Both the position numbers and the translations under genes were made by a program. The notes under the pieces are model-generated. The model saw only the letters and a list, made by a program, of their open reading frames with translations. It ran no database searches and was not told the DNA's origin. DNA of 64,000 nt from Stieleria neptunia (GTDB lineage: Bacteria > Planctomycetota > Planctomycetia > Pirellulales > Pirellulaceae), in assembly GCF_007754155.1 (NCBI RefSeq), contig NZ_CP037423.1:8490938-8554937 (forward strand). Reading direction: 5' to 3'. Positions 1 to 64,000 of this stretch are shown here, piece after piece. Every line of letters begins with the position of its first letter. Positions within the stretch are counted from its first letter, which is position 1.

Positions 1-947
1 GCGTGGGGACGACCGATCATGCGAACGCCGGGGATCGATTCCAGTCCCCGATAGAGTTCGGACGACAGCTCCGCCATCAGAGTCCGCGAACGCTCGAGTG
101 CCTGTGGCGGCGAGGAGCCATCACAACGGTCACGCAGCCCGGCCAACCATCCGGCATAGGCCGGCACGTTCATGTTGCCGGCCTCGAAACTGGCCGGGTA
201 ATCGTGCGGCATTTCCAGCGATTCGGAGCGCGTCCCGGTGCCACCAAACACCGTCGGACGAATCCGATCCTGGACCTCGCGACGGACGTACAAGAACCCG
301 GTTCCGAGCGGTCCGGCGCCTCCCTTGTGCCCGGGAGCGGCCAGCACGTCGAGGTGAGCCTGAGAGACGGAAAGCGGTACATGGCCAAACGTTTGCGCCG
401 CATCGCTCATCAACAGCGGTTTGTCGGCGTCGGCGAACTGGGCGTGTAGCCGACGCCCGATTGCCTCGACCGGCTGCAGCGCTCCATTGACATTGGCGGC
501 ATGAACGATCGACACCATCCGTGTCTGGGGCGTGATGGCCGCGATGACATCCGCTGCGTCGACTTGACCGTGCGGATCGACCGGCACGACGGTCCACGTG
601 ACCGTCTGGTTGGCGACCAGGTGTTGCAGGGGACGGAGCACACTGTTGTGTTCGGCCGCCGTGGTGACGACGTGATCGCCGGGTCGCAAGATCCCCAACA
701 GCGCCGCGTTCAAGGCTGCCGTGCCGCCGGCGTGAAGTGAGATCTCTTGGTCGCTGGCGGCGCCGATCCAGGTTGCAATCTCACGCCGCAACCGAGCGAT
801 GATCTCTCCGGCGTTTCGCGAGGCCCGATAGGCTCCCCGGCCGGCGGCGGCTTCCTCCCGCACCGAGAACGCGTGCATCGCATCGAGCACGACCGCTGAC
901 TTGGGAAAACACGTCGCGGCATGGTCCAGGTAGATACGGCGATTCAT
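1..947 (-). CDS. Class-V aminotransferase, cysteine desulfurase-like (partial, C-terminus off the left edge)
   Basis: The reverse strand reads from ATG at 947 without a stop to the window edge, about 315 codons. It starts MNRRIYLDHAATCFPKSAV, the usual opening of NifS/SufS-type PLP enzymes. Other family marks are AGGTAALNAALLG, TTAAEHNSVLRP (the His that stacks on PLP), SDAAQTFGHVPL (the Asp that binds the pyridine N) and APGHKGGAGPLGTGF, whose Lys would hold PLP. The ATG overlaps the stop of moaE by 4 bp (ATGA), so translation is probably coupled. Cysteine desulfurases supply sulfur to MoaD-type carriers in some bacteria, so a role as sulfur donor for molybdopterin synthesis is a reasonable inference. 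The C-terminal part, where the catalytic Cys loop lies, is not in the window, so desulfurase versus another class-V activity cannot be settled. Confidence 0.85.
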   Translation of the reverse strand, partial: MNRRIYLDHAATCFPKSAVVLDAMHAFSVREEAAAGRGAYRASRNAGEIIARLRREIATWIGAASDQEISLHAGGTAALNAALLGILRPGDHVVTTAAEHNSVLRPLQHLVANQTVTWTVVPVDPHGQVDAADVIAAITPQTRMVSIVHAANVNGALQPVEAIGRRLHAQFADADKPLLMSDAAQTFGHVPLSVSQAHLDVLAAPGHKGGAGPLGTGFLYVRREVQDRIRPTVFGGTGTRSESLEMPHDYPASFEAGNMNVPAYAGWLAGLRDRCDGSSPPQALERSRTLMAELSSELYRGLESIPGVRMIGRPH

Positions 948-1372
948 GGATGAATCCACTCGGTCGATTCGTCCAGGTAGGTTTCGCGTTTCCAAATCGG
1001 CACGTCGGCTTTCAACCGGTCCATCATCCAGGGCAGGGCGGCAAAGGCGTCGCGACGGTGGGCGCTGCTGCATCCGACCAAGACACTTGCCTGACCGATC
1101 GGCACTTCACCCAAGCGATGCACGATCACCACCGCGGCCAAGGAATACCGCTGTTTCGCTTCTTCGGCGAGCTGGAACAACTGAGCCTCCGCCATCGATT
1201 CATGAGCCTGGTAATGAAGCGTCTTGGTGATGCGGACGGCCCCCGCAGCCGTCGTCGTTTTTCGACGCGTCACTCCGGCGAACCAGGCGTGCGCCCCCGT
1301 ATCGGGATCATCGATTTTGGATGACCAATCGGCAAGCTCGATCGGCGTCTGGACAAGGCGAATGAATATCAT
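944..1372 (-). CDS. moaE: Molybdopterin synthase catalytic subunit MoaE
   Basis: 142-aa cytoplasmic protein that would convert precursor Z (cPMP) to molybdopterin with thiocarboxylated MoaD. The C-terminal half carries the MoaE core: VVIVHRLGEVPIG, then SSAHRRDAFAALPWMMD, then LKADVPIWKRE, with the conserved Arg and Lys residues of the active site. The reading frame is open to a GTG at 1432, but the extra 20 residues are unlike MoaE, and the ATG at 1372 gives the normal N-terminus (MIFIRLVQTPIE). It lies downstream of moaD and overlaps the aminotransferase start by 4 bp. Identity is clear; the exact start is the only doubt. Confidence 0.9.
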   Translation of the reverse strand: MIFIRLVQTPIELADWSSKIDDPDTGAHAWFAGVTRRKTTTAAGAVRITKTLHYQAHESMAEAQLFQLAEEAKQRYSLAAVVIVHRLGEVPIGQASVLVGCSSAHRRDAFAALPWMMDRLKADVPIWKRETYLDESTEWIHP

Positions 1373-1435
1373 CAACACGTTTCCGGGAATGAAAAGCCGC
1401 CACTGGCCTAACCACCACGACCTAGCCGCCACGAC

Positions 1436-1696
1436 CTAACCACCACTGACCGGTGGGATCAACGCGAGTTCCACATCGGCGTGTCGGATCACATGATCCG
1501 GGCCGACGTAGCGGCCATCGACGGCCAACCGGCTGACGCCGATCAACGGGGCCGCCGCGGGGATCTGTGCCGCCACGGACTCGATGACCTTTGCCGCGGT
1601 CACCGGGTGATCGACCGCGACGTTCGCGACGTCGCAACCGGCGGCATCACGGACACCGGCAAACAGCAGAATACGCAACGGTGCGGTGGACGTCAT
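1436..1696 (-). CDS. moaD: Molybdopterin synthase sulfur carrier subunit MoaD
   Basis: 86-aa ubiquitin-fold sulfur carrier. It starts LRILLFAGVRDAAG, typical of MoaD, and ends in PPVSGG. The terminal Gly-Gly is the site that is adenylated and converted to a thiocarboxylate before sulfur transfer in MoaE. The start ATG overlaps the stop of the upstream oxidoreductase by 4 bp (1693-1696). MoaE follows after 63 bp (or 3 bp if its GTG start is used). No moeB/thiF-like activating enzyme is visible in the window. Confidence 0.88.
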   Translation of the reverse strand: MTSTAPLRILLFAGVRDAAGCDVANVAVDHPVTAAKVIESVAAQIPAAAPLIGVSRLAVDGRYVGPDHVIRHADVELALIPPVSGG

Positions 1697-4671
1697 CCGG
1701 GTGGCAATCCGAGCTCCTCGCCGACCTTCGGCAATCGGCCATAGGCGAACGCGAGCAGCTTGAGGGGGTGAAGGGTTTGCAGGTCGGTCCCGTGTTGGAT
1801 CTGCATTTTACAGGCGCTGCATTCGGTGCACGCAAGCTGCGCCCCGCTATGCCGCAGGGCCGAAATCATCGGCCAACCGATTCGCAGACTATTGCGATAG
1901 TTCTTTCGCTGCAATCCCCAGGTCCCGGCCATCCCGCTGCATCCGGCTTCGACATGTTGAACACTCAATCCCGGAATCAATTTCAACAATTCGATCGACG
2001 CGATGTCCGGATCCAAGACCCGCAAATGGCAGGGCCGGTGGTAGGCGAAATCCAGGTCGACGGCTTGAAACTCGCGATCGAGTTTTCCGTCGGCGTGCAG
2101 GCCGCGTAGAAACTCGCAGGCTTCGAAAGAGTTTTTGGCCACCAGATGGGCGTCTTCGTCGTCCAGCAGATTGGGGTACTCATGTTTCAAGCAAAGTACG
2201 GCCGCCGGTTCGGTGGCAACGATTTGGTAGCCCGATCGAACCGCCTCGGCCAACATCCGCACATTCCTGCGTGCGATGCGGCGTGCGCCTTTCAAATCCC
2301 CCGCCGTGATCCGCGCCATCCCGCTGCCGGACTGCGACGTCGGGACGTAAATCGCGATCCCGTTCTGTTGCAAGATCTCGGCCAATGCGCGACCGAGGTC
2401 GGGATCGTGATAGTTTGCATAGTGGTCGACAAAATAAAGCACCTTGGCGCCTTCGCCGGCCGGTTGCTTGGTCCAGCGGCGGCGCGCGGAATAACGCATG
2501 AAGCTGCTCGATGCGATCGGCGGTAATTCGCGCGATGACGTCAATCCGAACAACTTGTCGGCCAGCCAGCGGGTGAGTCCATTGCGGATCAACCGATTGG
2601 AAAACCAAGGAATCCGAGAGCCGATCGCCGCGATGAGATCGAGCCGGCAGATCAATCGGTCGGACAGCGGTTGCCCATTGGTCGCAACATATTGAGCCTT
2701 CAATTCACCGACAATTTTCGGAATGTCGACGCTGGCGGGACATTCCAAACGGCACTGATGGCAATTGAAACACAAGTCCGCGACGGCTTTGGCCCGATCG
2801 CCGGTGAGGGTTTCGGGATCAATTTTTCCGCTCAACACGCCGCGCAACAAGTTCGCCTTGGCGCGTGGCGACGCCTCTTCGCTACGCGTGGTGCGAAACA
2901 CGGGACATTGCCGCTCGGAACTCGCCGTCGTTCTGCAGCGGGCGCAGCCGTTACACGACTCGGCCACCACGTCGATCATCTCGCTGGGCGACCACTGCTG
3001 CAGGACCGGCAACTCGGGGACGGCGGTATTTTGAATCCGCGCCGCCTGGACGATTCGGTCGGCGGCCTTGATCAGCGTTCGCGTCTCCGACGTGACCTCG
3101 ATGGTCTCACCGATCGGGCGAATGTTTTCGTTGGGCTGTTGCAGGACGGCCCCGAACAGCTTTCCCGGGTTCAACCGATGATGGGGATCAAACAGCCGTT
3201 TGATCTGCCCCATCGCCGGCCAAAACTCACCGAACTGTTTGGGCAACAACGCGCTGCGACTGAGCCCGGCGGCATGCTCGACACTGACGTGCCCCTTGAA
3301 TCGCCATACGACTTCGGCCACCTGTTCGGCGACCCGACGGATCTTCTTGCGTTCGTCGGCGGACGACAAATCGACAAACGGCCGCACATGCAGATGACCG
3401 TGGCCGGCATGAGCAAACACCGTCGCCGTGCATTGGTTGTCCCGCAACGTCTTTTGAATCGCCGCCAACGCCTCGGGCAACATCTCCGCCGGCACCGCGA
3501 TGTCCTCGGTGAACGGGATCGGCATCCCCGGCCCCTTCAATCGGCTCAGCCGCGGCGTGACGCGACGACACAACGCCCAGAACTGATCTCGGGTGGCCTG
3601 ATCGGTCGCCGAATGGGCGACGAATGCGGCGTCGGGCCCACGCGACAAATCATCGCGCAGAATCTCAATCCGATCGGTCAGTTCGGTAAGCGAGTCTCCC
3701 TGAAGCTCCAGCAACAACATCGCTTCGGCCTCCTGCGGCAAGACCGCTTCAAATTGCCGCTCGGTTTCGCGCGCGATCCCCAGCAGCCGTCGCCCCATCA
3801 GGTCGCACGCGACCGGTCCATAACCGAGCGACCGCACGGCGCACCGGGCCGCCGATTCCAAACGATGGAAGAACAGCATCACGACCCCGCGATGCTTCGG
3901 AATCGGCTCCGTCTGAACCGTGGCGTCCACGATCAGCCCGAGCGTTCCTTGGGTCCCCACCAGAAACTTCGCCAAATCGACTCGGCCCAGGTCGTCGACC
4001 AGGCCATCAAATCGATAGCCGCCGCGGGCCGGGGGTGCGTCGTTCAGTTTTTCCAAACAGTCCTGATATTGCGTCTGGATCTCCATCAACCCGCGGGCCA
4101 GTCGGCCCACCGTTCCCGGATCGTCGGGATGATGCTTCGAGACGTCCAACAATTCGCCGTCCACGGTGACGAAACGCAACGATTCGATGTTGTCGCGGGC
4201 CGAACCGCTGCGCAAGTAGTGGCTGCCCGAGGCGTTGATCGCCAGCACACTGCCCATCGTCGTGATGCTGCGGGTCGCCGGGTCCGGTCCGTACCAGCGG
4301 CCCAGTGGTTTGAGATTGCGATTGAGCTCGGCGATCGGCAAGCCCGCCTGCACGGTCGCGAGCGACTTGAGCGGATCGAACTGCATCCGTCGCATGTAAC
4401 GCGAAAAATCGACCACCAATCCAGGCCCGACCGACTCCCCCGCCACCCCGCTGCCGCTGCCCCGCGGGTGGATCGGCAAATCCTGCTCGCCGGCGTACTG
4501 CACCAACGCGACCACATCGGCCGCCGAACGCGGCCGAACCACGCCGACCGGCTGGATTTCATAGATGCTCGCGTCGGTCGCGTACAACGTCGTCGACACG
4601 GCATCGCACAGCACGTCGCCGCGCACGATGCCCCGCAAGTCGTCTTGAATGCGTTGTCGATCGATTTCCAT
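1693..4671 (-). CDS. FAD-linked oxidase fused to a 4Fe-4S domain (YdiJ/GlcD-GlcF type dehydrogenase)
   Basis: 992-aa protein. Residues about 35-180 form an FAD_binding_4 domain (RPRSAADVVALVQYA, PIHPRGSGSGVAGESVGPG). Residues about 240-500 match the FAD-oxidase C-terminal domain (FAHAGHGHLHVRP). Residues about 575-665 have two ferredoxin-like clusters (CNGCARC then CP; CFNCHQCRLECP). The last third resembles the CCG/heterodisulfide-reductase-like domain (YHRPCHLR, EAGCSGMAGTWG, CTECSACKMQ). The first CCG motif expected for this architecture is not evident. The family oxidises D-2-hydroxy acids such as D-lactate, glycolate or D-2-hydroxyglutarate; the substrate cannot be told from the sequence. 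No signal peptide is seen. It is the first gene of the operon leading into moaD-moaE, an unusual association whose meaning is unknown. Confidence 0.88.
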   Translation of the reverse strand: MEIDRQRIQDDLRGIVRGDVLCDAVSTTLYATDASIYEIQPVGVVRPRSAADVVALVQYAGEQDLPIHPRGSGSGVAGESVGPGLVVDFSRYMRRMQFDPLKSLATVQAGLPIAELNRNLKPLGRWYGPDPATRSITTMGSVLAINASGSHYLRSGSARDNIESLRFVTVDGELLDVSKHHPDDPGTVGRLARGLMEIQTQYQDCLEKLNDAPPARGGYRFDGLVDDLGRVDLAKFLVGTQGTLGLIVDATVQTEPIPKHRGVVMLFFHRLESAARCAVRSLGYGPVACDLMGRRLLGIARETERQFEAVLPQEAEAMLLLELQGDSLTELTDRIEILRDDLSRGPDAAFVAHSATDQATRDQFWALCRRVTPRLSRLKGPGMPIPFTEDIAVPAEMLPEALAAIQKTLRDNQCTATVFAHAGHGHLHVRPFVDLSSADERKKIRRVAEQVAEVVWRFKGHVSVEHAAGLSRSALLPKQFGEFWPAMGQIKRLFDPHHRLNPGKLFGAVLQQPNENIRPIGETIEVTSETRTLIKAADRIVQAARIQNTAVPELPVLQQWSPSEMIDVVAESCNGCARCRTTASSERQCPVFRTTRSEEASPRAKANLLRGVLSGKIDPETLTGDRAKAVADLCFNCHQCRLECPASVDIPKIVGELKAQYVATNGQPLSDRLICRLDLIAAIGSRIPWFSNRLIRNGLTRWLADKLFGLTSSRELPPIASSSFMRYSARRRWTKQPAGEGAKVLYFVDHYANYHDPDLGRALAEILQQNGIAIYVPTSQSGSGMARITAGDLKGARRIARRNVRMLAEAVRSGYQIVATEPAAVLCLKHEYPNLLDDEDAHLVAKNSFEACEFLRGLHADGKLDREFQAVDLDFAYHRPCHLRVLDPDIASIELLKLIPGLSVQHVEAGCSGMAGTWGLQRKNYRNSLRIGWPMISALRHSGAQLACTECSACKMQIQHGTDLQTLHPLKLLAFAYGRLPKVGEELGLPPG

Positions 4672-4716
4672 GCATTAGTTCGAACCCATCAAGCCACCCA
4701 AGTCAACCACAAGACA

Positions 4717-4899
4717 GGTTTCGGGTTTCGGGTTTCGGGTTTCGGGTTTCAGGTTTCAGGTTTCAGGTTTCAGGTTTCTGGTTTCTGGTTTCTGGTTTCT
4801 GGTTTCTGGTTTCTGGTTTCTGGTTTCTGGTTTCTGGTTTCAGGTTTCTGGTTTCTGGGTACTGGGTACTGGGTACTGGGTACTGGGTACTCAGTACTC
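4717..4899. repeat. Heptanucleotide tandem repeat (about 26 units)
   Basis: A strict 7-bp period runs for about 183 bp. Units drift in blocks along the array: GGTTTCG x4, GGTTTCA x4, a run of GGTTTCT with one GGTTTCA, then GGGTACT x5. It lies in the gap between two divergent genes (oxidoreductase start at 4671 and ThuA-dehydrogenase start at 5027). The rest of that gap (4672-4716 and 4900-5026) holds no other feature I can support. The plus-strand frame that crosses the array gives only a GF/VSGF-rich translation and is not a gene. Confidence 0.93.
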
Positions 4900-5026
4900 T
4901 CAACTGGCTCCCCGGCCCCGACCGTTGCTGCTAGACTAGGGCGGTTGCGGCGCCGTTAATTCGGCGTCGTCGGATCGCTCCCCTCTGCCCACTTCCTGCC
5001 CCGCCCGCCTCGTGAGGCCTTTCGTA

Positions 5027-7939
5027 ATGCTGCGTCGACATCGATCATGGCTCGTTCCCGTCCTGGCACCCTTGACGTTTTGTCTTGCCCTCGGCCTGGC
5101 CGCCGCCCCGGCGGACGCGGCGGATGCGGAGATCAAACAGATCCTGATGGTCGCCGGCCCGCCCTCGCACCGCTACGGCGCACACGAACACTTTGCGGGG
5201 CTTCGAATCCTGCAAGACGCGATCCAACAGAGCAGCGACAACGCCCGGGTCACCGTCGTGCGCGGTTGGCCTTCGGACGAACAAATCGCCGCCGCCGACA
5301 CGATCGTGATTTACAGCGACGGCGGCGGGCGGCACGTCGCAATGAACCATCGCGACCAACTGCGGAAACGTCTCGCCGAGGGGACCGGATTGGTGTGTTT
5401 GCACTACGCGGTCGAGATGCTTCCAGGGGAATCGGGCAAAGACTGGGAAGAGCTTCTCGGCGGCCACTTCGAAATCAACTACAGCGTCAATCCACACTGG
5501 GTGGCGGACTTCAAATCACTGCCCGATCACCCCATCACACGTGGCGTTGAGCCCTTCGCCACCGACGACGAGTGGTACTTTCACCTGCGTTTCACGGAAC
5601 TCGGAAAAGTCACGCCGATCCTCTCCGCGGTCGCCCCCGATCACACCATGAAACGTCCCGACGGGCCACACCATGGCAACCCCCATGTTCGCAAGAGTGT
5701 TGCCGCGGGCGAACCCCAAACGGTCGCCTGGGCTTACGATCGACCCGACGGCGGCCGTTCCTTCGGCTTCACCGGCGGGCACTACCATTGGAACTGGGGC
5801 AACGACGACGTGCGACGTTTGGTGACCAACGCGATCCTCTGGACCGCGGGCGAATCCATCGGCCCGGACGGATCCTCACTGGGTGACGAACCGATCGGGA
5901 TCAAGCGTCTGCTGGAAGACCAAGACTATGAACGCCCTAAAGACTTTGATGAACAAGCAACCGCCAAGCGGTTTCAATTGACGGCGCAAAAAAAAAAGAT
6001 AACTGAGTCCGCCGAGCCGACCGCCCTCACCAACGCGGGCGACCCACGGGATCCCGCCAACGCGATCAGCGGCATCACGATCGCCGAAGGTCTGGAAGCG
6101 ACCCTGGCGGCCAGCGAGCCGATGCTCCGCAGCCTGACCAACTTGGATATCGACTCGCGCGGACGCGTCTGGGTCTGTGACGTGATGAACTATCGCCGCA
6201 ATCAAGGCGCGCGCCCCGAAGGCGATCGGATCATGATCCTGGAGGACACCGATGGGGATGGAGTCATGGACGACGCGAAGACCTTTTATCAGGGCCGCGA
6301 CATCGATTCGGCGATGGGCATCTGCGTGCTTGAAAATGCAACCGGCACCGACGTCATCGTCACCGCCTCGCCCAACGTCTGGCGTTTCGTCGACACCGAT
6401 GGCGATGACGTGCCGGACAGCAAGACCGCCATGTTCACCGGCGTCGGCAATCCCCAACACGACCACTCGGGCCACTCTTTCCTGTTCGGCCCCGACGGAA
6501 AACTCTACTGGAACTTCGGCAACACGGGCGAACAAGTCAAAGACCCCAATGGCGAAACGGTCATCGACATTCACGGCCGACCCGTCATCGACAACGGGGC
6601 ACCGCTGTACGGCGGCATGCCGTTTCGATGCGATCTGGACGGTTCCAATTTCGAAGTCCTGGCGCACAACTTTCGCAACAACTGGGAAACCACCGTCGAT
6701 TCGTTCGGCACGCTCTGGCAAAGCGACAACGACGATGACGGCAACCGCGGCACGCGCATCAACTTTGTCATGGAACACGGCAACTACGGCTATCGCGATG
6801 AAGTCACCGGCGGCGGCTGGCGCGAAGAACGGATCAATCAAGAAGCCGAAATCATGCACCGCCATTGGCACCTGAACGATCCCGGTGTCGTCCCCAACAT
6901 GCTGCAAACCGGCGCCGGGTCGCCCAGCGGCATCTGCTTTTACGAAGGCCGTTTGTTGCCGCAACGTTTTTGGGACCAGATCATCCACTGTGACCCCGGC
7001 CCCAACATGGTCCGCGCCTATCCCGCGACACCCGACGGCGCCGGATACACCGCGACGATCGAACCGCTGATGACGGGAACGACCGATCGCTGGTTCCGAC
7101 CGGCCGATGTCTGCACGGCACCGGACGGATCGCTGTTCGTGACCGATTGGTACGATCCCGGCGTGGGAGGACACAATCAAGGCGACTCGGATCGCGGACG
7201 GCTGTTTCGACTCGCACCTCCCGGTTCCGACTACACCGTCCCGACGTTCGACTTCACCACCGCCGGCGGTGCGGTCGAAGCGCTACGAAACCCGAACTCG
7301 GCCGTGCGCGCGCGAGCCTGGCGATCGTTGCACGCGATGGGCCGCGATGCCGAAGCCGAGTTGTTGGAGCTGTATGCCGATTCCAATCCACGGTTGCGAG
7401 CCCGCGCGCTGTGGTTGCTCGGCAAGATCGACGGACGCGGAGAGCACTATGTGAGCATGGCACTGGCCGATTCCGATCCGAACCTTCGCATCACGGCGAT
7501 CCGTTTGGCCAAACAGCTGACCGACCAACCGTCACGGTGGTTGGCCGACGCGGCCGACGATGAATCGGTGGCGGTGCGTCGCGAGTTGGCCGTCGCGCTC
7601 CGCTACGACACCAGCGACGCCATGCCGGCGCTGTGGGCCGAACTGGCGTCGGCCTACGACGGCCGGGATCGCTGGTACCTGGAAGCCCTCGGGATCGGCA
7701 GCGACGTTCGCCCCGAAGCCTGCTTCGACGCCTACCTGGACGCCGTCAACGGTCGCTGGGATACGCCGTCCGGCCGGGATCTCGTGTGGCGAATCCGGGC
7801 TCCCAAAGCAGCGGACGCCATGGTCTCGTTGATCGCCGATCCGAACCGACCGCTGCGTGAAACGGATCGCTACTTTCGCAGTCTCGAATTCCATGATGCG
7901 GACGTTCGAAACGCCGCACTGAAACGCCTGCTCCCCTAA
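5027..7939 (+). CDS. Secreted ThuA domain / PVC-type membrane-bound dehydrogenase / HEAT-repeat protein
   Basis: 970-aa exported protein with signal peptide (RSWLVPVLAPLTFCLALGLA). Residues about 35-270 are a ThuA-like (class-I glutamine amidotransferase fold) domain: ILMVAGPPSHRYGAHEHFAG, TGLVCLHYAVEM and FTGGHYHWNWGND. Residues about 340-725 are the propeller of the planctomycete putative membrane-bound dehydrogenase family, with DTDGDGVMDDAKTF (Ca-binding-like), HDHSGHSF and LFVTDWYDPGVGGHNQG. HEAT-like helices follow to the C-terminus. The frame is open to a GTG at 5012, but ATG 5027 has a GAGG 9 bases upstream and a better signal peptide. Family members often end in a CxxCH heme domain; here that domain is in the next gene. 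Likely periplasmic sugar or polyol oxidation, with electrons to the heme protein; the substrate is unknown. Confidence 0.85.
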   Translation: MLRRHRSWLVPVLAPLTFCLALGLAAAPADAADAEIKQILMVAGPPSHRYGAHEHFAGLRILQDAIQQSSDNARVTVVRGWPSDEQIAAADTIVIYSDGGGRHVAMNHRDQLRKRLAEGTGLVCLHYAVEMLPGESGKDWEELLGGHFEINYSVNPHWVADFKSLPDHPITRGVEPFATDDEWYFHLRFTELGKVTPILSAVAPDHTMKRPDGPHHGNPHVRKSVAAGEPQTVAWAYDRPDGGRSFGFTGGHYHWNWGNDDVRRLVTNAILWTAGESIGPDGSSLGDEPIGIKRLLEDQDYERPKDFDEQATAKRFQLTAQKKKITESAEPTALTNAGDPRDPANAISGITIAEGLEATLAASEPMLRSLTNLDIDSRGRVWVCDVMNYRRNQGARPEGDRIMILEDTDGDGVMDDAKTFYQGRDIDSAMGICVLENATGTDVIVTASPNVWRFVDTDGDDVPDSKTAMFTGVGNPQHDHSGHSFLFGPDGKLYWNFGNTGEQVKDPNGETVIDIHGRPVIDNGAPLYGGMPFRCDLDGSNFEVLAHNFRNNWETTVDSFGTLWQSDNDDDGNRGTRINFVMEHGNYGYRDEVTGGGWREERINQEAEIMHRHWHLNDPGVVPNMLQTGAGSPSGICFYEGRLLPQRFWDQIIHCDPGPNMVRAYPATPDGAGYTATIEPLMTGTTDRWFRPADVCTAPDGSLFVTDWYDPGVGGHNQGDSDRGRLFRLAPPGSDYTVPTFDFTTAGGAVEALRNPNSAVRARAWRSLHAMGRDAEAELLELYADSNPRLRARALWLLGKIDGRGEHYVSMALADSDPNLRITAIRLAKQLTDQPSRWLADAADDESVAVRRELAVALRYDTSDAMPALWAELASAYDGRDRWYLEALGIGSDVRPEACFDAYLDAVNGRWDTPSGRDLVWRIRAPKAADAMVSLIADPNRPLRETDRYFRSLEFHDADVRNAALKRLLP

Positions 7940-7992
7940 ACGCCCCCGGCCTCGCTGATCCCCGATTCATTCCACCACTTTGCCCACCCCCG

Positions 7993-9141
7993 ATGAAACT
8001 TCACGCGTTGATCCTGACCGTCAGCTGTCTGGTCCCCCTCACCCCGCATACGAGTTCACAGGCTGCCGACAATGCTTCACAGGCGGCCGACAACCCCGCG
8101 CTGGCTCGCCGAGACGCCGTCGTCGTGCGGGCGGTCGAGCGGATCGGTGGCTACGACTACCGCTCCAATCCCGCGGTCGTGGACGCCGTGATGCGGCAGA
8201 TCCGGCGCAGCCAGGGCACACCGGAGTTCATGAAATTGGTCAAACGTTTCAAACCCGATGGCATTGAATCGCAGCTGACGGTAACGCTGATCGGTGACGA
8301 CCGATCGGCATCCGTGGAATCGGCGGAATTGTTGTTGGAACTTGATGCCGGACGAAAAGCCATCCGCAAGCTGCTTGCCTCGCCCGATCAGGCGCGCGGC
8401 GTGATCGAAACACTGGGGTTACTCGGCAACGGACGCGCCAATCATTTTCTGTCCGAGATCGTGACCGATGCCGAGCGTCCTTACGATCAGCGTCGTGCCG
8501 CGGTCGCCGGGTTGGCCCGATCCAAGGGCGGAGAGAAACGGTTGATCGATTGTGCGACTGAGAAAACACTCGTCGGCGATACCTTTCTGGTTGCCGGTGC
8601 GTTGTTGTCGCGCAGCAAGGACGCCGGTATTCGCAAAGCCGCCGCGAGCGTGTTGCCGCAACCGGCCCAAAAGAATTCCCAACCGTTACCGCCGATCGAC
8701 GAGTTGGCCAAGATGTCCGGGAATGCCGCCGCAGGCCAGAAACTGTTTCGCGGTGAGGCGACCTGCGCCAACTGTCACATCGTCGACAACTATGGCAAGG
8801 ACGTCGGCCCGAATCTGTCGGAAATCGGAACCAAGCTTTCGCGCGAAGCGATGTTGACGGCCGTGTTGGCGCCCAGTGCGGGCATCAGCCACAACTACGA
8901 AAACTTCAGCGTGTTGACCGAAGAAGGCCAGGTGATCACGGGGCTAAAGATTTCTCAGACCGACGACGAAGTGGTGATCCGAACGGCCGATGCGATCAAT
9001 CGCAACATTCCATCCGAAGATGTCGTGACGATCAAGAAAAGCGAGAAATCCATCATGCCGGAAAACCTGCACCACATCACCGGCCAGCAAGGCTTGATCG
9101 ACATCGTGGAATACATGATGACGTTGAAGAAGAAAAGCTGA
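7993..9141 (+). CDS. Secreted HEAT/c-type heme-binding protein, PVC type
   Basis: 382 aa with signal peptide (LILTVSCLVPLTPHTSSQA). The middle is helical and HEAT-like. The C-terminal ~135 residues match the Pirellula/Verrucomicrobium-type heme-binding domain: AAGQKLFRGEATCANCHIVD carries CANCH, then YGKDVGPNLSEIG, ISHNYENFSVLTEEGQVITG and the closing LIDIVEYMMTLKK. It starts 53 bp after the ThuA-dehydrogenase on the same strand and supplies the heme module missing there, so the two probably form one electron-transfer unit. Its stop abuts the stop of the convergent gene at 9142. Confidence 0.87.
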   Translation: MKLHALILTVSCLVPLTPHTSSQAADNASQAADNPALARRDAVVVRAVERIGGYDYRSNPAVVDAVMRQIRRSQGTPEFMKLVKRFKPDGIESQLTVTLIGDDRSASVESAELLLELDAGRKAIRKLLASPDQARGVIETLGLLGNGRANHFLSEIVTDAERPYDQRRAAVAGLARSKGGEKRLIDCATEKTLVGDTFLVAGALLSRSKDAGIRKAAASVLPQPAQKNSQPLPPIDELAKMSGNAAAGQKLFRGEATCANCHIVDNYGKDVGPNLSEIGTKLSREAMLTAVLAPSAGISHNYENFSVLTEEGQVITGLKISQTDDEVVIRTADAINRNIPSEDVVTIKKSEKSIMPENLHHITGQQGLIDIVEYMMTLKKKS

Positions 9142-10098
9142 TCAACGGTATTGGCCGTGACAATCGTCGCATGACTGGGTGACCGCACCGACGGCTCTGC
9201 CGATCGCGTCGTAATCGTCCAGTTCTAACCCTCGCGTCACTCCCTGCGCGGCTTTGGCCATCGCTTCACTGAGCGCCACGTAGTCGGCGTCGTCCGAGTC
9301 GTCCATGCCTTCCTTGACCAGGATTCGGCCCAAGATCGCCAGCAGTTCGGCGGGGCGGCGGACATCGTTCGGTTCCGCTTTGACGTCATCGGCGTTGCTG
9401 GTCGCGTTCCGCAATTGCTCCTTGAGCAACTCGGCGTATTCCATCAACGGGGCGCGGTCGGCGATCGAAGCCCAGTCGTTGGTCTCGGCGGCCTTGCCGC
9501 CTCTTAGACCGGTGCCCGAAAGCAGGTCTTGCAAATCGTCCTTTCGCGCCCGTGCTTCGTTGAACACCTGGTTCGTGCCCGCGTTGCAGTTGAACGCCGT
9601 TCGCCCCAGCAGGTCACGTGCGACCGCCGCATCCTTTTTCCAGCGAACATCGCCGTCGTATTCGCTGATGATCGCAAACAAACTGCTCATCACCATCAGA
9701 TCCAACCGAGCCTCCTCATAGCCTCCGCTCTTGAACGGTCCCGGCTGGGTGACAACGGAGTCGTAGTGCAATTTCACCCGTTTGATTTCGTCTTCGATCG
9801 AGGTCGGGGAAATCAACTTGTCCCAGGGGCCGGCCTTCGCATCACCCCCGTCCTGGGGCGTGTCGACAACCACTTTCGACGCCTGAGCATTCTTCTTTCG
9901 CAACGCTTGCAACGTCGGTCGCTCTCCGCGAATCGCATCCCCGACCGAATCAAAGAAGACGCCCTTGGTCGCGTCGGCAGAAAATTTTGGCGCCGGGGCA
10001 CGTTTTTCTTCGCCCAACGCAATGTACGAATGAGCAGAAACGAGCACCGAACCACCCAGCATGATGGCGACGGGTAAAGTGCGATTTCGGGTCTTCAT
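9142..10098 (-). CDS. Exported c-type heme protein, cytochrome c'-like arrangement
   Basis: 318 aa. Signal peptide RNRTLPVAIMLGGSVLVSAHSYIALG. The body is mostly alpha-helical and acidic, and the single heme motif SCDDCHGQYR sits at the extreme C-terminus, as in cytochrome c' and related four-helix cytochromes. The frame extends to a TTG at 10119, but ATG 10098 starts directly before the basic n-region. It ends tail-to-tail with the preceding heme gene; the two stops form TGATCA. The role is unknown. It could be a periplasmic electron carrier or a gas-binding protein; no sixth-ligand residue can be assigned by eye. Confidence 0.72.
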   Translation of the reverse strand: MKTRNRTLPVAIMLGGSVLVSAHSYIALGEEKRAPAPKFSADATKGVFFDSVGDAIRGERPTLQALRKKNAQASKVVVDTPQDGGDAKAGPWDKLISPTSIEDEIKRVKLHYDSVVTQPGPFKSGGYEEARLDLMVMSSLFAIISEYDGDVRWKKDAAVARDLLGRTAFNCNAGTNQVFNEARARKDDLQDLLSGTGLRGGKAAETNDWASIADRAPLMEYAELLKEQLRNATSNADDVKAEPNDVRRPAELLAILGRILVKEGMDDSDDADYVALSEAMAKAAQGVTRGLELDDYDAIGRAVGAVTQSCDDCHGQYR

Positions 10099-10369
10099 CA
10101 CGTGACTCGGCTGGTGCAATGGCAGGGTAGTTTCCGTCAGTTTAATTCAGTTTAGCACCACAAAGAATCCAGTGCCGAACGACCGATAACAGAAAGGGGC
10201 AACTGGCCCCCGAGCGGGGGTTTGCAGGCTGTCAGTGTGTTTTGGTTGAATCCGCCAAGAAGACGACGCGAAAGACGAAATCGCTCGCGCCCCGAATTGT
10301 TTCGGAACCCGCCTGGGTCATCGGGGTTTGTAAAGAGTGTGAAGGGAATCGCATCATCAACGAGGGGAA

Positions 10370-10735
10370 ATGAAAAAGATGAAACAAGACGATCAAGAAC
10401 GAATCACCTGCCGATGCCCGCGTGGACACAAGCTGCGCGGCGGCATGAATCTGATCGGCGAAACGGTGCGTTGCCCGCGATGCAGCGAGAAATTCGTATT
10501 CGGCTATCAAGTGCGTCAGGATGTGACGGACACGGCCGTGGTGCGGATTCTCGGTGACGGCCCCACGCCCCCCGCCCCCGCGACGGAGCGTGAACCCAAA
10601 CTGCGGCCCTGTTCTCGCTGTGGCGTTGCCATCAGCGCCGCCGCCAGTGTTTGCAAACACTGCAATTGCTATGTCGGCATCTTGCCCGATTTCCTCAGCA
10701 AACTCTCCGACGGAAGCTCGATTCACACGAACTGA
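10370..10735 (+). CDS. Small double zinc-ribbon protein
   Basis: 121 aa, cytoplasmic. The N-terminal ribbon uses CPRGHKLRGG and CPRCSEKF; a second uses CSRCGVAISAAASVCKHC. Spacing of the Cys pairs fits zinc ribbons. A GAGGGG precedes the ATG by a few bases. No enzyme domain is present. Such proteins are common in planctomycetes and of unknown function; nucleic-acid or protein binding is plausible but not shown. The gap before it (10099-10369) holds no other supported gene. Confidence 0.65.
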   Translation: MKKMKQDDQERITCRCPRGHKLRGGMNLIGETVRCPRCSEKFVFGYQVRQDVTDTAVVRILGDGPTPPAPATEREPKLRPCSRCGVAISAAASVCKHCNCYVGILPDFLSKLSDGSSIHTN

Positions 10736-10789
10736 CGCGACACCCCAGCGGGAAGCGCCCGCGGCCTGTTGATTGATTCGGGACCTGCT

Positions 10790-10854
10790 GAGTCAATGGT
10801 GAGCCGCCGGCCGTAAGGCCTTGGGCGGGCGCCGAATGCCCGGCCGCTTACGCG
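10790..10854. repeat. 65-bp dispersed repeat, copy A
   Basis: This block (core GGCCGTAAGGCC, GGGCGGGCGCCGAA, CCGGCCGCTTACGCG) recurs in inverted orientation at 41888-41953 with few mismatches. It has internal palindromes and no ORF. It lies in the noncoding gap 10736-10997. Confidence 0.85.
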
Positions 10855-10997
10855 TTCGCGGCTCACGAAATCAACAGCCCAGTTAGCGAGCGGCGCGTTG
10901 AAGTTACCGCGCATGCACCACGCGCCACTGGCTAACGCGGCGTGCTGAGATGTGCTAAAGTCTGCGCCAGTCGGTCACCGGTATCCCTGGCATCTGA

Positions 10998-11411
10998 ATG
11001 AGCGAGTTTGTTTTCGTGCGATCCTGTTTCATGTCTTCGATCTGCCTGTTGATCGGGTTGATCGCCATCGGTTGCGGCCAAACACCACCACCACCGGCCG
11101 CCGATGCGGCTGTCGGCGAGGTGACTCTTGAAATTCAACCAGACGATTCGATCAGCGAAACGATCCAGGTCCCCGATGTTGCCGACGGCACGACACTGGA
11201 GGCCGTGATGCGGATGGTGGAGCAAGTCCCCGTCAGCGTTTCCGGTAGCGGCTCGACCGCGTTTGTCGATTCGATCGGCGAAGTCAAAACCGATGCCGGT
11301 CAAGGATGGACATTCAAAGTCGACGGAGCATTCGCCAATCAAGGCATCGGCCAGACCGTGCTTCATCCGCCGACCACGGTCACCTGGTCCTACGGCGCGT
11401 TCGAGAATTGA
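10998..11411 (+). CDS. DUF4430-type lipoprotein
   Basis: 137 aa. The N-terminus has a basic residue (R8), a hydrophobic stretch SSICLLIGLIAIGC and a lipobox ending at Cys26, so it is probably a lipoprotein. The rest resembles the DUF4430 (transcobalamin C-terminal-like) domain: DGTTLEAVMRMVEQ, SIGEVKTDAGQGWTFKVDG and the final VTWSYGAF. An ATG at 11031 would shorten the n-region and remove the positive charge, so the longer start is preferred. Ligand unknown. Confidence 0.72.
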   Translation: MSEFVFVRSCFMSSICLLIGLIAIGCGQTPPPPAADAAVGEVTLEIQPDDSISETIQVPDVADGTTLEAVMRMVEQVPVSVSGSGSTAFVDSIGEVKTDAGQGWTFKVDGAFANQGIGQTVLHPPTTVTWSYGAFEN

Positions 11412-11485
11412 GCGGAAAAGGGCATCAGCAATCGTTGGTGTTTCGCCTTGAGAGACCGTCCAGCTTAAGGCGATCGCTTTTCTGA

Positions 11486-11554
11486 TGTACGATGGCCCTT
11501 CCGGGCCGTCGTCCGTGGGACTCCCGACGACGACCTAGAAAGGACGTCGTACAA
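11486..11554. repeat. Long imperfect inverted repeat
   Basis: A strand starting TGTACGATGGCCCTTCCGGG folds back on the end ...CGTCGTACAA with scattered mismatches over about 30 bp per arm. It contains a smaller GGCCCTTCCGGGCC hairpin (11493-11506). It lies between the convergent lipoprotein gene and the aldo/keto reductase gene, so a terminator or mobile hairpin element are both possible. Confidence 0.7.
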
Positions 11555-11599
11555 CGGTCCGCTGACCGCGGCACCCTCAATCGAAAAGTTGACGAAGCG

Positions 11600-12637
11600 C
11601 TAGAGACGCCGCAGGCCGTCTTCGGTCATCGGCGTGGGAATCTCAAAGTCGACCTCGTCGATGCGAGCCAGGGTCTCGTCGGACAGAATCAGATCACGTG
11701 CTTCCAGCGATTCGTTTAGTTGCTCGACAGAAGTGGCGCCGATGATCGTTGACGCGACGAAGTCATGCTGGCGACTCCAGGCCACCGCCAACGCGGTCAC
11801 ACTGACACCGATGCTGCCCGCGATCTCGCTCAGACGTCGCGTGGTTTCCAGCGTGCGATCATTGACGAAGCGCTTGGCCATCCGTTTCTGACGTTCACCG
11901 TCGCCGGTCAGGTAGTCGGTAAAACGCGCCCCCGGTGGCGGTCCATCCTGGTACTTGCCCGTCAGCACGCCCCCACCGAGCGGCGAATAGGGCAGCAACG
12001 AAATGCCTTCGCGGCGACAGACCTGCGCCAACTCACTTTCACAGCGACGGTTGATCAGACTGAAATTATTCTGCACCGTCTGATAGCGATCGACATCGCA
12101 AACGTCCGCCGCCCAACAGGCCTTCATCATGCCCCAACTGGTTTCGTTGCTGGCACCGATGACACGGATTTTTCCTTCATCGCGCAGTTCCGTCAGCACG
12201 CCCAACACCTCTTCATAGGGCATCCCGTGATCGGGCCAGTGCGTCTGGTACAAATCGATGTAATCGGTCCCCAACCGGCGCAGCGAATCTTCACACGCGC
12301 GGACGATTTGATTGCGATCCAGGGCGGTTTTTCCGTGGCGGACCGGCGGTTTGAACCATCCGTGCCCGGGACCGGTTACCTTTGTCGCCACGATCACCGA
12401 CTCGCGCGGTTTGCTGCTCAACCATCGCCCCACGATCTCTTCGGTCACCCCGAATCGTTCGGCCGACGGCGGCACGGGATAGACTTCCGCGGCGTCGAAA
12501 AAATCGATGCCGGCGTCGAAGGCCGTGTCGCAAATGCGATGACTGGTGGCTTCATCACACTGAAGCCCAAACGTCATCGTGCCCATACAAATATCGCTGA
12601 CGACGATTCCACTGCGTCCAAGTCTACGTTGCTGCAT
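11600..12637 (-). CDS. NADP-dependent aldo/keto reductase, Tas-like
   Basis: 345-aa TIM-barrel oxidoreductase. The catalytic tetrad is visible: Asp and Tyr in [18 protein letters not shown], Lys in VIVATKVTG, His in [10 protein letters not shown]. The [14 protein letters not shown] loop and the length match E. coli Tas rather than the short AKRs. The cofactor-binding end reads [18 protein letters not shown]. The frame runs up to 12700, but the family N-terminus ([20 protein letters not shown]) begins at ATG 12637. Physiological substrate unknown. Confidence 0.9.
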
Positions 12638-12857
12638 CAAAGTGCTCACTGAAAAAAAGACAGACCATCCGACCGGCCATTCTTTTAACACGTTTGCCAA
12701 CGATCCCCAACCAGTGGCGTAAGCTTCCAGCTTGCGATCCTCGTCGTCACCAACGAGCCGCTAATGCCCGACCCCATAAATCGTGAACGGCGCCCACAAT
12801 TTCGGTCGCGGAAACTTGGCCCGTGTCTCCAGCATCGCGAACCAGCGGAGGAGGAAT

Positions 12858-12925
12858 GGCAGAATCATTCGGGGCAGAATAATGATTCAATCGAAGGCGG
12901 GGCAAAACAATGGGGGCAAAACAAT
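12858..12925. repeat. Degenerate 14-bp repeats, forward orientation (outer side of the intron's 3' end)
   Basis: Four imperfect copies on the plus strand: GGCAGAATCATTC, GGGGCAGAATAATG, GGGGCAAAACAATG and GGGGGCAAAACAATC. They are the reverse complement of the 14-bp unit at 13592-13678, so inverted arrays bracket the group II intron remnant. The rest of 12638-12959 holds no gene; a short GTAAGCTTCCAGCTTGC palindrome-like motif lies near 12719. Confidence 0.7.
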
Positions 12926-12959
12926 CTCATTCCCCCACCGCACCACCCTGCCCGGTGTC

Positions 12960-13499
12960 ATTGTCGCGGTAGGGACGGCTGTTGCCAGCCGCCCCCCGCA
13001 CAGATCCGTACATGAAGAACTACCTCATACGGCTCCTCCGTTGGGTCAAACGATCACAGCGCAGAACGTTGCAACCCGTCGTGATTTCCCGTGTTACTCT
13101 AATTGATGCTTGGCCCGACTCTGAGTCCGGAGCATCGGTAACAATTCGGCAATACTTCCCTTCAGTGAGATCCCTTCCCTCATCCGACTTCCCATCAGCG
13201 TTCATGTCAGCCGTACCCTCGGAAAGGTTAACTGACCGTCCTTGTGTTCGCCCGTGGGCGGACCAAGGAACTGTTGGGAGCTCCCGGTTCTCGCGTTTGG
13301 AATATCCACGCATGCACAGGTTCGCAGACTCCGCCGTGTTCCGTTGCGTCTCGCCGGAGATAACGACGCACCGGATGTTGTCTTCCCCATAGGCAGACAA
13401 GGTCGACACACGAGACTACATTGATTTCGGAGCTCTATTTCTGGCCTGCGTTTCCCTCCGGGGCGGACGCTCAGCAGGACGTTGTTACCGCGGTCGCAC
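12960..13499 (-). ncRNA. Group II intron remnant, ORF-less, probably inactive
   Basis: On the minus strand the segment starts GTGCGACC (13499), matching the 5' GUGYG rule, and ends in a domain V/VI-like pair. Domain V candidate: GAGCCGTATGAGG (13035-13023), short loop, CTTCATGTACGGATC (to about 13003). Domain VI candidate: a 10-bp stem with a GCAA loop (12995-12972), followed by CCCTACCGCGACAAT. In domain V the G of the AGC triad faces A instead of the usual U, and the loop is TAGTT rather than GNRA, so catalysis is doubtful. No reverse-transcriptase frame exists; the whole remnant is about 540 nt. The upstream exon side translates to MKVFYEKGLAYHFG, a peptide I recall as common before group II introns in related genomes. 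Borders are approximate. Confidence 0.62.
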
Positions 13500-13591
13500 C
13501 TCCGCTGGAGGCCGAAATGGTAGGCTAAACCTTTTTCGTAGAACACTTTCAATTCCTATTCCAAACCGGTTTTATCCCGGCACACCTGCCA

Positions 13592-13678
13592 CCCCATCGT
13601 TCTGCCCCCATCGTTCTGCCCCCATCGTTCTGCCCCCATCGTTCTGCCCCCATCGTTCTGCCCCCATCGTTCTGCCCA
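13592..13678. repeat. 14-bp tandem repeat, six copies
   Basis: CATCGTTCTGCCCC begins at 13595, 13609, 13623, 13637, 13651 and 13665, nearly without change. Its reverse complement GGGGCAGAACGATG matches the degenerate units at 12858-12925. The array ends 11 bp before the stop of the DUF6807 gene. Confidence 0.95.
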
Positions 13679-13688
13679 ACACCTTCTA

Positions 13689-14735
13689 CTACCGCATCCG
13701 CTCCACCTCATACTGCCGGTGCGGTTCCTCTTGATTCGGCTTGCGGATTCGAAACCCCGGACGATTCTCAAACGCTTCGTGAACCGATTCGGCGCGTTCC
13801 AGATCAACAGCTCCGGAATGGGCGTACAGCAGATAGCGAAGCACCAGCGGATTTTCATCGGTAATCTCGATCGCGGTCTTCATCCCGGGTGACGCCCCCA
13901 TCCAGCCGTCTTGGCGGACATGCCAATGCGTCGGAAAGCCGGGATTGCTCGGATGATCAAAATACGTGATCCCTTCTTCGACCAGCTTGCGTCCCCCAGC
14001 GGCCGGTACGGCGATCGGGCCGGAATAATCCATCCACCGTGACTGTTTCTCGTGCAGGCTCGGTTCGCCCTGAACACCGGCGTCGTTGGTCAATCGTCCG
14101 CCTCCGAAATAGGCGGACAGACTGGCGGCCACGCGGACGGCCAAAACGCCGAAATTGGTCTGCTCCAACGTCACCTTGCCTCTTCCCTCGCCCGGACGAA
14201 ACGTCAATTGAAACTCGACCGCGTGCTCGGCGGTTTCCGCGTCGTTCTCGATCCCCATCAACGCGACGACGACATCCTGTTGCATTCGCTCGACGCCCTC
14301 GCCGTCGATCCAGACCAGGTGCGTCGCCATGACGGCTTCATCATCCCCGTCACGGTAACGATACCAGTGGGTTTGTCGGATGACGGATCCGGTGCCGTCG
14401 GCCCAAAAATTCACGCCGTCGACTTTGTGGTGGGCAAACCAGACGGATCGATGGTGGTCATGATTCTGGGCGCCCGGGTGCCCCATCCGCGTCAACGTTT
14501 CTCCCGACGGTCCGTTGAACGGATAAAAAAACGGTCGCGGGTACTGTGGTCCATAGTGCCAACGCAGCTTTTCGCGACCATCGATTCGCAAGGAGACTTC
14601 ATGATTGGCCAGCGGCACGATCTCGCATCGGGGCGGATGATAATCCTGTGCGATCGCTGAACGTCCCAATCCACAGATCACCAGCACCATCCACAATCCG
14701 GCACCGCATCGATCACCCAACACACTACATTTCAT
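13689..14735 (-). CDS. Exported DUF6807 (PmoA-like) protein
   Basis: 348 aa with signal peptide (GLWMVLVICGLGRSAIAQ). Diagnostic stretches are FFYPFNGPSGETLTRMGHP, NHDHHRSVWFAHHKVDG and WADGTGSVIR, which characterise the PmoA/DUF6807 family common in planctomycetes. An AAAGGAGA lies 8 bases before the ATG. It follows the sulfatase by 16 bp on the same strand and is probably cotranscribed, so a joint role in handling sulfated polysaccharide or a linked sugar is likely. The enzymatic activity of the family is not established. Confidence 0.83.
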   Translation of the reverse strand: MKCSVLGDRCGAGLWMVLVICGLGRSAIAQDYHPPRCEIVPLANHEVSLRIDGREKLRWHYGPQYPRPFFYPFNGPSGETLTRMGHPGAQNHDHHRSVWFAHHKVDGVNFWADGTGSVIRQTHWYRYRDGDDEAVMATHLVWIDGEGVERMQQDVVVALMGIENDAETAEHAVEFQLTFRPGEGRGKVTLEQTNFGVLAVRVAASLSAYFGGGRLTNDAGVQGEPSLHEKQSRWMDYSGPIAVPAAGGRKLVEEGITYFDHPSNPGFPTHWHVRQDGWMGASPGMKTAIEITDENPLVLRYLLYAHSGAVDLERAESVHEAFENRPGFRIRKPNQEEPHRQYEVERMR

Positions 14736-14751
14736 TCCGGGTCTCCTTTCA

Positions 14752-16308
14752 TCATTGACGGACTTGCTCGGTCCCGACGGGCGGCAGTTGATCGACGAAA
14801 CCTGCTTCGGTGCGTTTCAATTCATCGACCGTCGCGTTTCGCAATCGCTCTAACAAGTGATCGTTTGCCGGGTCGTGCGCGAGGTTGATCAATTCCTCGC
14901 GGTCGTTTTCGATGTCGTACAACTCTTCGGTTTCACCGGCAACCAGATTGCGGATGTACTTGTAGCGTCCTTCACACAACATCACGTACCAGGGGACTCC
15001 GGGGCCGTGGTACAAGTCGGGGTCATCGTTTGCCGGAATTTGATCGGTCGCCGATCCGTATTGTTTGGCGGTATGGACCAGCATCGCGTGATGGTTCCAG
15101 TTTTCCGCCTTGGATCGAAACAATTCACTAAGATCAAAGCCGTGCATGTCCCAAGGCAACTCGATCCCGGCAAATCGGAAGAACGTCGGCGGCAAGTCGA
15201 CGCCGCTGACCGGTTGCTCGATAACACGGCCGGCACAGCGCGCGGCAACCTTGCCCGGCGGACGGATGATCAACGGCGCTGCGACCGTGCCTTGATACGG
15301 AGCGACTTTCGATTTGAAACCCTTTTGCCCCCACGCAAATCCCTGGTCGGACGTATAAACGACCAGCGTGTTTTCATCCTGTCCGGATTCCCTGAGTGCC
15401 TTCATCAGGCGGCCGACACCCTCGTCGATGGCCAACACACCTTGATGATATTGGCGGATCCAATCGGCCAGCGGACGTCCGGGAATGTCCTTCATGCCGA
15501 CGGGGCCTAAGTCGCGGACCTTACGTTCAACCGGAACGCCGTTGGGGCCGGGTTCCCAGAACTCCATTTCACGCACGTACTTCGGCTTGCCCGGTCGCGG
15601 AGGAAAGACATCGGTTGGAAACGGGACCTCGACATCGGGATATTCGTCCAAATGGCGGTCGGCCGGCGTGAACGGACCGTGCACGGCTCCGTAACAGAGC
15701 CACAAGTACCAGGGTTTGTCCGCCGCGCGGCCTTCGCCATGAATGTAGTCGATCGCCCAGTCGGTGTAGTTGTCGGTGCTGTACCCGTTGGTCATCGTCG
15801 GCGGGCCGCCGTTTTTGCTGATCAACTGGTTGTCGTAATAGTTTGGCGCATTGTCGGGATGTCGTGGCCGGTTCCAAACGATTTGATAATCCCAATCGCG
15901 GCCGTAACCGGGGTCGATGCCGGTGTGCCATTTACCGATCTGGGCGGTCGTGTAGCCGTTGGCACGAAACACGCTGGGCCAGAACCGACACTGCTTCGGG
16001 TCGTAGTCGCTGCCGGGATATCGGCCGACCATCCGCATCGACTCGATGCCATGCTGGTGCAATCCGGTCAACAGGGTGGCCCGTGACGGCATGCACCAGG
16101 ACCCGATGTAGGCATGGGAGAACCGGACTCCGGCTTTGGCGAGTTGATCCAGATTCGGCGTTTTCACCCAGTCAAATGAATCGGGATAGCAACCAACGGT
16201 TCGTGACGACTGGTCGTCGGTGTAAATGAATAGAATATTGGGTCGCTCATCCGCGGCGGCGCGCGTTGCGCACAAGACAACCAGTACAAGCAAGCGAAAA
16301 CCATTCAT
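14752..16308 (-). CDS. Secreted arylsulfatase (formylglycine-dependent)
   Basis: 518 aa with signal peptide (GFRLLVLVVLCATRAAA). The N-terminal metal site is ILFIYTDDQSSR. The sulfatase signature is SWCMPSRATLLTGL, where Cys would be converted to formylglycine. Further metal and substrate residues lie in YTSDQGFAWGQKG. The frame is open to 16755, but that extension overlaps the PepSY gene on the same strand and is Arg-rich nonsense; ATG 16308 precedes a clean signal peptide. An operon with the DUF6807 gene is likely. Hydrolysis of sulfate esters on algal polysaccharide is the probable role; the exact substrate is unknown. Confidence 0.92.
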   Translation of the reverse strand: MNGFRLLVLVVLCATRAAADERPNILFIYTDDQSSRTVGCYPDSFDWVKTPNLDQLAKAGVRFSHAYIGSWCMPSRATLLTGLHQHGIESMRMVGRYPGSDYDPKQCRFWPSVFRANGYTTAQIGKWHTGIDPGYGRDWDYQIVWNRPRHPDNAPNYYDNQLISKNGGPPTMTNGYSTDNYTDWAIDYIHGEGRAADKPWYLWLCYGAVHGPFTPADRHLDEYPDVEVPFPTDVFPPRPGKPKYVREMEFWEPGPNGVPVERKVRDLGPVGMKDIPGRPLADWIRQYHQGVLAIDEGVGRLMKALRESGQDENTLVVYTSDQGFAWGQKGFKSKVAPYQGTVAAPLIIRPPGKVAARCAGRVIEQPVSGVDLPPTFFRFAGIELPWDMHGFDLSELFRSKAENWNHHAMLVHTAKQYGSATDQIPANDDPDLYHGPGVPWYVMLCEGRYKYIRNLVAGETEELYDIENDREELINLAHDPANDHLLERLRNATVDELKRTEAGFVDQLPPVGTEQVRQ

Positions 16309-16388
16309 CGATCGGCCCTGTTGGACGTCTTTGCGGACACACTCGTTTCCCGTCGCAACAGTATAACATCGAAGGGCACGCCACCGAA

Positions 16389-17348
16389 TCACAACTTCGT
16401 CGTCGCGTAGAAATCCAGCATGCTGAGATACAGCCCCGAGGCGGTAAGCACACTGGCGAGGATCACGAGTGAACCGATCAGACGGGTACGTTTGAGTTGC
16501 CACCACATGACCAACCCGCTCAATCCCCAAGTGACCATCGCGATGGCCATCGCATCCAGGATCAAGGACCAATACATCCTGCCGTTCCAATGCGGCGGCT
16601 GACCGTGCGACGTGTGCAGACGCATAAAGAACTGCCGTGGCGACATCCCATCCTGCCCTTCGTAGCGAGTGATATCGATGTGCCCGTCGCGGAGCACGTA
16701 GGTCACGCGTGCCGGTTCTCCGTCGACCGTCGCAATGAAATTCAGCTTGCACCAACCCATCGGCTGGGTAGACGACGGAGCGTCAAATCCGGCGGCGGAC
16801 ACGATCTCCGGCACCGCCTGCCTGGCCAGCAAATACGGATTTTCATCCAGCGCGATGCTGCGGACATCCTTGAGCATCGGCTCCAGCACTTCCTCGTTCT
16901 CCGGATACAACATCACACAAGCCGTCCGACGGACCGGATCGATTTCCACCGACCGCTTCTGCTCGCCGCCGACAGCCTCAATGATCAAATTGTTGTTGAA
17001 TTGCGGAGTACTTTCCTCGGACAACTCAATCTCCGAATCCGGCGCCGCCTCACGGAGCTTTTTGATCACTCGACTTGCCAACTCATCGGCGGTGGGAAAC
17101 GACGCCAGCGGTGTCGCTTCAGTGACCGCCGCGCCGACGGAATGGATTTCCAACTCCGGCAGCAATCCCTTGTGGTTGTACATCGCACCGGTCACGCCAT
17201 AGAGAAACACCCACGGGAGCAGAAACAGCCCCGCGTACAAGTGGACCCGGCGAATCAAGACGGTCAAACGCGTGACTCGTTTTCGCCCGGAACGTCGGGC
17301 GCCGCCAGAGGATTCAGCCGACGGCCGAGAGGATTCGCTTTGCGTCAT
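16389..17348 (-). CDS. PepSY-domain transmembrane protein
   Basis: 319 aa. The N-terminus is cytoplasmic and basic, then TM1 (HLYAGLFLLPWVFLYGVTGA). A periplasmic part with PepSY features follows, then TM segments near residues 262-284 (YWSLILDAMAIAMVTWGLSG) and 292-312 (GSLVILASVLTASGLYLSML). The pattern RRVHLYAGL then GAMYNHKG matches the PepSY_TM family found with iron-uptake or reductase systems. The sulfatase gene begins 80 bp downstream. The role is unknown; a membrane electron-transfer or metal-reduction function is possible. Confidence 0.78.
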   Translation of the reverse strand: MTQSESSRPSAESSGGARRSGRKRVTRLTVLIRRVHLYAGLFLLPWVFLYGVTGAMYNHKGLLPELEIHSVGAAVTEATPLASFPTADELASRVIKKLREAAPDSEIELSEESTPQFNNNLIIEAVGGEQKRSVEIDPVRRTACVMLYPENEEVLEPMLKDVRSIALDENPYLLARQAVPEIVSAAGFDAPSSTQPMGWCKLNFIATVDGEPARVTYVLRDGHIDITRYEGQDGMSPRQFFMRLHTSHGQPPHWNGRMYWSLILDAMAIAMVTWGLSGLVMWWQLKRTRLIGSLVILASVLTASGLYLSMLDFYATTKL

Positions 17349-17482
17349 GGGTTGATCGTGATGATTTGAGAACCAAAGAAGGAGATCGCGTGCATTTTAC
17401 GGCCCAAATCATAGCGGTTGACCAAGGGTGTCGCACACCTGTCGGATGATTGCCGCGTCAATCAACCAGGGAGGAATGTGCG

Positions 17483-17704
17483 ATGCAATCGTTTCGAGTG
17501 AGCCGGGGAGTCCGAGTGGAAGTCTGTAAGGCCAACCGTCGAGGTGACTGGGTTTCTTTTACGACGACCAAGACGAATACCTTTGACGAACCGATCAGCC
17601 GCACGCGATCGACCGTTGTCTTTCGCGACGGACGCTGGCTGCTGCGAGTCAAACCACATCAGGTCGAGATGTTCAACGGACTGCGCTGGGTGCGAATGAA
17701 GTGA
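17483..17704 (+). CDS. Small hypothetical protein
   Basis: 73 aa (MQSFRVSRGVRVEV...). A strong Shine-Dalgarno GGGAGG (17469-17474) sits 8 bases before ATG 17483, which favours this over the upstream in-frame start at 17450. The product is basic, with short beta-strand-like stretches (TRSTVVFRDGRWLLRVKPHQ) and no membrane segment or known motif. It is transcribed away from the PepSY gene. Confidence 0.5.
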   Translation: MQSFRVSRGVRVEVCKANRRGDWVSFTTTKTNTFDEPISRTRSTVVFRDGRWLLRVKPHQVEMFNGLRWVRMK

Positions 17705-18009
17705 GTTGAAGATTCGTAGACGTTTGTAGGTTCCGTCAGTCGGTTTTTGTCGATAGACGAACCAGTAGGTCACGCTGTGCGTGACGGATGGCATGCACAG
17801 CATGCCCTTCTATGAGGCCGCGGTCTGCAAGCCCTGATTTTAAATTTTGCAAAAAAGTCGGTCTAGCTGCCTTCGTCGGAGTCGGCCCTCGGTCGCTCAC
17901 CCCGGCGCAGCGAGGAACGAGCGGAGCGAATGGCGACCGAGGGCCGGACGAAGACGACGGCAGCGGTTGCCTTTGTTGGGGAGGCTCCGAGGTAGTGAAC
18001 CGATCAACG
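17705..18009. other. Intergenic region with dispersed short inverted repeats
   Basis: No gene supported. It holds GGCATGCACAGCATGCC (17790-17806), which recurs at 25057-25073 (as its reverse complement) and 29081-29097. A hairpin at 17867-17962 has inner 13-bp arms GGCCCTCGGTCGC (17884-17896) and GCGACCGAGGGCC (17933-17945), with partly matching outer arms. Confidence 0.7.
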
Positions 18010-18243
18010 TTTCCCCAGTGAACGTTATGCAACCACCTTCTATCCGTTCCGGTCTGGCCGGGAACCTAAAGCTGCATGCTTCGATAGCCGAATCAGGGGG
18101 AAACGTCGAACAGATCGCCAAAACCCTTCTACAAGGTCGGTCTCACTGGAAGTGAGCCCAGGGCATGCTCGGTCCAGCGATCTGATCGATCGTCACTGCT
18201 CGTCGACACCCGCAAATAGAGCAACGAGAGCCTGAATTGAAAA

Positions 18244-19470
18244 TTATGCCATCGCAACCTCCTGCAAGTTCACTGCGCCTAGACTTGCGGTCTTACGCAG
18301 ACGACGTTTTTGTGCGGGTGATTTGAATTTCGCTCCGCGTGGTAGTTCCCCTTGCATCGCATACTTCCAAAGCGCGATGACCAACTTGCGGGCCAATGCC
18401 ACAATCGCGATTCGACGCATGCGGCTGCTCTGTCCCCCCGCTTTTTCCCGGAACCACCGAGCTAAGTCGCTTTGAGGTTGATAACGCAGCCACAACCATC
18501 CAACCTCAACAAGTAAGCTTCGCACATCACCGCGACCCGCCTTGCTGATGCCCTGCTCACGATTCAGTGCACCGCTGCTGTAAGGCGTTGGCGCGAGTCC
18601 AACGACCGCTCCGAGTTGACGACGATTCCGGAATTCACGCCATGAAAACAGCTCCGTCGAAAGCGTCCACGCACATTCCACTCCGATCCCGCAGAGTTCG
18701 ACCAGGCGATCTGCAATCTGTTGACGCGAGGCACATTGATCGGCCGCAGCGTTCGCCTGACGAAACAACTCGGCTCGTTGCTCTTCCAATTCTCGAATCT
18801 GGCAAACACAAAGCTTCAGCCGAGTGAACTCCAGCTGCAATCGTTTTCGGAGATACGCTCCGATCGGTTGACCGTCACCCGTTTTTAGCGTTTCAAGTAT
18901 TGCTTCGAACTCAGAATCGATCGTTCCGAGCACAATGCCTTGGGCGAACAGCAGACCTTTGATCCGGTTGGTTAATCGCCGTTTGTCCTTGCGGATTGAC
19001 TGCAGGCCTCGCTGCAGATTGCGAATGTCTTCGTCTTCCATCAACGGGACGTGAATCGGCCGTAGTGCTCCACGTTCGCCACGGTAATACCGTAGCAACG
19101 CGTGGACCATTTTTTGGACGTCCAGACGATCGGTCTTGCGCTGCTTGCTGCGTCGATCGACTTCAAGAGATGCCGATTCGATCACGTGATTGGTCAGCCC
19201 AATCGCTTCCAACGCCCGATGAATCCAGAAACCATCGCGTCCGGCTTCGTAGCAGGTTACGGTCCCTGCGTCGTCCTCGAGTGCGAACTTGCGTTTTGCG
19301 GCTAATAATTCGGATTCAAATTGCCGGAGGTCGCCGGCGGCAACATTTCGAATCCGAAGGCTCGGATGCTCGGCGCAAGCAAAACCAAGCTTCCAAACGG
19401 ATTTGCTGAGTTCCAAAGCGACAAACAAAGTGGAGGAAATTGAAGTAGACTGAATACCGGTCGCGGTCAT
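18244..19470 (-). CDS. IS110-family transposase
   Basis: 408 aa. The N-terminal RuvC-like DEDD domain shows FVALELSKSVWKLGF (Glu where many members have the first Asp), YEAGRDGFW and TDRLDVQKM (the last two Asp). A helical middle part follows. The C-terminal Transposase_20 domain has ELCGIGVECAWTLS, AVVGLAPTPYSSG (with the candidate catalytic Ser) and KAGRGDVRSLLVE. The frame is intact. The length is normal for the family. The gene follows pyrD on the same strand by 66 bp, so pyrD transcripts could read into it. Confidence 0.93.
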   Translation of the reverse strand: MTATGIQSTSISSTLFVALELSKSVWKLGFACAEHPSLRIRNVAAGDLRQFESELLAAKRKFALEDDAGTVTCYEAGRDGFWIHRALEAIGLTNHVIESASLEVDRRSKQRKTDRLDVQKMVHALLRYYRGERGALRPIHVPLMEDEDIRNLQRGLQSIRKDKRRLTNRIKGLLFAQGIVLGTIDSEFEAILETLKTGDGQPIGAYLRKRLQLEFTRLKLCVCQIRELEEQRAELFRQANAAADQCASRQQIADRLVELCGIGVECAWTLSTELFSWREFRNRRQLGAVVGLAPTPYSSGALNREQGISKAGRGDVRSLLVEVGWLWLRYQPQSDLARWFREKAGGQSSRMRRIAIVALARKLVIALWKYAMQGELPRGAKFKSPAQKRRLRKTASLGAVNLQEVAMA

Positions 19471-19516
19471 GATTAAGCCTCTGAAGTTGAGTGATGTTGA
19501 CTCTCAGAGCTTAATC
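19471..19516 (-). promoter_or_regulatory. Hairpin covering the transposase ribosome binding site
   Basis: In mRNA sense the arms are GATTAAGCTCTGA and TCAGAGGCTTAATC, complementary with one bulged base and separated by about 19 nt. The downstream arm holds AGAGG, the likely Shine-Dalgarno, and ends immediately before the ATG at 19470. RNA reading in from pyrD would fold it and hide the site, a way of limiting transposase translation known from other insertion sequences. The role is inferred. Confidence 0.6.
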
Positions 19517-19536
19517 GCCGCGGCTTTTCATAGCTT

Positions 19537-20643
19537 CTACACACCGCTGACATCCGCCCCCACGATGTCTTGCACGTGTGAGACGCCGTCCCGCTCCAAC
19601 AATTCCAACAGTCCGCGATTGATCCGGCGGACCACGCGCGGGCCCTGGTACACCAGCGCGGTCAGCAATTGAACCAACGACGCGCCCGCGCGAAGTTTGC
19701 GGTAGGCGTCCTCGGCGGTCGCCACTCCGCCGGCTGCGATGATCCGATAACGCCGACGATCCATTTGCCGGTACAAGCTGACGATTCGCCGGTCCATCCA
19801 ATCCTTCGTCGGCGATCCCGAAATCGCGCCGGGCCAATCGTTCCAAATCTCACATGGCGTTGCCAACCCCGACCGACGCCGCGACGATAGGTTGAACATG
19901 AACCCGGCGACCGATGCGTAGCCATCCACCGTCTGCAACATTCGATCGATCGCCGCGTCGTCCCAATCCGGCGAGAGCTTCAGCAACAGTGGAACGTCGA
20001 TGGGAATCGATGCCAGTCGCTCAAGCAGCTCGCCGAGGTGTCCCGGCGCATCAAAAAATTCGCGGCCGTCGGAAGTGTTGGGACAGCTCAGATTCAGCAT
20101 GAAATACGACGCACACCCTCGCAGCGTTTCGGCCGCGGTGACGTAGTCCTGGAGAATCTCATCGGGGCTGATCGCATCTGAACACACGCCATGATTGGTG
20201 TTCACCAAGTTGATCCCCAGCGGCACGTCGATCCGCTGCCCCTGCAATCGTTTCGCGACCGCGGCGGCACCCTCGTTGGGCAATCCGTAGTGCACGCAAA
20301 TCGCATCATCGATCGGCAGTCGCCATAAACGCGGTTTAGGATTTCCCGCCGAGGGCATCGCCGAGACCGAACCGATTTCGACGTGGCCGAACCCCAAGGA
20401 CGCCATCGCCGCGACCGCGCGTCCCGATTTGTCGTACCCGGCAGCCAGACCGAGAGGATTCTTGAACGGGATGCCGGCAACGTCGATGTTCAGCCGCGTG
20501 TCATCGACGCCATGCATCCGTGACGCCCAGCGAAGCAAACCGGGGATTCGCGTTGCCGCCGCCCCCCAGGCGATCGCCTGATCGTGCGTCCACTCCGGAT
20601 CGAAGCGAAACAACAGCGGACGAACGAGACGTTGATAAATCAT
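19537..20643 (-). CDS. pyrD: Dihydroorotate dehydrogenase, class-2-like
   Basis: 368 aa; oxidises dihydroorotate to orotate in pyrimidine synthesis, with FMN. The N-terminus (YQRLVRPLLFRFDPEWTHDQ) is like the membrane-associating helices of class 2 enzymes. FMN-binding parts are KNPLGLAAGYDKSGRA, GFGHVEIGSVSAMP and RIIAAGGVATAEDAYRKL. The active-site loop reads LNLSCPNTSDG: Cys stands where class 2 enzymes have Ser as the base, as in class 1. The usual class 2 NR.GF.N motif is replaced by HYGLPNEG. So it is a divergent or hybrid type. pyrE is also in this window, about 37 kb away. Confidence 0.85.
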   Translation of the reverse strand: MIYQRLVRPLLFRFDPEWTHDQAIAWGAAATRIPGLLRWASRMHGVDDTRLNIDVAGIPFKNPLGLAAGYDKSGRAVAAMASLGFGHVEIGSVSAMPSAGNPKPRLWRLPIDDAICVHYGLPNEGAAAVAKRLQGQRIDVPLGINLVNTNHGVCSDAISPDEILQDYVTAAETLRGCASYFMLNLSCPNTSDGREFFDAPGHLGELLERLASIPIDVPLLLKLSPDWDDAAIDRMLQTVDGYASVAGFMFNLSSRRRSGLATPCEIWNDWPGAISGSPTKDWMDRRIVSLYRQMDRRRYRIIAAGGVATAEDAYRKLRAGASLVQLLTALVYQGPRVVRRINRGLLELLERDGVSHVQDIVGADVSGV

Positions 20644-20889
20644 GGGGCGATCAGCGACCTTGGTTCGCAGCGCCGCTTCGAAGACTTCAGGACCGAGTGA
20701 AAGGGCACTGCCGGCGTGTCATTCTAACCGCCGCCCTCAAGCGCGAAATGGGCAGCAGCTGGAAAACGGTCGAACCGTCGCCTGGGATCGACGATCCCGC
20801 GATCCGCCGGTCGTCCTTGGCATCCTCAACTGATAGCATGTCGTGGACCGAGTTTCCTTTCCTCGGCAACTTCCCGACGCTGACGATCC

Positions 20890-21024
20890 ATGAACGCTTC
20901 CCAAAGACTCTTCGATCGATTCGAAAAAGCCGGCCCGTCATGGCTGCCGATCATCGTGCTGTCCCTGATCGGATTGATTGCCACGATCGCCTGTGTGCAC
21001 TCGATCGCCGGCCTGGGTGAATGA
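20890..21024 (+). CDS. Small single-span membrane protein (44 aa)
   Basis: Reads MNASQRLFDRFEKAGPSWLP, then a hydrophobic span IIVLSLIGLIATIACV, then HSIAGLGE and TGA. The amphipathic basic N-terminus and one TM helix look like a genuine small membrane protein rather than random sequence. No clear Shine-Dalgarno is seen. It lies in the gap between divergent pyrD and the AAA-ATPase gene; nothing else is visible in 20644-20889. Confidence 0.45.
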   Translation: MNASQRLFDRFEKAGPSWLPIIVLSLIGLIATIACVHSIAGLGE

Positions 21025-21040
21025 GCAACGCACGGAAACG

Positions 21041-21102
21041 AAGTGGGATAGGGCTTCCAGCCTGTCGATGCGGAAATGACAGTCCGGAAGCCGATCCCAC
21101 TT
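21041..21102. repeat. 62-bp hairpin repeat, copy 1 of 3
   Basis: Arms AAGTGGGATAGGGCTTCCAG.. (21041-21066) and ..CCGGAAGCCGATCCCACTT (21078-21102) pair with a few mismatches. Near-identical copies lie at 25119-25178 and 37527-37587. The flank CGCACGGAAACG before this copy is also shared, in inverse orientation, by the third copy. Confidence 0.88.
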
Positions 21103-21154
21103 CAAGAGATCCGACAGTTATATTCCTTTCGTCGCTACCACAAAGGAAACCGTC

Positions 21155-22540
21155 ATGAATGACCCCAACCAAGTCGCATTGGATGCCTTGCGTCAAGCCG
21201 TCGGCTTGGCACCGGAGAACATTGCGTTGGCCGACCACCTTGCCAAAACGCTGCTGCAAATGTCTCGGCCCGAGGAAGCCGCCCAGGTCTATCGGGATGC
21301 GCTCCATCACCATCCCGGCAACACCCCGCTGCAACTGGGGCTGGCCGACAGCTACCGACGCGCCAATCGGCTCTCGCACGCCCTGGCGATCCTTGAAACG
21401 TTGGTCGCTGAGAAAAAACCGCCCGCCGAGGCGTTGCTGCTGCACGCCCGTGTGCTGCACGGCCAGGGCGAGACCCGTTCGGCCATCAATCAATACAAAG
21501 ACGCGATCGATGCCAACCCCGATCTATCCGATGCGGCCTTCGAAAGCCTGCTCGGATTGAATTTCGAATCCGAGTCCGACGACTTCGCCGAGCGCACACC
21601 GGCCAGTTGGATGGAAGACGCTCCCGAATCGGGGTTCGACCAGCAGGACATGGACGACGACGATTCGTTCGCGGATCTGGAAACCCCGTCGATCAAGTTC
21701 GACGATGTCGGTGGCATGACCGAGGTGAAAGAGGACATCCGCGTCAAAATCATCTATCCGCTGCAACATGCCGAGATGTTCGCCGCCTATGGGAAAAAAG
21801 TCGGCGGAGGCATTTTGATGTACGGACCGCCCGGCTGTGGCAAGACGATGCTCGCGCGGGCAACGGCCGGAGAAATCGAGGCGGGGTTCTTGAGTGTCGG
21901 AATCAGCGATGTCTTGGACATGTGGGTCGGCAACAGCGAAAAGAACCTCCACAACCTGTTCCAACAAGCCCGCCGCAACCGCCCCTGTGTCGTGTTTTTT
22001 GACGAAGTCGACGCGCTCGGTGCCAGCCGATCGGACATGCGTCGCAGCAGCGGTCGACACTTGATCAACCAGTTTTTGTCCGAGCTAGACGGTGTGGAGA
22101 CGGACAATGACGGCGTCTTGTTTCTGGCCGCCACGAACGCACCGTGGCATTTGGATAGCGCGTTTCGCCGCCCCGGTCGATTCGATCGAATCGTGTTTGT
22201 CCCGCCGCCGGACGCGGAAGCCCGCATCGAAATTTTGAAACTGGCACTCGCCGGAAAGCCGACCGAGAAGATCAACCTGGAAAAACTCGCCGCGAAAACC
22301 GTCGACTTTTCCGGTGCAGATTTGAACTCGGTCGTCGACACCGCGGTCGAAACCAAATTGAAGGACGCGGTGAAAACGGGATTGCCCAAACCGATCACAA
22401 CGAGTGATCTGATGACGGCCGTCAAACGCTGTCGACCGAGCACCGGCGAATGGTTTTCCACCGCACGGAACCACGCGCTGTATTCCAACGAAGGCGGTGC
22501 GTACGACCCGATTCTGGATTACCTGAAGATCAAGCGATGA
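21155..22540 (+). CDS. TPR-AAA+ ATPase (CDC48/VCP-like single module)
   Basis: 461 aa. Residues about 5-130 form TPR-like helices (PEEAAQVYRDALHHHPGN, GETRSAINQYKDAIDANPD). A short acidic linker (DMDDDDSFADLE) follows. The AAA module starts at KFDDVGGMTEVKEDI, with Walker A GPPGCGKT (224-231), Walker B VVFFDEVD (279-286), sensor 1 AATN and Arg finger AFRRPGRFDR. No protease or membrane segment is present, so it is an unfoldase/remodelling ATPase whose TPR part likely selects the partner. Its stop overlaps the start of the next TPR gene by 4 bp, so the two products probably act together. Confidence 0.88.
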   Translation: MNDPNQVALDALRQAVGLAPENIALADHLAKTLLQMSRPEEAAQVYRDALHHHPGNTPLQLGLADSYRRANRLSHALAILETLVAEKKPPAEALLLHARVLHGQGETRSAINQYKDAIDANPDLSDAAFESLLGLNFESESDDFAERTPASWMEDAPESGFDQQDMDDDDSFADLETPSIKFDDVGGMTEVKEDIRVKIIYPLQHAEMFAAYGKKVGGGILMYGPPGCGKTMLARATAGEIEAGFLSVGISDVLDMWVGNSEKNLHNLFQQARRNRPCVVFFDEVDALGASRSDMRRSSGRHLINQFLSELDGVETDNDGVLFLAATNAPWHLDSAFRRPGRFDRIVFVPPPDAEARIEILKLALAGKPTEKINLEKLAAKTVDFSGADLNSVVDTAVETKLKDAVKTGLPKPITTSDLMTAVKRCRPSTGEWFSTARNHALYSNEGGAYDPILDYLKIKR

Positions 22541-23805
22541 CACAACGCTACGACCGCGCCCAACTGCTGATCGGCCAAGGGCGATTTGAAATGGCCGAGC
22601 GTGAGATCCGTCAGGTGCTGGCCGACAATCCCGATGACGGACTCGCCCATGCATTGTTGGCGATCTGCGCCGCCACCGACGAATCACGCTACGAGGAAGC
22701 AACCCGCGAAGCCGAGTTGGCCGTCGCGGCCGAACCGGACGCCCCGTTCGTTCATTTCGTCCGCAGCCGCGTGCTTTGGAAACGCAACCATTTCGACGAA
22801 GCCTACGAGGCGATCTCCCAAGCCATTCGACTGGATCCCTACGACGCCGACTATTTCGCACAAGCCGCACAAATCAAATTGGCAATCCGCGACTGGCCGA
22901 CCGCGCTGCGTCTGTCTGAACAGGGCCTTGCCATCGACCCGGAAGCTGCCGGCTGCAACAACATCCGCACGATCGCGCTGGAACGCCTGGGCCGCACCGG
23001 GGAAGCGCTTCAATCGGCCGCCAAAAACCTGCAGAACAGCCCCGAAGATTCTTATGCGCATTCATCGCACGGCTGGGCACTGCTGAATTCCGGCAAATAC
23101 CAGGAAGCCCAAAATGCGTTCCGCGAAGCGCTGCGACTGGACCCCAGCAACGAACTTGCCCGCGAAGGCATGATCGACGCGATCAGCAGCCGCAGCCTGC
23201 TGTTTCGCTCGGTTCGGAAATTCCACATCGCGCTCAGCCGACTTTCACGGAAACATCAATTCGCGATCATCTTCGGTGCCTGGCTGTTGATCCAAGTGCT
23301 CAGCGGTGCCGGGGACAGCGTGCCCTGGATTCGGCCGTTCATTCCGCTGATCTTGATGGCGTACATGGTCTTTGCCGTCCTGACGTGGACCTCTGACGCG
23401 ATCTTCAACACGTTGCTGCGTTTCCACCATTTCGGACGCCACCTGCTGACGTCCCGCATGATCTGGCGATCCAATCTGGTGGCATCGTGTTTGATCTGCG
23501 CCGGCGGCGGTGCGATTTACTCGATCGCGATCGGCGGCTGGTTTGCCGCCGCCGTGGTCGCGTTCTACTGGACGTTGATGTGCGTCCCCGTCACCGCCGC
23601 GTTTGCGATGCCGACCACCCAACGCGGTCTGTTGATCGGCGGACTGGGGCTGCTGGTCGGACTGCTGCCGGTCTACGGTGTCGTTCAATCGGTCGCGCAA
23701 GACAGCGGTGTCCCGCTGGCCCGAGCGTTTCGGAATTTCAACTGGAGCATCATCGGTCTGCAGGTCGCAGCGGGTTACTTGGCCGTCGCCCAGAATCGCA
23801 AGTGA
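22537..23805 (+). CDS. TPR protein with C-terminal membrane domain
   Basis: 422 aa. The start ATG lies within ATGA overlapping the ATPase stop; an open frame extends to 22450 but is inside the ATPase gene. The first ~240 residues are TPRs (AEREIRQVLADNPDDGLAHA, YEEATREAELAVAAEPDAP, YQEAQNAFREALRLDPSN). The rest has about five hydrophobic segments (FAIIFGAWLLIQVL, FIPLILMAYMVFAVL, SLICAGGGAIYSIA-like, AAAVVAFYWTLMCV, GLLIGGLGLLVGLLP). The TPR part would face the cytoplasm and may recruit the ATPase to the membrane. Function unknown. Confidence 0.8.
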   Translation: MTQRYDRAQLLIGQGRFEMAEREIRQVLADNPDDGLAHALLAICAATDESRYEEATREAELAVAAEPDAPFVHFVRSRVLWKRNHFDEAYEAISQAIRLDPYDADYFAQAAQIKLAIRDWPTALRLSEQGLAIDPEAAGCNNIRTIALERLGRTGEALQSAAKNLQNSPEDSYAHSSHGWALLNSGKYQEAQNAFREALRLDPSNELAREGMIDAISSRSLLFRSVRKFHIALSRLSRKHQFAIIFGAWLLIQVLSGAGDSVPWIRPFIPLILMAYMVFAVLTWTSDAIFNTLLRFHHFGRHLLTSRMIWRSNLVASCLICAGGGAIYSIAIGGWFAAAVVAFYWTLMCVPVTAAFAMPTTQRGLLIGGLGLLVGLLPVYGVVQSVAQDSGVPLARAFRNFNWSIIGLQVAAGYLAVAQNRK

Positions 23806-23814
23806 GCGGCTTCC

Positions 23815-25011
23815 TCACCAGCATTCCTTGGAATTCCCGTCGGGACCTTCCAGCAACGACTCTTCGGGCGCGCGGATGTCACTGTTGGGCAACCCATCGG
23901 GATAGTCCTGCTTGATCCGGGTGATGGCATGGGTTGCGACGGCCAAGTGCTGCTTTTTCGTCTCGTCATAAAAGGCCCTCGCCGCGCCGGGCAATTTGGG
24001 TTGGCCGTGCAGGGGTTTATCAGAAACGCACAACAGCGTGGCATTGGGAATTCGGTATCGAAAACCGTTGGCGGCGACCGTGGCCGATTCCATGTCGACG
24101 GCGATGCTGCGGCTGACCCGCAAATGTTCCACCGCTTTGCGCAGCGAAAGCTCCCAATTCCGATCCGCCGTCGTGTAGACCGCACCGATCCGGTAAGGCA
24201 ATTCCGCTTCGCCGAGCGCGCTGGCGAGCGCGCGATTGAGCAAAAAGCTGGGCGTGATCGGCACCGACGGCGGCAAGGCTTCGTCCAACAAGTGATCGCC
24301 GCGCATGTAGCCCGATGCCAACACAAAATCACCGATCTCTTGATGGTTCCGCACGCCCGCACAGTGCCCCACCATCAACATCGCATCCGGCCGCAGGACC
24401 GCCAAATGATCGGTCAGGTTCTTGGCGTTGGACGGCCCGACCCCGATGTTGACGATGCTGATGCCGCGATTGTCTGGTTCCCGATGATGCAACGTCGGCA
24501 TCTGCACGTCGTCACGCTTGGACCGCTCGCAATCGGGAAACTGGCGAATGAACGCCGCGATGTGCATGTTGTAATTGGTCAACAACACATACCGTTGGAA
24601 ATCCTCCGCGTCGGTCCCGGTGTAATGCTCTAGCCGCTTGATCGAAAGCTCGCTGCGTTCGGGGCCGAACAAAAAGACTTTCTTGCGAGTCAAATCGAAA
24701 TCGGTCTCGTCGATCATCTCCAACAACTGTGGAGAATTCAGATCGACCCGCGGTCGTGACCGCGCGATCGTGATCTCCGCACCACGGCGGGCCAGTTTTA
24801 AAAGCTCGCGGCGCAAGTACCAGCGATAGGCGCGCGGCCTGGCGATCTTGCCGGACAACTCCGGATTGTGCTTGGACCAATGCCGATAAACGGTCAACTT
24901 GGAATAGAAACCGTCGGCATAGGTTTCCTCCATCTGCTCGCAAGCGGCGGCGATCTGCTCACAGAGTCCCTGTTCGGACACATCCGGATCAATTCGAAAT
25001 GTTTCGTGCAT
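23815..25011 (-). CDS. amn: AMP nucleosidase
   Basis: 398 aa; would cleave AMP to adenine and ribose 5-phosphate. It has the two-part Amn organisation: an N-terminal regulatory-type part (TYADGFYSKLTVYRHWSKHN) and a C-terminal phosphorylase-fold domain with ISIVNIGVGPSNAKNLTDHL, LMVGHCAGVRNHQEIGDFVL, AVDMESATVAANGFRYRIP and LCVSDKPLHGQPK. The Met-Glu-Ser of VDMESAT binds ribose in the family. It is shorter than E. coli Amn (484 aa), mainly in the N-terminal part. It converges with the TPR gene, with 9 bp between the stops. Confidence 0.88.
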   Translation of the reverse strand: MHETFRIDPDVSEQGLCEQIAAACEQMEETYADGFYSKLTVYRHWSKHNPELSGKIARPRAYRWYLRRELLKLARRGAEITIARSRPRVDLNSPQLLEMIDETDFDLTRKKVFLFGPERSELSIKRLEHYTGTDAEDFQRYVLLTNYNMHIAAFIRQFPDCERSKRDDVQMPTLHHREPDNRGISIVNIGVGPSNAKNLTDHLAVLRPDAMLMVGHCAGVRNHQEIGDFVLASGYMRGDHLLDEALPPSVPITPSFLLNRALASALGEAELPYRIGAVYTTADRNWELSLRKAVEHLRVSRSIAVDMESATVAANGFRYRIPNATLLCVSDKPLHGQPKLPGAARAFYDETKKQHLAVATHAITRIKQDYPDGLPNSDIRAPEESLLEGPDGNSKECW

Positions 25012-25056
25012 GAACGCAATTGTGAACGATCGCCGATCGGGCGGCTAGTCGAGTAG

Positions 25057-25073
25057 GGCATGCTGTGCATGCC
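25057..25073. repeat. 17-bp near-palindrome, dispersed
   Basis: GGCATGCTGTGCATGCC; the reverse complement is at 17790-17806 and 29081-29097. It lies in the gap 25012-25249. Confidence 0.8.
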
Positions 25074-25118
25074 GCTGTCACTACGCCGTGAACGATCGTT
25101 TAGGACCATCGGAAGAAC

Positions 25119-25178
25119 AAGTGGGATAGGCTTCCAGCCTGTCATGGCGAAAACGACAGGCTGGAAGCCTATCCCACA
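25119..25178. repeat. 60-bp hairpin repeat, copy 2 of 3
   Basis: Perfect 23-bp arms at 25121-25143 (GTGGGATAGGCTTCCAGCCT..) and 25155-25177, with an 11-nt loop. It sits between the start of the AMP nucleosidase gene and the end of the exported hypothetical at 25250, both on the minus strand, and could act as a terminator for transcripts of either direction. Confidence 0.93.
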
Positions 25179-25249
25179 TTCAATCCCCGCCACTTATTCT
25201 TCAGACGGTCCTTAGCGGCCGGGCGCAAGCCCTCCGGTGGTGCGAGTGG

Positions 25250-25678
25250 TCAACGACCGAAACGAATCAGCAAGAGATCCAGTTCTTTCAGATGGACGAT
25301 TTTCACGGGGCGGCGCGGCAGCGGCAGCGGCCTGACATGACCACGAGGCTCCGCAGCGGCAACCATCGGCGCACGCTGTTGGAGGGGAACGGCAACGATC
25401 CGTTTCATCACCTGCAAGTGCAATTCTGGTTTCCCATAGACCACCAATTGGCGTCGTTCGGGAAAATACATCATTTTCTCGGTAGGGACGACAGATCCAA
25501 ATTGGGCCAAGACGTCCTCGGGGAATCCGTCGGGAATCCGGTGTGTTTGCAGCTTGGCAACCGTCGACGAAGGCTGCCGCTGGTCCTCCGCCCAAGCCTT
25601 GTTGCAATCCATGCCCGATCCGGCAATCAACGCCAGAATCAGTGTTGAACAACCTAAATATCGGCTCAAAACAGTCAT
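25250..25678 (-). CDS. Exported hypothetical protein
   Basis: 142 aa. Signal peptide LGCSTLILALIAGSG with a cleavage site near AWAED. The mature part has no motif I recognise; QTHRIPDGFPEDVLAQFG and RRQLVVYGKPELHLQVMKRI look like a small alpha/beta domain reminiscent of the short N-domains of secretins, but this is weak. A slightly shorter frame on the same strand (25212-25652) has no signal peptide and is rejected. It may be monocistronic, with the hairpin at 25119 downstream. Confidence 0.6.
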   Translation of the reverse strand: MTVLSRYLGCSTLILALIAGSGMDCNKAWAEDQRQPSSTVAKLQTHRIPDGFPEDVLAQFGSVVPTEKMMYFPERRQLVVYGKPELHLQVMKRIVAVPLQQRAPMVAAAEPRGHVRPLPLPRRPVKIVHLKELDLLLIRFGR

Positions 25679-25849
25679 TTCATGCTCGTTTGGATAGGCG
25701 GTCTTCTAAAGATAGAACACCATAGGTCTGCTGAGGTTCCGTAGAATTGCGTCCGGCTGACGAGTCGACAAGTCGTCATCGAATTCGCGTGACGATGACG
25801 TCTGTCACAACTCAATTGTCTTGCATGTATCCGAAAACTGGGCCCTCCC

Positions 25850-26797
25850 ATGAAATCTCTGCGACCGAAAATCACGGCACTCCTGCTGACCTTTGCTTCG
25901 ACCATTGCAATCGCCGAACAGCCTTGGATCATCGACCCGCACACGCACTTCAAGGGTCGCGAACAGATCGCCTTGGAGAACCAAACGGTCAAACGCGAAC
26001 CCCAGAACACGCTCGGACATGTCGTCGTTCCCGAGGACTACCGTGAACTGGCCGATCGACTGGGCATCCAATCCACCTTGGTCGTCGAGGCCGTCGACCA
26101 GGACCAGCCGCAATTCAACGATTGGCTGCTCGACCAAGCCCAATCGGATCTGGTTTGCGGCTATGTTGCGCGCGGCGATTTGGCGTCCGATGATTTCCAA
26201 ACGCACTATCAACGCTACAAACAGACGGGCTACCTGAACGGTTACCGGTTTCGGTTCGATGAACTCGCCGGCTACCTCGACAATGCCACCGCCCGAAAGA
26301 ACCTTGCAACGCTTCAAACGGATGGCATGGTCGTTGATCTGCTGATCGAACCGAGCCACGCAGACGATGTCGCCGAGTTGGCCGCCGCATTTCCACGGCT
26401 AAAGATCGTGATCAATCATTGCTTTCGCGCGACGATGGTCGACGGCAAGGTGAGCGAACAATGGACACAGGCGGTTGCCAGTTGTGCAAAGTTTGAGAAC
26501 GTCTTCATGAAGATTTCCAGTATCGTCAACTTCGCCGGCACCAAGCCGTTCGTCGAAACCGCACCGTCGGACCTGAAAACGTATCTGCCGGTGCTGGAAC
26601 CCTGCTTTGCGGCTTTCGGAGAAGACCGTGTGATCTTTGCGACCAACTGGGGCGTCAGCACGCACTTCGGCAGCGTCGACGATGTGGTTCGGATCGTGAA
26701 AGAGTTCTTAGCGTCCAAGGGAGACTCGGCGCTCAAGAAGGGCATGCGAGACAATGCGATCCGAGTCTATGGGATCAACACCCAGCATTTAAGGTGA
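25850..26797 (+). CDS. Exported amidohydrolase-like protein (Amidohydro_2)
   Basis: 315 aa with signal peptide (SLRPKITALLLTFASTIAIA). The metal motif WIIDPHTHFKG is at the start of the barrel. RLKIVINHCFRATM carries another candidate His ligand. The C-terminal barrel end reads DRVIFATNWGVS, where family members usually have Asp or Ser. The family includes periplasmic and cytoplasmic lactonases and decarboxylases of the TIM-barrel amidohydrolase type. Substrate unknown. The 3' end overlaps the stop of the convergent gene by 9 bp. Confidence 0.8.
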   Translation: MKSLRPKITALLLTFASTIAIAEQPWIIDPHTHFKGREQIALENQTVKREPQNTLGHVVVPEDYRELADRLGIQSTLVVEAVDQDQPQFNDWLLDQAQSDLVCGYVARGDLASDDFQTHYQRYKQTGYLNGYRFRFDELAGYLDNATARKNLATLQTDGMVVDLLIEPSHADDVAELAAAFPRLKIVINHCFRATMVDGKVSEQWTQAVASCAKFENVFMKISSIVNFAGTKPFVETAPSDLKTYLPVLEPCFAAFGEDRVIFATNWGVSTHFGSVDDVVRIVKEFLASKGDSALKKGMRDNAIRVYGINTQHLR

Positions 26798-28201
26798 CTC
26801 GGCCGGGGGCAATTCCCAAGACCAGTATTTCAGGTGTTGCTCATGCTCACCGAGTTGGTCGACGTCGATCGGCTCGGACGGCGTGCTGTCGCCGGGGCTT
26901 TGCGGGTCAAAGCCCCAAACCTGTGCCTTGCCGTCGACCACACGGTAGCCGAAGGGCAGGTTGCCGGCCGGATCGATCGGGCCCAAGCTCGCGTCTGAGT
27001 CCGCGTCAGTCAGTTCGTCCAAGCTGGCGGGCCAGCGATCATGACGTTTTTCGAACAGTCGAAGCCCGATGCCGATCTTGGCGATCCGATTTTCCATCGC
27101 CGACCGCACGAACGCTTTGCCGGCCGCACCGAGCGCCGGAACGGTCAAGCTGGTCACAACCGTTTCCAGCTTTTTCAGCCAGCCGGCCTGTTGGATTTGC
27201 TGATTGAAATCCGAATCGAGTGCGGCCGTTTGAATAAAGAAGTCAGACAGGTTCTCGGTCGTGACCGATTCGGCTTTTTCCATGATCTCCAAAGAGGCGA
27301 GGGCATCGATCGGCCGTTGACGAAATACTCCTGCGGGCACCTTGATGTCTTCCCCGATACGCTGAAAATCATCGAACACCGGTTGCGACATGGCGCGTTC
27401 CCCCACGATCGCAAGCCGGTAGCGAGTCCCGAAGTCGTCCAGGGCGCGCAATTGCTCAAGCATTGACTTCAGTTGGACATCATCGAAGAGATCCTGCTCG
27501 ACCGCCACTTTCAGGTGTTTGAGTGTCATCGAATGAATCGCCGTCACGACGAGTTGCGAAATGATGAGCGGCTCTTTTTCGAGCGCCCGAGCGACGCCGA
27601 GCATGGCCATCAGGCTGCCGAACGCTTGGCGGCGATCATCGCGCCGCAGCGCATCTTCGAACTCCAGTGACAGCAATCTCGCCACGCTGCGCGATGACTG
27701 GACATAGGGCAACAGGGTGTTGAAGGAGTCCATCTGGACTTCGGTCCAAATCGGGCCCGTGCCTTCGGTGATGTCGTGAATCTCTTCACGTAGCGGCGCC
27801 CACCGGTCAAGAAACTGTCGCACTTCATCGTCATACCGATAGGGTTGCCCATAAACGTAATCGGCGTCGTCTTCGGTGACGCCAACCACGGGGACGCCAC
27901 GACAGGAATTCTGAAACGCCGTCGACTCGATTTCCTCCAAGACGTTCATCCAACGCTCCGATTTTTCGTGCCCCATCGTTTGGACGCGAAAGGCTTCCAT
28001 CGATGCGTCGTCAATCGGCAGCCCCCGCGCGCGGATTGCCTCACGGCGATCGGCGACCTCGCCGCTGGCGGCCGAACGTCGTGCGGCCCACCACGTCAGC
28101 GGACCGCCGCACAACAAGACGCCGAGTCCGAGACAGACCATCAGCACCATGAAGGTTCGATTGCTTGTTGATGATGACTTTGGTGATGCGTCAGACGCCA
28201 T
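26789..28201 (-). CDS. Hypothetical membrane-anchored protein
   Basis: 470 aa. A short cytoplasmic N-terminus, one TM (FMVLMVCLGLGVLLCGGPL), then a long extracytoplasmic helical part. It reads like planctomycete proteins of unknown function that end in a short FGYRVVDGKAQVWGFDP-type segment, where a small polar C-terminal domain reports on a processed value (KRHDRWPASLDEL). The frame is open to a GTG at 28288; ATG 28201 leads straight into the Ser-rich n-region and TM and is preferred. No catalytic motif is seen. Confidence 0.65.
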   Translation of the reverse strand: MASDASPKSSSTSNRTFMVLMVCLGLGVLLCGGPLTWWAARRSAASGEVADRREAIRARGLPIDDASMEAFRVQTMGHEKSERWMNVLEEIESTAFQNSCRGVPVVGVTEDDADYVYGQPYRYDDEVRQFLDRWAPLREEIHDITEGTGPIWTEVQMDSFNTLLPYVQSSRSVARLLSLEFEDALRRDDRRQAFGSLMAMLGVARALEKEPLIISQLVVTAIHSMTLKHLKVAVEQDLFDDVQLKSMLEQLRALDDFGTRYRLAIVGERAMSQPVFDDFQRIGEDIKVPAGVFRQRPIDALASLEIMEKAESVTTENLSDFFIQTAALDSDFNQQIQQAGWLKKLETVVTSLTVPALGAAGKAFVRSAMENRIAKIGIGLRLFEKRHDRWPASLDELTDADSDASLGPIDPAGNLPFGYRVVDGKAQVWGFDPQSPGDSTPSEPIDVDQLGEHEQHLKYWSWELPPAESP

Positions 28202-28435
28202 GGGGGCAACCAGCTTTGCGACGGTCGATTCGATAGATTGGTATCCGAACCATTCTAACGGCGTGAGCGTGCCGGCGCAGCCTTGCACGCTGCGGTTGAT
28301 CGCGCAGTGAATTCCCGGCTACATTGCGATGTTGCGCCCCCTTTCCGATCGGAATCGGCCCCAGCGAGAACAGCCGGTCGACAAAAACTCGATATTGAAT
28401 CTCATTTGTTATCCATCCCTGCCGGCGCGTTGCCC

Positions 28436-28927
28436 ATGTCCAGCACGATTTCAAACCAGACGAGCACGATGATTCAATGTCTGCCGCAAGGCATTTGCTC
28501 GTGGAACTACCATCTATCGGGAGAAGCCTTCAATGGTGAAACCGCACTGAGAGTGTCCAGCGAGCAGGGTTCAATCGTCGTCGACGGCATCGCATTCACG
28601 GTCAAGAAACAGGGCGTGTTCAGCGGACAGTGGACCTTGGAGCATGGTGGAAACGAAGTCGCGTCGGCGCAAAAGCAATCGGTCTTCTGGCGAACCTTTG
28701 ACATCGATGCGCCCGGCGGTCCGCTGTTGCTGGCCACGGATACGCCGTTTACTCGCTGCTACACGCTACGTCGCGGCGAAGAATCGATCGCCACGATGCG
28801 GCCCAATCATCCCTTGACCCGCCGCGGCAAGATCAACCTCCTGACGTCCGAATGGGACGCCCCGACCGTTGTCTTTTCGTTCTGGCTGGTCGTACTGATC
28901 TGGCGGCGTTTGGCCCAGAGTGGTTGA
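28436..28927 (+). CDS. Hypothetical protein with C-terminal hydrophobic tail
   Basis: 163 aa. Beta-rich sequence (ALRVSSEQGSIVVDGIAFTV, GQWTLEHGGNEVASAQKQSV, RCYTLRRGEESIATMRP) somewhat like the LURP-one/tubby-like beta-barrel fold, then a hydrophobic end VVFSFWLVVLIWRR that could anchor it in the membrane. The frame opens at 28283, but that part overlaps the 5' end of the divergent gene; ATG 28436 is favoured. Function unknown. Confidence 0.55.
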   Translation: MSSTISNQTSTMIQCLPQGICSWNYHLSGEAFNGETALRVSSEQGSIVVDGIAFTVKKQGVFSGQWTLEHGGNEVASAQKQSVFWRTFDIDAPGGPLLLATDTPFTRCYTLRRGEESIATMRPNHPLTRRGKINLLTSEWDAPTVVFSFWLVVLIWRRLAQSG

Positions 28928-28990
28928 CGTTTGAAGGTGGGGCGCACGCCCAACGCCACTTGCTTTGATGCCAAGCGGGATGTTTTTTAT

Positions 28991-29056
28991 TAGCGGTAGG
29001 GCGCGAGCCCTCCGGTCTTTCACGGTGAAACCGGACGGCTCGCGTCGTTCCGCTAA
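28991..29056. repeat. GCGAGCCCTCCGGT-type dispersed hairpin
   Basis: Left arm TAGCGGTAGGGCGCGAGCCC..., right arm ...CCGGACGGCTCGCG then TCCGCTAA. The same family is at 47515-47572 and 56391-56461, with half copies at 25212-25238 and 57853-57880. Confidence 0.85.
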
Positions 29057-29131
29057 CAGCTTCAGAGGGAAAGCCCGGTTGGCATGCACAGCATGCCCTA
29101 CCTAGCCGTGCCCGATTCGAATGACCCCACC

Positions 29132-29192
29132 GATGGCAGCGCGAACCCACGGATCCCTGGCTGCATTTCATCCGTGGGTTCGCGCTGCCATC
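29132..29192. repeat. Perfect 23-bp inverted repeat
   Basis: Arms at 29132-29154 (GATGGCAGCGCGAACCCACG..) and 29170-29192 with a 15-nt loop. There is no T-run after it, so an intrinsic terminator is not obvious; it may be a transposable hairpin or a cruciform. Confidence 0.93.
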
Positions 29193-29341
29193 CGTGGGTG
29201 TTCCCCGTTGCTGAGATACCGGGGATCGTTGGTTGGATCCGTTCGCCGTGGAGATCCGATAAAATTCAGAGTTGTCGATTTTCTTTTTGAGGTTTCCCCG
29301 CCCGGACCGGTCTAAGGGTATGTCGCTAACCACCGAGTTTC

Positions 29342-29968
29342 ATGATGGATGCCGCGTTTGACAGTCTGTTCGAAGATCGTCGGGTCTATCAACGCACATC
29401 CACGCGGCGGGCGTCGATGGAAAAATCATTGACCCAACCCGAATTTGCCCGAGCGGTCTCGGCGGGGCTGCCAAAACTGATCGCGATCGCACGGCGGTTG
29501 TCCGGAGATGAGGACATCGCGGCCGAGGCGGTCCAAAACGCATTGCTGAAAGCATCCAAATCATGGCGAAAGTTTCGAGGCCAATCGCATGTCGACACGT
29601 GGCTCACCAAAATCGTGATTCACGCCGTTCGCGATGGAATGGCATCCCAGCGACGGCATTTGGAACACAACGAACCCAAACCACAGGCCCCATCGGAGCG
29701 GCAGTGCGAAAACCTGGTTGATCCGGAACGCGGGCCGTCCCAGCAAGTGCTCGATGCAGAAATCCGAAACGCCGTCGCGGCGGCGGTGCGAGAGCTTCCG
29801 GATCGACAACGGGAAGTTTTTAGTTTGATGATTTGGCAAAGCATGACGGCGCGAGACGTCGGCCAGTTGCTGGACATCACGCCGCAAACCGTTCACGCCA
29901 ATCTGCATGCCGCGCGAAAACGACTGCGTGAATTGCTCGGCCCCTTCGTTAGCGATGATCAGGATTGA
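29342..29968 (+). CDS. ECF-type RNA polymerase sigma factor
   Basis: 208 aa. Region 2 is LIAIARRLSGDEDIAAEAVQ followed by FRGQSHVDTWLTKIVIHAVR; region 4 is ELPDRQREVFSLMIWQSMTA followed by DITPQTVHANLHAARKRLRE. These are the -10 and -35 recognising parts of sigma-70 family ECF factors. The N-terminus before Met26 is not conserved, so translation may start at 29417 instead. The next gene begins 5 bp after the stop and encodes a single-TM protein, the typical position of an anti-sigma factor. Confidence 0.88.
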   Translation: MMDAAFDSLFEDRRVYQRTSTRRASMEKSLTQPEFARAVSAGLPKLIAIARRLSGDEDIAAEAVQNALLKASKSWRKFRGQSHVDTWLTKIVIHAVRDGMASQRRHLEHNEPKPQAPSERQCENLVDPERGPSQQVLDAEIRNAVAAAVRELPDRQREVFSLMIWQSMTARDVGQLLDITPQTVHANLHAARKRLRELLGPFVSDDQD

Positions 29969-29973
29969 CCACC

Positions 29974-31338
29974 ATGAATCCAGATAAACTTGACCAGCTG
30001 ATTCGGGGCAGCGATCCGGCAGACGCCCCCAACCGATCCGACAGTGTCGATCCGTTGCTGGATCAATTCGAACAACAATGGTCGGTATTGTCCCGGCGGC
30101 GTGTCGTGCTGCGAAAGCGTCTCACACTCTGCTTGGCCGCGATCGGTCTGTTTGCCATCCTGGGTGGATCGGCGATGTGGGTCCAGATGCATCCCCGGCA
30201 AAACGACGCCCACTTCGCCGTCGTCACCGCGGCGGATTCGACGACCGATCGCGCCCCGAAGAACTTGGCCGACGCGGCGCCCCGGCAGCGACGGCCGAGT
30301 CCGATCGTCGTGCCGAACGAACCCAAGGCAGAAGCTGACATGGTTTCACCGTCTCAGTCACCGCGCCCCACAGGCAAACTGGCTGACTCGGTCCCGCCCC
30401 GACCGAAACCGGTGCCGGCACCTGCAAAACTCGCTCGTCCGACCGCTCGCCCCAGCCAGCCCGTCATCGATCACGCTGAGCAACTGGCCGAGTTGGCCGC
30501 GTTCGTCGATCGTGCAGGGAAGGTCGATAGCAATACTTGGCGTCAATCATGCGACTATCTGGCACGTCAAGATCCCCGCTCGCAGCGCACGGTGATCATG
30601 CTGGTGCCACAACTGGCCGACCCGCAGCAAAAGAAAAAGGCGTTCGACTTGGTGTGCGCCGCGGCCGCCGATTCGCAACGAACGGTTCTGCTGCATTGGC
30701 TTTCGCATCCGTCGCTCCGTGCGATGGCATTCGAACGCTTGGCCGCCGAGGCAACCTTGGAACAAACCATCGAGTTGATTCAACGTGCACAGAACGATCC
30801 CGAACGAACGTTGTTGTGCCGTCAGCTTGCGGCCTCGCCGGACTCCCAAAGCGTCGAGGTACTGCTGGAACTGGCCCACAACGCACGTTGGAGGGCCGCG
30901 ATCGGGTCGGCATCGAGAGAACTGAACCCGTCGCACATCCAAACATTGATCATGCGCATGCGAGACCGAAACGCGCCGGTACGAACCGCAGCGGCCTTCG
31001 TTTTGGCGTCGGTCCCGGGCGAGCAACTCGATCAAGTCCTCGCATCCATGATCTTGCGCGGCCGGTTTCGCCAGCCCGCCTACCTGGTGCTGCTGTCGCG
31101 AAATACGCCGCAAGCCCGAGCGTTTCTGGCACAAGCCGCATCGCGTCAGGATTTGACCCCGGCGTTGGTTTCGGCCCGCATGCACTTTGCCAACATTCAA
31201 CCCACTCTTCAACAATGGATCGCAGATTCCAAAGGAACCCCTCATGAACGCTCTGACACTTCGCAACAACGCTTCACGGATGCTCTGGACAGCTACCGCT
31301 GTGCTCGCCGGGCTGACACTCGCAACGACATCGGCTGA
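29974..31338 (+). CDS. Single-TM protein with HEAT-like repeats, possible anti-sigma factor
   Basis: 454 aa. Cytoplasmic N-terminus of about 45 residues (NPDKLDQLIRGSDPADAPN), TM LCLAAIGLFAILGGSAMWV, a Pro-rich linker, then helical repeats (AFERLAAEATLEQTIELIQR, DRNAPVRTAAAFVLASVPGE). ATG 29974 is 5 bp after the sigma stop; an in-frame TTG lies upstream. Position and topology suggest it regulates the sigma factor, but no known anti-sigma domain is recognisable. The last ~32 codons overlap the next gene by 95 bp and read QQRFTDALDSYRCARRADTR, unlike the rest, so the original stop may have been lost. Confidence 0.7.
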   Translation: MNPDKLDQLIRGSDPADAPNRSDSVDPLLDQFEQQWSVLSRRRVVLRKRLTLCLAAIGLFAILGGSAMWVQMHPRQNDAHFAVVTAADSTTDRAPKNLADAAPRQRRPSPIVVPNEPKAEADMVSPSQSPRPTGKLADSVPPRPKPVPAPAKLARPTARPSQPVIDHAEQLAELAAFVDRAGKVDSNTWRQSCDYLARQDPRSQRTVIMLVPQLADPQQKKKAFDLVCAAAADSQRTVLLHWLSHPSLRAMAFERLAAEATLEQTIELIQRAQNDPERTLLCRQLAASPDSQSVEVLLELAHNARWRAAIGSASRELNPSHIQTLIMRMRDRNAPVRTAAAFVLASVPGEQLDQVLASMILRGRFRQPAYLVLLSRNTPQARAFLAQAASRQDLTPALVSARMHFANIQPTLQQWIADSKGTPHERSDTSQQRFTDALDSYRCARRADTRNDIG

Positions 31339-32419
31339 CGCCCAACCGGTTGGGGATGGCCCCTCGGCACCGTTGGTGACCAAGGTCTACAACATCGCCG
31401 ATTTGCTGGACGCCCCCAGCATGCTGGACGATGACGCGGAAGAAGCCGGCAAGACCATCCGGACGTCCGCCGGTGGTTTTGGTGGCGGCATGGGTGGCAT
31501 GGGCGGTGGCATGGGTGGCATGGGCGGTGCAGCCGGAGGCATGGGGGGCTTCTTCCGAATCCCCGACAATATCCTTCCGCAACTCGACGGAGGGATGGGT
31601 GGCATGGGCGAAGGGCTTGCGGGAGCCGCGCAAACGTATCTCCCCAGCCGCATGACCCGCGAAGCGCTGGAACAAGTGGTGCTAGACCATCTGTCCGATG
31701 ATGACACCCGGTGGCTGCACCTTGACGGCGAAGGGGGCAAGCTGTCGATCGTCGCCTCAATGATGATCGTCACGCACACGCAAGCGGTCCACACCAGGGT
31801 GACACAGCTGCTGGACCTGTTACGCGTCGGCAACAACACCAGCCCGACGGTTCAAGTCGACGTGCGGATCGTGGAAGTCGCGTCCGACCAGTCGGCCTCG
31901 TCGCTCGCCTCGGACGCAGCGTCGCTGGAAAAACTTGCCAATGATCCCTCCGCCGCACGTTTGTCACTCCGCTGCGATAACCATCGTGTTGCCAAGGTTT
32001 CCTCGGGATTGCGCCGTAGCTACGTTGTCTCACTGACTCCCGTGGTGGGGTCCAACGGAACCATCGACGTCAACACCGGCAATCAGACGGCCTACCGTCC
32101 CGAGACCTATTCGCCGCTGCTGGGACTGTTCGGGAGAATCAAACCGGAGATCGATGCGGAGGGCAAGAAAGGACGACTGCACCTGGGAATCCAACTCGCC
32201 TCGGGCCCCGAAGAAGTCGTCGCGGCGACGTTCGGCACCGGACAGTCGATGGACCGCGTGGAGCTGGAAACCGCCCAGCTCGCCACATCCATCGCCACCG
32301 TTGCCGACAAGTGGACCTTGGCCGGAAGCGTGGCCGTCACCAGTCCCACCTCCAGCATCACCTCCGGCGAAGCCCTGCCGCACCTGGCCATGCTCGTCCG
32401 CTGGCAAGTGGTGGAGTGA
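31244..32419 (+). CDS. Exported Gly/Met-rich protein with secretin-like short domain
   Basis: 391 aa. Signal peptide MLWTATAVLAGLTLATTSADA, supported by AAAGGAA 9 bases before ATG 31244. A low-complexity segment of GGMGGM repeats lies near residues 75-125. The region after it (EQVVLDHLSDDDTRWLHLDG, GKLSIVASMMIVTHTQAVHT, RVTQLLDLLR) resembles the N-type domains of secretins, and the last part is beta-rich (YVVSLTPVVGSNGTIDVN). No outer-membrane ring domain is obvious. It is the third gene of the sigma-factor cassette. Confidence 0.7.
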   Translation: MNALTLRNNASRMLWTATAVLAGLTLATTSADAQPVGDGPSAPLVTKVYNIADLLDAPSMLDDDAEEAGKTIRTSAGGFGGGMGGMGGGMGGMGGAAGGMGGFFRIPDNILPQLDGGMGGMGEGLAGAAQTYLPSRMTREALEQVVLDHLSDDDTRWLHLDGEGGKLSIVASMMIVTHTQAVHTRVTQLLDLLRVGNNTSPTVQVDVRIVEVASDQSASSLASDAASLEKLANDPSAARLSLRCDNHRVAKVSSGLRRSYVVSLTPVVGSNGTIDVNTGNQTAYRPETYSPLLGLFGRIKPEIDAEGKKGRLHLGIQLASGPEEVVAATFGTGQSMDRVELETAQLATSIATVADKWTLAGSVAVTSPTSSITSGEALPHLAMLVRWQVVE

Positions 32420-32458
32420 AGTGTGGGGTAAGCTTCCAGCTTGCCGTACATCACGCAG

Positions 32459-33371
32459 CGATCTTGTTCCCAGGCTCCCGCCTGGGAACACACTGCCATG
32501 GAGGCTCCCGCCTCAAAAGGTCGCCGGCGGAGCCGTCGAGGGTGGCAAGCAAGATGCTTACCCCACTGCGATCTTGTTCCCAGGCTCCCGCCTGAGAACA
32601 CACTGCCATGGAGGCTCCCGCCTCAAAAGGTCGCCGGCGAAGCCGTCGAGGGTGGCAAGCAAGATGCTTACCCCACTGCGGCCTTGTTCCCAGGCTCCCG
32701 CCTGGGAACACACTGCCATGGAGGCTCCTGCCTCAAAAGGTCGCCGGCGAAGCCGTCGAGGGTGGCAAGCAAGATGCTTACCCCACTGCGATCTTGTTCC
32801 CAGGCTCCCGCCTGGGAACACACTGGCTCGGAGGCTCCTGCCTCAAAAGGTCGCCGGCGAAGCCGTCGAGGGTGGCAAGCAAGATGCTTACCCCACTGCG
32901 ATCTTGTTCCCAGGCTCCCGCCTGAGAACACACTGCCATGGAGGCTCCTGCCTCAATAGGTCGCCGGCGAAGCCGTCGAGGGTGGCAAGCAAGATGCTTA
33001 CCCCACTGCGGTCTTGTTCCCAGGCTCCCGCCTGGGAACACACTGCCATGGAGGCTCCTGCCTCAAAAGGTTGCCGGCGAAGCCGTCGAGGGTGGCAAGC
33101 AAGATGCTTACCCCACTGCGATCTTGTTCCCAGGCTCCCGCCTGAGAACACACTGCCATGGAGGCTCCCGCCGCAATAGGTCGCCGGCGAAGCCGTCGAG
33201 GGTGGCAAGCAAGATGCTTACCCCACTGCGATCTTGTTCCCAGGCTCCCGCCTGGGAACACACTGCCTCGGAGGCTCCCGCCTCAAAAGGTCGCCGGCGA
33301 AGCCGTCGAGGGTGGCAAGCAAGATGCTTACCCCACTGCGGTCTTGTTCCCAGGCTCCCGCCTGGGAACGA
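32459..33371. repeat. 110-bp tandem repeat array, eight full units plus a partial ninth
   Basis: Units begin at 32461, 32571, 32681, 32791, 32901, 33011, 33121, 33231 and 33341. Each has a hairpin with 10-bp arms GTTCCCAGGC/GCCTGGGAAC (a G-to-A change breaks it in units 2, 5 and 7), a GGAGGCTCCCGCCTC element and the block GGCAAGCAAGATGCTTACCC. Units are 90-98% alike by eye. 110 is not a multiple of 3, so no single frame runs through. The block GGTAAGCTTCCAGCTTGC at 32427 and a related unit at 56492-56550 show that parts are dispersed. The gap 32420-33452 has no gene. Confidence 0.95.
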
Positions 33372-33452
33372 GGTTGGGGTCGTGTAAACTACTTGCCGCG
33401 ATCCCCTTTCGTAGCGGCGTGCGTGATGGACAACTCTTTCCAGAGACGATAG

Positions 33453-34553
33453 ATGATTATTGGCGTTCCCAAGGAAGTGAAATCCGATGAATACCGTGTC
33501 GCCCTGCTGCCGGTCGGCGTCGAAGAACTGGTAGCCCGCGGTCACCGTGTGATCGTGGAATCGTCTGCGGGAGTCGGGTCGGGTCTGCCCGATGAAGACT
33601 ACCTTCGGGCCGGAGCGGAATTGGCCGCGTCGGGTGCGGACGTGTTCGAGCAGGCCGACCTGATCGTGAAAGTCAAGGAACCGCAACCGGAAGAGTTTGC
33701 ACTGATTCGCTCGGGCCAATTGCTGTTCACCTACTTTCACCTCGCCGCCAGCCGCGAGTTGACCGATGCGATGATCGACTCCGGCGCGACGTGCTTCGCG
33801 TACGAAACCTTGCGTGACGCGAAAGGGCGGTTGCCGCTGTTGACGCCGATGAGCGAAGTGGCCGGGCGGATGAGTATTCAGCAAGGTGCCAAGTACCTGG
33901 AACGCCCCCAGATGGGCCGCGGGATTTTGCTCGGCGGAGTGCCCGGTGTTCCGCCGGCACACATCACGATTCTCGGCGGCGGGATCGTCGGATCCAACGC
34001 GGCAAAGATCGCGGCTGGCTTCCAAGCCGACGTCGCGATTCTGGATGTCGACCTGGACCGGTTGCGTTATCTCGATGACATCATGCCGGCCAACGTCAAC
34101 ACGTTGTACAGCGATCGCCACACGATCCTGGAGCAAATCCAACGGGCCGATCTGGTCGTCGGTTCGGTGCTGATCCCGGGCGCCAAAGCACCGCAACTGG
34201 TGCGCAAGGAAGACCTGCGACTGATGAAACCGGGAAGCGTGGTGATCGATGTCGCCGTCGATCAGGGCGGCTGCATCGAAACCACTCGCCCGACGACCCA
34301 CGGCAACCCGACCTTCATCGTCGATGACGTCGTCCACTACTGCGTCGCCAACATGCCCGGCGCCGTGGGCCGCACCAGCACGTTCGCCCTGTGCAACGCG
34401 ACGACGCCCTGGGTGATCCGATTGGCCGAACTGGGCGGCCAGGGGGCGATCGACGCCGCCGGCCCGTTGCGAGAGTCCGTCAATGTCCACCAACGCACCA
34501 TCACCAACGCGGCCGTCGCCAACGCCTTCGGAATGCCGCATTGCGACTGGTAG
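33453..34553 (+). CDS. ald: Alanine dehydrogenase
   Basis: 366 aa; NAD-dependent interconversion of alanine and pyruvate plus ammonium. N-terminal MIIGVPKEVKSDEYRVAL, pyruvate-binding Lys in VKVKEPQPEE and His in LFTYFHLAA, NAD-binding GGGIVGSNAAKIA followed by VAILDVDLDRLRYLDD, and the conserved VIDVAVDQGGCIETTRPTTH and VHYCVANMPGAVGRT. Length is normal for the family. It lies directly after the 110-bp array; no promoter could be named. Confidence 0.95.
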   Translation: MIIGVPKEVKSDEYRVALLPVGVEELVARGHRVIVESSAGVGSGLPDEDYLRAGAELAASGADVFEQADLIVKVKEPQPEEFALIRSGQLLFTYFHLAASRELTDAMIDSGATCFAYETLRDAKGRLPLLTPMSEVAGRMSIQQGAKYLERPQMGRGILLGGVPGVPPAHITILGGGIVGSNAAKIAAGFQADVAILDVDLDRLRYLDDIMPANVNTLYSDRHTILEQIQRADLVVGSVLIPGAKAPQLVRKEDLRLMKPGSVVIDVAVDQGGCIETTRPTTHGNPTFIVDDVVHYCVANMPGAVGRTSTFALCNATTPWVIRLAELGGQGAIDAAGPLRESVNVHQRTITNAAVANAFGMPHCDW

Positions 34554-34615
34554 GATTGCGACAACACCAACGCGTCGCTGAATTGGGGTCAGGCCCAAGC
34601 GGCACAGGTGTAAGT

Positions 34616-34691
34616 GTTGGTGTGCAGGCTTTAGCCGCCCAGTGCCGCTGCTTGGCAGCGACCCGAACTCGCCTCAAGGCTATACACCAAC
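34616..34691. repeat. Cruciform-like inverted repeat
   Basis: Outer arms GTTGGTGTGCAGGCTTTAG and CTCAAGGCTATACACCAAC; inner hairpin GCCGCTGC-TTG-GCAGCGAC. It lies between two convergent genes (ald stop at 34553, Tat-protein stop at 34719) and could end transcription. Confidence 0.8.
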
Positions 34692-34718
34692 GTTTGCTGA
34701 ATCCCTGGCCACAAAGCA

Positions 34719-36269
34719 TCAGGCGTCGACATTCATCAGTTCACAAGCTTCCTGATAGCCCGGTGCGGGTGTCCCGTATTCGCTGGCTGAGACCCTGGCC
34801 AACCCCACCAAGTGACGCCACCGCATCGACGGTCGCGTCTTCGCAAACTCTTCGGTCACCGTGCGATAATACTTTTCCGCATGCAACGCTCCGTCTTGGC
34901 TGGTTGCGAAGGAGAGCAGCACATCGAACATCGGCCGCGGGGAACCGCCAAGTTCTCCGTACCGTTGTGTGGCAGCGGCCGCGAGTGCCTGATCACGGTC
35001 GCGGACCGCAGCCTCGGCCGTTTTTAAAAGCTCTGACGGATCATTGATCGCTTCCACCGCGTCGTTCTCAAGCGGCCATCGATCGGGCCGAACATGCGGG
35101 CTCTGACCGGCGGTGTGGTAGGCACCGACGATCACACTGGCGACCGTATTGCGACGATTGCTGACCGCGGCAATGTTGCGCCATGCGTTGGCGGCATCCG
35201 ACGCGTGGACTCCGACCGATGCGCCGTGCACCGAGCCCTTGACTTTGTCGCCGTCTTGATCGTTGGACCGCCCCGGGTCGTGCAGCAACAGCAAGTTGGC
35301 GGCGATCGACATCGCTTCACCAATCTGGTCCGGCGCGTATCCGTCGGCCAGCGCTTGGGCGGCGGCATCGGCAGCCTGACGACGATCGCTTCGGAACAAC
35401 GTCCACGCCATTTCGTCGATCCACTGGTCGTCTCCTTGACGCGCTCCGATCGCTTTGCCAGGCAGCTTGTACTGGTCGAGTAACTTCGGCAGCAATGTCC
35501 ACAGTTCAGGATCGGGTCGCCCTTTTTCGAGACGATTCTTTGAGTCCTGCAAACAGAATCGCACCGACTGTCGCAGTAGTGTGCCGGCATGTTGCTGGCC
35601 AAGCAGATCAATTGCAAGCCACGCCCGCCACGCCAACACCACGCGGTGAACGTTTGCGTCGTCTTGGACAGGGAACTGGACCTTGTTGAAGATTTGTTTG
35701 GCAGGCTGATCCGAGATCGATGCCATGATCCGCTCCGCGTTCACTACGTCCGCCTGCCGCGTCGCCGCTTGCAATGCCTTTGCCGAAACGCGTGCCCCTT
35801 CGTGCTTGACTGCATCGAGACGCTTGAGCACTTCGCGGCTTGATCCTCCGAATTGTTGAATCCGATCCGTATTGCGATACAGAACTTTCAAAATCGGCAG
35901 TGCACGTCGTTCCGAAGCCAACTCCGCCGACATTTCAAGCGCCGGTGAGAGCGCCATGAAGGTATGAAAACCGACGTAGTCGTGACCGCCAAACGTGCGC
36001 GCATTGGCCAGTGATCCCGCCGCAATCAACGTCGGCAAATCCGTTCCCCCGTTGATCCGATCAAGGAGCACGCGTTGCAATCGATTCAGCGGCGTCTCCT
36101 GCATCAGTGCGACCAACGGCTCCATGTCGCCGAAGGTCAGACGGTCATCGCGGTCCTCCGCATAGGCCGACGAGATCCCCAAGTCCCCGGCGAGCGACGC
36201 TCCCAGGCTGCCCACCAACATCCCGCTTCCAACCTTGGCCAAAAACCGACGGCGATCGTTGCACTGCAT
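34719..36269 (-). CDS. Tat-exported protein of unknown function
   Basis: 516 aa. The N-terminus NDRRRFLAKVGSGMLVG is a twin-arginine signal, followed by a cleavage site near SSAYAED. The mature protein is helical, has no metal-binding or nucleophile motif I recognise, and contains LLLLHDPGRSNDQDGDKVKG, HGASVGVHASDAANAWRNIA and VGAYHTAGQSPHVRPDRW, suggesting a large helical fold. GGAG lies 7 bases before ATG. Tat export hints at folding or a cofactor in the cytoplasm before secretion. Confidence 0.72.
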   Translation of the reverse strand: MQCNDRRRFLAKVGSGMLVGSLGASLAGDLGISSAYAEDRDDRLTFGDMEPLVALMQETPLNRLQRVLLDRINGGTDLPTLIAAGSLANARTFGGHDYVGFHTFMALSPALEMSAELASERRALPILKVLYRNTDRIQQFGGSSREVLKRLDAVKHEGARVSAKALQAATRQADVVNAERIMASISDQPAKQIFNKVQFPVQDDANVHRVVLAWRAWLAIDLLGQQHAGTLLRQSVRFCLQDSKNRLEKGRPDPELWTLLPKLLDQYKLPGKAIGARQGDDQWIDEMAWTLFRSDRRQAADAAAQALADGYAPDQIGEAMSIAANLLLLHDPGRSNDQDGDKVKGSVHGASVGVHASDAANAWRNIAAVSNRRNTVASVIVGAYHTAGQSPHVRPDRWPLENDAVEAINDPSELLKTAEAAVRDRDQALAAAATQRYGELGGSPRPMFDVLLSFATSQDGALHAEKYYRTVTEEFAKTRPSMRWRHLVGLARVSASEYGTPAPGYQEACELMNVDA

Positions 36270-36467
36270 CGTTCTTCTCCGGAATGAGTTCGAAACCCGT
36301 CTCGCAACAGCAGTTTTCGCAGCCAGAGAAAGCCGCGACTCGCTTTCAATCTAACGCACGGCGATACCGAATGCGAATTCCGCATGCGCGGCGACAACGG
36401 CACGAAACGACAACCGATCGCAGACGTCGCCAAGTCGATCCGCGCCCCCTCGTATTCCCGCGTCCGC

Positions 36468-37349
36468 TCACCTGCCGGCGGTTTCACGTTCAAAGGGACC
36501 GAGACTGGTGTACGTTTCTCGCCTGTTCCGGACCTTGTTCCACGGCCAAATCTCAGTCCGCCAGACTTCCTGGTCTCGATAGGTCGCAACAAACTTCACG
36601 CTGTTCATTCGCACGAGAGCAAACTGCCACTGCAGTTTTGCTTTGGCCTCGATCGCCTCGACCATCAAAAACACTTCCGGATCGGTGCCTTGGACGAACA
36701 CAAACAGCATGCCGTCACGAACGTTGGAACTCGCATCGCTGTAACGGAACAGGGGCTGGGCGAGTAGTCGCAAACGTCGCGACACGCCCGCCCGATCGGT
36801 CTTTTCAATTTGCACGGCGCGGGAAATCGCCCGAGCTTGCCGCAAACGCACCGCCGCTGATTCCGCCGGCGGGGTTGAATCGGGTACCGGTTGCCAGCGA
36901 ATGCCCGCGCCCGGCGACTTCCAAACAAGGGTCCCGTCGCGCGCACCCGTGAGCGGCTCGCTCGCAAGTGAATGAAACTCGTGAGAACCGTGCGTCATCG
37001 GCGAGTACCACTGAAAAATCGACCCGATCACCTGCGGACGCCCTTGATCGGTCCACAGAAACACATTGCCGTAGACCTCTCCGGCAATCGGATTCGACCA
37101 TTTCAAAATTGACTCGTCATGCAATCGCAAGCTCCGCGGCGGCGTCCCGGCGACCTGAAAGTCGTACTGGCGAGCCGCGTCCGTGGTGATCTGCAGCGCA
37201 TCGGCAACGCGATCCTCGGTCCCCGATGCATCGCTGTTCGGATTTTCCGCTTTCACAGGACCAGTCGTGCAAACCGCCAAGACCAAGACCCACAGCCCAG
37301 TCCCCACACCTCCGGCCGACACGAACCACGGCGATAGTGTTTGATGCAT
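36468..37349 (-). CDS. Secreted hypothetical protein
   Basis: 293 aa. The frame opens at a TTG (37385), but ATG 37349 has GGAG 7 bases upstream and precedes the hydrophobic SPWFVSAGGVGTGLWVLVLA signal. The mature part is beta-rich, with LRLHDESILKWSNPIAGEVY, GNVFLWTDQGRPQVIGSIFQ and YSPMTHGSHEFHSLASEPLT, patterns shared by planctomycete exported proteins of unknown role. No catalytic residues identified. Confidence 0.65.
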   Translation of the reverse strand: MHQTLSPWFVSAGGVGTGLWVLVLAVCTTGPVKAENPNSDASGTEDRVADALQITTDAARQYDFQVAGTPPRSLRLHDESILKWSNPIAGEVYGNVFLWTDQGRPQVIGSIFQWYSPMTHGSHEFHSLASEPLTGARDGTLVWKSPGAGIRWQPVPDSTPPAESAAVRLRQARAISRAVQIEKTDRAGVSRRLRLLAQPLFRYSDASSNVRDGMLFVFVQGTDPEVFLMVEAIEAKAKLQWQFALVRMNSVKFVATYRDQEVWRTEIWPWNKVRNRRETYTSLGPFERETAGR

Positions 37350-37526
37350 GCGTAACTCCGGCTGGATAGAAAAATTCTGATTCAAGAGTCAGACGGCTCG
37401 AAACTCAACCTACCCGCTCCACGACCGACGATCAAGACACTTCGTCTACAACGTGCGAGATGACAAGCTTGCAACCTGCCGGGTGCACTCGGCTCGCGTC
37501 CATCGACCGATCCAATCAACCTAGCG

Positions 37527-37587
37527 AGTGGGATAGGCTTCCAGGCTCGTCATTCCAGCGTCGACAGGCTGGAAGCCTATCCCACTT
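37527..37587. repeat. 61-bp hairpin repeat, copy 3 of 3
   Basis: Arms start AGTGGGATAGGCTTCCAGGC and end GCTGGAAGCCTATCCCACTT. It lies 16 bp before the stop of the next minus-strand gene. Confidence 0.9.
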
Positions 37588-37602
37588 CGTTTCCGTGCGT
37601 TG

Positions 37603-38748
37603 CTAAAAGCGATAGGGCACGAGCGTTGCGCTGTCGATCCCGCGTTTGGTCCCGTTACCGGTGAAGGCCCCATTTTTGTAAACGGCCAGGATCTTCAGTT
37701 GTCCCTTGCGACCCGGATTGGGAATCGAGAGTGAGAAACGCGATTGCGAGTCGACTTGGGCGACAAAGCCCTTGACCCAGTAGCCGCCAATTTTGTCATC
37801 ACGATCATCGATCACCACGACACGGTGAACCGGGAAATCGATTTCCAGTTTCCCGCGAACGATGATCGCGTGGGACTTACGATCGTAGTCCGCCGTCACT
37901 TGCCGGAAACTCGTCGTGGGCAGCTTGTTTCGTGCCGTCGGGTCCCCGGTAAAGACTGGATGGGCGGAAAGAATTGCGGCGCTGGCTTCGGACAGATACG
38001 CCTTCGTCCTGTCGGGCATCTTGTGAAATCGATAAATCCGATTGACCGGTCCCATCAACGTATTCCCCTTGCCCAGTTCCACTTTTGGTCCGATGTGCGG
38101 CAAGCCCAGTCCATGACCGAACTCGTGGATACACCCCTTCAGCGTCAGCTTGTCGTTGAGCGGCGTGACCATTTGGCTGCGCGGTGAAATTTTCCCCGGC
38201 AGGTTGGTGTAGTTCAGCACGGCCCAGCCGCCGTCTTTGGAGTTCCCCGAACCGCGATAGCTGTCATGCCTGACGGGCGGATCACCAACGTAGACAAAGA
38301 TCCAATACAGGTTGCCGGCAATCTTGATGCCATGATCACGTTTCAGCTTGTCGTGCACCTGCCGGCTGATCCACTGCTTCTTGTAGGCGCCACCGGCGGC
38401 CGGCAGATCGCCTTTGACGTGAATCACCGAGAGGTTGCCGTCGTCACCGCGATGAAAGATTTCCTTCCGAGCCGGCGAATACCCCCAATCGGTCAGCCCG
38501 TCATGAAAAAACTGTTCGGCGTATAAACCGAATTGATTCAGCCGATCCAAATAGCCTGCCCGCGGTGGCGGCTGAACATCGCTCGGCGTAAACAGAACGA
38601 TCTGTGCTTGGGGAATCGAGGGTCCCTGGGCGACGACGTCGGCGGCACCGAGTGTCGAGACGCACCAGAGCAGAAGACACGCGGCAGTATTCCAGAAATC
38701 TCGCAGCCTGAAACACAGTAACGCCTGGGATGGGGTACCAGTTGCCAT
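37603..38748 (-). CDS. Secreted metzincin-like zinc metalloprotease
   Basis: 381 aa from ATG 38748, with signal peptide (TAACLLLWCVSTLGAADVVA). The zinc site CIHEFGHGLGLPHIGP, at about residues 206-221, fits the HExxHxxGxxH consensus of metzincins, and NTLMGPVNR, about 20 residues later, fits the Met-turn. The C-terminal ~110 residues are beta-rich (IVVIDDRDD, FSLSIPNPGRKGQLKILAVY), like an added binding domain. The substrate is unknown; a role in degrading protein or matrix outside the cell is likely. Confidence 0.82.
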   Translation of the reverse strand: MATGTPSQALLCFRLRDFWNTAACLLLWCVSTLGAADVVAQGPSIPQAQIVLFTPSDVQPPPRAGYLDRLNQFGLYAEQFFHDGLTDWGYSPARKEIFHRGDDGNLSVIHVKGDLPAAGGAYKKQWISRQVHDKLKRDHGIKIAGNLYWIFVYVGDPPVRHDSYRGSGNSKDGGWAVLNYTNLPGKISPRSQMVTPLNDKLTLKGCIHEFGHGLGLPHIGPKVELGKGNTLMGPVNRIYRFHKMPDRTKAYLSEASAAILSAHPVFTGDPTARNKLPTTSFRQVTADYDRKSHAIIVRGKLEIDFPVHRVVVIDDRDDKIGGYWVKGFVAQVDSQSRFSLSIPNPGRKGQLKILAVYKNGAFTGNGTKRGIDSATLVPYRF

Positions 38749-38842
38749 AACGGACAGCAAATCGAAGGAAATCGGACTCAAAGCAAGAACCGATTTTAGC
38801 AGACCCTTCTCAGCCGCGCCGGCAACTCGATCGGGATCGACA

Positions 38843-39268
38843 TCAGCGTGGGAGACGCGATGGATAAAACGAGGCTTTCACGTCGGCGTCCAGATTGCAG
38901 AGCACCAGTCGGCTGCCCTTGGCTTTCAGCCGTTGATAAAACGTTTCCAGGGCTTCGATCGACCCGGGAGTGAATTGGCTGATCCCTTCAAAATCAACGA
39001 TCACGCGGCTGTCGTTCTGCAGCCATTTGGCAAGCCGCGTCAGGTCGCCGCGCAATTGGCTCTCCGATTCTTCTTCGCCGCCCAAAACGTCGGGATCGAA
39101 ACGGACATGGAGAATCTGCTCCAGCACCGTGATGTTCAGGCTCTCCAGATGGTCTCCATCCAGATTTCCCAGGGGACGCACCGGTTCACGCGGCTTAAGC
39201 GCCAGGGCGGCGGCGGCCTCGTCGTGGAACTCAAACATTTCAAACGTTCGGTGGCGGTATTTTGCCAT
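38843..39268 (-). CDS. STAS-domain protein (anti-sigma factor antagonist-like)
   Basis: 141 aa, cytoplasmic. VIVDFEGISQFTPGSIEALETF fits the core of STAS domains, where a phosphorylatable Ser or Thr would precede an alpha helix (here TPGS). VLCNLDADVKASF forms the next strand and helix. The N-terminal part is unlike typical SpoIIAA. Such proteins relay partner-switching signals to sigma factors or sensory complexes; no partner kinase lies nearby. The ATG at 39268 is chosen over an upstream TTG. Confidence 0.68.
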   Translation of the reverse strand: MAKYRHRTFEMFEFHDEAAAALALKPREPVRPLGNLDGDHLESLNITVLEQILHVRFDPDVLGGEEESESQLRGDLTRLAKWLQNDSRVIVDFEGISQFTPGSIEALETFYQRLKAKGSRLVLCNLDADVKASFYPSRLPR

Positions 39269-39573
39269 GACCAAGATTCTCGTTCGGGTAGATCCGCCGG
39301 CTCACGAGCCATGACGGAAAAGTCGCGGGCGATCGATCGGAGACGCCCGTCAAACGTCGCGATGGAGGCGTCGATGGACGACGGGCTCGGCGATCGTTCG
39401 TTGTCGCGACGGTGCACCAAGGCGGCACCGGGGCTGACAAAAGAAATCCGCCGATGCACACCGTTGTGATCAGGCGGTCGGCACACGTGGTGGGCGGCGG
39501 CTTTCGCCAGCGGCGCCCAAAACGTGAATGCCACGCGACGTTCAAATCGCGTTCAATTTTCCTACAGCGGTCG
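39269..39573. other. Intergenic region, no feature supported
   Basis: Between the STAS gene and the RRM gene, both on the minus strand. The frames that cross it are Arg/Pro-rich and lack codon-like or domain features. Confidence 0.6.
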
Positions 39574-39849
39574 TTACCAACGTCCGCCACCGCCATTGCT
39601 ACGCTCTTCGCGCGGTTTGGCTTCGTTGACCGTCACGTCGCGGCCGCAGATCGATTTTTGGTCGATTCCGCTGATCGCTTCCAGGCCGGCTTCACGGTCT
39701 CTCATTTCGACAAACCCGAATCCGCGTGAACGACCGGTGTCGCGGTCTTTGATCACGTTGACCGACTTCACGTCGCCGTACTCGCCGAAGGCGGTTTCGA
39801 CGTCATTTTCGGTCGCGTCAAAGCTTAGATTTCCAACATAAATGTTCAT
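39574..39849 (-). CDS. RRM-type RNA-binding protein
   Basis: 91 aa. One RRM: RNP2 IYVGNL (residues 3-8), RNP1 RGFGFVEM (42-49), and the typical closing CGRDVTVNEAKPR, then a short Gly-rich tail (NGGGGRW). This is the compact layout of bacterial RRM proteins that bind single-stranded RNA and are often cold-induced. AAGGAG lies 8 bases upstream of ATG. The 5' leader holds a short hairpin (see 39873-39888). Confidence 0.93.
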   Translation of the reverse strand: MNIYVGNLSFDATENDVETAFGEYGDVKSVNVIKDRDTGRSRGFGFVEMRDREAGLEAISGIDQKSICGRDVTVNEAKPREERSNGGGGRW

Positions 39850-40353
39850 AATTGAACTCCTTTTTGAGGTGATTCCGTGTTCACGGAAACAAAACAGGAG
39901 TCAAAAGAGAGGCCCACGATCGATGGATCGGGGACGCAAGGTGGTGCGAGGCACCAAATATTTCCAGCCGCGAGCGCCAGAAGAATCGAAAGGATCAATC
40001 ACAGAGAACTTTAAAAAGCTCGGCCCGGAACGAAAATCCAACTCATCCGTAACAACAACTATCCGAAACTACTTTTCCAAAGCTCTCTCAATCTTCCTGG
40101 GTCGCGGAGGGAAGTCAGTGCAAACCGCACTTCGCGCTTCGCCATAAATCACGACACGATTCACTATAACACTTATCGACTGTGTGCGGCCAATAATCCA
40201 GCGGCAATGTCCAAATCGATTCAGCACGTCGACGTAACAGCTGCCTGATGCACGGTTTGGAGCATCAAAGATCGGCTATAATTTTCAGCGGACTGAGGGT
40301 GCATGCATTGGAAACTTGAAGTGACCTGTTGGATTCCGGCTGCCGAGACAACG
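39850..40353. other. Intergenic region between divergent genes
   Basis: It contains the promoter and leader of the RRM gene on the left and that of the HExxH protein gene on the right. A hairpin TTCCGTG-TT-CACGGAA (39873-39888) lies about 24 bp upstream of the RRM start. No other gene or repeat is supported; the 101-codon plus-strand frame starting at 39842 overlaps the RRM start and is not credible. Confidence 0.6.
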
Positions 40354-41820
40354 ATGATGCGACGCTGTTTTCTTGTGATCCTGATTGCATTGCTGACGTT
40401 TCAGTCGACGATCGCGAGCGAACCAACGCTCGATACTCTGCTGCAAACGTTCCACGAGTACTCCGGCGCGACCCTCGTCTTTCACCGCGACGAACTCCCT
40501 CCCGGACGCTACCACGACGTGCTCAAACCGCTCGACGAGTCCGGGAAGGCACTCGCCGCGGCGATTTGTCTGCAGGAAGCAAAGATGTATCCGCCGAGGT
40601 ATCTGGAAGAAGTCGGTCTCAAGACCGTCGGGGTCTTTGCCGCCTGTGCGTCGAAGAGAACGTCGGACCGAAATCGACCCTATGACAAACAGCTTGGGGG
40701 CTACCGATACTTTGGCGTCTACAACGGCACCGACGCGATCGCCGCGGCGCTGTACAGCGAGGGACAGTTGGCGCTGACGTTTCATCACGAGATCTTCCAT
40801 CATGTCGATGCGACCGTCGACGGCGAAACGGCGTCGTGGCAATTGTCTAGCGACGACGCGTTCTACCGGGCCGCGATCTCCGGCAGCCGGCCGTATGTTG
40901 CGCCGCCGATCGCCGGCGACGACTTGGTGGCACTGCGTCAGCGATGCTTTGGGCTGACGCTGAAAGACGCGGTCAGCGAGTATGCCGCCAAAAACCCCCG
41001 TGAAGATCAGGCCGAAACGGCGCGTCATCTGATGAGCATGCTTCCCAACGCGCTGGTGCAACTGACCGATCAACCCGAACTCGCCGGCAGCCAACGAATC
41101 ATGCATGTGTTGCGGGAATACGAACAGTCGGTGCCCGATGGCCCCGGCATCGATTGGTTTGTCGACGTCGCGCTCCAGCGTGCCCATCACGATCTGTCTC
41201 GATTGACGACTGATCAGCTAGTGGTCCACTTGAAGGACTATGCCGACGGTGGCGAGAGCGGATACGACGGTGTCGCCGATGATCCGCGCGGTGCAAGAAT
41301 CGCACTCCAAGCCATTGTGCGAGTGTCCCCCGATTCGGTGACCGCACAACAGGCGTCGGATTTCGTTCGACTTGCAACAGAGATCACCGGTGCCTTGCTG
41401 AAACAGCGGATTCGCCCTGATCGGTCTGACCAACGGTTCGACATTTGGGGACGCGAGGAAGCCGACGGCGTCAACTACACGTTGCGCCGTGACATCGTTC
41501 GGTTTGGAAAGGACGCGAAACGATTGAAATGGATTGCGCGAATCCATCAACAAGGCTCTGACGTCTCGAATAGTCAACTGACGCGAGCCCAATTGAAAAA
41601 CCTTCGATTACTGGCTCGCTACTACATGTTCATCAGGTCCGGCTGGTCGGTCACCGACGGGACTCAGGATGTTTTTGAATCAACGCGGCAGACGTTTTTG
41701 AATTCGTTGGTTGATGACAATGATTCCGTTTACACGCAATTGAAAACGAGAGCGTATCCCGAGCTTGCCACCCAGATTTCGCCTGAGGGTCATTTCCTTA
41801 GCGCCGTCGATTCGATGTAA
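40354..41820 (+). CDS. Secreted HExxH protein, gluzincin-like
   Basis: 488 aa with signal peptide (MRRCFLVILIALLTFQSTIA). Zinc motif LTFHHEIFHHVDA gives H145-E146-x-x-H149, and EDQAET near residues 217-222 may supply the downstream Glu. FGVYNGTDAI and YEQSVPDGPGIDWF are not motifs I know. The family cannot be named; M48/M1-like gluzincins share this ligand arrangement. The open frame begins at 40303, but ATG 40354 leads the signal. Confidence 0.68.
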   Translation: MMRRCFLVILIALLTFQSTIASEPTLDTLLQTFHEYSGATLVFHRDELPPGRYHDVLKPLDESGKALAAAICLQEAKMYPPRYLEEVGLKTVGVFAACASKRTSDRNRPYDKQLGGYRYFGVYNGTDAIAAALYSEGQLALTFHHEIFHHVDATVDGETASWQLSSDDAFYRAAISGSRPYVAPPIAGDDLVALRQRCFGLTLKDAVSEYAAKNPREDQAETARHLMSMLPNALVQLTDQPELAGSQRIMHVLREYEQSVPDGPGIDWFVDVALQRAHHDLSRLTTDQLVVHLKDYADGGESGYDGVADDPRGARIALQAIVRVSPDSVTAQQASDFVRLATEITGALLKQRIRPDRSDQRFDIWGREEADGVNYTLRRDIVRFGKDAKRLKWIARIHQQGSDVSNSQLTRAQLKNLRLLARYYMFIRSGWSVTDGTQDVFESTRQTFLNSLVDDNDSVYTQLKTRAYPELATQISPEGHFLSAVDSM

Positions 41821-41887
41821 CCGGATCCGATGATGTCGGCTTGGAACGGGCCCGATGCGTACCCCCGTTGATTGAGTGGGCCGCGGG

Positions 41888-41953
41888 CGCGTAAGCGGCC
41901 GGGCACTTCGGCGCCCGCCCGAGGCCTTACGGCCAGCGGCTCACCGTTGACTC
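41888..41953. repeat. 66-bp dispersed repeat, copy B (inverted relative to copy A)
   Basis: CGCGTAAGCGGCCGGGCACT through CCGTTGACTC is the reverse complement of 10790-10854 with few changes. It lies between the convergent ends of the HExxH gene and the mscS gene. Confidence 0.85.
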
Positions 41954-41989
41954 AACCGTTTCTGATTGCACCATCCGGCCGATCAGCTC

Positions 41990-43390
41990 TCACGACTTCT
42001 CCGCCGGCGCACCGACTTGATGCACGTAGATATCGCGTTGGGGGAACGGGATCGAGATGCCGGCTTCGTCAAAGCGTTGTTTGACCGCTCGCGTGACGTC
42101 GGTTTTGACCTGCCACCAATCGCTCGTCTTGGCCCAGGGTCGGCAGACGATGTTGACCGACGAATCCGCCAACGCGTGAGTCACGACGACCGGCGCGGGA
42201 TCCTCTAAGACCAACTCGTGCGACTTGACGACCTCCAGAATGATCTGTTCGGCTTGCTCGAAATCATCGCCGTAGCCGATTCCAAACTCCATGTCGACGC
42301 GTCGGTTCTCGTTGGCCGTGATGTTGGTGATGACGTTGTTCCAGATCGAGTTATTGGGCACATGGATCGTTTGATTGTCGAACGTCCGAAACGTCGTGGA
42401 AATCAGATTCATCTTGTCGACGGTCCCCGTGATACCGCCGGCGGTGACCACGTTGCCGATATCGAAGGGTCGATTGACCAGGATCATCAATCCACTGGCA
42501 AAGTTACTGAGTGTCCCTTGCAAGGCCAGACCGATGACCAAACCGGTCGCCCCGATCGCCGCCACGATCGGCGTGATGTCGATCTCCAAGGCCGTCAGCG
42601 CGACGGCGAAACCGACCACAAACACCACGTTCTTGATCGAATTGGAAATCATCCGTTCGGCCAGCTGAGAGAGTCTGACTTTCCGATCGAGCAACCAGTT
42701 GACGATTTTGGCGATGATCCGCGCGATGATGGACGTGATCACCAAGATGGCAACAAACTTGGCCAGATTCCAAGCCCAACGCTGACCTCCCTCCCGTGAC
42801 ATCAACCAGCCCACAAATCCGGACCACGCGGTTTGCACATCGGACGTATCCAGTTCGATTCCCGAGACCGCGGCGATGTAAATGCGATACTCCTCGGCCT
42901 CGCCCCCCTTGCGTTCAAGAGAATTCAAGACGACTTCCAAGCGGTCGCTCAAAGCCGTCCGCTCCTCCTGAAGCACATTGACATCTTCCAACAAGCCCTG
43001 CTTGGCCTCCACCATCTCCACCTCGCTGGTGCCGGCCGCTACGGCAGCAACGTCAACCGCACCGGCTTCGGCCGCTTCGTCGGCAGCCTCTTCCGCAGCC
43101 GTGGTTTCCAAGTCGCTGATCACCTGTTTGACCCCCAAACGAGCCCTGGCGATTTGCCCTCCCTTGGCACGCAGCAGAGCAAACCACGCGTCCGCTTCAC
43201 GCTCAAGTTCCGACTTGGTCATCGGTTTGACCATGATCTCCAATTGATCGATCGGGATTTGCGGATCGCCGATGCGGACCGCCGGCGTGGAAGAATCGCC
43301 GCCCGATTGGTTGCTGGACTGGGCCTGCAGCGGCACCGGCCACCAAGTGAGACACACGGCACTGAACAAAATTAACCTGAAAAAATGCAT
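41990..43390 (-). CDS. MscS-family mechanosensitive channel
   Basis: 466 aa. Signal peptide (LILFSAVCLTWWPVPLQA) and a long soluble helical region (AEEAADEAAEAGAVDVAAVA, coiled-coil-like LLEDVNVLQEERTAL) precede the TM core: FVAILVITSIIARIIAKIV, KNVVFVVGFAVALTALEI and the pore helix with PIVAAIGATGLVIGLALQGT. The beta-domain contains VNRPFDIGNVVTAGGITGTV and HVPNNSIWNNVITNITANE. The frame extends to 43633, but ATG 43390 fits the signal. It releases osmolytes on hypo-osmotic shock, as in the family; the large soluble N-terminal part is unusual for small MscS. Confidence 0.9.
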   Translation of the reverse strand: MHFFRLILFSAVCLTWWPVPLQAQSSNQSGGDSSTPAVRIGDPQIPIDQLEIMVKPMTKSELEREADAWFALLRAKGGQIARARLGVKQVISDLETTAAEEAADEAAEAGAVDVAAVAAGTSEVEMVEAKQGLLEDVNVLQEERTALSDRLEVVLNSLERKGGEAEEYRIYIAAVSGIELDTSDVQTAWSGFVGWLMSREGGQRWAWNLAKFVAILVITSIIARIIAKIVNWLLDRKVRLSQLAERMISNSIKNVVFVVGFAVALTALEIDITPIVAAIGATGLVIGLALQGTLSNFASGLMILVNRPFDIGNVVTAGGITGTVDKMNLISTTFRTFDNQTIHVPNNSIWNNVITNITANENRRVDMEFGIGYGDDFEQAEQIILEVVKSHELVLEDPAPVVVTHALADSSVNIVCRPWAKTSDWWQVKTDVTRAVKQRFDEAGISIPFPQRDIYVHQVGAPAEKS

Positions 43391-43689
43391 CTGAGGGTTC
43401 GCTTGTCGTGTCAAAAGGGATCCATTTCGGAACGCTGCTGCCCTCATTCTTAGGGTTTCGCGCTGATTGCCAAGTCGATGCGTAGTAAGATGCCGCAGAT
43501 CGGTGGTGGGAAGACGAGACAGGCAAGAGAATGGCGCCCGTCCCACTGTCTCCGATTCCCTCCCCCCAACCCTCCTTCCTCCCTTCGTTCTCCGCCCCAG
43601 CCCTGTGTGAATGCCGGGGCAACGGACGCACACCCAGAGCCAGCGTCATGACCATGGCGTGCCCACCACTCACCCCACCTGGAATTCGC
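43391..43689. other. Intergenic region between divergent genes
   Basis: Contains the start regions of mscS and the PQQ-propeller gene. No repeats or small gene are supported here. Confidence 0.6.
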
Positions 43690-46600
43690 ATGATCGCTCG
43701 CAGGTTCGCGAACTACGTCGCCCACCTTGCCCTTCTCAGCATCCTGACCGCGTCGGTGGTGGCCGCCGACGACTGGCCGATGTGGCGATACGACGCCACC
43801 CGCTCGGCCGCCAGTCCGAACGAGTTGGACAGCGAATTGAGCCTGGTGTGGCAGAAACCGTTCTCTGCGCGAACTCAGGCCTGGGACGATCCGCTGAATC
43901 TGGACTTGATGACGTATGACCGGGTCTTTGAACCGATCGTCATCGACGGTCGCCTGATCGTGGGATTCAATGACCGCGACAAAGTCGTGGCGATGGACAC
44001 CGACACCGGCCAACAGCTTTGGACGTTTTACACCGAAGCCCCGGTCCGCATGCCGCCGGTGGGATCGCGGGGGCACGTCTACTTCACCAGCGACGACGGC
44101 TGCTTGTACTGCGTTGACGCCGCGGACGGAAAATTGCAATGGAAATTCAACGCCGCGCCGAATTCACAACACGCGATCGGCAATCGGCGACTGACCTCGG
44201 CCTGGCCGGCCCGCGGTGGTCCGGTCGTGCGGGACGACACCGTGTACTTTGCCGCCAGCATTTGGCCCTTCATGGGCACCTTCCTCTATGCACTCGATGC
44301 ACAGACGGGCGAAGTCCGCTGGGTCAACGATCGCACCGGTTCCCAGTACATCAAACAGCCGCACAGCGCCCCGTCCTTCGCCGGGGTTGCACCGCAAGGC
44401 GCCTTGGTCGCAACCGAGTCGCTGTTGATCGTGCCGGGCGGTCGCTCCGTCCCGGCCGTGTTCGAACGCCGCAACGGCGAAATGCGTTACTTCGAATTGA
44501 ACGCCGGTGGAAAAGGAACCGGTGGTTCCTTCGTCGCCGCCGACGACCAACACTTCTATGTTCACACGCGGCAGAAAGGAACACGGGCCTTCAAGCTGGA
44601 CGACGGCGTCAAAACCGCGTTCATGCCTAACGAACCGGTGCTGCACCACGGCAGGGTCTATTCGGCGGAATCCAAAGACAGACAGAACGTTGTCCGTGCC
44701 TACCGAGCCGATCAAAAACTCGATTGGGAAATCAACGCCGATGGCAGCGGCGATCTAATTTTGGCCGGCCACCAACTGGTCGCCGCGGGGGCGAATCAGA
44801 TCAGCGTGATTCAATTGCCGGACGAGAACCGCCCCGCAAGGATCGTCAAATCGATTCCGATCGACAAACCGATCGAGCGATTGATCGTCGCCGATGGCAA
44901 ACTGTTTGCCGTTTCGATCGACGGCCACCTGCTGTGCTATGGCCGCCGCAGCAACAACGACACCTACCCGCAGCGGGCAAAACTGGATTTGCCGCGCAGG
45001 ACCGCGATAGACGATTCCGGCTCGGCGCGGCAAACCGCCGGCGAGTTGCTGGCCACCGGCGATGCGTCCGGATACGCGTTCTGGTTCGGCCGCTGCGACC
45101 ACCCCACCGCGCTGGCCCTCGCGGCCGAGTCGCCCTTTGTGCAACTGGCAATCGTCGATTCGGATTCCACCGCGATCGATCCGACGCGTCGGCGTCTGGA
45201 CGCCGATGACCGTTATGGCCGCGTCACGATCCACCACAGCGACCCCCTTTCGTTCCAACCGCCCAATTACGTCGCCAATATGGTGTTCGTCGCGGATGCG
45301 GAGCAACTGGACGAAGCCGAAATCGAATCCATTTATCAATGTGTGCGTCCCTACGGCGGCGTCATGCATCTGCTCGGTCGTGACAACCGAGATGCGATCG
45401 CACGGCGTGTCGTTGCGATGCATTTGGAACAAGCCGTCGTCACGACCGGCGAACACGGCGTGATCGTGCGACGCGTCGGCGCCCTGCCCGGATCGGCCGA
45501 TTGGACCCACCAATACGGCGACATCGCCAACACCGTCAAATCCAATGACTCCCGGGTCAAGCTGCCGTTGGGTGTGCTGTGGTTCGGGGGCAGCAGCAAC
45601 ATGGACGTGCTGCCGCGTCACGGGCATGGCCCACCGGAACAAGTGGTCGGCGGCCGGTTGTTCATTCAAGGGATGAACTCGCTGAGCGCCCGAGACGTCT
45701 ACACCGGACGCGTGCTTTGGAAACGCGACTTCGCCGACTTGGGCACCTTTGACGTCTACTACGACCAGACCTACGAGAACCTGCCGCTGGACCCGAAGTA
45801 CAACCAGGTACATATCCCCGGCGCGAACGCTCGCGGCACCAATTACGTCGTCACCGAAGACCGGGTCTACATCGTCGAAGGAAGTGTCTGCCACGCGCTC
45901 GATCCGGCAACGGGGGAGTTGATCAACGATTTCCAGCTTCCGATGTCAGCGACGGGCGAACAAGAGCAATGGGGCTATCTGGGGGTTTACCAAGACGTGC
46001 TGATCGGCGGCCTCGGATTCGCGATGTACCGCCAACGCAACAATCTGTCGTTCGATTCCGACAAGAAACTGAAATCCAACAAAGCCGGTTTCGGATCCAA
46101 AAGTTTTGATCGTGCCGCCAGTGTCGCGCTGGTCGGCTTTGATCGCCACAGTGGCAAACAACTTTGGAAAGTCGACGCCCGCCACAGTTTTTGGCACAAC
46201 GGGATCGTCGCCGGCGGCGGCAAAGTTTATTGCCTGGACCGCACGCCCAAACAAATCGAAGACGCATTGCTGCGTCGCGGTCAATCACGCAGCGACACCT
46301 ACCGCATCGTGGCCATTGATTTTCAGACCGGAGAGCAAACCTGGGAAATCAACGACAACATCTTCGGCAGCTGGCTCGGTTATTCCGAGCAGCATGACCT
46401 GCTGCTCCAGGCCGGTGCCAAGGCCAGCGACCGGTTGGCCGACGAAGTCGCCGCGGGCATGGCGGTCTACCATGGCGACGACGGATCGGTGAAATGGAGC
46501 GACCCGTCGTTGAAGTACTCCGGACCATGCATCTTGCACAACGACTTGATCATCACCAACGCCAACTCCTACTCCGAATCCGCGGGTGCCTTCTTTCTGC

Positions 46601-47481
46601 AAACCGGTCAACCCAAGCTGGTCGAAAATCCGCTGACCGGTCAATTGCAACCGTGGAAAATCACCCGTGCCTACGGGTGCAACAGCATCATCGCCAGCGA
46701 GAATCTGCTGACGTTCCGCTCCGGTGCCGCGGGCTTTTATGATTTGCTGACCCATTCGGGCACGGGAAATCTGGGCGGTTTCAAATCGGGTTGCACGGCC
46801 AATCTGGTCGTCGCTAACGGGGTCTTGAATGCCCCCGACTACACCCGCACGTGCAGCTGCGCGTATCAAAATCAAACGTCATTGGCGCTCGTTCACATGC
46901 CGGCAATCGAAACCTGGAGTGTGCACAACGGCGCCTCGGACACCCCGTCGGGCGAAATGATTCGCAATCTGGCGATCAACTTTGGCGCCCCCGGCGATCG
47001 CCGTGACGAAGACGGCATGCTGTGGTTGGAACACCCCGTCGTCGCCGGCGATTCACCGCCGCTGTCCGTGACGACCAATCCAGAAACCCGCTATTTCTCG
47101 CGTCACTCGTCCACCGCCGCCGCCGCCGATCGGCCCTGGGTCGCGGCTTCGGGAGCCGAGGGCATCACGGAACTTCGCTTGGCACTGACGCTGAGAGACA
47201 AAAACGATGCGCCCGGCGAAGGCGAGGAAGAACCCGAATTGAAACGCTACGACGTCGAACTCGTCTTCGCGGCCCCCGTCACGGGCGAGCAAGGTGTTCG
47301 CGTCTTTGACGTCCACCTGCAAAACAAACGCGTCGCCGAAAACGTGACGATCGATGGTGCGGACCATGTCACGTCCACGCTGGTGCTCCGTGACGTAGAA
47401 ATACGCAACGAAGTGCAATTGAAATTCATCGCCAAGCAAGGCTCGCCCGTCCTCTCGGGAATCAAGCTGAAACGACACTGA
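43690..47481 (+). CDS. Secreted PQQ-like beta-propeller protein
   Basis: 1263 aa with signal peptide (HLALLSILTASVVA). Repeated blades DKVVAMDTDTGQQLWTFYTE, GCLYCVDAADGKLQWKF, FLYALDAQTGEVRW, VGFDRHSGKQLWKVDARHSF and VAIDFQTGEQTWEIND match the PQQ/BamB-type WD-like repeats. The insert after residue ~490 (PTALALAAESPFVQLAI, PYGGVMHLLGRD) separates two propellers. The C-terminal ~200 residues are Ig-like or beta-sandwich (VFDVHLQNKRVAENV). The frame opens at 43531, but ATG 43690 leads the signal. No quinoprotein active-site motif is seen, so an enzyme role is not shown; a scaffold or binding protein is possible. Confidence 0.8.
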   Translation: MIARRFANYVAHLALLSILTASVVAADDWPMWRYDATRSAASPNELDSELSLVWQKPFSARTQAWDDPLNLDLMTYDRVFEPIVIDGRLIVGFNDRDKVVAMDTDTGQQLWTFYTEAPVRMPPVGSRGHVYFTSDDGCLYCVDAADGKLQWKFNAAPNSQHAIGNRRLTSAWPARGGPVVRDDTVYFAASIWPFMGTFLYALDAQTGEVRWVNDRTGSQYIKQPHSAPSFAGVAPQGALVATESLLIVPGGRSVPAVFERRNGEMRYFELNAGGKGTGGSFVAADDQHFYVHTRQKGTRAFKLDDGVKTAFMPNEPVLHHGRVYSAESKDRQNVVRAYRADQKLDWEINADGSGDLILAGHQLVAAGANQISVIQLPDENRPARIVKSIPIDKPIERLIVADGKLFAVSIDGHLLCYGRRSNNDTYPQRAKLDLPRRTAIDDSGSARQTAGELLATGDASGYAFWFGRCDHPTALALAAESPFVQLAIVDSDSTAIDPTRRRLDADDRYGRVTIHHSDPLSFQPPNYVANMVFVADAEQLDEAEIESIYQCVRPYGGVMHLLGRDNRDAIARRVVAMHLEQAVVTTGEHGVIVRRVGALPGSADWTHQYGDIANTVKSNDSRVKLPLGVLWFGGSSNMDVLPRHGHGPPEQVVGGRLFIQGMNSLSARDVYTGRVLWKRDFADLGTFDVYYDQTYENLPLDPKYNQVHIPGANARGTNYVVTEDRVYIVEGSVCHALDPATGELINDFQLPMSATGEQEQWGYLGVYQDVLIGGLGFAMYRQRNNLSFDSDKKLKSNKAGFGSKSFDRAASVALVGFDRHSGKQLWKVDARHSFWHNGIVAGGGKVYCLDRTPKQIEDALLRRGQSRSDTYRIVAIDFQTGEQTWEINDNIFGSWLGYSEQHDLLLQAGAKASDRLADEVAAGMAVYHGDDGSVKWSDPSLKYSGPCILHNDLIITNANSYSESAGAFFLQTGQPKLVENPLTGQLQPWKITRAYGCNSIIASENLLTFRSGAAGFYDLLTHSGTGNLGGFKSGCTANLVVANGVLNAPDYTRTCSCAYQNQTSLALVHMPAIETWSVHNGASDTPSGEMIRNLAINFGAPGDRRDEDGMLWLEHPVVAGDSPPLSVTTNPETRYFSRHSSTAAAADRPWVAASGAEGITELRLALTLRDKNDAPGEGEEEPELKRYDVELVFAAPVTGEQGVRVFDVHLQNKRVAENVTIDGADHVTSTLVLRDVEIRNEVQLKFIAKQGSPVLSGIKLKRH

Positions 47482-47514
47482 AAAAATCCTGGCGGGCAAC
47501 GCTGAGAAGCATTT

Positions 47515-47572
47515 GTTAGCGGCAGGGCGCGAGCCCTCCGGTCTTTCCAACGGAAACCGGACGGCTCGCGGG
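47515..47572. repeat. GCGAGCCCTCCGGT-type dispersed hairpin
   Basis: TTAGCGGCAGGGCGCGAGCC... and ...CCGGACGGCTCGCG pair imperfectly. It lies in the gap 47482-47756, which has no other gene. Confidence 0.85.
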
Positions 47573-47756
47573 CTGTCGCCGGTTGCGATCACGAGTTGGG
47601 CCAGAGCCAAAATGTAAAAGCTTTCTGATCTTGAAGCTTTCGTCCCTGCCAGACCGAATGCACTTTGTTATCAAGGAAGCAGTTTAAACAGGAGTCGGGA
47701 CATGGATCGTTGATCGGACCTTCATCTCGTGACGCTATACTCAACAGGTTGTTGCA

Positions 47757-48440
47757 ATGTTGTTTCCCTTCCAACCACGCTTCATCATGTTACACGCTGG
47801 ACTTGCGATCATCGCATCGCTGGCCAGCAGCACCGGCGCGACGGCCCAGTCGCGACCGACAGGCATGCTGAATATCGGCTTCGCCCATGATCCCGGTGCC
47901 GACCATTACGATGGTGTCGTCGGGGCGCGGGGAGACGTCTGGAACTTCGTCAGCGTGGGGACAACGGCCAAAGATTTCATGCGTTTGAGTGACACTCGTG
48001 GCAGCACCGCGCGTTTGCGAGTCACGCGACACGATGGAGCTTGGGGGATTGCCGGGCAATCGGGAATCTTCCACGGTTACATCTACGACAATTGCCGCTG
48101 CAAGGATTTGGAGGTAACGATCCTGGATCTCGAACCGGGACGCTATCGGGCGTACGTCTACGCACACGGAGACGCTCCCGACCAGAACGCCAACATCGAA
48201 TTGCACGTCGCCGGCGAAAGCCTAGGCAAAAAAGCGACGGCAAATGACGGCACCCACGGCTACCGCTCGCAACCGATGACCGAAGGCGTTCAATACGTGA
48301 CGTTCGACTTCGACGTTTGGCGGGGAAACGAAATCAAGTTCATCAGCCATCGGGACGGCAGTTCGTATTCCATGTTCAACGCCATCCAGCTTGTTCCGCT
48401 CAACCGTGAAGCGGATCCGGCGTCGGGGAACGGCACCTGA
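47757..48440 (+). CDS. Secreted hypothetical protein, jelly-roll-like
   Basis: 227 aa with a signal peptide (FIMLHAGLAIIASLASSTGA, cleavage near TAQS). The mature part NIGFAHDPGADHYDGVVGAR, LDLEPGRYRAYVYAHGDAPD and SYSMFNAIQLVPL resembles galactose-binding-like or carbohydrate-binding jelly rolls, with the closing FNAIQL motif typical of planctomycete exported beta-sandwich domains. Binding partner unknown. Confidence 0.65.
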   Translation: MLFPFQPRFIMLHAGLAIIASLASSTGATAQSRPTGMLNIGFAHDPGADHYDGVVGARGDVWNFVSVGTTAKDFMRLSDTRGSTARLRVTRHDGAWGIAGQSGIFHGYIYDNCRCKDLEVTILDLEPGRYRAYVYAHGDAPDQNANIELHVAGESLGKKATANDGTHGYRSQPMTEGVQYVTFDFDVWRGNEIKFISHRDGSSYSMFNAIQLVPLNREADPASGNGT

Positions 48441-48547
48441 CCGCTGAATCGAATTCCATCAACCGATTGCGGTTACAATGAAGACGGTCTGGCGATTTCC
48501 GTCATGAACCGATTCGAAACCTCACCGATGCACCAAACGGCGGAGCG

Positions 48548-50026
48548 ATGCGACGAATTTCTACTCAAGCGATTCCGTTGGCTTGTTTTACGCTCGCGCT
48601 GACACTGCTGACTCCACCATTGGCGCGGTCCGCCGACTACTTTCTAACGATCGGCGGCGGATACTCCCCGTCGGGCAATCAAGCGTCGCTGGAAAACAAC
48701 GTGTTGTTCTTTCAACGGGTGTTGGACGAAACGAATCTGGATCAGACGCACAACGACGTGTTTTTCTCCGACGGCAGCGCGGACGGCCCCGACGTGCAGG
48801 TGATGGATCCGCGATCGATCCCCAAAGCGAATCGATTGATGGCGGAATTTTTTGGCAGTCGATCCTCGCTGGGATTGTCGTATCGTAATCATCGCATCCC
48901 GGAGGTCCGCGGCAGTACGCGACCTGAAAACATTCGCAAATGGTTCGACGAAGTCGGCGTCACGATGACCGCCGGCGATCGGCTGCTGCTGTTCGTCACC
49001 GCCCACGGCAACAAGAGTGCCGATTCGAACGACCCGTACAACACGACGATCGCAACGTGGAACAATTCTTCGATCAAGATGCGGGAATTCGTCAGCCTGC
49101 TCGATGGGCTTGCGGTCGGAGTGGACGTGGTGGCTGTTATGGTTCAATGTCATTCCGGCGGCTTTGCCAAACTGATCTACAACGCGGGAGAACCCGATCG
49201 GGGACTCTCTCCACAGCGCCGCTGTGCGTTCTTTGCGACCGTCCATGATCGTCCCGCAGCGGGTTGCACACCGGAAGTCGACGAGGCAAGCTATGTCGAA
49301 TACAGCACCTATTTTTGGGCCGCACTGTCCGGCCGGTCGCGAACCGGTGATCCGATCGATCCGCCGGACTACAACCACGATGGCGTGGTTTCGTTTGACG
49401 AAGCCCATGCCTACACGATCTTGACCGCCGACACGATCGATCTGCCGATCAAAACATCGGGGGAATTCCTGAGCCAGTACAGCACATTCGCGGACGGGGA
49501 TTCCAAGTTACTCTCCAACGAAGAATCGTATGACCTGGTACTCAGCCTGGCCACAACGACCCAAGCGGCGATTCTCGACGGCCTTTCCGAACAACTGAAC
49601 CTGACCGGGAACGATCGGTTGGTCGACGCCTGGAAGGCACTCGAGGACGGACGCCGCCGCGGACGTTCCCGACGCCGTGCCCCCGAATCTTCATCGGCAC
49701 AGTTGCGACGCAAGATCGCCGGCGATTTGAAACGCAGGTGGCCGGAACTGGCCAATGTCCTCAATCCCGTTTCGGTTGAATTGATGACGTCACGTGCCGC
49801 GGAGTTTGTCGCGGCGGTCGAGAAGCATCGTGATTACAAACGGTATCGTGAACTGGCCGACACGCCCAAGCCGGACCCGACCAAGCAAAACGTCAAGTAC
49901 GATCGGTTTCTGCGGGTCGCCGACAACGTGCTGTTGGCGGAAAACCTGAGGCGTCTGGGCGACGAAGAACGGATCGCCCAATACGAAGCGCTCGTCGCCG
50001 CCGAATCGGGATCGCTCATCGATTAG
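48548..50026 (+). CDS. Secreted caspase-like (clan CD) peptidase candidate with EF-hand
   Basis: 492 aa with a signal peptide (PLACFTLALTLLTPPLARSA). The putative catalytic His153 is in LLLFVTAHGNKS and Cys201 in VVAVMVQCHSGGFAKLI; both follow hydrophobic beta strands, as in caspases, legumains and C11/C13 peptidases. The loop DYNHDGVVSFDE (274-285) is a canonical 12-residue EF-hand, so Ca may regulate it. The C-terminal ~200 residues are helical and basic (DGRRRGRSRRRAP). No homology search was possible, so peptidase activity is unproven. Its stop overlaps the stop of the convergent membrane-protein gene by 4 bp. Confidence 0.7.
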   Translation: MRRISTQAIPLACFTLALTLLTPPLARSADYFLTIGGGYSPSGNQASLENNVLFFQRVLDETNLDQTHNDVFFSDGSADGPDVQVMDPRSIPKANRLMAEFFGSRSSLGLSYRNHRIPEVRGSTRPENIRKWFDEVGVTMTAGDRLLLFVTAHGNKSADSNDPYNTTIATWNNSSIKMREFVSLLDGLAVGVDVVAVMVQCHSGGFAKLIYNAGEPDRGLSPQRRCAFFATVHDRPAAGCTPEVDEASYVEYSTYFWAALSGRSRTGDPIDPPDYNHDGVVSFDEAHAYTILTADTIDLPIKTSGEFLSQYSTFADGDSKLLSNEESYDLVLSLATTTQAAILDGLSEQLNLTGNDRLVDAWKALEDGRRRGRSRRRAPESSSAQLRRKIAGDLKRRWPELANVLNPVSVELMTSRAAEFVAAVEKHRDYKRYRELADTPKPDPTKQNVKYDRFLRVADNVLLAENLRRLGDEERIAQYEALVAAESGSLID

Positions 50027-53000
50027 GCGTCCCACTGCTGCATCGCCGTCGCGATGCGGCGCAGCTTGGGTTTGTTCTTTTCGATCGCCATCAAGCCGAT
50101 CATCAACATCACGCCGCTGCTGATGCCGAAGACCCACCACGGCCAAACCGCACCGATTTGTTGTTGGGCATGCCAAACCATGCTGGTCACGCCGATCAAC
50201 ACAAACGTCGTCCCCAAGTACAGGAACGGTTTGACACGCAGTGCCACACCGGCGGCGGCCCCCAGCAGTGCCAGCACGATCAAGACGATCGGTCCCCAAA
50301 TCGTCGAACCGACCCCTTGAACCAACATGTCCGCCGTGCTGGTCACATAGATCGTCAACGTCGCCGCATAACGGATCGCGGCCGCGGTCTTTGCCCCCAA
50401 CGACTCGCGTTGAAAATGGGTCGCGACCAACACACAGACCGCCGGCGGGATCAACCAGGCCTGGGGATGCGAAAGGAAGTCCCAATTCGGCGTTTGCACC
50501 AAGATCACCCACAACGCCACGTTCCCGATCATGATCGACACCAGTCGCGCCCGGCCGCTCTTCCACAGGAACGACACGACGCCATAGTAGAGGGCCGCCG
50601 CGATCAACAAACCTTGATAGGACACGCGGCCCTGGATGTAGGTCCATCGACTGCCGTCGGATTCGCCGAACAGCGACGACACCCACGATCCGCTTAACCA
50701 GAACCCGATCACGGGAACCAGGGGCAAGAACAAAGCGGTTTGTTTGAGCGTTTTTTCCAGCACGTCATCGCCACGACGACGCGCCCATTCGGTGATTCCC
50801 ACGCTGGCAAACGCCAACGTCATCACCACATACGGCCAATACGCCCGCAGCCCCAGATTCGCCAACGGACTCTTGCACAGGAACAGGTGAAACCACGTCA
50901 ATCCGCCAAACACCTGCGCCGCCACGACCAAGCCGGCACGTTGCCGATCCGTTAGTTTCCAGGCGTCGCGGTAGGAAGACCCCGATCCGCTCAAAATCCC
51001 CGCCAACGTCGACATCACGCTCAACAGTGCCAGCGTCGCCGCCATTCCTAACATCAGCGGCTTGACCAACTGGTCGGATTGACCGGCAACACGAACGACG
51101 CCTTCTTGGACCAACGTCGCGACCAGCGATCCCATCGCCAGCGAAATCGCCAAAGCAAATCCGCTTCGAACCGCGTTCTTCCATCGTTCCAAGATCTGGG
51201 CGCCGAGCAACTTTGGCACGCCGAACGACAATCCGATCGCAACAAACACCCAACCCACGAACCAGCGTGTGGAGAGCGAAACCATCGGATGGGGATCGTC
51301 GCCCACGTTCACACTGGCCCACATCGCGATCGACGTCAATGCAACAAACATCGCCAGATGCCGAACGATCTCGCGCCCCGTCCGCTCGGCCAATTCCCCC
51401 AGCGAAGCGGCCAACAAGGCGACGCCGCAGATCGCAACCGGGACCAGGGTGCTGGAGTTGTATTCGAACAACAAGTAACTCGTCAGCGCGACGACCAAGA
51501 TCACCGTGCCCACCGCGACATGCGTCAACACTCGGGCAAACCGCTGAATCGAAATCGATGCGGACAACTTCCCATCGGCAATCAAGCCAGTCCACCAGGC
51601 ACCGACCCGATTCATCGCCCGGCAAATCCCCGCGGCGGAAAACACGATCGCTGCCAGCGTCATCGGTGCGATCAAACACATCACGGTGACCAAGGTTTCG
51701 CTGCGGGCCAACCGGTCGACCCCGATCCTGATGCCCAGCAGCGTCGCCGAAACGAGAACAGTCGCGACCGCCGTCTCGCCGGCCGAGGGCCGTCCGGGCC
51801 GACAACTGACCGACAGCGCGACGGCCAGTCCGATCCCCAGTCGCAGCCACAGCAAGGGGTCGTCCACAACCGCCAGCGGGGCGAAGTCGACCGCTGACAT
51901 CGTCACGGCCAGCAACTCCAATGACAACGCCGCCAGCACCAGCACCGCGGTCTCGCTGTCGGGCAACATCGCACGGCGCCGGCGCGCGTCCGGTTCGTCC
52001 GAATCCCGGTCGGGACAGGCCAGACGCCAGACCAACGCCCAGGCCGCGATCCAGGTCAACAGCATCGTCCAAAGCACAAACTCCGATCGAGAATTCGCTT
52101 CGACGAGTTGGAACACAAACACCAAGCCGCTCGCGATCGCATACCAACTGAACAACCGAGTGATCACCGTCGATCGTTTCGTGATCGACCGCCCGCGTCC
52201 AATCTCTCCATCAGCCAACACGGCCCGTGTCGTGACCAGAATGCCAGCGGCGACACTGGCGATCAAACCGACCGTGGCATCTCGCGTCACCGAACCGTCG
52301 AACAAACACAACAGCGTCGCCCCAACGATCAAGATTCCCGCGTGCCACCGGTCCAGACGAACGGATGAATCCCGCACAAATGCCACTCGACAAACTTCGA
52401 AAATCGAGACCGCCGCCACTGCCGTCCAAACCATCGGTAACCATTGATGCGGCAATATCGATGGCACGGCGAGTTGCGACAGCCACATCGCGATGTGGCC
52501 CGACATCAAACTGAGCGAGATCGGCCATGAGATCGGACCGGCCAAACGCAGTGCCGGACCGACAAGACGATTCCAAAACAGCATGCAGCAGGCCGCCATC
52601 GTCGATAGCACCCATCCCGTCGGATGATGCAACTGCATCCACGAATCGTCTCGCAACACGACCCCCGTGATCAAACCGATGGCAGTCGACAACGCGACGG
52701 CGGCACAGCCGACGAGCGACACATCGATCGCCCGTGGCAACATCGGTTGATCCGGTTCGGATCGTAAACGCGATGGCACAAATCGCAACGTGACCGCATA
52801 CACGCCACTGGCGATCGCCGCGGATTGAATCCAGACCCACCACTGGGCCGGCACCCACAACGGCATCAACAGAATCACCACCGCTGGAACCAGCAAGGCC
52901 GAGACAATGGCCAACACGCTGGAGCGATCACGATGGCCGAGCCATCCGGACATGATCGCGCCGGTCGCCCACCAGGCCGCAACCGATAGCGTGACAAACC

Positions 53001-56000
53001 GATCCGGCCGAATACCTTGCTGCACCATCGGCACCCAACCACTGGTCAACAGGCAACCCGACGACACGGCGATGAACGCCAATCCGATGGCGGTCAACAC
53101 ACCACCGCCGGTCGAACCGCCCAACACCATCACGTGATCGCCGGATGCTGATTCACGTCGCAACAAGTCGATGGCAAAACATCCCGCCGCCGCCAAGGAC
53201 GTCGCCAAAACGAGTTGTTCCGACGGGTCGACCAACATTCGAATCCCGACCTGCCAGCCGATCCAACCGAATCCACTGGCCAAATGCAAACAGGGAAAAA
53301 CCGATCGCTGGCCGAAGAACACCGCTTCGCCGCGGGCGCCCCAATGCAACACCAGCCCACCGGCCAAGAGCACCGCGATCGGCAGTGTCAATCCGTTGAA
53401 CAGGCTCGTGGCCGTTCCCGTACCGACGGTGACCACCAGTGATCCGAATGACAGTGCGGCCCCCACCCCCAACAACACCGTTGACGTTTGAATCACCAGC
53501 CCCCGAGTCAGAACGTCCCAAGGCTGTTCGGCCGAGTTGTACCAACTGAAGCGAGCGACGAAAGATGAACTCCGTGATCCCTCCGCGACGTTTTGGAATG
53601 CTCCGATCAGGGCGTCCCTGCCGGAGATCGCGGCGACCACCAACCAACCGAGTCCCGACCATGCCCAGAACGCTTCGCCGCTGCGCCACGCCGCTACGGT
53701 CAACAACGAATCATCGAACCCATAGTGCCCCACCATGACGGCTGTTACGACCAGGTAGCAACGGGCAAAATAAAGATGCAACGTGTTGCGATCGGTCAGC
53801 CCGATCCACAGCCAGGCGAGCACACAGGAAAACGACACCGCGATCGCTTTGAGCGTGTTCGCATCGTGAACGGCGTCAACTTCCGTCACGTCAAACACTA
53901 ACAGAATCGAAACCGCCGCGGCACCGAGCAGGAACCCGGATGCCGTCGCCCGAAACGCCTGCGCCAACGCGTTTTGTTTCCACAAGATCTCGGCGGCCAC
54001 GATGCCCGCAACCGCGGTTGCCAGCAGCGTCCACATCGCGGGTATCCAGCCCGGAAACGCTTGTCCGATGACCAGCGGTTTCAGCACCGACAACCAGAAC
54101 GCAAACATCACCGCCGTACCGATTCCCGCGACCAGCTTTGCATCGGCCGGCAACGTGATCCGAGCAGCAGCGACGACCAGGGCAACGGCGGCCGTCCCCA
54201 GCAGCACGGGCAACACCCAGCTGGGAATCGCCCCCATCCAACTCGTCGGAGCGACCGTCAACAAGGCGGCATTCGCGGTTGCGTAGGCCAGCCAGGCGGC
54301 CGCGGTAAAAGTCATCGCCTTGCGCTGATCTGCCGAACGCAGCAGCAACGCGATCCCGATCGTGACCAAACCGATGCCCAACGACGCCAGCATCGGTTCG
54401 CCACCGATCAATCGCTTCCAGACCGGAAACTGGGACCAGGCGAGATCATTGGCCCAGGCCGGCGAACTGAGCAGGAACGCCATCGAGACGGGCGCCGTTG
54501 CGATCACCGTCCAATGAGGTGCTCGCAGAACAAACGCCGCCAACACAGCGGCGGCGGAAAACGAAACCGCCCAGGTCCAAAGCCAGCCCGGTGACGTCAT
54601 CATCGGAATCAGCAACGTGCCGCCGGCCAACAGCCCCAGTGACGCCATCACCGTTCCGCCGAGCGCCAGCTTCGGCCGTCGACGATCACCCGCAAGCGAT
54701 CCCGCTGCCGCCGCCAACAACACCAGGCCGGGAAGCGTCGACACGGCCAGCCCCAACCAACCGGTATCAAAGCTCCGCAACATGAAAGCGACGTATCCGG
54801 CAAGCACCGCCAGGGTGAACGCGGAGACGCCGATCACCAGCGCGCGGCGCCACGACGTATTGCCTTTCAGTCTCCCGTGCACGTTTCGCGGAATCAACCA
54901 GGTGATCGCGGCCGCGACGGCAAACGATCCCGCGTACGCGACGAATCCGGCCGATACGTCCCACACACGTACCGCAGCGGGAACGAACGGCAGCACCGCG
55001 GCCGGACCGGCGACGCCCAACGTCATCGCCGGCGCCGCGGACGAACCGACCAGCGCGCGACTGGATTGCCAAATCAACGTGATGTAGATTGCGGCGGCGC
55101 CCAGAATCGACAACACGGTGATCGGATCATTGAGCATCACCGACGCATCATCGATCCCTCCGGTCGACAGTCCCGTCAAGATGCCCAAGGGCACCAACAG
55201 CATCGCGATCACAAGCGTCGCCCGGCTGGTATCCTGCAACCGCCAGCGAAACAGCGTGTACAACCCCGCGCCAAAGATCGCGGTGTTGCCGGTCAAAAAG
55301 ATCAACGAAGGGATCACGCGGTGCATTTGCGTGATCGTGGTCCACAGACTCATCACCAGCCCGATCGAACAGACGACGATCAGCAATCCCGCGATCAACT
55401 CTCCCCATCGAATGTTGTGGGCCGCCAAGAATTCGGCAAGCGATTGGCCGAGCGACGCACGTGGCGACAGCATCGTCGGCGTTGATGAAACCGGTCGGTC
55501 GGTCGCAGTGGAGGGTTCGCCGACCGGCGTGGCGGCGGCGGCAGTCGGACGCGGCGCCAGAAAATCGTCGAGTGTCGGTTGGCGTTCAGCCGCACCGTGG
55601 CCTTCGGTGTGTGCCGCAATCGCATCGGCGGACGAAGCCGTCGGAGAGTAAATCGCGGCGGCGTCAGAGGCTGCAGCGCCGACCACGTTGTCGTCGGGCG
55701 TGGCTTCGACGACCGCGGTTGGGCGCTCAAGCCCTGGATCGGATGCGGGCCCTGAATGGGATGTGGTCGGTTGGGCAGTGCTCTGCCAGGGGGCGTGACC
55801 GAGCTGGTCGATCTTGGTGCGGAGTTTCTGCGCTTCGGCGGGACTGATCAGCAGCGCCGCAGCCATCCGGCTGATCACGCGGTTTGCAGCCTGGACATCC
55901 TCGTCGCGATCGATAACGTTCCTCGCCGCATCGTCGCCGCCTGCGATCGCGTGGAACAGTGCCGCGACGGCCAGCCATGACAGATGACCGACCAGCGTGA

Positions 56001-56040
56001 CAATGATCCAAACGATGGTGATTGCGATAAAAACGGTCAT
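50023..56040 (-). CDS. Giant polytopic membrane protein (~2005 aa)
   Basis: The frame from ATG 56040 gives 2005 aa; a GTG at 56103 would add 21. The first ~30 residues are a TM (VFIAITIVWIIVTLVGHLSW), then a soluble stretch of about 170 residues (Ala/Pro/Thr-rich, acidic), and then several dozen hydrophobic segments, such as LIAGLLIVVCSIGLVMSLW, IPSLIFLTGNTAIFGAG, VVALSTAIGLITGVVL and IWGPIVLIVLALLGAAAGVA, to the end. Charged residues are scarce between them. I do not recognise a domain. Codon-like use is intact throughout, so it is a gene and not a fusion artefact. It overlaps the caspase-like gene's 3' end by 4 bp on the opposite strand. Confidence 0.82.
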   Translation of the reverse strand: MTVFIAITIVWIIVTLVGHLSWLAVAALFHAIAGGDDAARNVIDRDEDVQAANRVISRMAAALLISPAEAQKLRTKIDQLGHAPWQSTAQPTTSHSGPASDPGLERPTAVVEATPDDNVVGAAASDAAAIYSPTASSADAIAAHTEGHGAAERQPTLDDFLAPRPTAAAATPVGEPSTATDRPVSSTPTMLSPRASLGQSLAEFLAAHNIRWGELIAGLLIVVCSIGLVMSLWTTITQMHRVIPSLIFLTGNTAIFGAGLYTLFRWRLQDTSRATLVIAMLLVPLGILTGLSTGGIDDASVMLNDPITVLSILGAAAIYITLIWQSSRALVGSSAAPAMTLGVAGPAAVLPFVPAAVRVWDVSAGFVAYAGSFAVAAAITWLIPRNVHGRLKGNTSWRRALVIGVSAFTLAVLAGYVAFMLRSFDTGWLGLAVSTLPGLVLLAAAAGSLAGDRRRPKLALGGTVMASLGLLAGGTLLIPMMTSPGWLWTWAVSFSAAAVLAAFVLRAPHWTVIATAPVSMAFLLSSPAWANDLAWSQFPVWKRLIGGEPMLASLGIGLVTIGIALLLRSADQRKAMTFTAAAWLAYATANAALLTVAPTSWMGAIPSWVLPVLLGTAAVALVVAAARITLPADAKLVAGIGTAVMFAFWLSVLKPLVIGQAFPGWIPAMWTLLATAVAGIVAAEILWKQNALAQAFRATASGFLLGAAAVSILLVFDVTEVDAVHDANTLKAIAVSFSCVLAWLWIGLTDRNTLHLYFARCYLVVTAVMVGHYGFDDSLLTVAAWRSGEAFWAWSGLGWLVVAAISGRDALIGAFQNVAEGSRSSSFVARFSWYNSAEQPWDVLTRGLVIQTSTVLLGVGAALSFGSLVVTVGTGTATSLFNGLTLPIAVLLAGGLVLHWGARGEAVFFGQRSVFPCLHLASGFGWIGWQVGIRMLVDPSEQLVLATSLAAAGCFAIDLLRRESASGDHVMVLGGSTGGGVLTAIGLAFIAVSSGCLLTSGWVPMVQQGIRPDRFVTLSVAAWWATGAIMSGWLGHRDRSSVLAIVSALLVPAVVILLMPLWVPAQWWVWIQSAAIASGVYAVTLRFVPSRLRSEPDQPMLPRAIDVSLVGCAAVALSTAIGLITGVVLRDDSWMQLHHPTGWVLSTMAACCMLFWNRLVGPALRLAGPISWPISLSLMSGHIAMWLSQLAVPSILPHQWLPMVWTAVAAVSIFEVCRVAFVRDSSVRLDRWHAGILIVGATLLCLFDGSVTRDATVGLIASVAAGILVTTRAVLADGEIGRGRSITKRSTVITRLFSWYAIASGLVFVFQLVEANSRSEFVLWTMLLTWIAAWALVWRLACPDRDSDEPDARRRRAMLPDSETAVLVLAALSLELLAVTMSAVDFAPLAVVDDPLLWLRLGIGLAVALSVSCRPGRPSAGETAVATVLVSATLLGIRIGVDRLARSETLVTVMCLIAPMTLAAIVFSAAGICRAMNRVGAWWTGLIADGKLSASISIQRFARVLTHVAVGTVILVVALTSYLLFEYNSSTLVPVAICGVALLAASLGELAERTGREIVRHLAMFVALTSIAMWASVNVGDDPHPMVSLSTRWFVGWVFVAIGLSFGVPKLLGAQILERWKNAVRSGFALAISLAMGSLVATLVQEGVVRVAGQSDQLVKPLMLGMAATLALLSVMSTLAGILSGSGSSYRDAWKLTDRQRAGLVVAAQVFGGLTWFHLFLCKSPLANLGLRAYWPYVVMTLAFASVGITEWARRRGDDVLEKTLKQTALFLPLVPVIGFWLSGSWVSSLFGESDGSRWTYIQGRVSYQGLLIAAALYYGVVSFLWKSGRARLVSIMIGNVALWVILVQTPNWDFLSHPQAWLIPPAVCVLVATHFQRESLGAKTAAAIRYAATLTIYVTSTADMLVQGVGSTIWGPIVLIVLALLGAAAGVALRVKPFLYLGTTFVLIGVTSMVWHAQQQIGAVWPWWVFGISSGVMLMIGLMAIEKNKPKLRRIATAMQQWDA

Positions 56041-56553
56041 CACGGCGGGTCTCGATGGAACGTCAGAAGCCAAAACGTTGCTCACGGGTTGGAAAGAGCC
56101 CACCTTTCACTCGACGTTTCTAGCTATTTCATACGCATTTCCCGCCTAAGACCCGAATTTTGCTGGGGTTTGAGGATCTCGGAGGGATAGCAGCCAGTCA
56201 GCCGGAGGTGAGCGCCGCGACGCGGCCGGAAAGTGGGTTTGCCCCCGTCCAAGGTCATCCCCCATTGGCATGCGCGACGTGGGGTAAGCTTCCAGCTTGC
56301 CATCCGTCACGCACCGTGTGACGTACCGGTCTCGTTCCCAGGCTCTGCTCTACGCCGTGAACGATTTCTTTCCTGTGTTTTACAAGGTGTTAGCGGCAGG
56401 GCGCGAGCCCTCCGGTTCCACAACGTTGCAAAAACACCGGAGGGCTCGCGCCCTGCCGCTAAAAAATCGTTCACGGCGCAGGGCTCTGCTTGGGGGACGC
56501 GTTCGCCGGCGGAGCCGGCGAGGACGGCAAGCAAGATGCTTACCCCACGGCCG
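56041..56553. other. Intergenic region rich in repeats
   Basis: It contains GTAAGCTTCCAGCTTGCC (56284-56301), the large nested hairpin (56351-56481) and a piece related to the 110-bp array: GGCAAGCAAGATGCTTACCC near 56526-56545. No gene is supported. Confidence 0.7.
56351..56481. repeat. Nested inverted repeat with perfect 26-bp inner arms
   Basis: Inner arms 56391-56416 (TAGCGGCAGGGCGCGAGCCC..) and 56436-56461 are perfect complements. An outer pair, CGCCGTGAACGATTT and AAATCGTTCACGGCG, flanks them. The outer motif also occurs at 25084. Confidence 0.93.
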
Positions 56554-57216
56554 CTACGCGGCGCGATACAGAATGCCAGATCGGTTGCGTCCGATCGGCT
56601 CGATCGCCTGGGTGTGCTTGAGCACATACGCGATTTTTTGTGCGAACCACCGCGGGCGGCCGGTCACCCGCGCGATGTCTTCGGTCGTAAACGACTCGGT
56701 CTGGCGATCCAGTCCCACCAGTTCAAAGAGATCATCGGCACTGCGAAGTTCCAACGTCGATTCGATCTGTTCGAGTGAAACATCGGCGACTTGATAGTCT
56801 TTGCGCCAGCGGCGTCGATGTCGGCGGCTGGGGACACGCGTTTGTTCCACGTGCAGCAGCGCCAATTCCAAAATCAAATTCGGATGCGGAAACACGCGCG
56901 TGAAATAGATCAAGTCTTCGAACAGATCCAGCGTGTCGCCGCGTTTGGGACTCATCCGTCGCGACGTCACTTTTCCGCGCGCCGTCTTCTTCTTGGCGAT
57001 CCGAGTTCGCAGGATGATCGGTTTGACCACCCGGACGGTGTGGCGATGCAGCAGCGCGTTGATTTTGGATTTGATCGCCGAAAGGGACGCGCATTGCACT
57101 TCGATCAATTCATCGTTTCGAACCGCATCAATCCGATAACGCCCGACGACGACTTCGGTTTGTGACGCGTCACAGGCGTAGTGGAGTTTCAACTGTTGAT
57201 GCAGCGACGTTTCCAC
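56554..57216 (-). CDS. Conserved hypothetical protein, PD-(D/E)XK nuclease-like N-terminus
   Basis: 220 aa from a GTG at 57216 whose G is also the last base of the pyrE stop (TAGTG). The frame is open further upstream but only as a shadow of pyrE. VGRYRIDAVRNDELIEVQCA has the Asp...Glu-x-Gln arrangement of some PD-(D/E)XK folds (Gln instead of Lys), followed by SAIKSKINALLHRHTVRVVK. The rest is helical and basic (RSRRHRRRWRKDYQVADVSL) with a possible winged helix near the end (TTEDIARVTGRPRWFAQKIA), which could bind DNA. Function unknown. Confidence 0.72.
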   Translation of the reverse strand: METSLHQQLKLHYACDASQTEVVVGRYRIDAVRNDELIEVQCASLSAIKSKINALLHRHTVRVVKPIILRTRIAKKKTARGKVTSRRMSPKRGDTLDLFEDLIYFTRVFPHPNLILELALLHVEQTRVPSRRHRRRWRKDYQVADVSLEQIESTLELRSADDLFELVGLDRQTESFTTEDIARVTGRPRWFAQKIAYVLKHTQAIEPIGRNRSGILYRAA

Positions 57217-57773
57217 TATTCCGGCTCGATCCCGAAATCGCGAATGGTGGTCAACGTTTTGAGTTTCAATCCGCGGGCCGCAAACGCGGCTTCGCCGCCG
57301 GCCAGCCGGTCGATGATCCCGATGACTTCGCGGACCTTGAGCCCGAACGCTTCGGCCGCCTCGACGGCTTTGAGCGCGCTGCCGCCGCTGGTGATCACGT
57401 CTTCGACGATCACCACTTCCTGGCCGGGTTCCACTGGCCCTTCGACCTGTTTGCCCATGCCGTGCCCCTTCGGTTCCTTGCGAACCATGAAACCTTTCAG
57501 CGGCAGATCTTGTTGTCCGGCCACGGTGACGATCGCGGCGGTGATCGGATCGGCGCCGATCGCCATCCCACCGACCGCGGCCGGCAGCGGACCGGATGCC
57601 TGGATCTCCGCCAACATCCCGGCGGCGACCAAGCCCGCACCCTTGGGATGCAACGTGATGCGTCGACAATCGAGGTAGTAAGAGGCTTTTTTGCCGCTTG
57701 CCAGCGTGAATTCGCCACGCTGGAGCGCTTCGGATCCCAGAAGATCGATCAAGTCTTGTTTGTTGTACGTCAT
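57216..57773 (-). CDS. pyrE: Orotate phosphoribosyltransferase
   Basis: 185 aa; converts orotate and PRPP to OMP. The PRPP-binding motif VVIVEDVITSGGS is present, with the RKEPKGHG loop and FTLASGKKASYYLDCRR at the orotate site. ATG 57773 gives the normal start; the open frame reaches 57806. The next gene starts on the stop codon, so they are cotranscribed. Its upstream partner on this strand is the L,D-transpeptidase gene, 140 bp away with a half repeat between. Confidence 0.94.
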   Translation of the reverse strand: MTYNKQDLIDLLGSEALQRGEFTLASGKKASYYLDCRRITLHPKGAGLVAAGMLAEIQASGPLPAAVGGMAIGADPITAAIVTVAGQQDLPLKGFMVRKEPKGHGMGKQVEGPVEPGQEVVIVEDVITSGGSALKAVEAAEAFGLKVREVIGIIDRLAGGEAAFAARGLKLKTLTTIRDFGIEPE

Positions 57774-57913
57774 GCCATGATTCCCTGCGTGATTCGGCGC
57801 CGGCAAGCTTGCTGCCCGGCCGCCTACGTTCTGTCCGGTCGCCTACGTCCTGACCGGAGGGCTCGCGCCCCACCGCTAACAATAAACACCCGGTTTGGTG
57901 CCAAAGTGCATTG

Positions 57914-59245
57914 TTACCGGCGAATCGTCACAGAGGAACCCTGGCTGAGAATCCCATAGATGTCATCGGCGTAGTCGCCGGCGACACTGATGCACCCGGC
58001 CTGGGTCGGCTGCACCGTGTTGGGGCTGCCGTGGATGCTGATCTGTCCCCCCAAGTCCAACCACATCTTGCCGTAGGGGTTGTCGGGGCTGCCGGCCGGA
58101 ACGGGAACGCCGGAGCGGTCATAGTACACGTGCGAGGTCTGTTTCTCTTGGACGGTGTAGGTCCCGGGTTTGGGGGCCGGGTCGTTTCCGACGCCAATTT
58201 CGAATCGTCCGGCGTACAGATCGCCGAGGAACAGCGTCAATTGTTGCCCCGTCAAATCGACTTCGGCGCGAAACGGTCCACGGACGATTTTCAGTTCCGT
58301 TCCCGGAAGCACCGTGACCGGATCATCCACCTGATTGATGTTGGCCAGCAATTGCGAGGGCACTTCGTACTTGTCGGCGATCTCCACCAAGGTTTCGCTG
58401 GCGGTCACGCGGTGCGGCGGTTCGAGCAAATGCCGTCGCGAATAGATCACCTCGCGGGCCAGGGGATCAAGCCGGCTGAGTAATTGTTGGCGTTGATCGG
58501 GCGACAGGTTTGGCATCCCGTAAAAAACGCTCAGCGTGGCCAAGGCTTCTTTCAGCTGGCCCTTGACGAACATCGCATCGGCCGACTTGAACGCATTGAT
58601 CAGTCCACGGTTTTCGCCGGCGGGGGGATTGCCCAGTGTTTCGACCGCCGTCGTCGGGGAGTTGTCGGTCATCGTGAATCCGGCCGGGCCGCCGTTGAAC
58701 GCAGCGCCACGCGTCGGATCAAAGGTCGCAGCGGCCGCGTCGGGATCGGGCAGGCGAAAGTCGCCGGGCGTCGAAGCGTACGAATCCACCGGTCCGGGCG
58801 TCACACCGGGTGCGCCCGGATCGACCGCGGGCAGCTTGGTGATCGTCGCCGCGGCGGCCGAATTGCGATCGACCGAGGATTCCAGTTTCGGTGGCAAATC
58901 CGCAAACGAACTGCCAAAGGTCCCGGAATTGGCACGAGCTGCAGGAGCAGGCGCCGAGTTGGCGGTTGAGCTGGGCAGGGGACTGGGCATCGGGCTCGGC
59001 AGCGGAGCCGGTTGCACCATGGCTTCCGTGGACGCGGTCAGCACACCCGGTGGCGGCTCGTCGAGCTGCAATCCGCTGGCGACCGCTTCGCCGGCCCCAA
59101 AGGCGGATCCGCCCGCCTCTTCAATGACCAAGATTTCCTCGATCTCATCGGGCAGCGGTTCGGGCGGAGTGGTCAACGACACATAGCCGCCGTACAAGAC
59201 GGTGAGCATCAGAACGACAACGGCGGCGGTTTTTATCGTTTGCAC
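57914..59245 (-). CDS. Membrane-anchored LysM / L,D-transpeptidase (YkuD) protein
   Basis: 443 aa. A GTG at 59245 has GGAGG 6 bases upstream; the open frame goes on to a TTG at 59296. TM anchor TAAVVVLMLTVLYGGYVS, a long Pro/Ala-rich linker, a LysM-like part (TASETLVEIADKYEVPSQLL) and a YkuD domain with SIHGSPNT and QAGCISVAGDYADD: His ~405 and Cys ~418 form the active site. These enzymes cross-link peptidoglycan, or attach proteins to it, through meso-diaminopimelate. Presence in a planctomycete supports a peptidoglycan wall in this organism. Confidence 0.87.
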   Translation of the reverse strand: MQTIKTAAVVVLMLTVLYGGYVSLTTPPEPLPDEIEEILVIEEAGGSAFGAGEAVASGLQLDEPPPGVLTASTEAMVQPAPLPSPMPSPLPSSTANSAPAPAARANSGTFGSSFADLPPKLESSVDRNSAAAATITKLPAVDPGAPGVTPGPVDSYASTPGDFRLPDPDAAAATFDPTRGAAFNGGPAGFTMTDNSPTTAVETLGNPPAGENRGLINAFKSADAMFVKGQLKEALATLSVFYGMPNLSPDQRQQLLSRLDPLAREVIYSRRHLLEPPHRVTASETLVEIADKYEVPSQLLANINQVDDPVTVLPGTELKIVRGPFRAEVDLTGQQLTLFLGDLYAGRFEIGVGNDPAPKPGTYTVQEKQTSHVYYDRSGVPVPAGSPDNPYGKMWLDLGGQISIHGSPNTVQPTQAGCISVAGDYADDIYGILSQGSSVTIRR

Positions 59246-59693
59246 GACAGTCCTCCATGACGGATTCGTGCGAAAATCAAGCGGGTGAACGATCAAGGAT
59301 CACGTCTAGCGGAATCTTCCCCCGCGTTTCTAGATCAGTTTGCAAGAATTCACGACCATCGTTCGCAGATCGTTCGCTGATCGATCCTCCGCTGCCGCGC
59401 ACTTAGGCAGATCGGCTCGGACGTGCACCGGATTCGCGCTGGTTCCAGCAGACTCGGATCCGCGTCTCACATAAAAACCTGCACGCTAAGGGATACTTTT
59501 AAAACCTTCGCCTTGCACTGTGTCGAATTCGATCAGCGCCGATCCGCTAAACCTGCACCGTTGTGCGGATTGGCGCAACTCTTGCGTGCGGAGGTGACTC
59601 GGTCGGCCCTTGCGAGGCACAGCAAGCCCGTCCAGGGAGGTCAACCGAAGTCGATCTCCACGGTTCCTTCCCCCGGTTTCACCTCCCCCGGAC
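59246..59693. other. Intergenic region upstream of the redox cluster
   Basis: No gene. It contains two 9-bp direct repeats ATCGTTCGC (59358-59366 and 59369-59377) spaced 11 bp, plus a partial third (ATCGATC, near 59380), which is an operator-like pattern. No Fnr/Dnr-type TTGAT-N4-ATCAA site is seen. Confidence 0.6.
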
Positions 59694-61745
59694 ATGGTTA
59701 CCGCGCTGAACGCCCCTCTCGCAAATCGTCAACAGGTCGGTCCCACCACCGCCCAGCGTCACACTGCGTCCCAACAGCGCCCCCGGCTGGTGATCGTCGG
59801 CGGCGGAATGGCAGGTTTTGGGTTATGCGATCGCCTCGTCCGCAGTGGTGTCATCCAGGGTTATGACGTCACGGTCATCGGTGACGAACCGCTGCCGGCG
59901 TATGACCGAGTCAACTTGTCCACTTACTTCGAGGGTCGCTCGGCGGAAGAGCTGTTGTTGGCGCCGCGGGATTGGTACCAGAAACATCACATCGAATTGG
60001 TGACGGGGCGTCGCATCGAGCGGATCGATCGCGAGCAACGGATGGTGTTTGATCAGGACGGGTCGCTCTATCCCTACGACCAATTGGTCTTGGCGACCGG
60101 ATCTCACGCCTTCGTGCCCCCGATCAGGGGTTGTGATAGCGAAGGTGTGTTTGTCTATCGCACGATCGCCGACCTGGAATCGATTCGCGACTACTGCGCG
60201 TCACGAAACGTGCGTCGAGGTGGCGTGATCGGCGGCGGCCTGTTGGGTTTGGAAGCCGCCAAAATCCTGATGGACCTGGGGTTGTCGGTCAGCGTGATCG
60301 AAATGGCACCGGGATTGATGCCGCGACAACTGGACGCCGACGCCGCAGGACTGCTCAAACGCAAGATCAAGAGTTTGGGCGTTGATGTCCAGCTGGTCCG
60401 CCGCACCGAATCGATCGCTGTCGTCGACGAGGGGATACGCATCGAGTTTTCCAACGCAAGTGATCTGCACGTCGACTTGCTGGTGGTCGCCGCGGGCGTG
60501 CGTCCCAACGACAAACTGGCCGAAGCGGCGGGTCTTGAAATCGGCCCGCGTCGGGGAGTGAAGGTCAACGCGTGTTTACAGACCAGCGATCCGGACATTT
60601 TTGCGATCGGCGAATGCGCCTCGTTCAACGACCACGTCTTCGGACTTGCCGCGCCCTGTTTTCGCATGGCCGATGTTTTGGCACAGCGGCTGGCCGGCGG
60701 CGACACCACGTTCAACGGTGCCGACGAATCAGCGGAACTGAAACTGATGGGCGTGCAAGTCGCGACGCTGGGCACGACGATCGGTGAATTCGCCGGCGGC
60801 AACGTGGTCACGCACCATGACGAATCGGGTTATCGAAAACTGTTGACCGAACGGGGCCGAATCGTCGGCGCGTCCTGTGTCGGCCCCTGGGATGAATTGC
60901 CACAAGTCAGACAGGCGATCGCCAAACGGGCGCGACTGTGGCCCTGGCAACGCAAACGATTCTTGAACACAGGATCCCCCTGGTCGCCCGGTGGTGCGAT
61001 GCCGGTCACCGATTGGCCGGCGGACGCGATCGTGTGTTCGTGTCTATCGGTCAGCAAATCGACGATCGTCGAATTGATCGACGACGGCAAACCAGACGTC
61101 GAACAAATCGCGCTGGCATGCGGTGCTTCGACCGCGTGCGGCAGCTGTCGGGGTCTGGTCGGCCAGCTGGCCGGCGCCGCGACGGCCGAACCGGTCGTGG
61201 TCCCCGGGGCGAGGACCATGATGGTGGCCAGCGTGTTGGCGTTGTTGGCCGGTCTGGCTTGGTGGGTCGTTCCGCCGATCCCGCTGACCGACAGCGTGCA
61301 ATCGTCGTGGCGAGCGGTCGAATCGATTTGGCGGAGTGATCTCGGTCGCCAGGTCAGTGGATTCACCCTGGTCGGATTGACGCTGCTGGGGCTCGTCTTT
61401 TCGCTCCGCAAACGCCTGTCGTGGTTTCATTGGGGATCGTACGGGTTCTGGCGTGCCGCACACGGCGTATTGGGGACGGCGGTGCTGCTGGGCGTCGCCC
61501 TTCACACCGGGATGCGGCTGGGACACAACCTGAATTTCTTGCTCGCGGTTTGTTTCTTGTCCGCCGCGACGTTGGGCGCGGTGGCGGGAATCACAAGCAG
61601 CCTGGAGAGTCGCGCGTCGGGGAATCTGGGGATGTGGATTCGTCGCTGGCGTCCCCGATTGAGCCGCATGCACCTCTGGGTGACCTGGCCGTTGCCGATC
61701 TTGATCGCGCTTCATGTGCTCGGCTTTTATTGGTTCAGCGATTGA
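59694..61745 (+). CDS. NirB-like FAD oxidoreductase fused to a BFD [2Fe-2S] domain and a b-type cytochrome membrane domain
   Basis: 683 aa. N-terminal pyridine-nucleotide-disulfide-like part: LVIVGGGMAGFGLCDRL (FAD), YDRVNLSTYF, LVLATGSHAFVPP, GVIGGGLLGLEAAKIL (NAD(P)H) and DIFAIGECASF. Then a BFD-like domain with VCSCLSVSK and ACGSC, four Cys in the C-x-C...C-x2-C layout. After that come about six hydrophobic segments with His in AAHGVLG, LHTG, RMHLW and LHVLG, like a cytochrome b. The siroheme domain of assimilatory NirB is absent. So it probably passes electrons from NAD(P)H through Fe-S to membrane hemes. The frame opens at 59610, but ATG 59694 is preferred. It is followed by the multiheme gene after 2 bp. 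Confidence 0.83.
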   Translation: MVTALNAPLANRQQVGPTTAQRHTASQQRPRLVIVGGGMAGFGLCDRLVRSGVIQGYDVTVIGDEPLPAYDRVNLSTYFEGRSAEELLLAPRDWYQKHHIELVTGRRIERIDREQRMVFDQDGSLYPYDQLVLATGSHAFVPPIRGCDSEGVFVYRTIADLESIRDYCASRNVRRGGVIGGGLLGLEAAKILMDLGLSVSVIEMAPGLMPRQLDADAAGLLKRKIKSLGVDVQLVRRTESIAVVDEGIRIEFSNASDLHVDLLVVAAGVRPNDKLAEAAGLEIGPRRGVKVNACLQTSDPDIFAIGECASFNDHVFGLAAPCFRMADVLAQRLAGGDTTFNGADESAELKLMGVQVATLGTTIGEFAGGNVVTHHDESGYRKLLTERGRIVGASCVGPWDELPQVRQAIAKRARLWPWQRKRFLNTGSPWSPGGAMPVTDWPADAIVCSCLSVSKSTIVELIDDGKPDVEQIALACGASTACGSCRGLVGQLAGAATAEPVVVPGARTMMVASVLALLAGLAWWVVPPIPLTDSVQSSWRAVESIWRSDLGRQVSGFTLVGLTLLGLVFSLRKRLSWFHWGSYGFWRAAHGVLGTAVLLGVALHTGMRLGHNLNFLLAVCFLSAATLGAVAGITSSLESRASGNLGMWIRRWRPRLSRMHLWVTWPLPILIALHVLGFYWFSD

Positions 61746-61747
61746 TC

Positions 61748-63166
61748 ATGAACATTCAAATCCGATCGGCCTGGAACGCATTTCGTCAGTCTCCGCACGC
61801 GCCAAAATGGTTGACGTGGGCGGCGATCAATGTCTCGATCGCCGCCTATTTCGGCTTCGGGCTGGTCGCCCCCGCATCGGTCAGCAAAACCGCTTGGCTG
61901 CCCGGTGAAACGACGCACGGCCACTATCAGATCGAAATGGATTGCAACGCCTGCCATGACCCGGGGCGTTCGGCGGACGGCCCGAGCGGATCCGACGTCA
62001 TGCAAGATGCCTGCATCCGTTGCCACGGCGAACAGTTGGATCGGGCCAAGGACACGCACCCGGCAAAGAAGTTTCGCGACCCGACCAACGCCGAACGACT
62101 GGCGGTGCTCGACGCGCAAAACTGCTTGAGTTGCCATCAAGAACACGTCCCCGAACAGACGTTGACGATGGGGCTGACCCTGCCGGCCGATTACTGTTGG
62201 CACTGTCATCAAGAGGTCGCCGATTCGCGGCCCAGCCACCGCGACATGGCATACGACAGTTGCGCCACCGCCGGGTGTCACAATTACCACGACAACCGTG
62301 CGCTCTATGAAAAGTATCTCGATGATCACCACGGCCAGCCGGATCATTTGGAGCTTGCGTCGTTGCCCCGGCGGTCGACCGCCGCGTCGCTCTCGGGCGT
62401 CTTTCGCCCCGACCGCCCGCTGGCGATCGATCAAGCCGATCATCCCGCGACGCAATCGGTCGACCAACGCGTGCTGGACGACTGGGCGACAACCGCCCAC
62501 GCCCGCGCGGGCGTCAACTGCACGCACTGCCACGGCGGGAACGGTGACACGGCGTGGTCCGAAGCCGTCGCCATGGAAAGCTGCCAGCAATGCCATGCCG
62601 GCCAGGTCGCCAGTTTTCAAACCGGCAAGCACGGGATGCGGCTGGCCGTCGGGCTGCCCGCGATGACGCCCGACCAGGCCCGATTGCCGATGCATGCCGG
62701 CCAGGCCCATGCACAACTGGACTGCAACGCCTGTCATCCCGGTCATCGATTCGACACCCAATTCGCCGCCGCCGAGGCCTGCCTGCAGTGCCACGCGGAC
62801 GATCATTCGTTGGCCTACCGCGACAGCGCGCACGCGGCGCTGTGGCAAGAGGAACTGGCCGGCAGCGGCGCCGTCGGCAGCGGCGTTTCCTGCGCCAGCT
62901 GTCACCTGCCCCGGATCGAAGGCGAGACCGGGATCTGGGTCAACCATGACCAGAACGCAAACCTGCGACCCAGCGAAACGATGGCCCGACAGGTCTGCAC
63001 GCACTGCCACGGACTGGAGTATTCACTCAGCGCTTTGGCCGATCCCCGATCCGTCGCGTCGTGCTTCGGCGATGCCCCGACCGAACGCATTGAAAGCGTG
63101 CAAATGGCGCACGCGTGGTTCCTGCAGCGCCAGGCCAAACGCGACGCCCGTCTCAAGAAACCGTGA
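61748..63166 (+). CDS. Multiheme cytochrome c with 11 heme motifs
   Basis: 472 aa. The N-terminus has a hydrophobic segment TWAAINVSIAAYFGFGLVA (signal or anchor). Heme motifs in order: CNACH, CIRCH, CLSCH, CWHCH, CATAGCH (a CX4CH), CTHCH, CQQCH, CNACH, CLQCH, CASCH, CTHCH. Many other His could be distal ligands. The long open frame begins at 61421 inside the upstream gene, but ATG 61748 follows that stop by 2 bp. It would be periplasmic and take electrons from the membrane cytochrome b of the previous gene. The terminal substrate is unknown; nitrite, hydroxylamine or tetrathionate would fit similar proteins, none shown here. Confidence 0.85.
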   Translation: MNIQIRSAWNAFRQSPHAPKWLTWAAINVSIAAYFGFGLVAPASVSKTAWLPGETTHGHYQIEMDCNACHDPGRSADGPSGSDVMQDACIRCHGEQLDRAKDTHPAKKFRDPTNAERLAVLDAQNCLSCHQEHVPEQTLTMGLTLPADYCWHCHQEVADSRPSHRDMAYDSCATAGCHNYHDNRALYEKYLDDHHGQPDHLELASLPRRSTAASLSGVFRPDRPLAIDQADHPATQSVDQRVLDDWATTAHARAGVNCTHCHGGNGDTAWSEAVAMESCQQCHAGQVASFQTGKHGMRLAVGLPAMTPDQARLPMHAGQAHAQLDCNACHPGHRFDTQFAAAEACLQCHADDHSLAYRDSAHAALWQEELAGSGAVGSGVSCASCHLPRIEGETGIWVNHDQNANLRPSETMARQVCTHCHGLEYSLSALADPRSVASCFGDAPTERIESVQMAHAWFLQRQAKRDARLKKP

Positions 63167-63211
63167 CCCTGTTTTTCTCTCTTTTTTCGCCACGTTCCCT
63201 TTAGGATTTTC

Positions 63212-63829
63212 ATGATGAAATTGAATCGCAACCAACAACTTGCCGCCGCGGCCCTGACCGTGTGCGCAGTGCTGCCCCTGGCGGCGCTATCGGGGTGCAG
63301 CAACAGCGAAGCGAGTTCGACACCGTCCGGTGGGATCACGCCCCAACAATTTGCCGATGGCGTGCATGCGGTGATGATGGCCGACCGGACCGTCTACGCG
63401 ACGCACGTCGTGACGAATCTGAACAAGCAAGACGCCCCCGTCAAAGCGTTCGAATACTGGGAAGACACCGAGAACTCGATTCCGTTGCCGGCGCAGATGT
63501 TCCGCATGGGCGCCGAGTTGGTCGACGAGAACCCGGAAGCTGGTTTCACCTACGCCCTGCGCAGCAAATGGCCGCTCAATGACCAGCACCAGGCCAAGAC
63601 CGAGCTGGAACAGACGGCACTCGATTACCTGAGCGACAATCCCGGAGAGAACTTCTACGGGGAAGAAGAACTCGGCGACCAAAAGTACTTCGTCGCCGTC
63701 TATCCCGACCGTGCCGTCGCCGAGGCCTGCTGGTCGTGCCACAACGAACACCCCAATCGCGGCGACGACTACCCCGAATTTGCCAAAGACGACGTGATGG
63801 GCGGAGTGCTGGTGCGGGTCCCGCTTTAA
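63212..63829 (+). CDS. Tll0287-like (DUF3365) heme lipoprotein
   Basis: 205 aa. Lipobox ending at LAALSGCSN, so it is probably a lipoprotein. The domain reads TPQQFADGVHAVMMADRTVY, ALRSKWPLNDQHQAKTEL, KYFVAVYPDRAVAEACWSCH and NEHPNRGDDYPEF; the CWSCH binds a c-type heme, as in Tll0287/DUF3365 proteins that act as heme sensors or carriers. It starts 45 bp after the multiheme gene on the same strand. A redox sensor or small electron carrier for the cluster is a reasonable guess. Confidence 0.8.
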   Translation: MMKLNRNQQLAAAALTVCAVLPLAALSGCSNSEASSTPSGGITPQQFADGVHAVMMADRTVYATHVVTNLNKQDAPVKAFEYWEDTENSIPLPAQMFRMGAELVDENPEAGFTYALRSKWPLNDQHQAKTELEQTALDYLSDNPGENFYGEEELGDQKYFVAVYPDRAVAEACWSCHNEHPNRGDDYPEFAKDDVMGGVLVRVPL

Positions 63830-63916
63830 TCGCTGACCATCACAACCTTCACCGTTTTCCTGGCACGGATGCCACTCTCTCCTTTTTTTTGACACGTAAC
63901 CACGAGCGTACGACTG

Positions 63917-64000
63917 ATGACTCCCCAACAAATCGATTTGGTTCAGTCTTCTTGGGAAAAGGTAAAACCGATTTCCGAGCAAGCCGCAGAACTGTTTTAT
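63917..64000 (+). CDS. Globin (partial, truncated by the right edge)
   Basis: Reads MTPQQIDLVQSSWEKVKPIS... to the window end, 28 codons. This is the A-helix opening of bacterial globins and flavohemoglobins (LVQSSWEKV, with the conserved Trp). Flavohemoglobins convert NO to nitrate, and single-domain globins bind O2 or NO; the C-terminal part that would tell them apart is off the window. It lies 87 bp after the Tll0287-like gene and suggests an NO-related role for the whole cluster. Confidence 0.78.
   Translation, partial: MTPQQIDLVQSSWEKVKPISEQAAELFY

Follow-up and report, generated by a model that had tools for sequence, protein, structure and literature searches.

An ORF-less group II intron in tandem repeats of Stieleria neptunia and its probable mobilisation in trans

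Main finding

The minus-strand element at positions 12963 to 13585 of the window, the 64,000-nt stretch of Stieleria neptunia DNA that was analysed, is very probably a group II intron of the D1D4-6 class, ORF-less but essentially complete, which belongs to a lasting non-autonomous family of the Pirellulaceae and is mobilised in trans by a reverse transcriptase (RT) of its class. The identity of the intron and its boundaries, the EBS1-IBS1 pairing, the exact insertion into a repeat, the near-identical copies and the conserved domain IV are read directly from the DNA, as are, in a genome of the same genus, a helper-type intron at this target and, in another genus, the 5'-truncated copies. Splicing, protein binding, helper action and movement of the ORF-less intron are what these features would imply, and the helper would have been lost from, or never have been resident in, the genome of the window. 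The original prediction of an ORF-less group II intron remnant is supported as to the ORF-less intron but not as to the remnant.

Identity and boundaries of the intron

A covariance search of the whole window gave a single match over threshold, to the family RF02005 (group II D1D4-6), which covers the domain I core at 13319 to 13549 on the minus strand with 133.6 bits (E 8.5e-38, cut-off 49) and is complete over model positions 1-225 of 225; the class of the intron is defined by this Rfam D1 family only. Under a relaxed threshold, the D5-D6 family RF00029 scores 38.0 bits at 12963-13037 (gathering score 40; E 1.8e-5 in a 1.7-kb search), and it stays 2 bits below the cut-off in all three copies of the genome. 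The minus-strand group II intron and the D5/D6 3' end near 12960 that had been predicted are thus both borne out by the Rfam check proposed with them, RF00029 lying just under its cut-off. The joint absence of a covariance match and of a full-length relative, named beforehand as the refuting outcome, did not occur.

The predicted GTGCGAC start (13493-13499) is part of GTGCGACCGCGG at 13488..13499 (-), a sequence within the RF02005 alignment and therefore inside D1, as the covariance model starts as early as 13549. The real 5' end, GTGTG at 13585, is fixed by the junction with the repeat, and the intron is 623 nt long instead of 540, with the termini 5' GTGTGCC and CCGCGAC 3'. Group II introns have the terminus consensus 5' GUGYG and 3' AY. 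The S. neptunia termini, again set by the junctions with the repeat, are GUGUG in the window copy and GUGCG in the two other copies, all with a 3' ..GAC, while the 5' end of RT-carrying relatives is often GAGUG rather than GUGYG. Domain VI (12966..12999, minus strand) has a GCAA loop and a candidate branch-point A at 12970, a bulged A which is kept in 12 of 12 aligned family sequences. Whole-intron minimum-energy folds, the other computation that had been proposed, are no better than shuffles (z -0.35 and -0.27).

The predicted lack of an RT ORF was confirmed with Pfam and NCBIfam. Neither the open frame of 129 aa in the window copy nor that of 149 aa in the full copies has a Pfam match at E<=1; in NCBIfam, the 129-aa frame has two weak matches far below the cut-off (E 0.081 and 0.1) and the 149-aa frame has none. 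A protein-coding intron frame was rejected on these grounds, and the two frames look like read-through of a former pre-RT frame.

Upstream of the intron, the 5' exon consists of tandem 14-bp repeats, GGGGGCAGAACGAT, at 13592..13689 (-), with the outermost copy degenerate. Related 14-bp repeats of opposite orientation lie downstream at 12899..12925 (-), the arms being 85% complementary; in all, the oppositely oriented repeats flank the intron at 12871-12925 and 13592-13689. The intron and these repeats sit between a DUF6807 gene and an aldo/keto reductase gene.

EBS1-IBS1 pairing

The 5' exon ends in the IBS1 GGCAG at 13586..13590 (-), which is complementary to the CTGCC of the EBS1 loop TCTGCCTAT at 13389..13397 (-), a loop placed by RF02005 and by the scored pairing; EBS1 CUGCC and IBS1 pair at 5 of 6 positions. 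An EBS1 table could be drawn up for 26 of 32 introns tried (one had no 5' end and five had no EBS1 pattern), and 21 of the 26 were scored, leaving out four near-duplicates and the mis-picked L060. Over these introns with various loops and exons, 18 of the 21 form at least 5 of the 6 pairs in a single register, against 92 of 408 pairings at 5 or more of 6 in a control with swapped exons. None of 5000 permutations reached the observed sum, for a register that was chosen after seeing the pairing table and for related introns which are not independent of one another.

Copies in the genome and the repeat target

The S. neptunia genome (10,975,817 bases in one contig) holds three copies of the intron, and the original prediction had missed both the two further copies and a deletion in the copy of the window. 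The two full copies, at 4,255,174-4,255,856 (+) and 8,616,467-8,617,149 (-), are 683 nt long and identical although they lie 4.4 Mb apart. Compared with them, the window copy has lost 60 nt of domain IV, at the GATGAG direct repeats of 13184..13185 (-), and carries 11 substitutions elsewhere. In all three copies the 5' start GTGYGCC follows ...GATGGGGTGGCAG, and the 3' end CCGCGAC is followed by AATGA, beyond which the 3' exon of the window copy is degenerate.

Each 683-nt copy interrupts a 16-bp tandem repeat precisely at the junction of GGCAG with AATGATGG. Both exons of the full copies are units of this repeat, AATGATGGGGTGGCAG, and the empty site can therefore be read directly. The genome contains 114 occurrences of the junction 16-mer GGTGGCAGAATGATGG, 54 on the forward and 60 on the reverse strand, and none of its reversed control. 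Among the matches listed (about 100 of the 114), most of those below about 6.66 Mb are on the plus strand and most of those above 6.69 Mb on the minus strand, the exceptions being near 2.92, 3.72, 3.79, 5.43 and 5.63 Mb, as if the orientation of the 16-mer followed the replichore. Beside the 4.25-Mb copy, a VanZ-like frame (L009, 3830-5188) continues into the repeat array and is terminated by a stop codon that lies within the intron, and splicing would therefore alter its C terminus.

RT-carrying and ORF-less relatives

RF02005 has matches in 18 of 60 genomes examined, 15 of them over the cut-off and the window's own genome included. Many of these matches are RT-carrying introns, for example 11 copies in genome G011 and 4 in G024, in which the RT is located between D3 and D5; RT/maturase frames of 516-586 aa are present in G209, G005, G011, G057 and G024. 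The proposed search for a relative with an RT therefore succeeded in related genomes, though not in that of the window. Each of the eleven RT-carrying introns of G011 (L047-L057) lies behind a similar copy of the hairpin element CTCTCCCGC..GCGGGAGAG.

As a DNA query, the 683-nt intron found matches in 68 of the 241 family genomes and in 55 of the 396 order genomes, with two candidates scored per genome, so that copy numbers from these searches are lower bounds. ORF-less relatives were found in five genomes, G005, G204, G108, G109 and G152, which together with that of S. neptunia represent four genus codes, while the ORF-less introns of G040 and G114 have a different domain IV. In G002, which has the genus code of S. 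neptunia, a 91-nt match of 100% lies at a contig end and is followed by repeats. Places such as G188 C2:92737-92864, which matches query positions 556-682, may be further ORF-less introns. Two shorter relatives are L192 of G204, of about 460 nt and with much of D1 deleted, and L212 of G192, of about 370 nt, in which only positions 1-92 and 611-682 match.

The exact ORF-less domain IV/V pattern, a strict one which misses G152, was found in 13 stretches of named genome contigs from four genomes (Rhodopirellula solitaria CA85, Rhodopirellula sp. SM50 and the MAGs casp150-mb.46 and KLAP164), in a scan that possibly did not include the window's own genome; viral contigs gave 0 matches to it. The rows of the alignments used below were hand-picked from 80 fetched regions and the three S. 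neptunia copies; L207, truncated at a contig end, was included with the ORF-less introns, L067 was labelled unknown, and L219 and L220 were assigned to the RT-carrying type by RT-start-like sequence alone.

Reverse transcriptases and the identity of the helper

No RT of the D1D4-6 class was found in the one-contig genome of S. neptunia. Its six places with TIGR04416 matches and six with RVT_1 matches belong to another group II RT, a retron-like RT (C1:1343825-1344487, in a 615-aa frame) and a Toprim domain/RT protein (C1:3151480-3151722, in a 987-aa frame). The group II RT of the other class is present in two copies and a third in two pieces. The two copies (L011 and L012, C1:9082105-9083091 and 9084118-9085104) are identical RT introns which lie in tandem 2,013 bp apart, and the third, at 1.43 Mb, is interrupted. 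It is possible that an RT of the right class resides on a plasmid which is missing from the assembly.

This raises the question of whether the resident group II RT of the tandem pair near 9.08 Mb splices or mobilises the ORF-less intron in trans, across classes. It is the sole intact group II RT found in the genome, and G204, which also has ORF-less copies, contains RTs that are 60-61% identical to it. However, the resident RT shares only 29-30% identity with five full-length D1D4-6 RTs; among these five, that of G005 is 62-73% identical to the other four. The introns of the resident RT match the other D1 families RF02001 and RF01998. G005 moreover has an ORF-less intron, and the sole group II RT found there is of the D1D4-6 class. 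A cross-class helper is therefore rather improbable, even if it is the best placed of the alternatives.

The case for a helper of the same class comes from G005, which has the same genus code as S. neptunia. Its ORF-less piece L184, of 384 nt, is 97% identical to the S. neptunia intron and ends at AATGATGGGGTGGCAG, and the RT-carrying intron of the same genome (524-aa frame, 368 bits) has this same 3' exon. Two further G005 pieces, L185 and L186, have 3' ends that match the S. neptunia D5-D6 at 100% and are followed by AATGATGG-type repeats, as with L184, and the 5' ends of L187 and L188 are preceded by GTGGCAGAATGATGGGGTGGCAG; L184 is the only piece that covers domain IV, and as L185-L188 are cut by contig ends, their assignment to the ORF-less or the RT type is not certain. 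The intron had been predicted to be either dead or dependent on a helper, and the helper half of this fares better, with an ORF-less and an RT-carrying intron in the same repeat of a same-genus genome. In G204 no intact class RT was found; it has a 393-aa class frame with an adjoining 181-aa frame, and a 425-aa frame beside a class-like D5.

Retrohoming or recombination

The identical copies in S. neptunia could also stem from recombination between repeat arrays. If copies had spread by recombination or gene conversion instead of retrohoming, any splicing would be unaided. All three copies lie in or beside repeat arrays that could recombine, and no class RT was found in the genome. On the other hand, the flanks outside the repeats differ among the three copies, EBS1 and IBS1 match in one register over introns with different targets, and 5'-truncated copies suggest reverse transcription. 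The latter are found in G204, where in 5 of 10 inspected loci unrelated DNA borders directly on an internal position of the ORF-less sequence while the 3' end is retained, a form which suggests incomplete reverse transcription; later deletions are possible as well. The flanks of the G005 and G002 sites, of which a few hundred bases were compared, share only short repeat-like matches with those of the three S. neptunia sites. Spread by recombination is thus unlikely, a little more so than a cross-class helper, and retrohoming with a class RT is preferred.

Domain IV

In S. neptunia, G005, G204, G108, G109 and G152, the RT is replaced by a domain IV that can be aligned over about 130 nt. It forms two hairpins, A at 13092..13144 (-) with three stacked helices and 17 pairs, and B at 13044..13089 (-), also with 17 pairs, both taken from the family alignment. 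Over these 34 pairs, 96.0% of the cells are paired, and 11 of the 34 have compensating changes on both sides. The covariation is 0.366 compared with 0.226 +/- 0.016 in shuffles (0 of 500 as high) and at most 0.092 in slid controls, yet the structure was derived from the tested alignment itself, so that the test favours it, and kinship of the sequences can also exceed shuffles. One measure points the other way, as shuffles have 30.3 further pair types and the family alignment has 24. The consensus fold of domains IV to VI mis-folds D5, and the structures of D5 and D6 were therefore written by hand.

A BLAST search of the RT-carrying loci found no counterpart of the ORF-less domain IV except a 26-nt stretch of 85% identity in the introns of G011 and G196. 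Among the loci compared, hairpin B is limited to the ORF-less introns. Hairpin A contains the 26-nt stretch that matches the G011 introns and resembles a hairpin found where the RT ORF begins in 12 RT-type introns; in each of the two hairpins, a 4-nt bulge on the 3' side separates two helices. By this resemblance, hairpin A is possibly a kept D4a protein-binding site, the counterpart of the RT-start hairpin.

Domain V and the question of decay

Domain V of the window copy (13003..13035, minus strand) has the 5'-strand AGC and the two-nucleotide bulge; the AGC faces a 3'-strand GAU. The mismatch that had been predicted opposite the triad is present as a G.A instead of the usual G.U, and the loop is indeed not GNRA. 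Both features belong to the class as a whole. The comparison covered 27 introns, 21 of which include a D5 piece, and the 3' strand CGGATC with the G.A facing the triad occurs in 20 of these 21, RT-carrying ones among them; the D5 loops of the class introns compared by eye are likewise non-GNRA. The D1-D5 spacing is of RT-carrying length in 11 of the 21 rows, with an RT family match for those of G011, G024, G057, G209, G204 and G211 (the last two as split frames), while the rows of G223, G196, G140 and G107 are classed by this spacing alone. As the odd domain V is class-wide, it is no sign of death or decay, and the deviation should not be read as such when RF00029 at its gathering score misses all three S. 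neptunia copies.

The main reading of the original prediction, that an old intron lost its RT and no longer splices, with the copies as fossils, is accordingly improbable. It would account for the lack of an RT in the intron, for the deletion and substitutions of the window copy and for a genome without a class RT. Against it stand the two identical full-length copies and the three copies of 98-100% identity, all in repeats and two exactly between repeat units, as well as the compensating changes which keep the domain IV pairs across genera and the class-wide D5. Furthermore, the D1 scores (133.6 bits in the window copy and 143.7 in its two sister copies) are like those of RT-carrying introns, which reach 143-155 bits in G011, G035 and G057 and about 134 at best in G024, with others lower; this too argues against a dead remnant.

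Mosaic history of domain IV and scaffold

A tree of D1-D3 and D5-D6 was built from 26 of 27 rows, L061 having been dropped beforehand. The 8 ORF-less rows form no clade in it, and holding them together lowers lnL by 87.8 (p-AU 0.00046), so that a simple single lineage of ORF-less introns is rejected and domain IV and scaffold have different histories. The S. neptunia copies group with the RT-carrying intron of G209 (88/86, not starred) and the G204 copy falls with the intron of G198 (98/92, starred). Compared in identity windows, the ORF-less copy of G204 is 94-98% like the local RT-type intron over the first 150 nt, and its domain IV is 74-91% like that of S. neptunia. Independent ORF deletions in each genome, giving look-alike introns with no common domain IV history, would agree with the rejected clade and with the different domain IV of G040 and G114, but are improbable given a domain IV alignable over about 130 nt in six genomes and a hairpin B without BLAST counterpart in RT-carrying loci.

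A domain IV swapped between scaffolds, or a D1-D3 homogenised by local RT-carrying introns, would explain this pattern. A more far-reaching proposal, which falls somewhat short of being probable, is that of a lasting cross-genus non-autonomous lineage whose compact domain IV module recombines between scaffolds, making these introns SINE-like parasites that home into intergenic repeats and can outlive their helpers. If this is true, the ORF-less intron of a genome could wear the D1-D3 of the local RT-carrying intron and yet keep its own domain IV.

A model of mobilisation in trans

Mobilisation by a class RT, the preferred reading, would proceed as follows. In domain IV, the RT gene has given way to a compact and conserved RNA of two hairpins, and one of these possibly retains D4a. 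The RT/maturase of an RT-carrying intron of the same class would bind the ORF-less RNA in trans and thereby support splicing and mobility. The resulting RNP would reverse-splice into intergenic repeats ending in GGCAG through EBS1-IBS1 pairing, and target-primed reverse transcription would complete the intron copy. A family that spans genera with a replacement domain IV, in a genome without a class RT, would mean that non-autonomous introns can persist and swap parts, which is a step assumed in models for the origin of the dependence of spliceosomal introns on a common machinery.

Comparison with known systems

Among the titles and abstract openings listed by the literature searches, none describes these introns in Planctomycetes. 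The rarity of ORF-less introns in bacteria, part of the original prediction, agrees with a review of 2015 (PMC4424553), while a later survey gives 281 of 2,381 introns in representative genomes as lacking an intron-encoded protein (IEP) (PMC8919778).

Close relatives are RT-carrying D1D4-6 introns such as those of G011, G024, G209 and G005, with up to 80% identity in D1-D3 and 83-92% in D5-D6, the same D5 peculiarity and the same EBS1-IBS1 register; those of G011, G005 and G211 likewise lie in repeated elements. Unlike the intron of the window, they hold an RT/maturase between D3 and D5, and no hairpin B was found in them.

C.te.I1 of Clostridium tetani was described in 2015 as the only ORF-less intron known in bacteria whose genome lacks a related IEP gene (PMC4424553; PMC3919590), a situation that it shares with the S. 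neptunia intron. As these accounts present it, C.te.I1 is part of an alternatively spliced locus with demonstrated splicing, whereas the intron of the window has three dispersed copies, helper-type introns in related genomes and splicing that is predicted.

The closest precedent, judging from its published description, is given by the TeI3 introns of Thermosynechococcus elongatus, which proliferated after one ORF deletion and are driven by TeI4 IEPs (PMC2882425). Both have lost the ORF from domain IV, occur in multiple copies, mostly outside genes and with good EBS/IBS pairing, have RT-carrying relatives as known or putative drivers and show covariation in a reduced domain IV (PMC2882425). TeI3 keeps D4a (PMC2882425), for which hairpin A is a possible equivalent predicted by resemblance in an intron known from its sequence. 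TeI3 is the family of one strain with its drivers in the same genome, whereas the ORF-less domain IV described here is common to several genera and no class driver was found in S. neptunia, the class RT being present in G005 of the same genus. Also unlike TeI3, the D1-D3 scaffold has a history different from that of domain IV, and the targets are short tandem repeats. This family therefore differs from the known ORF-less introns, as far as they are described in these sources, in having a domain IV common to several genera, a mosaic scaffold and repeats as targets.
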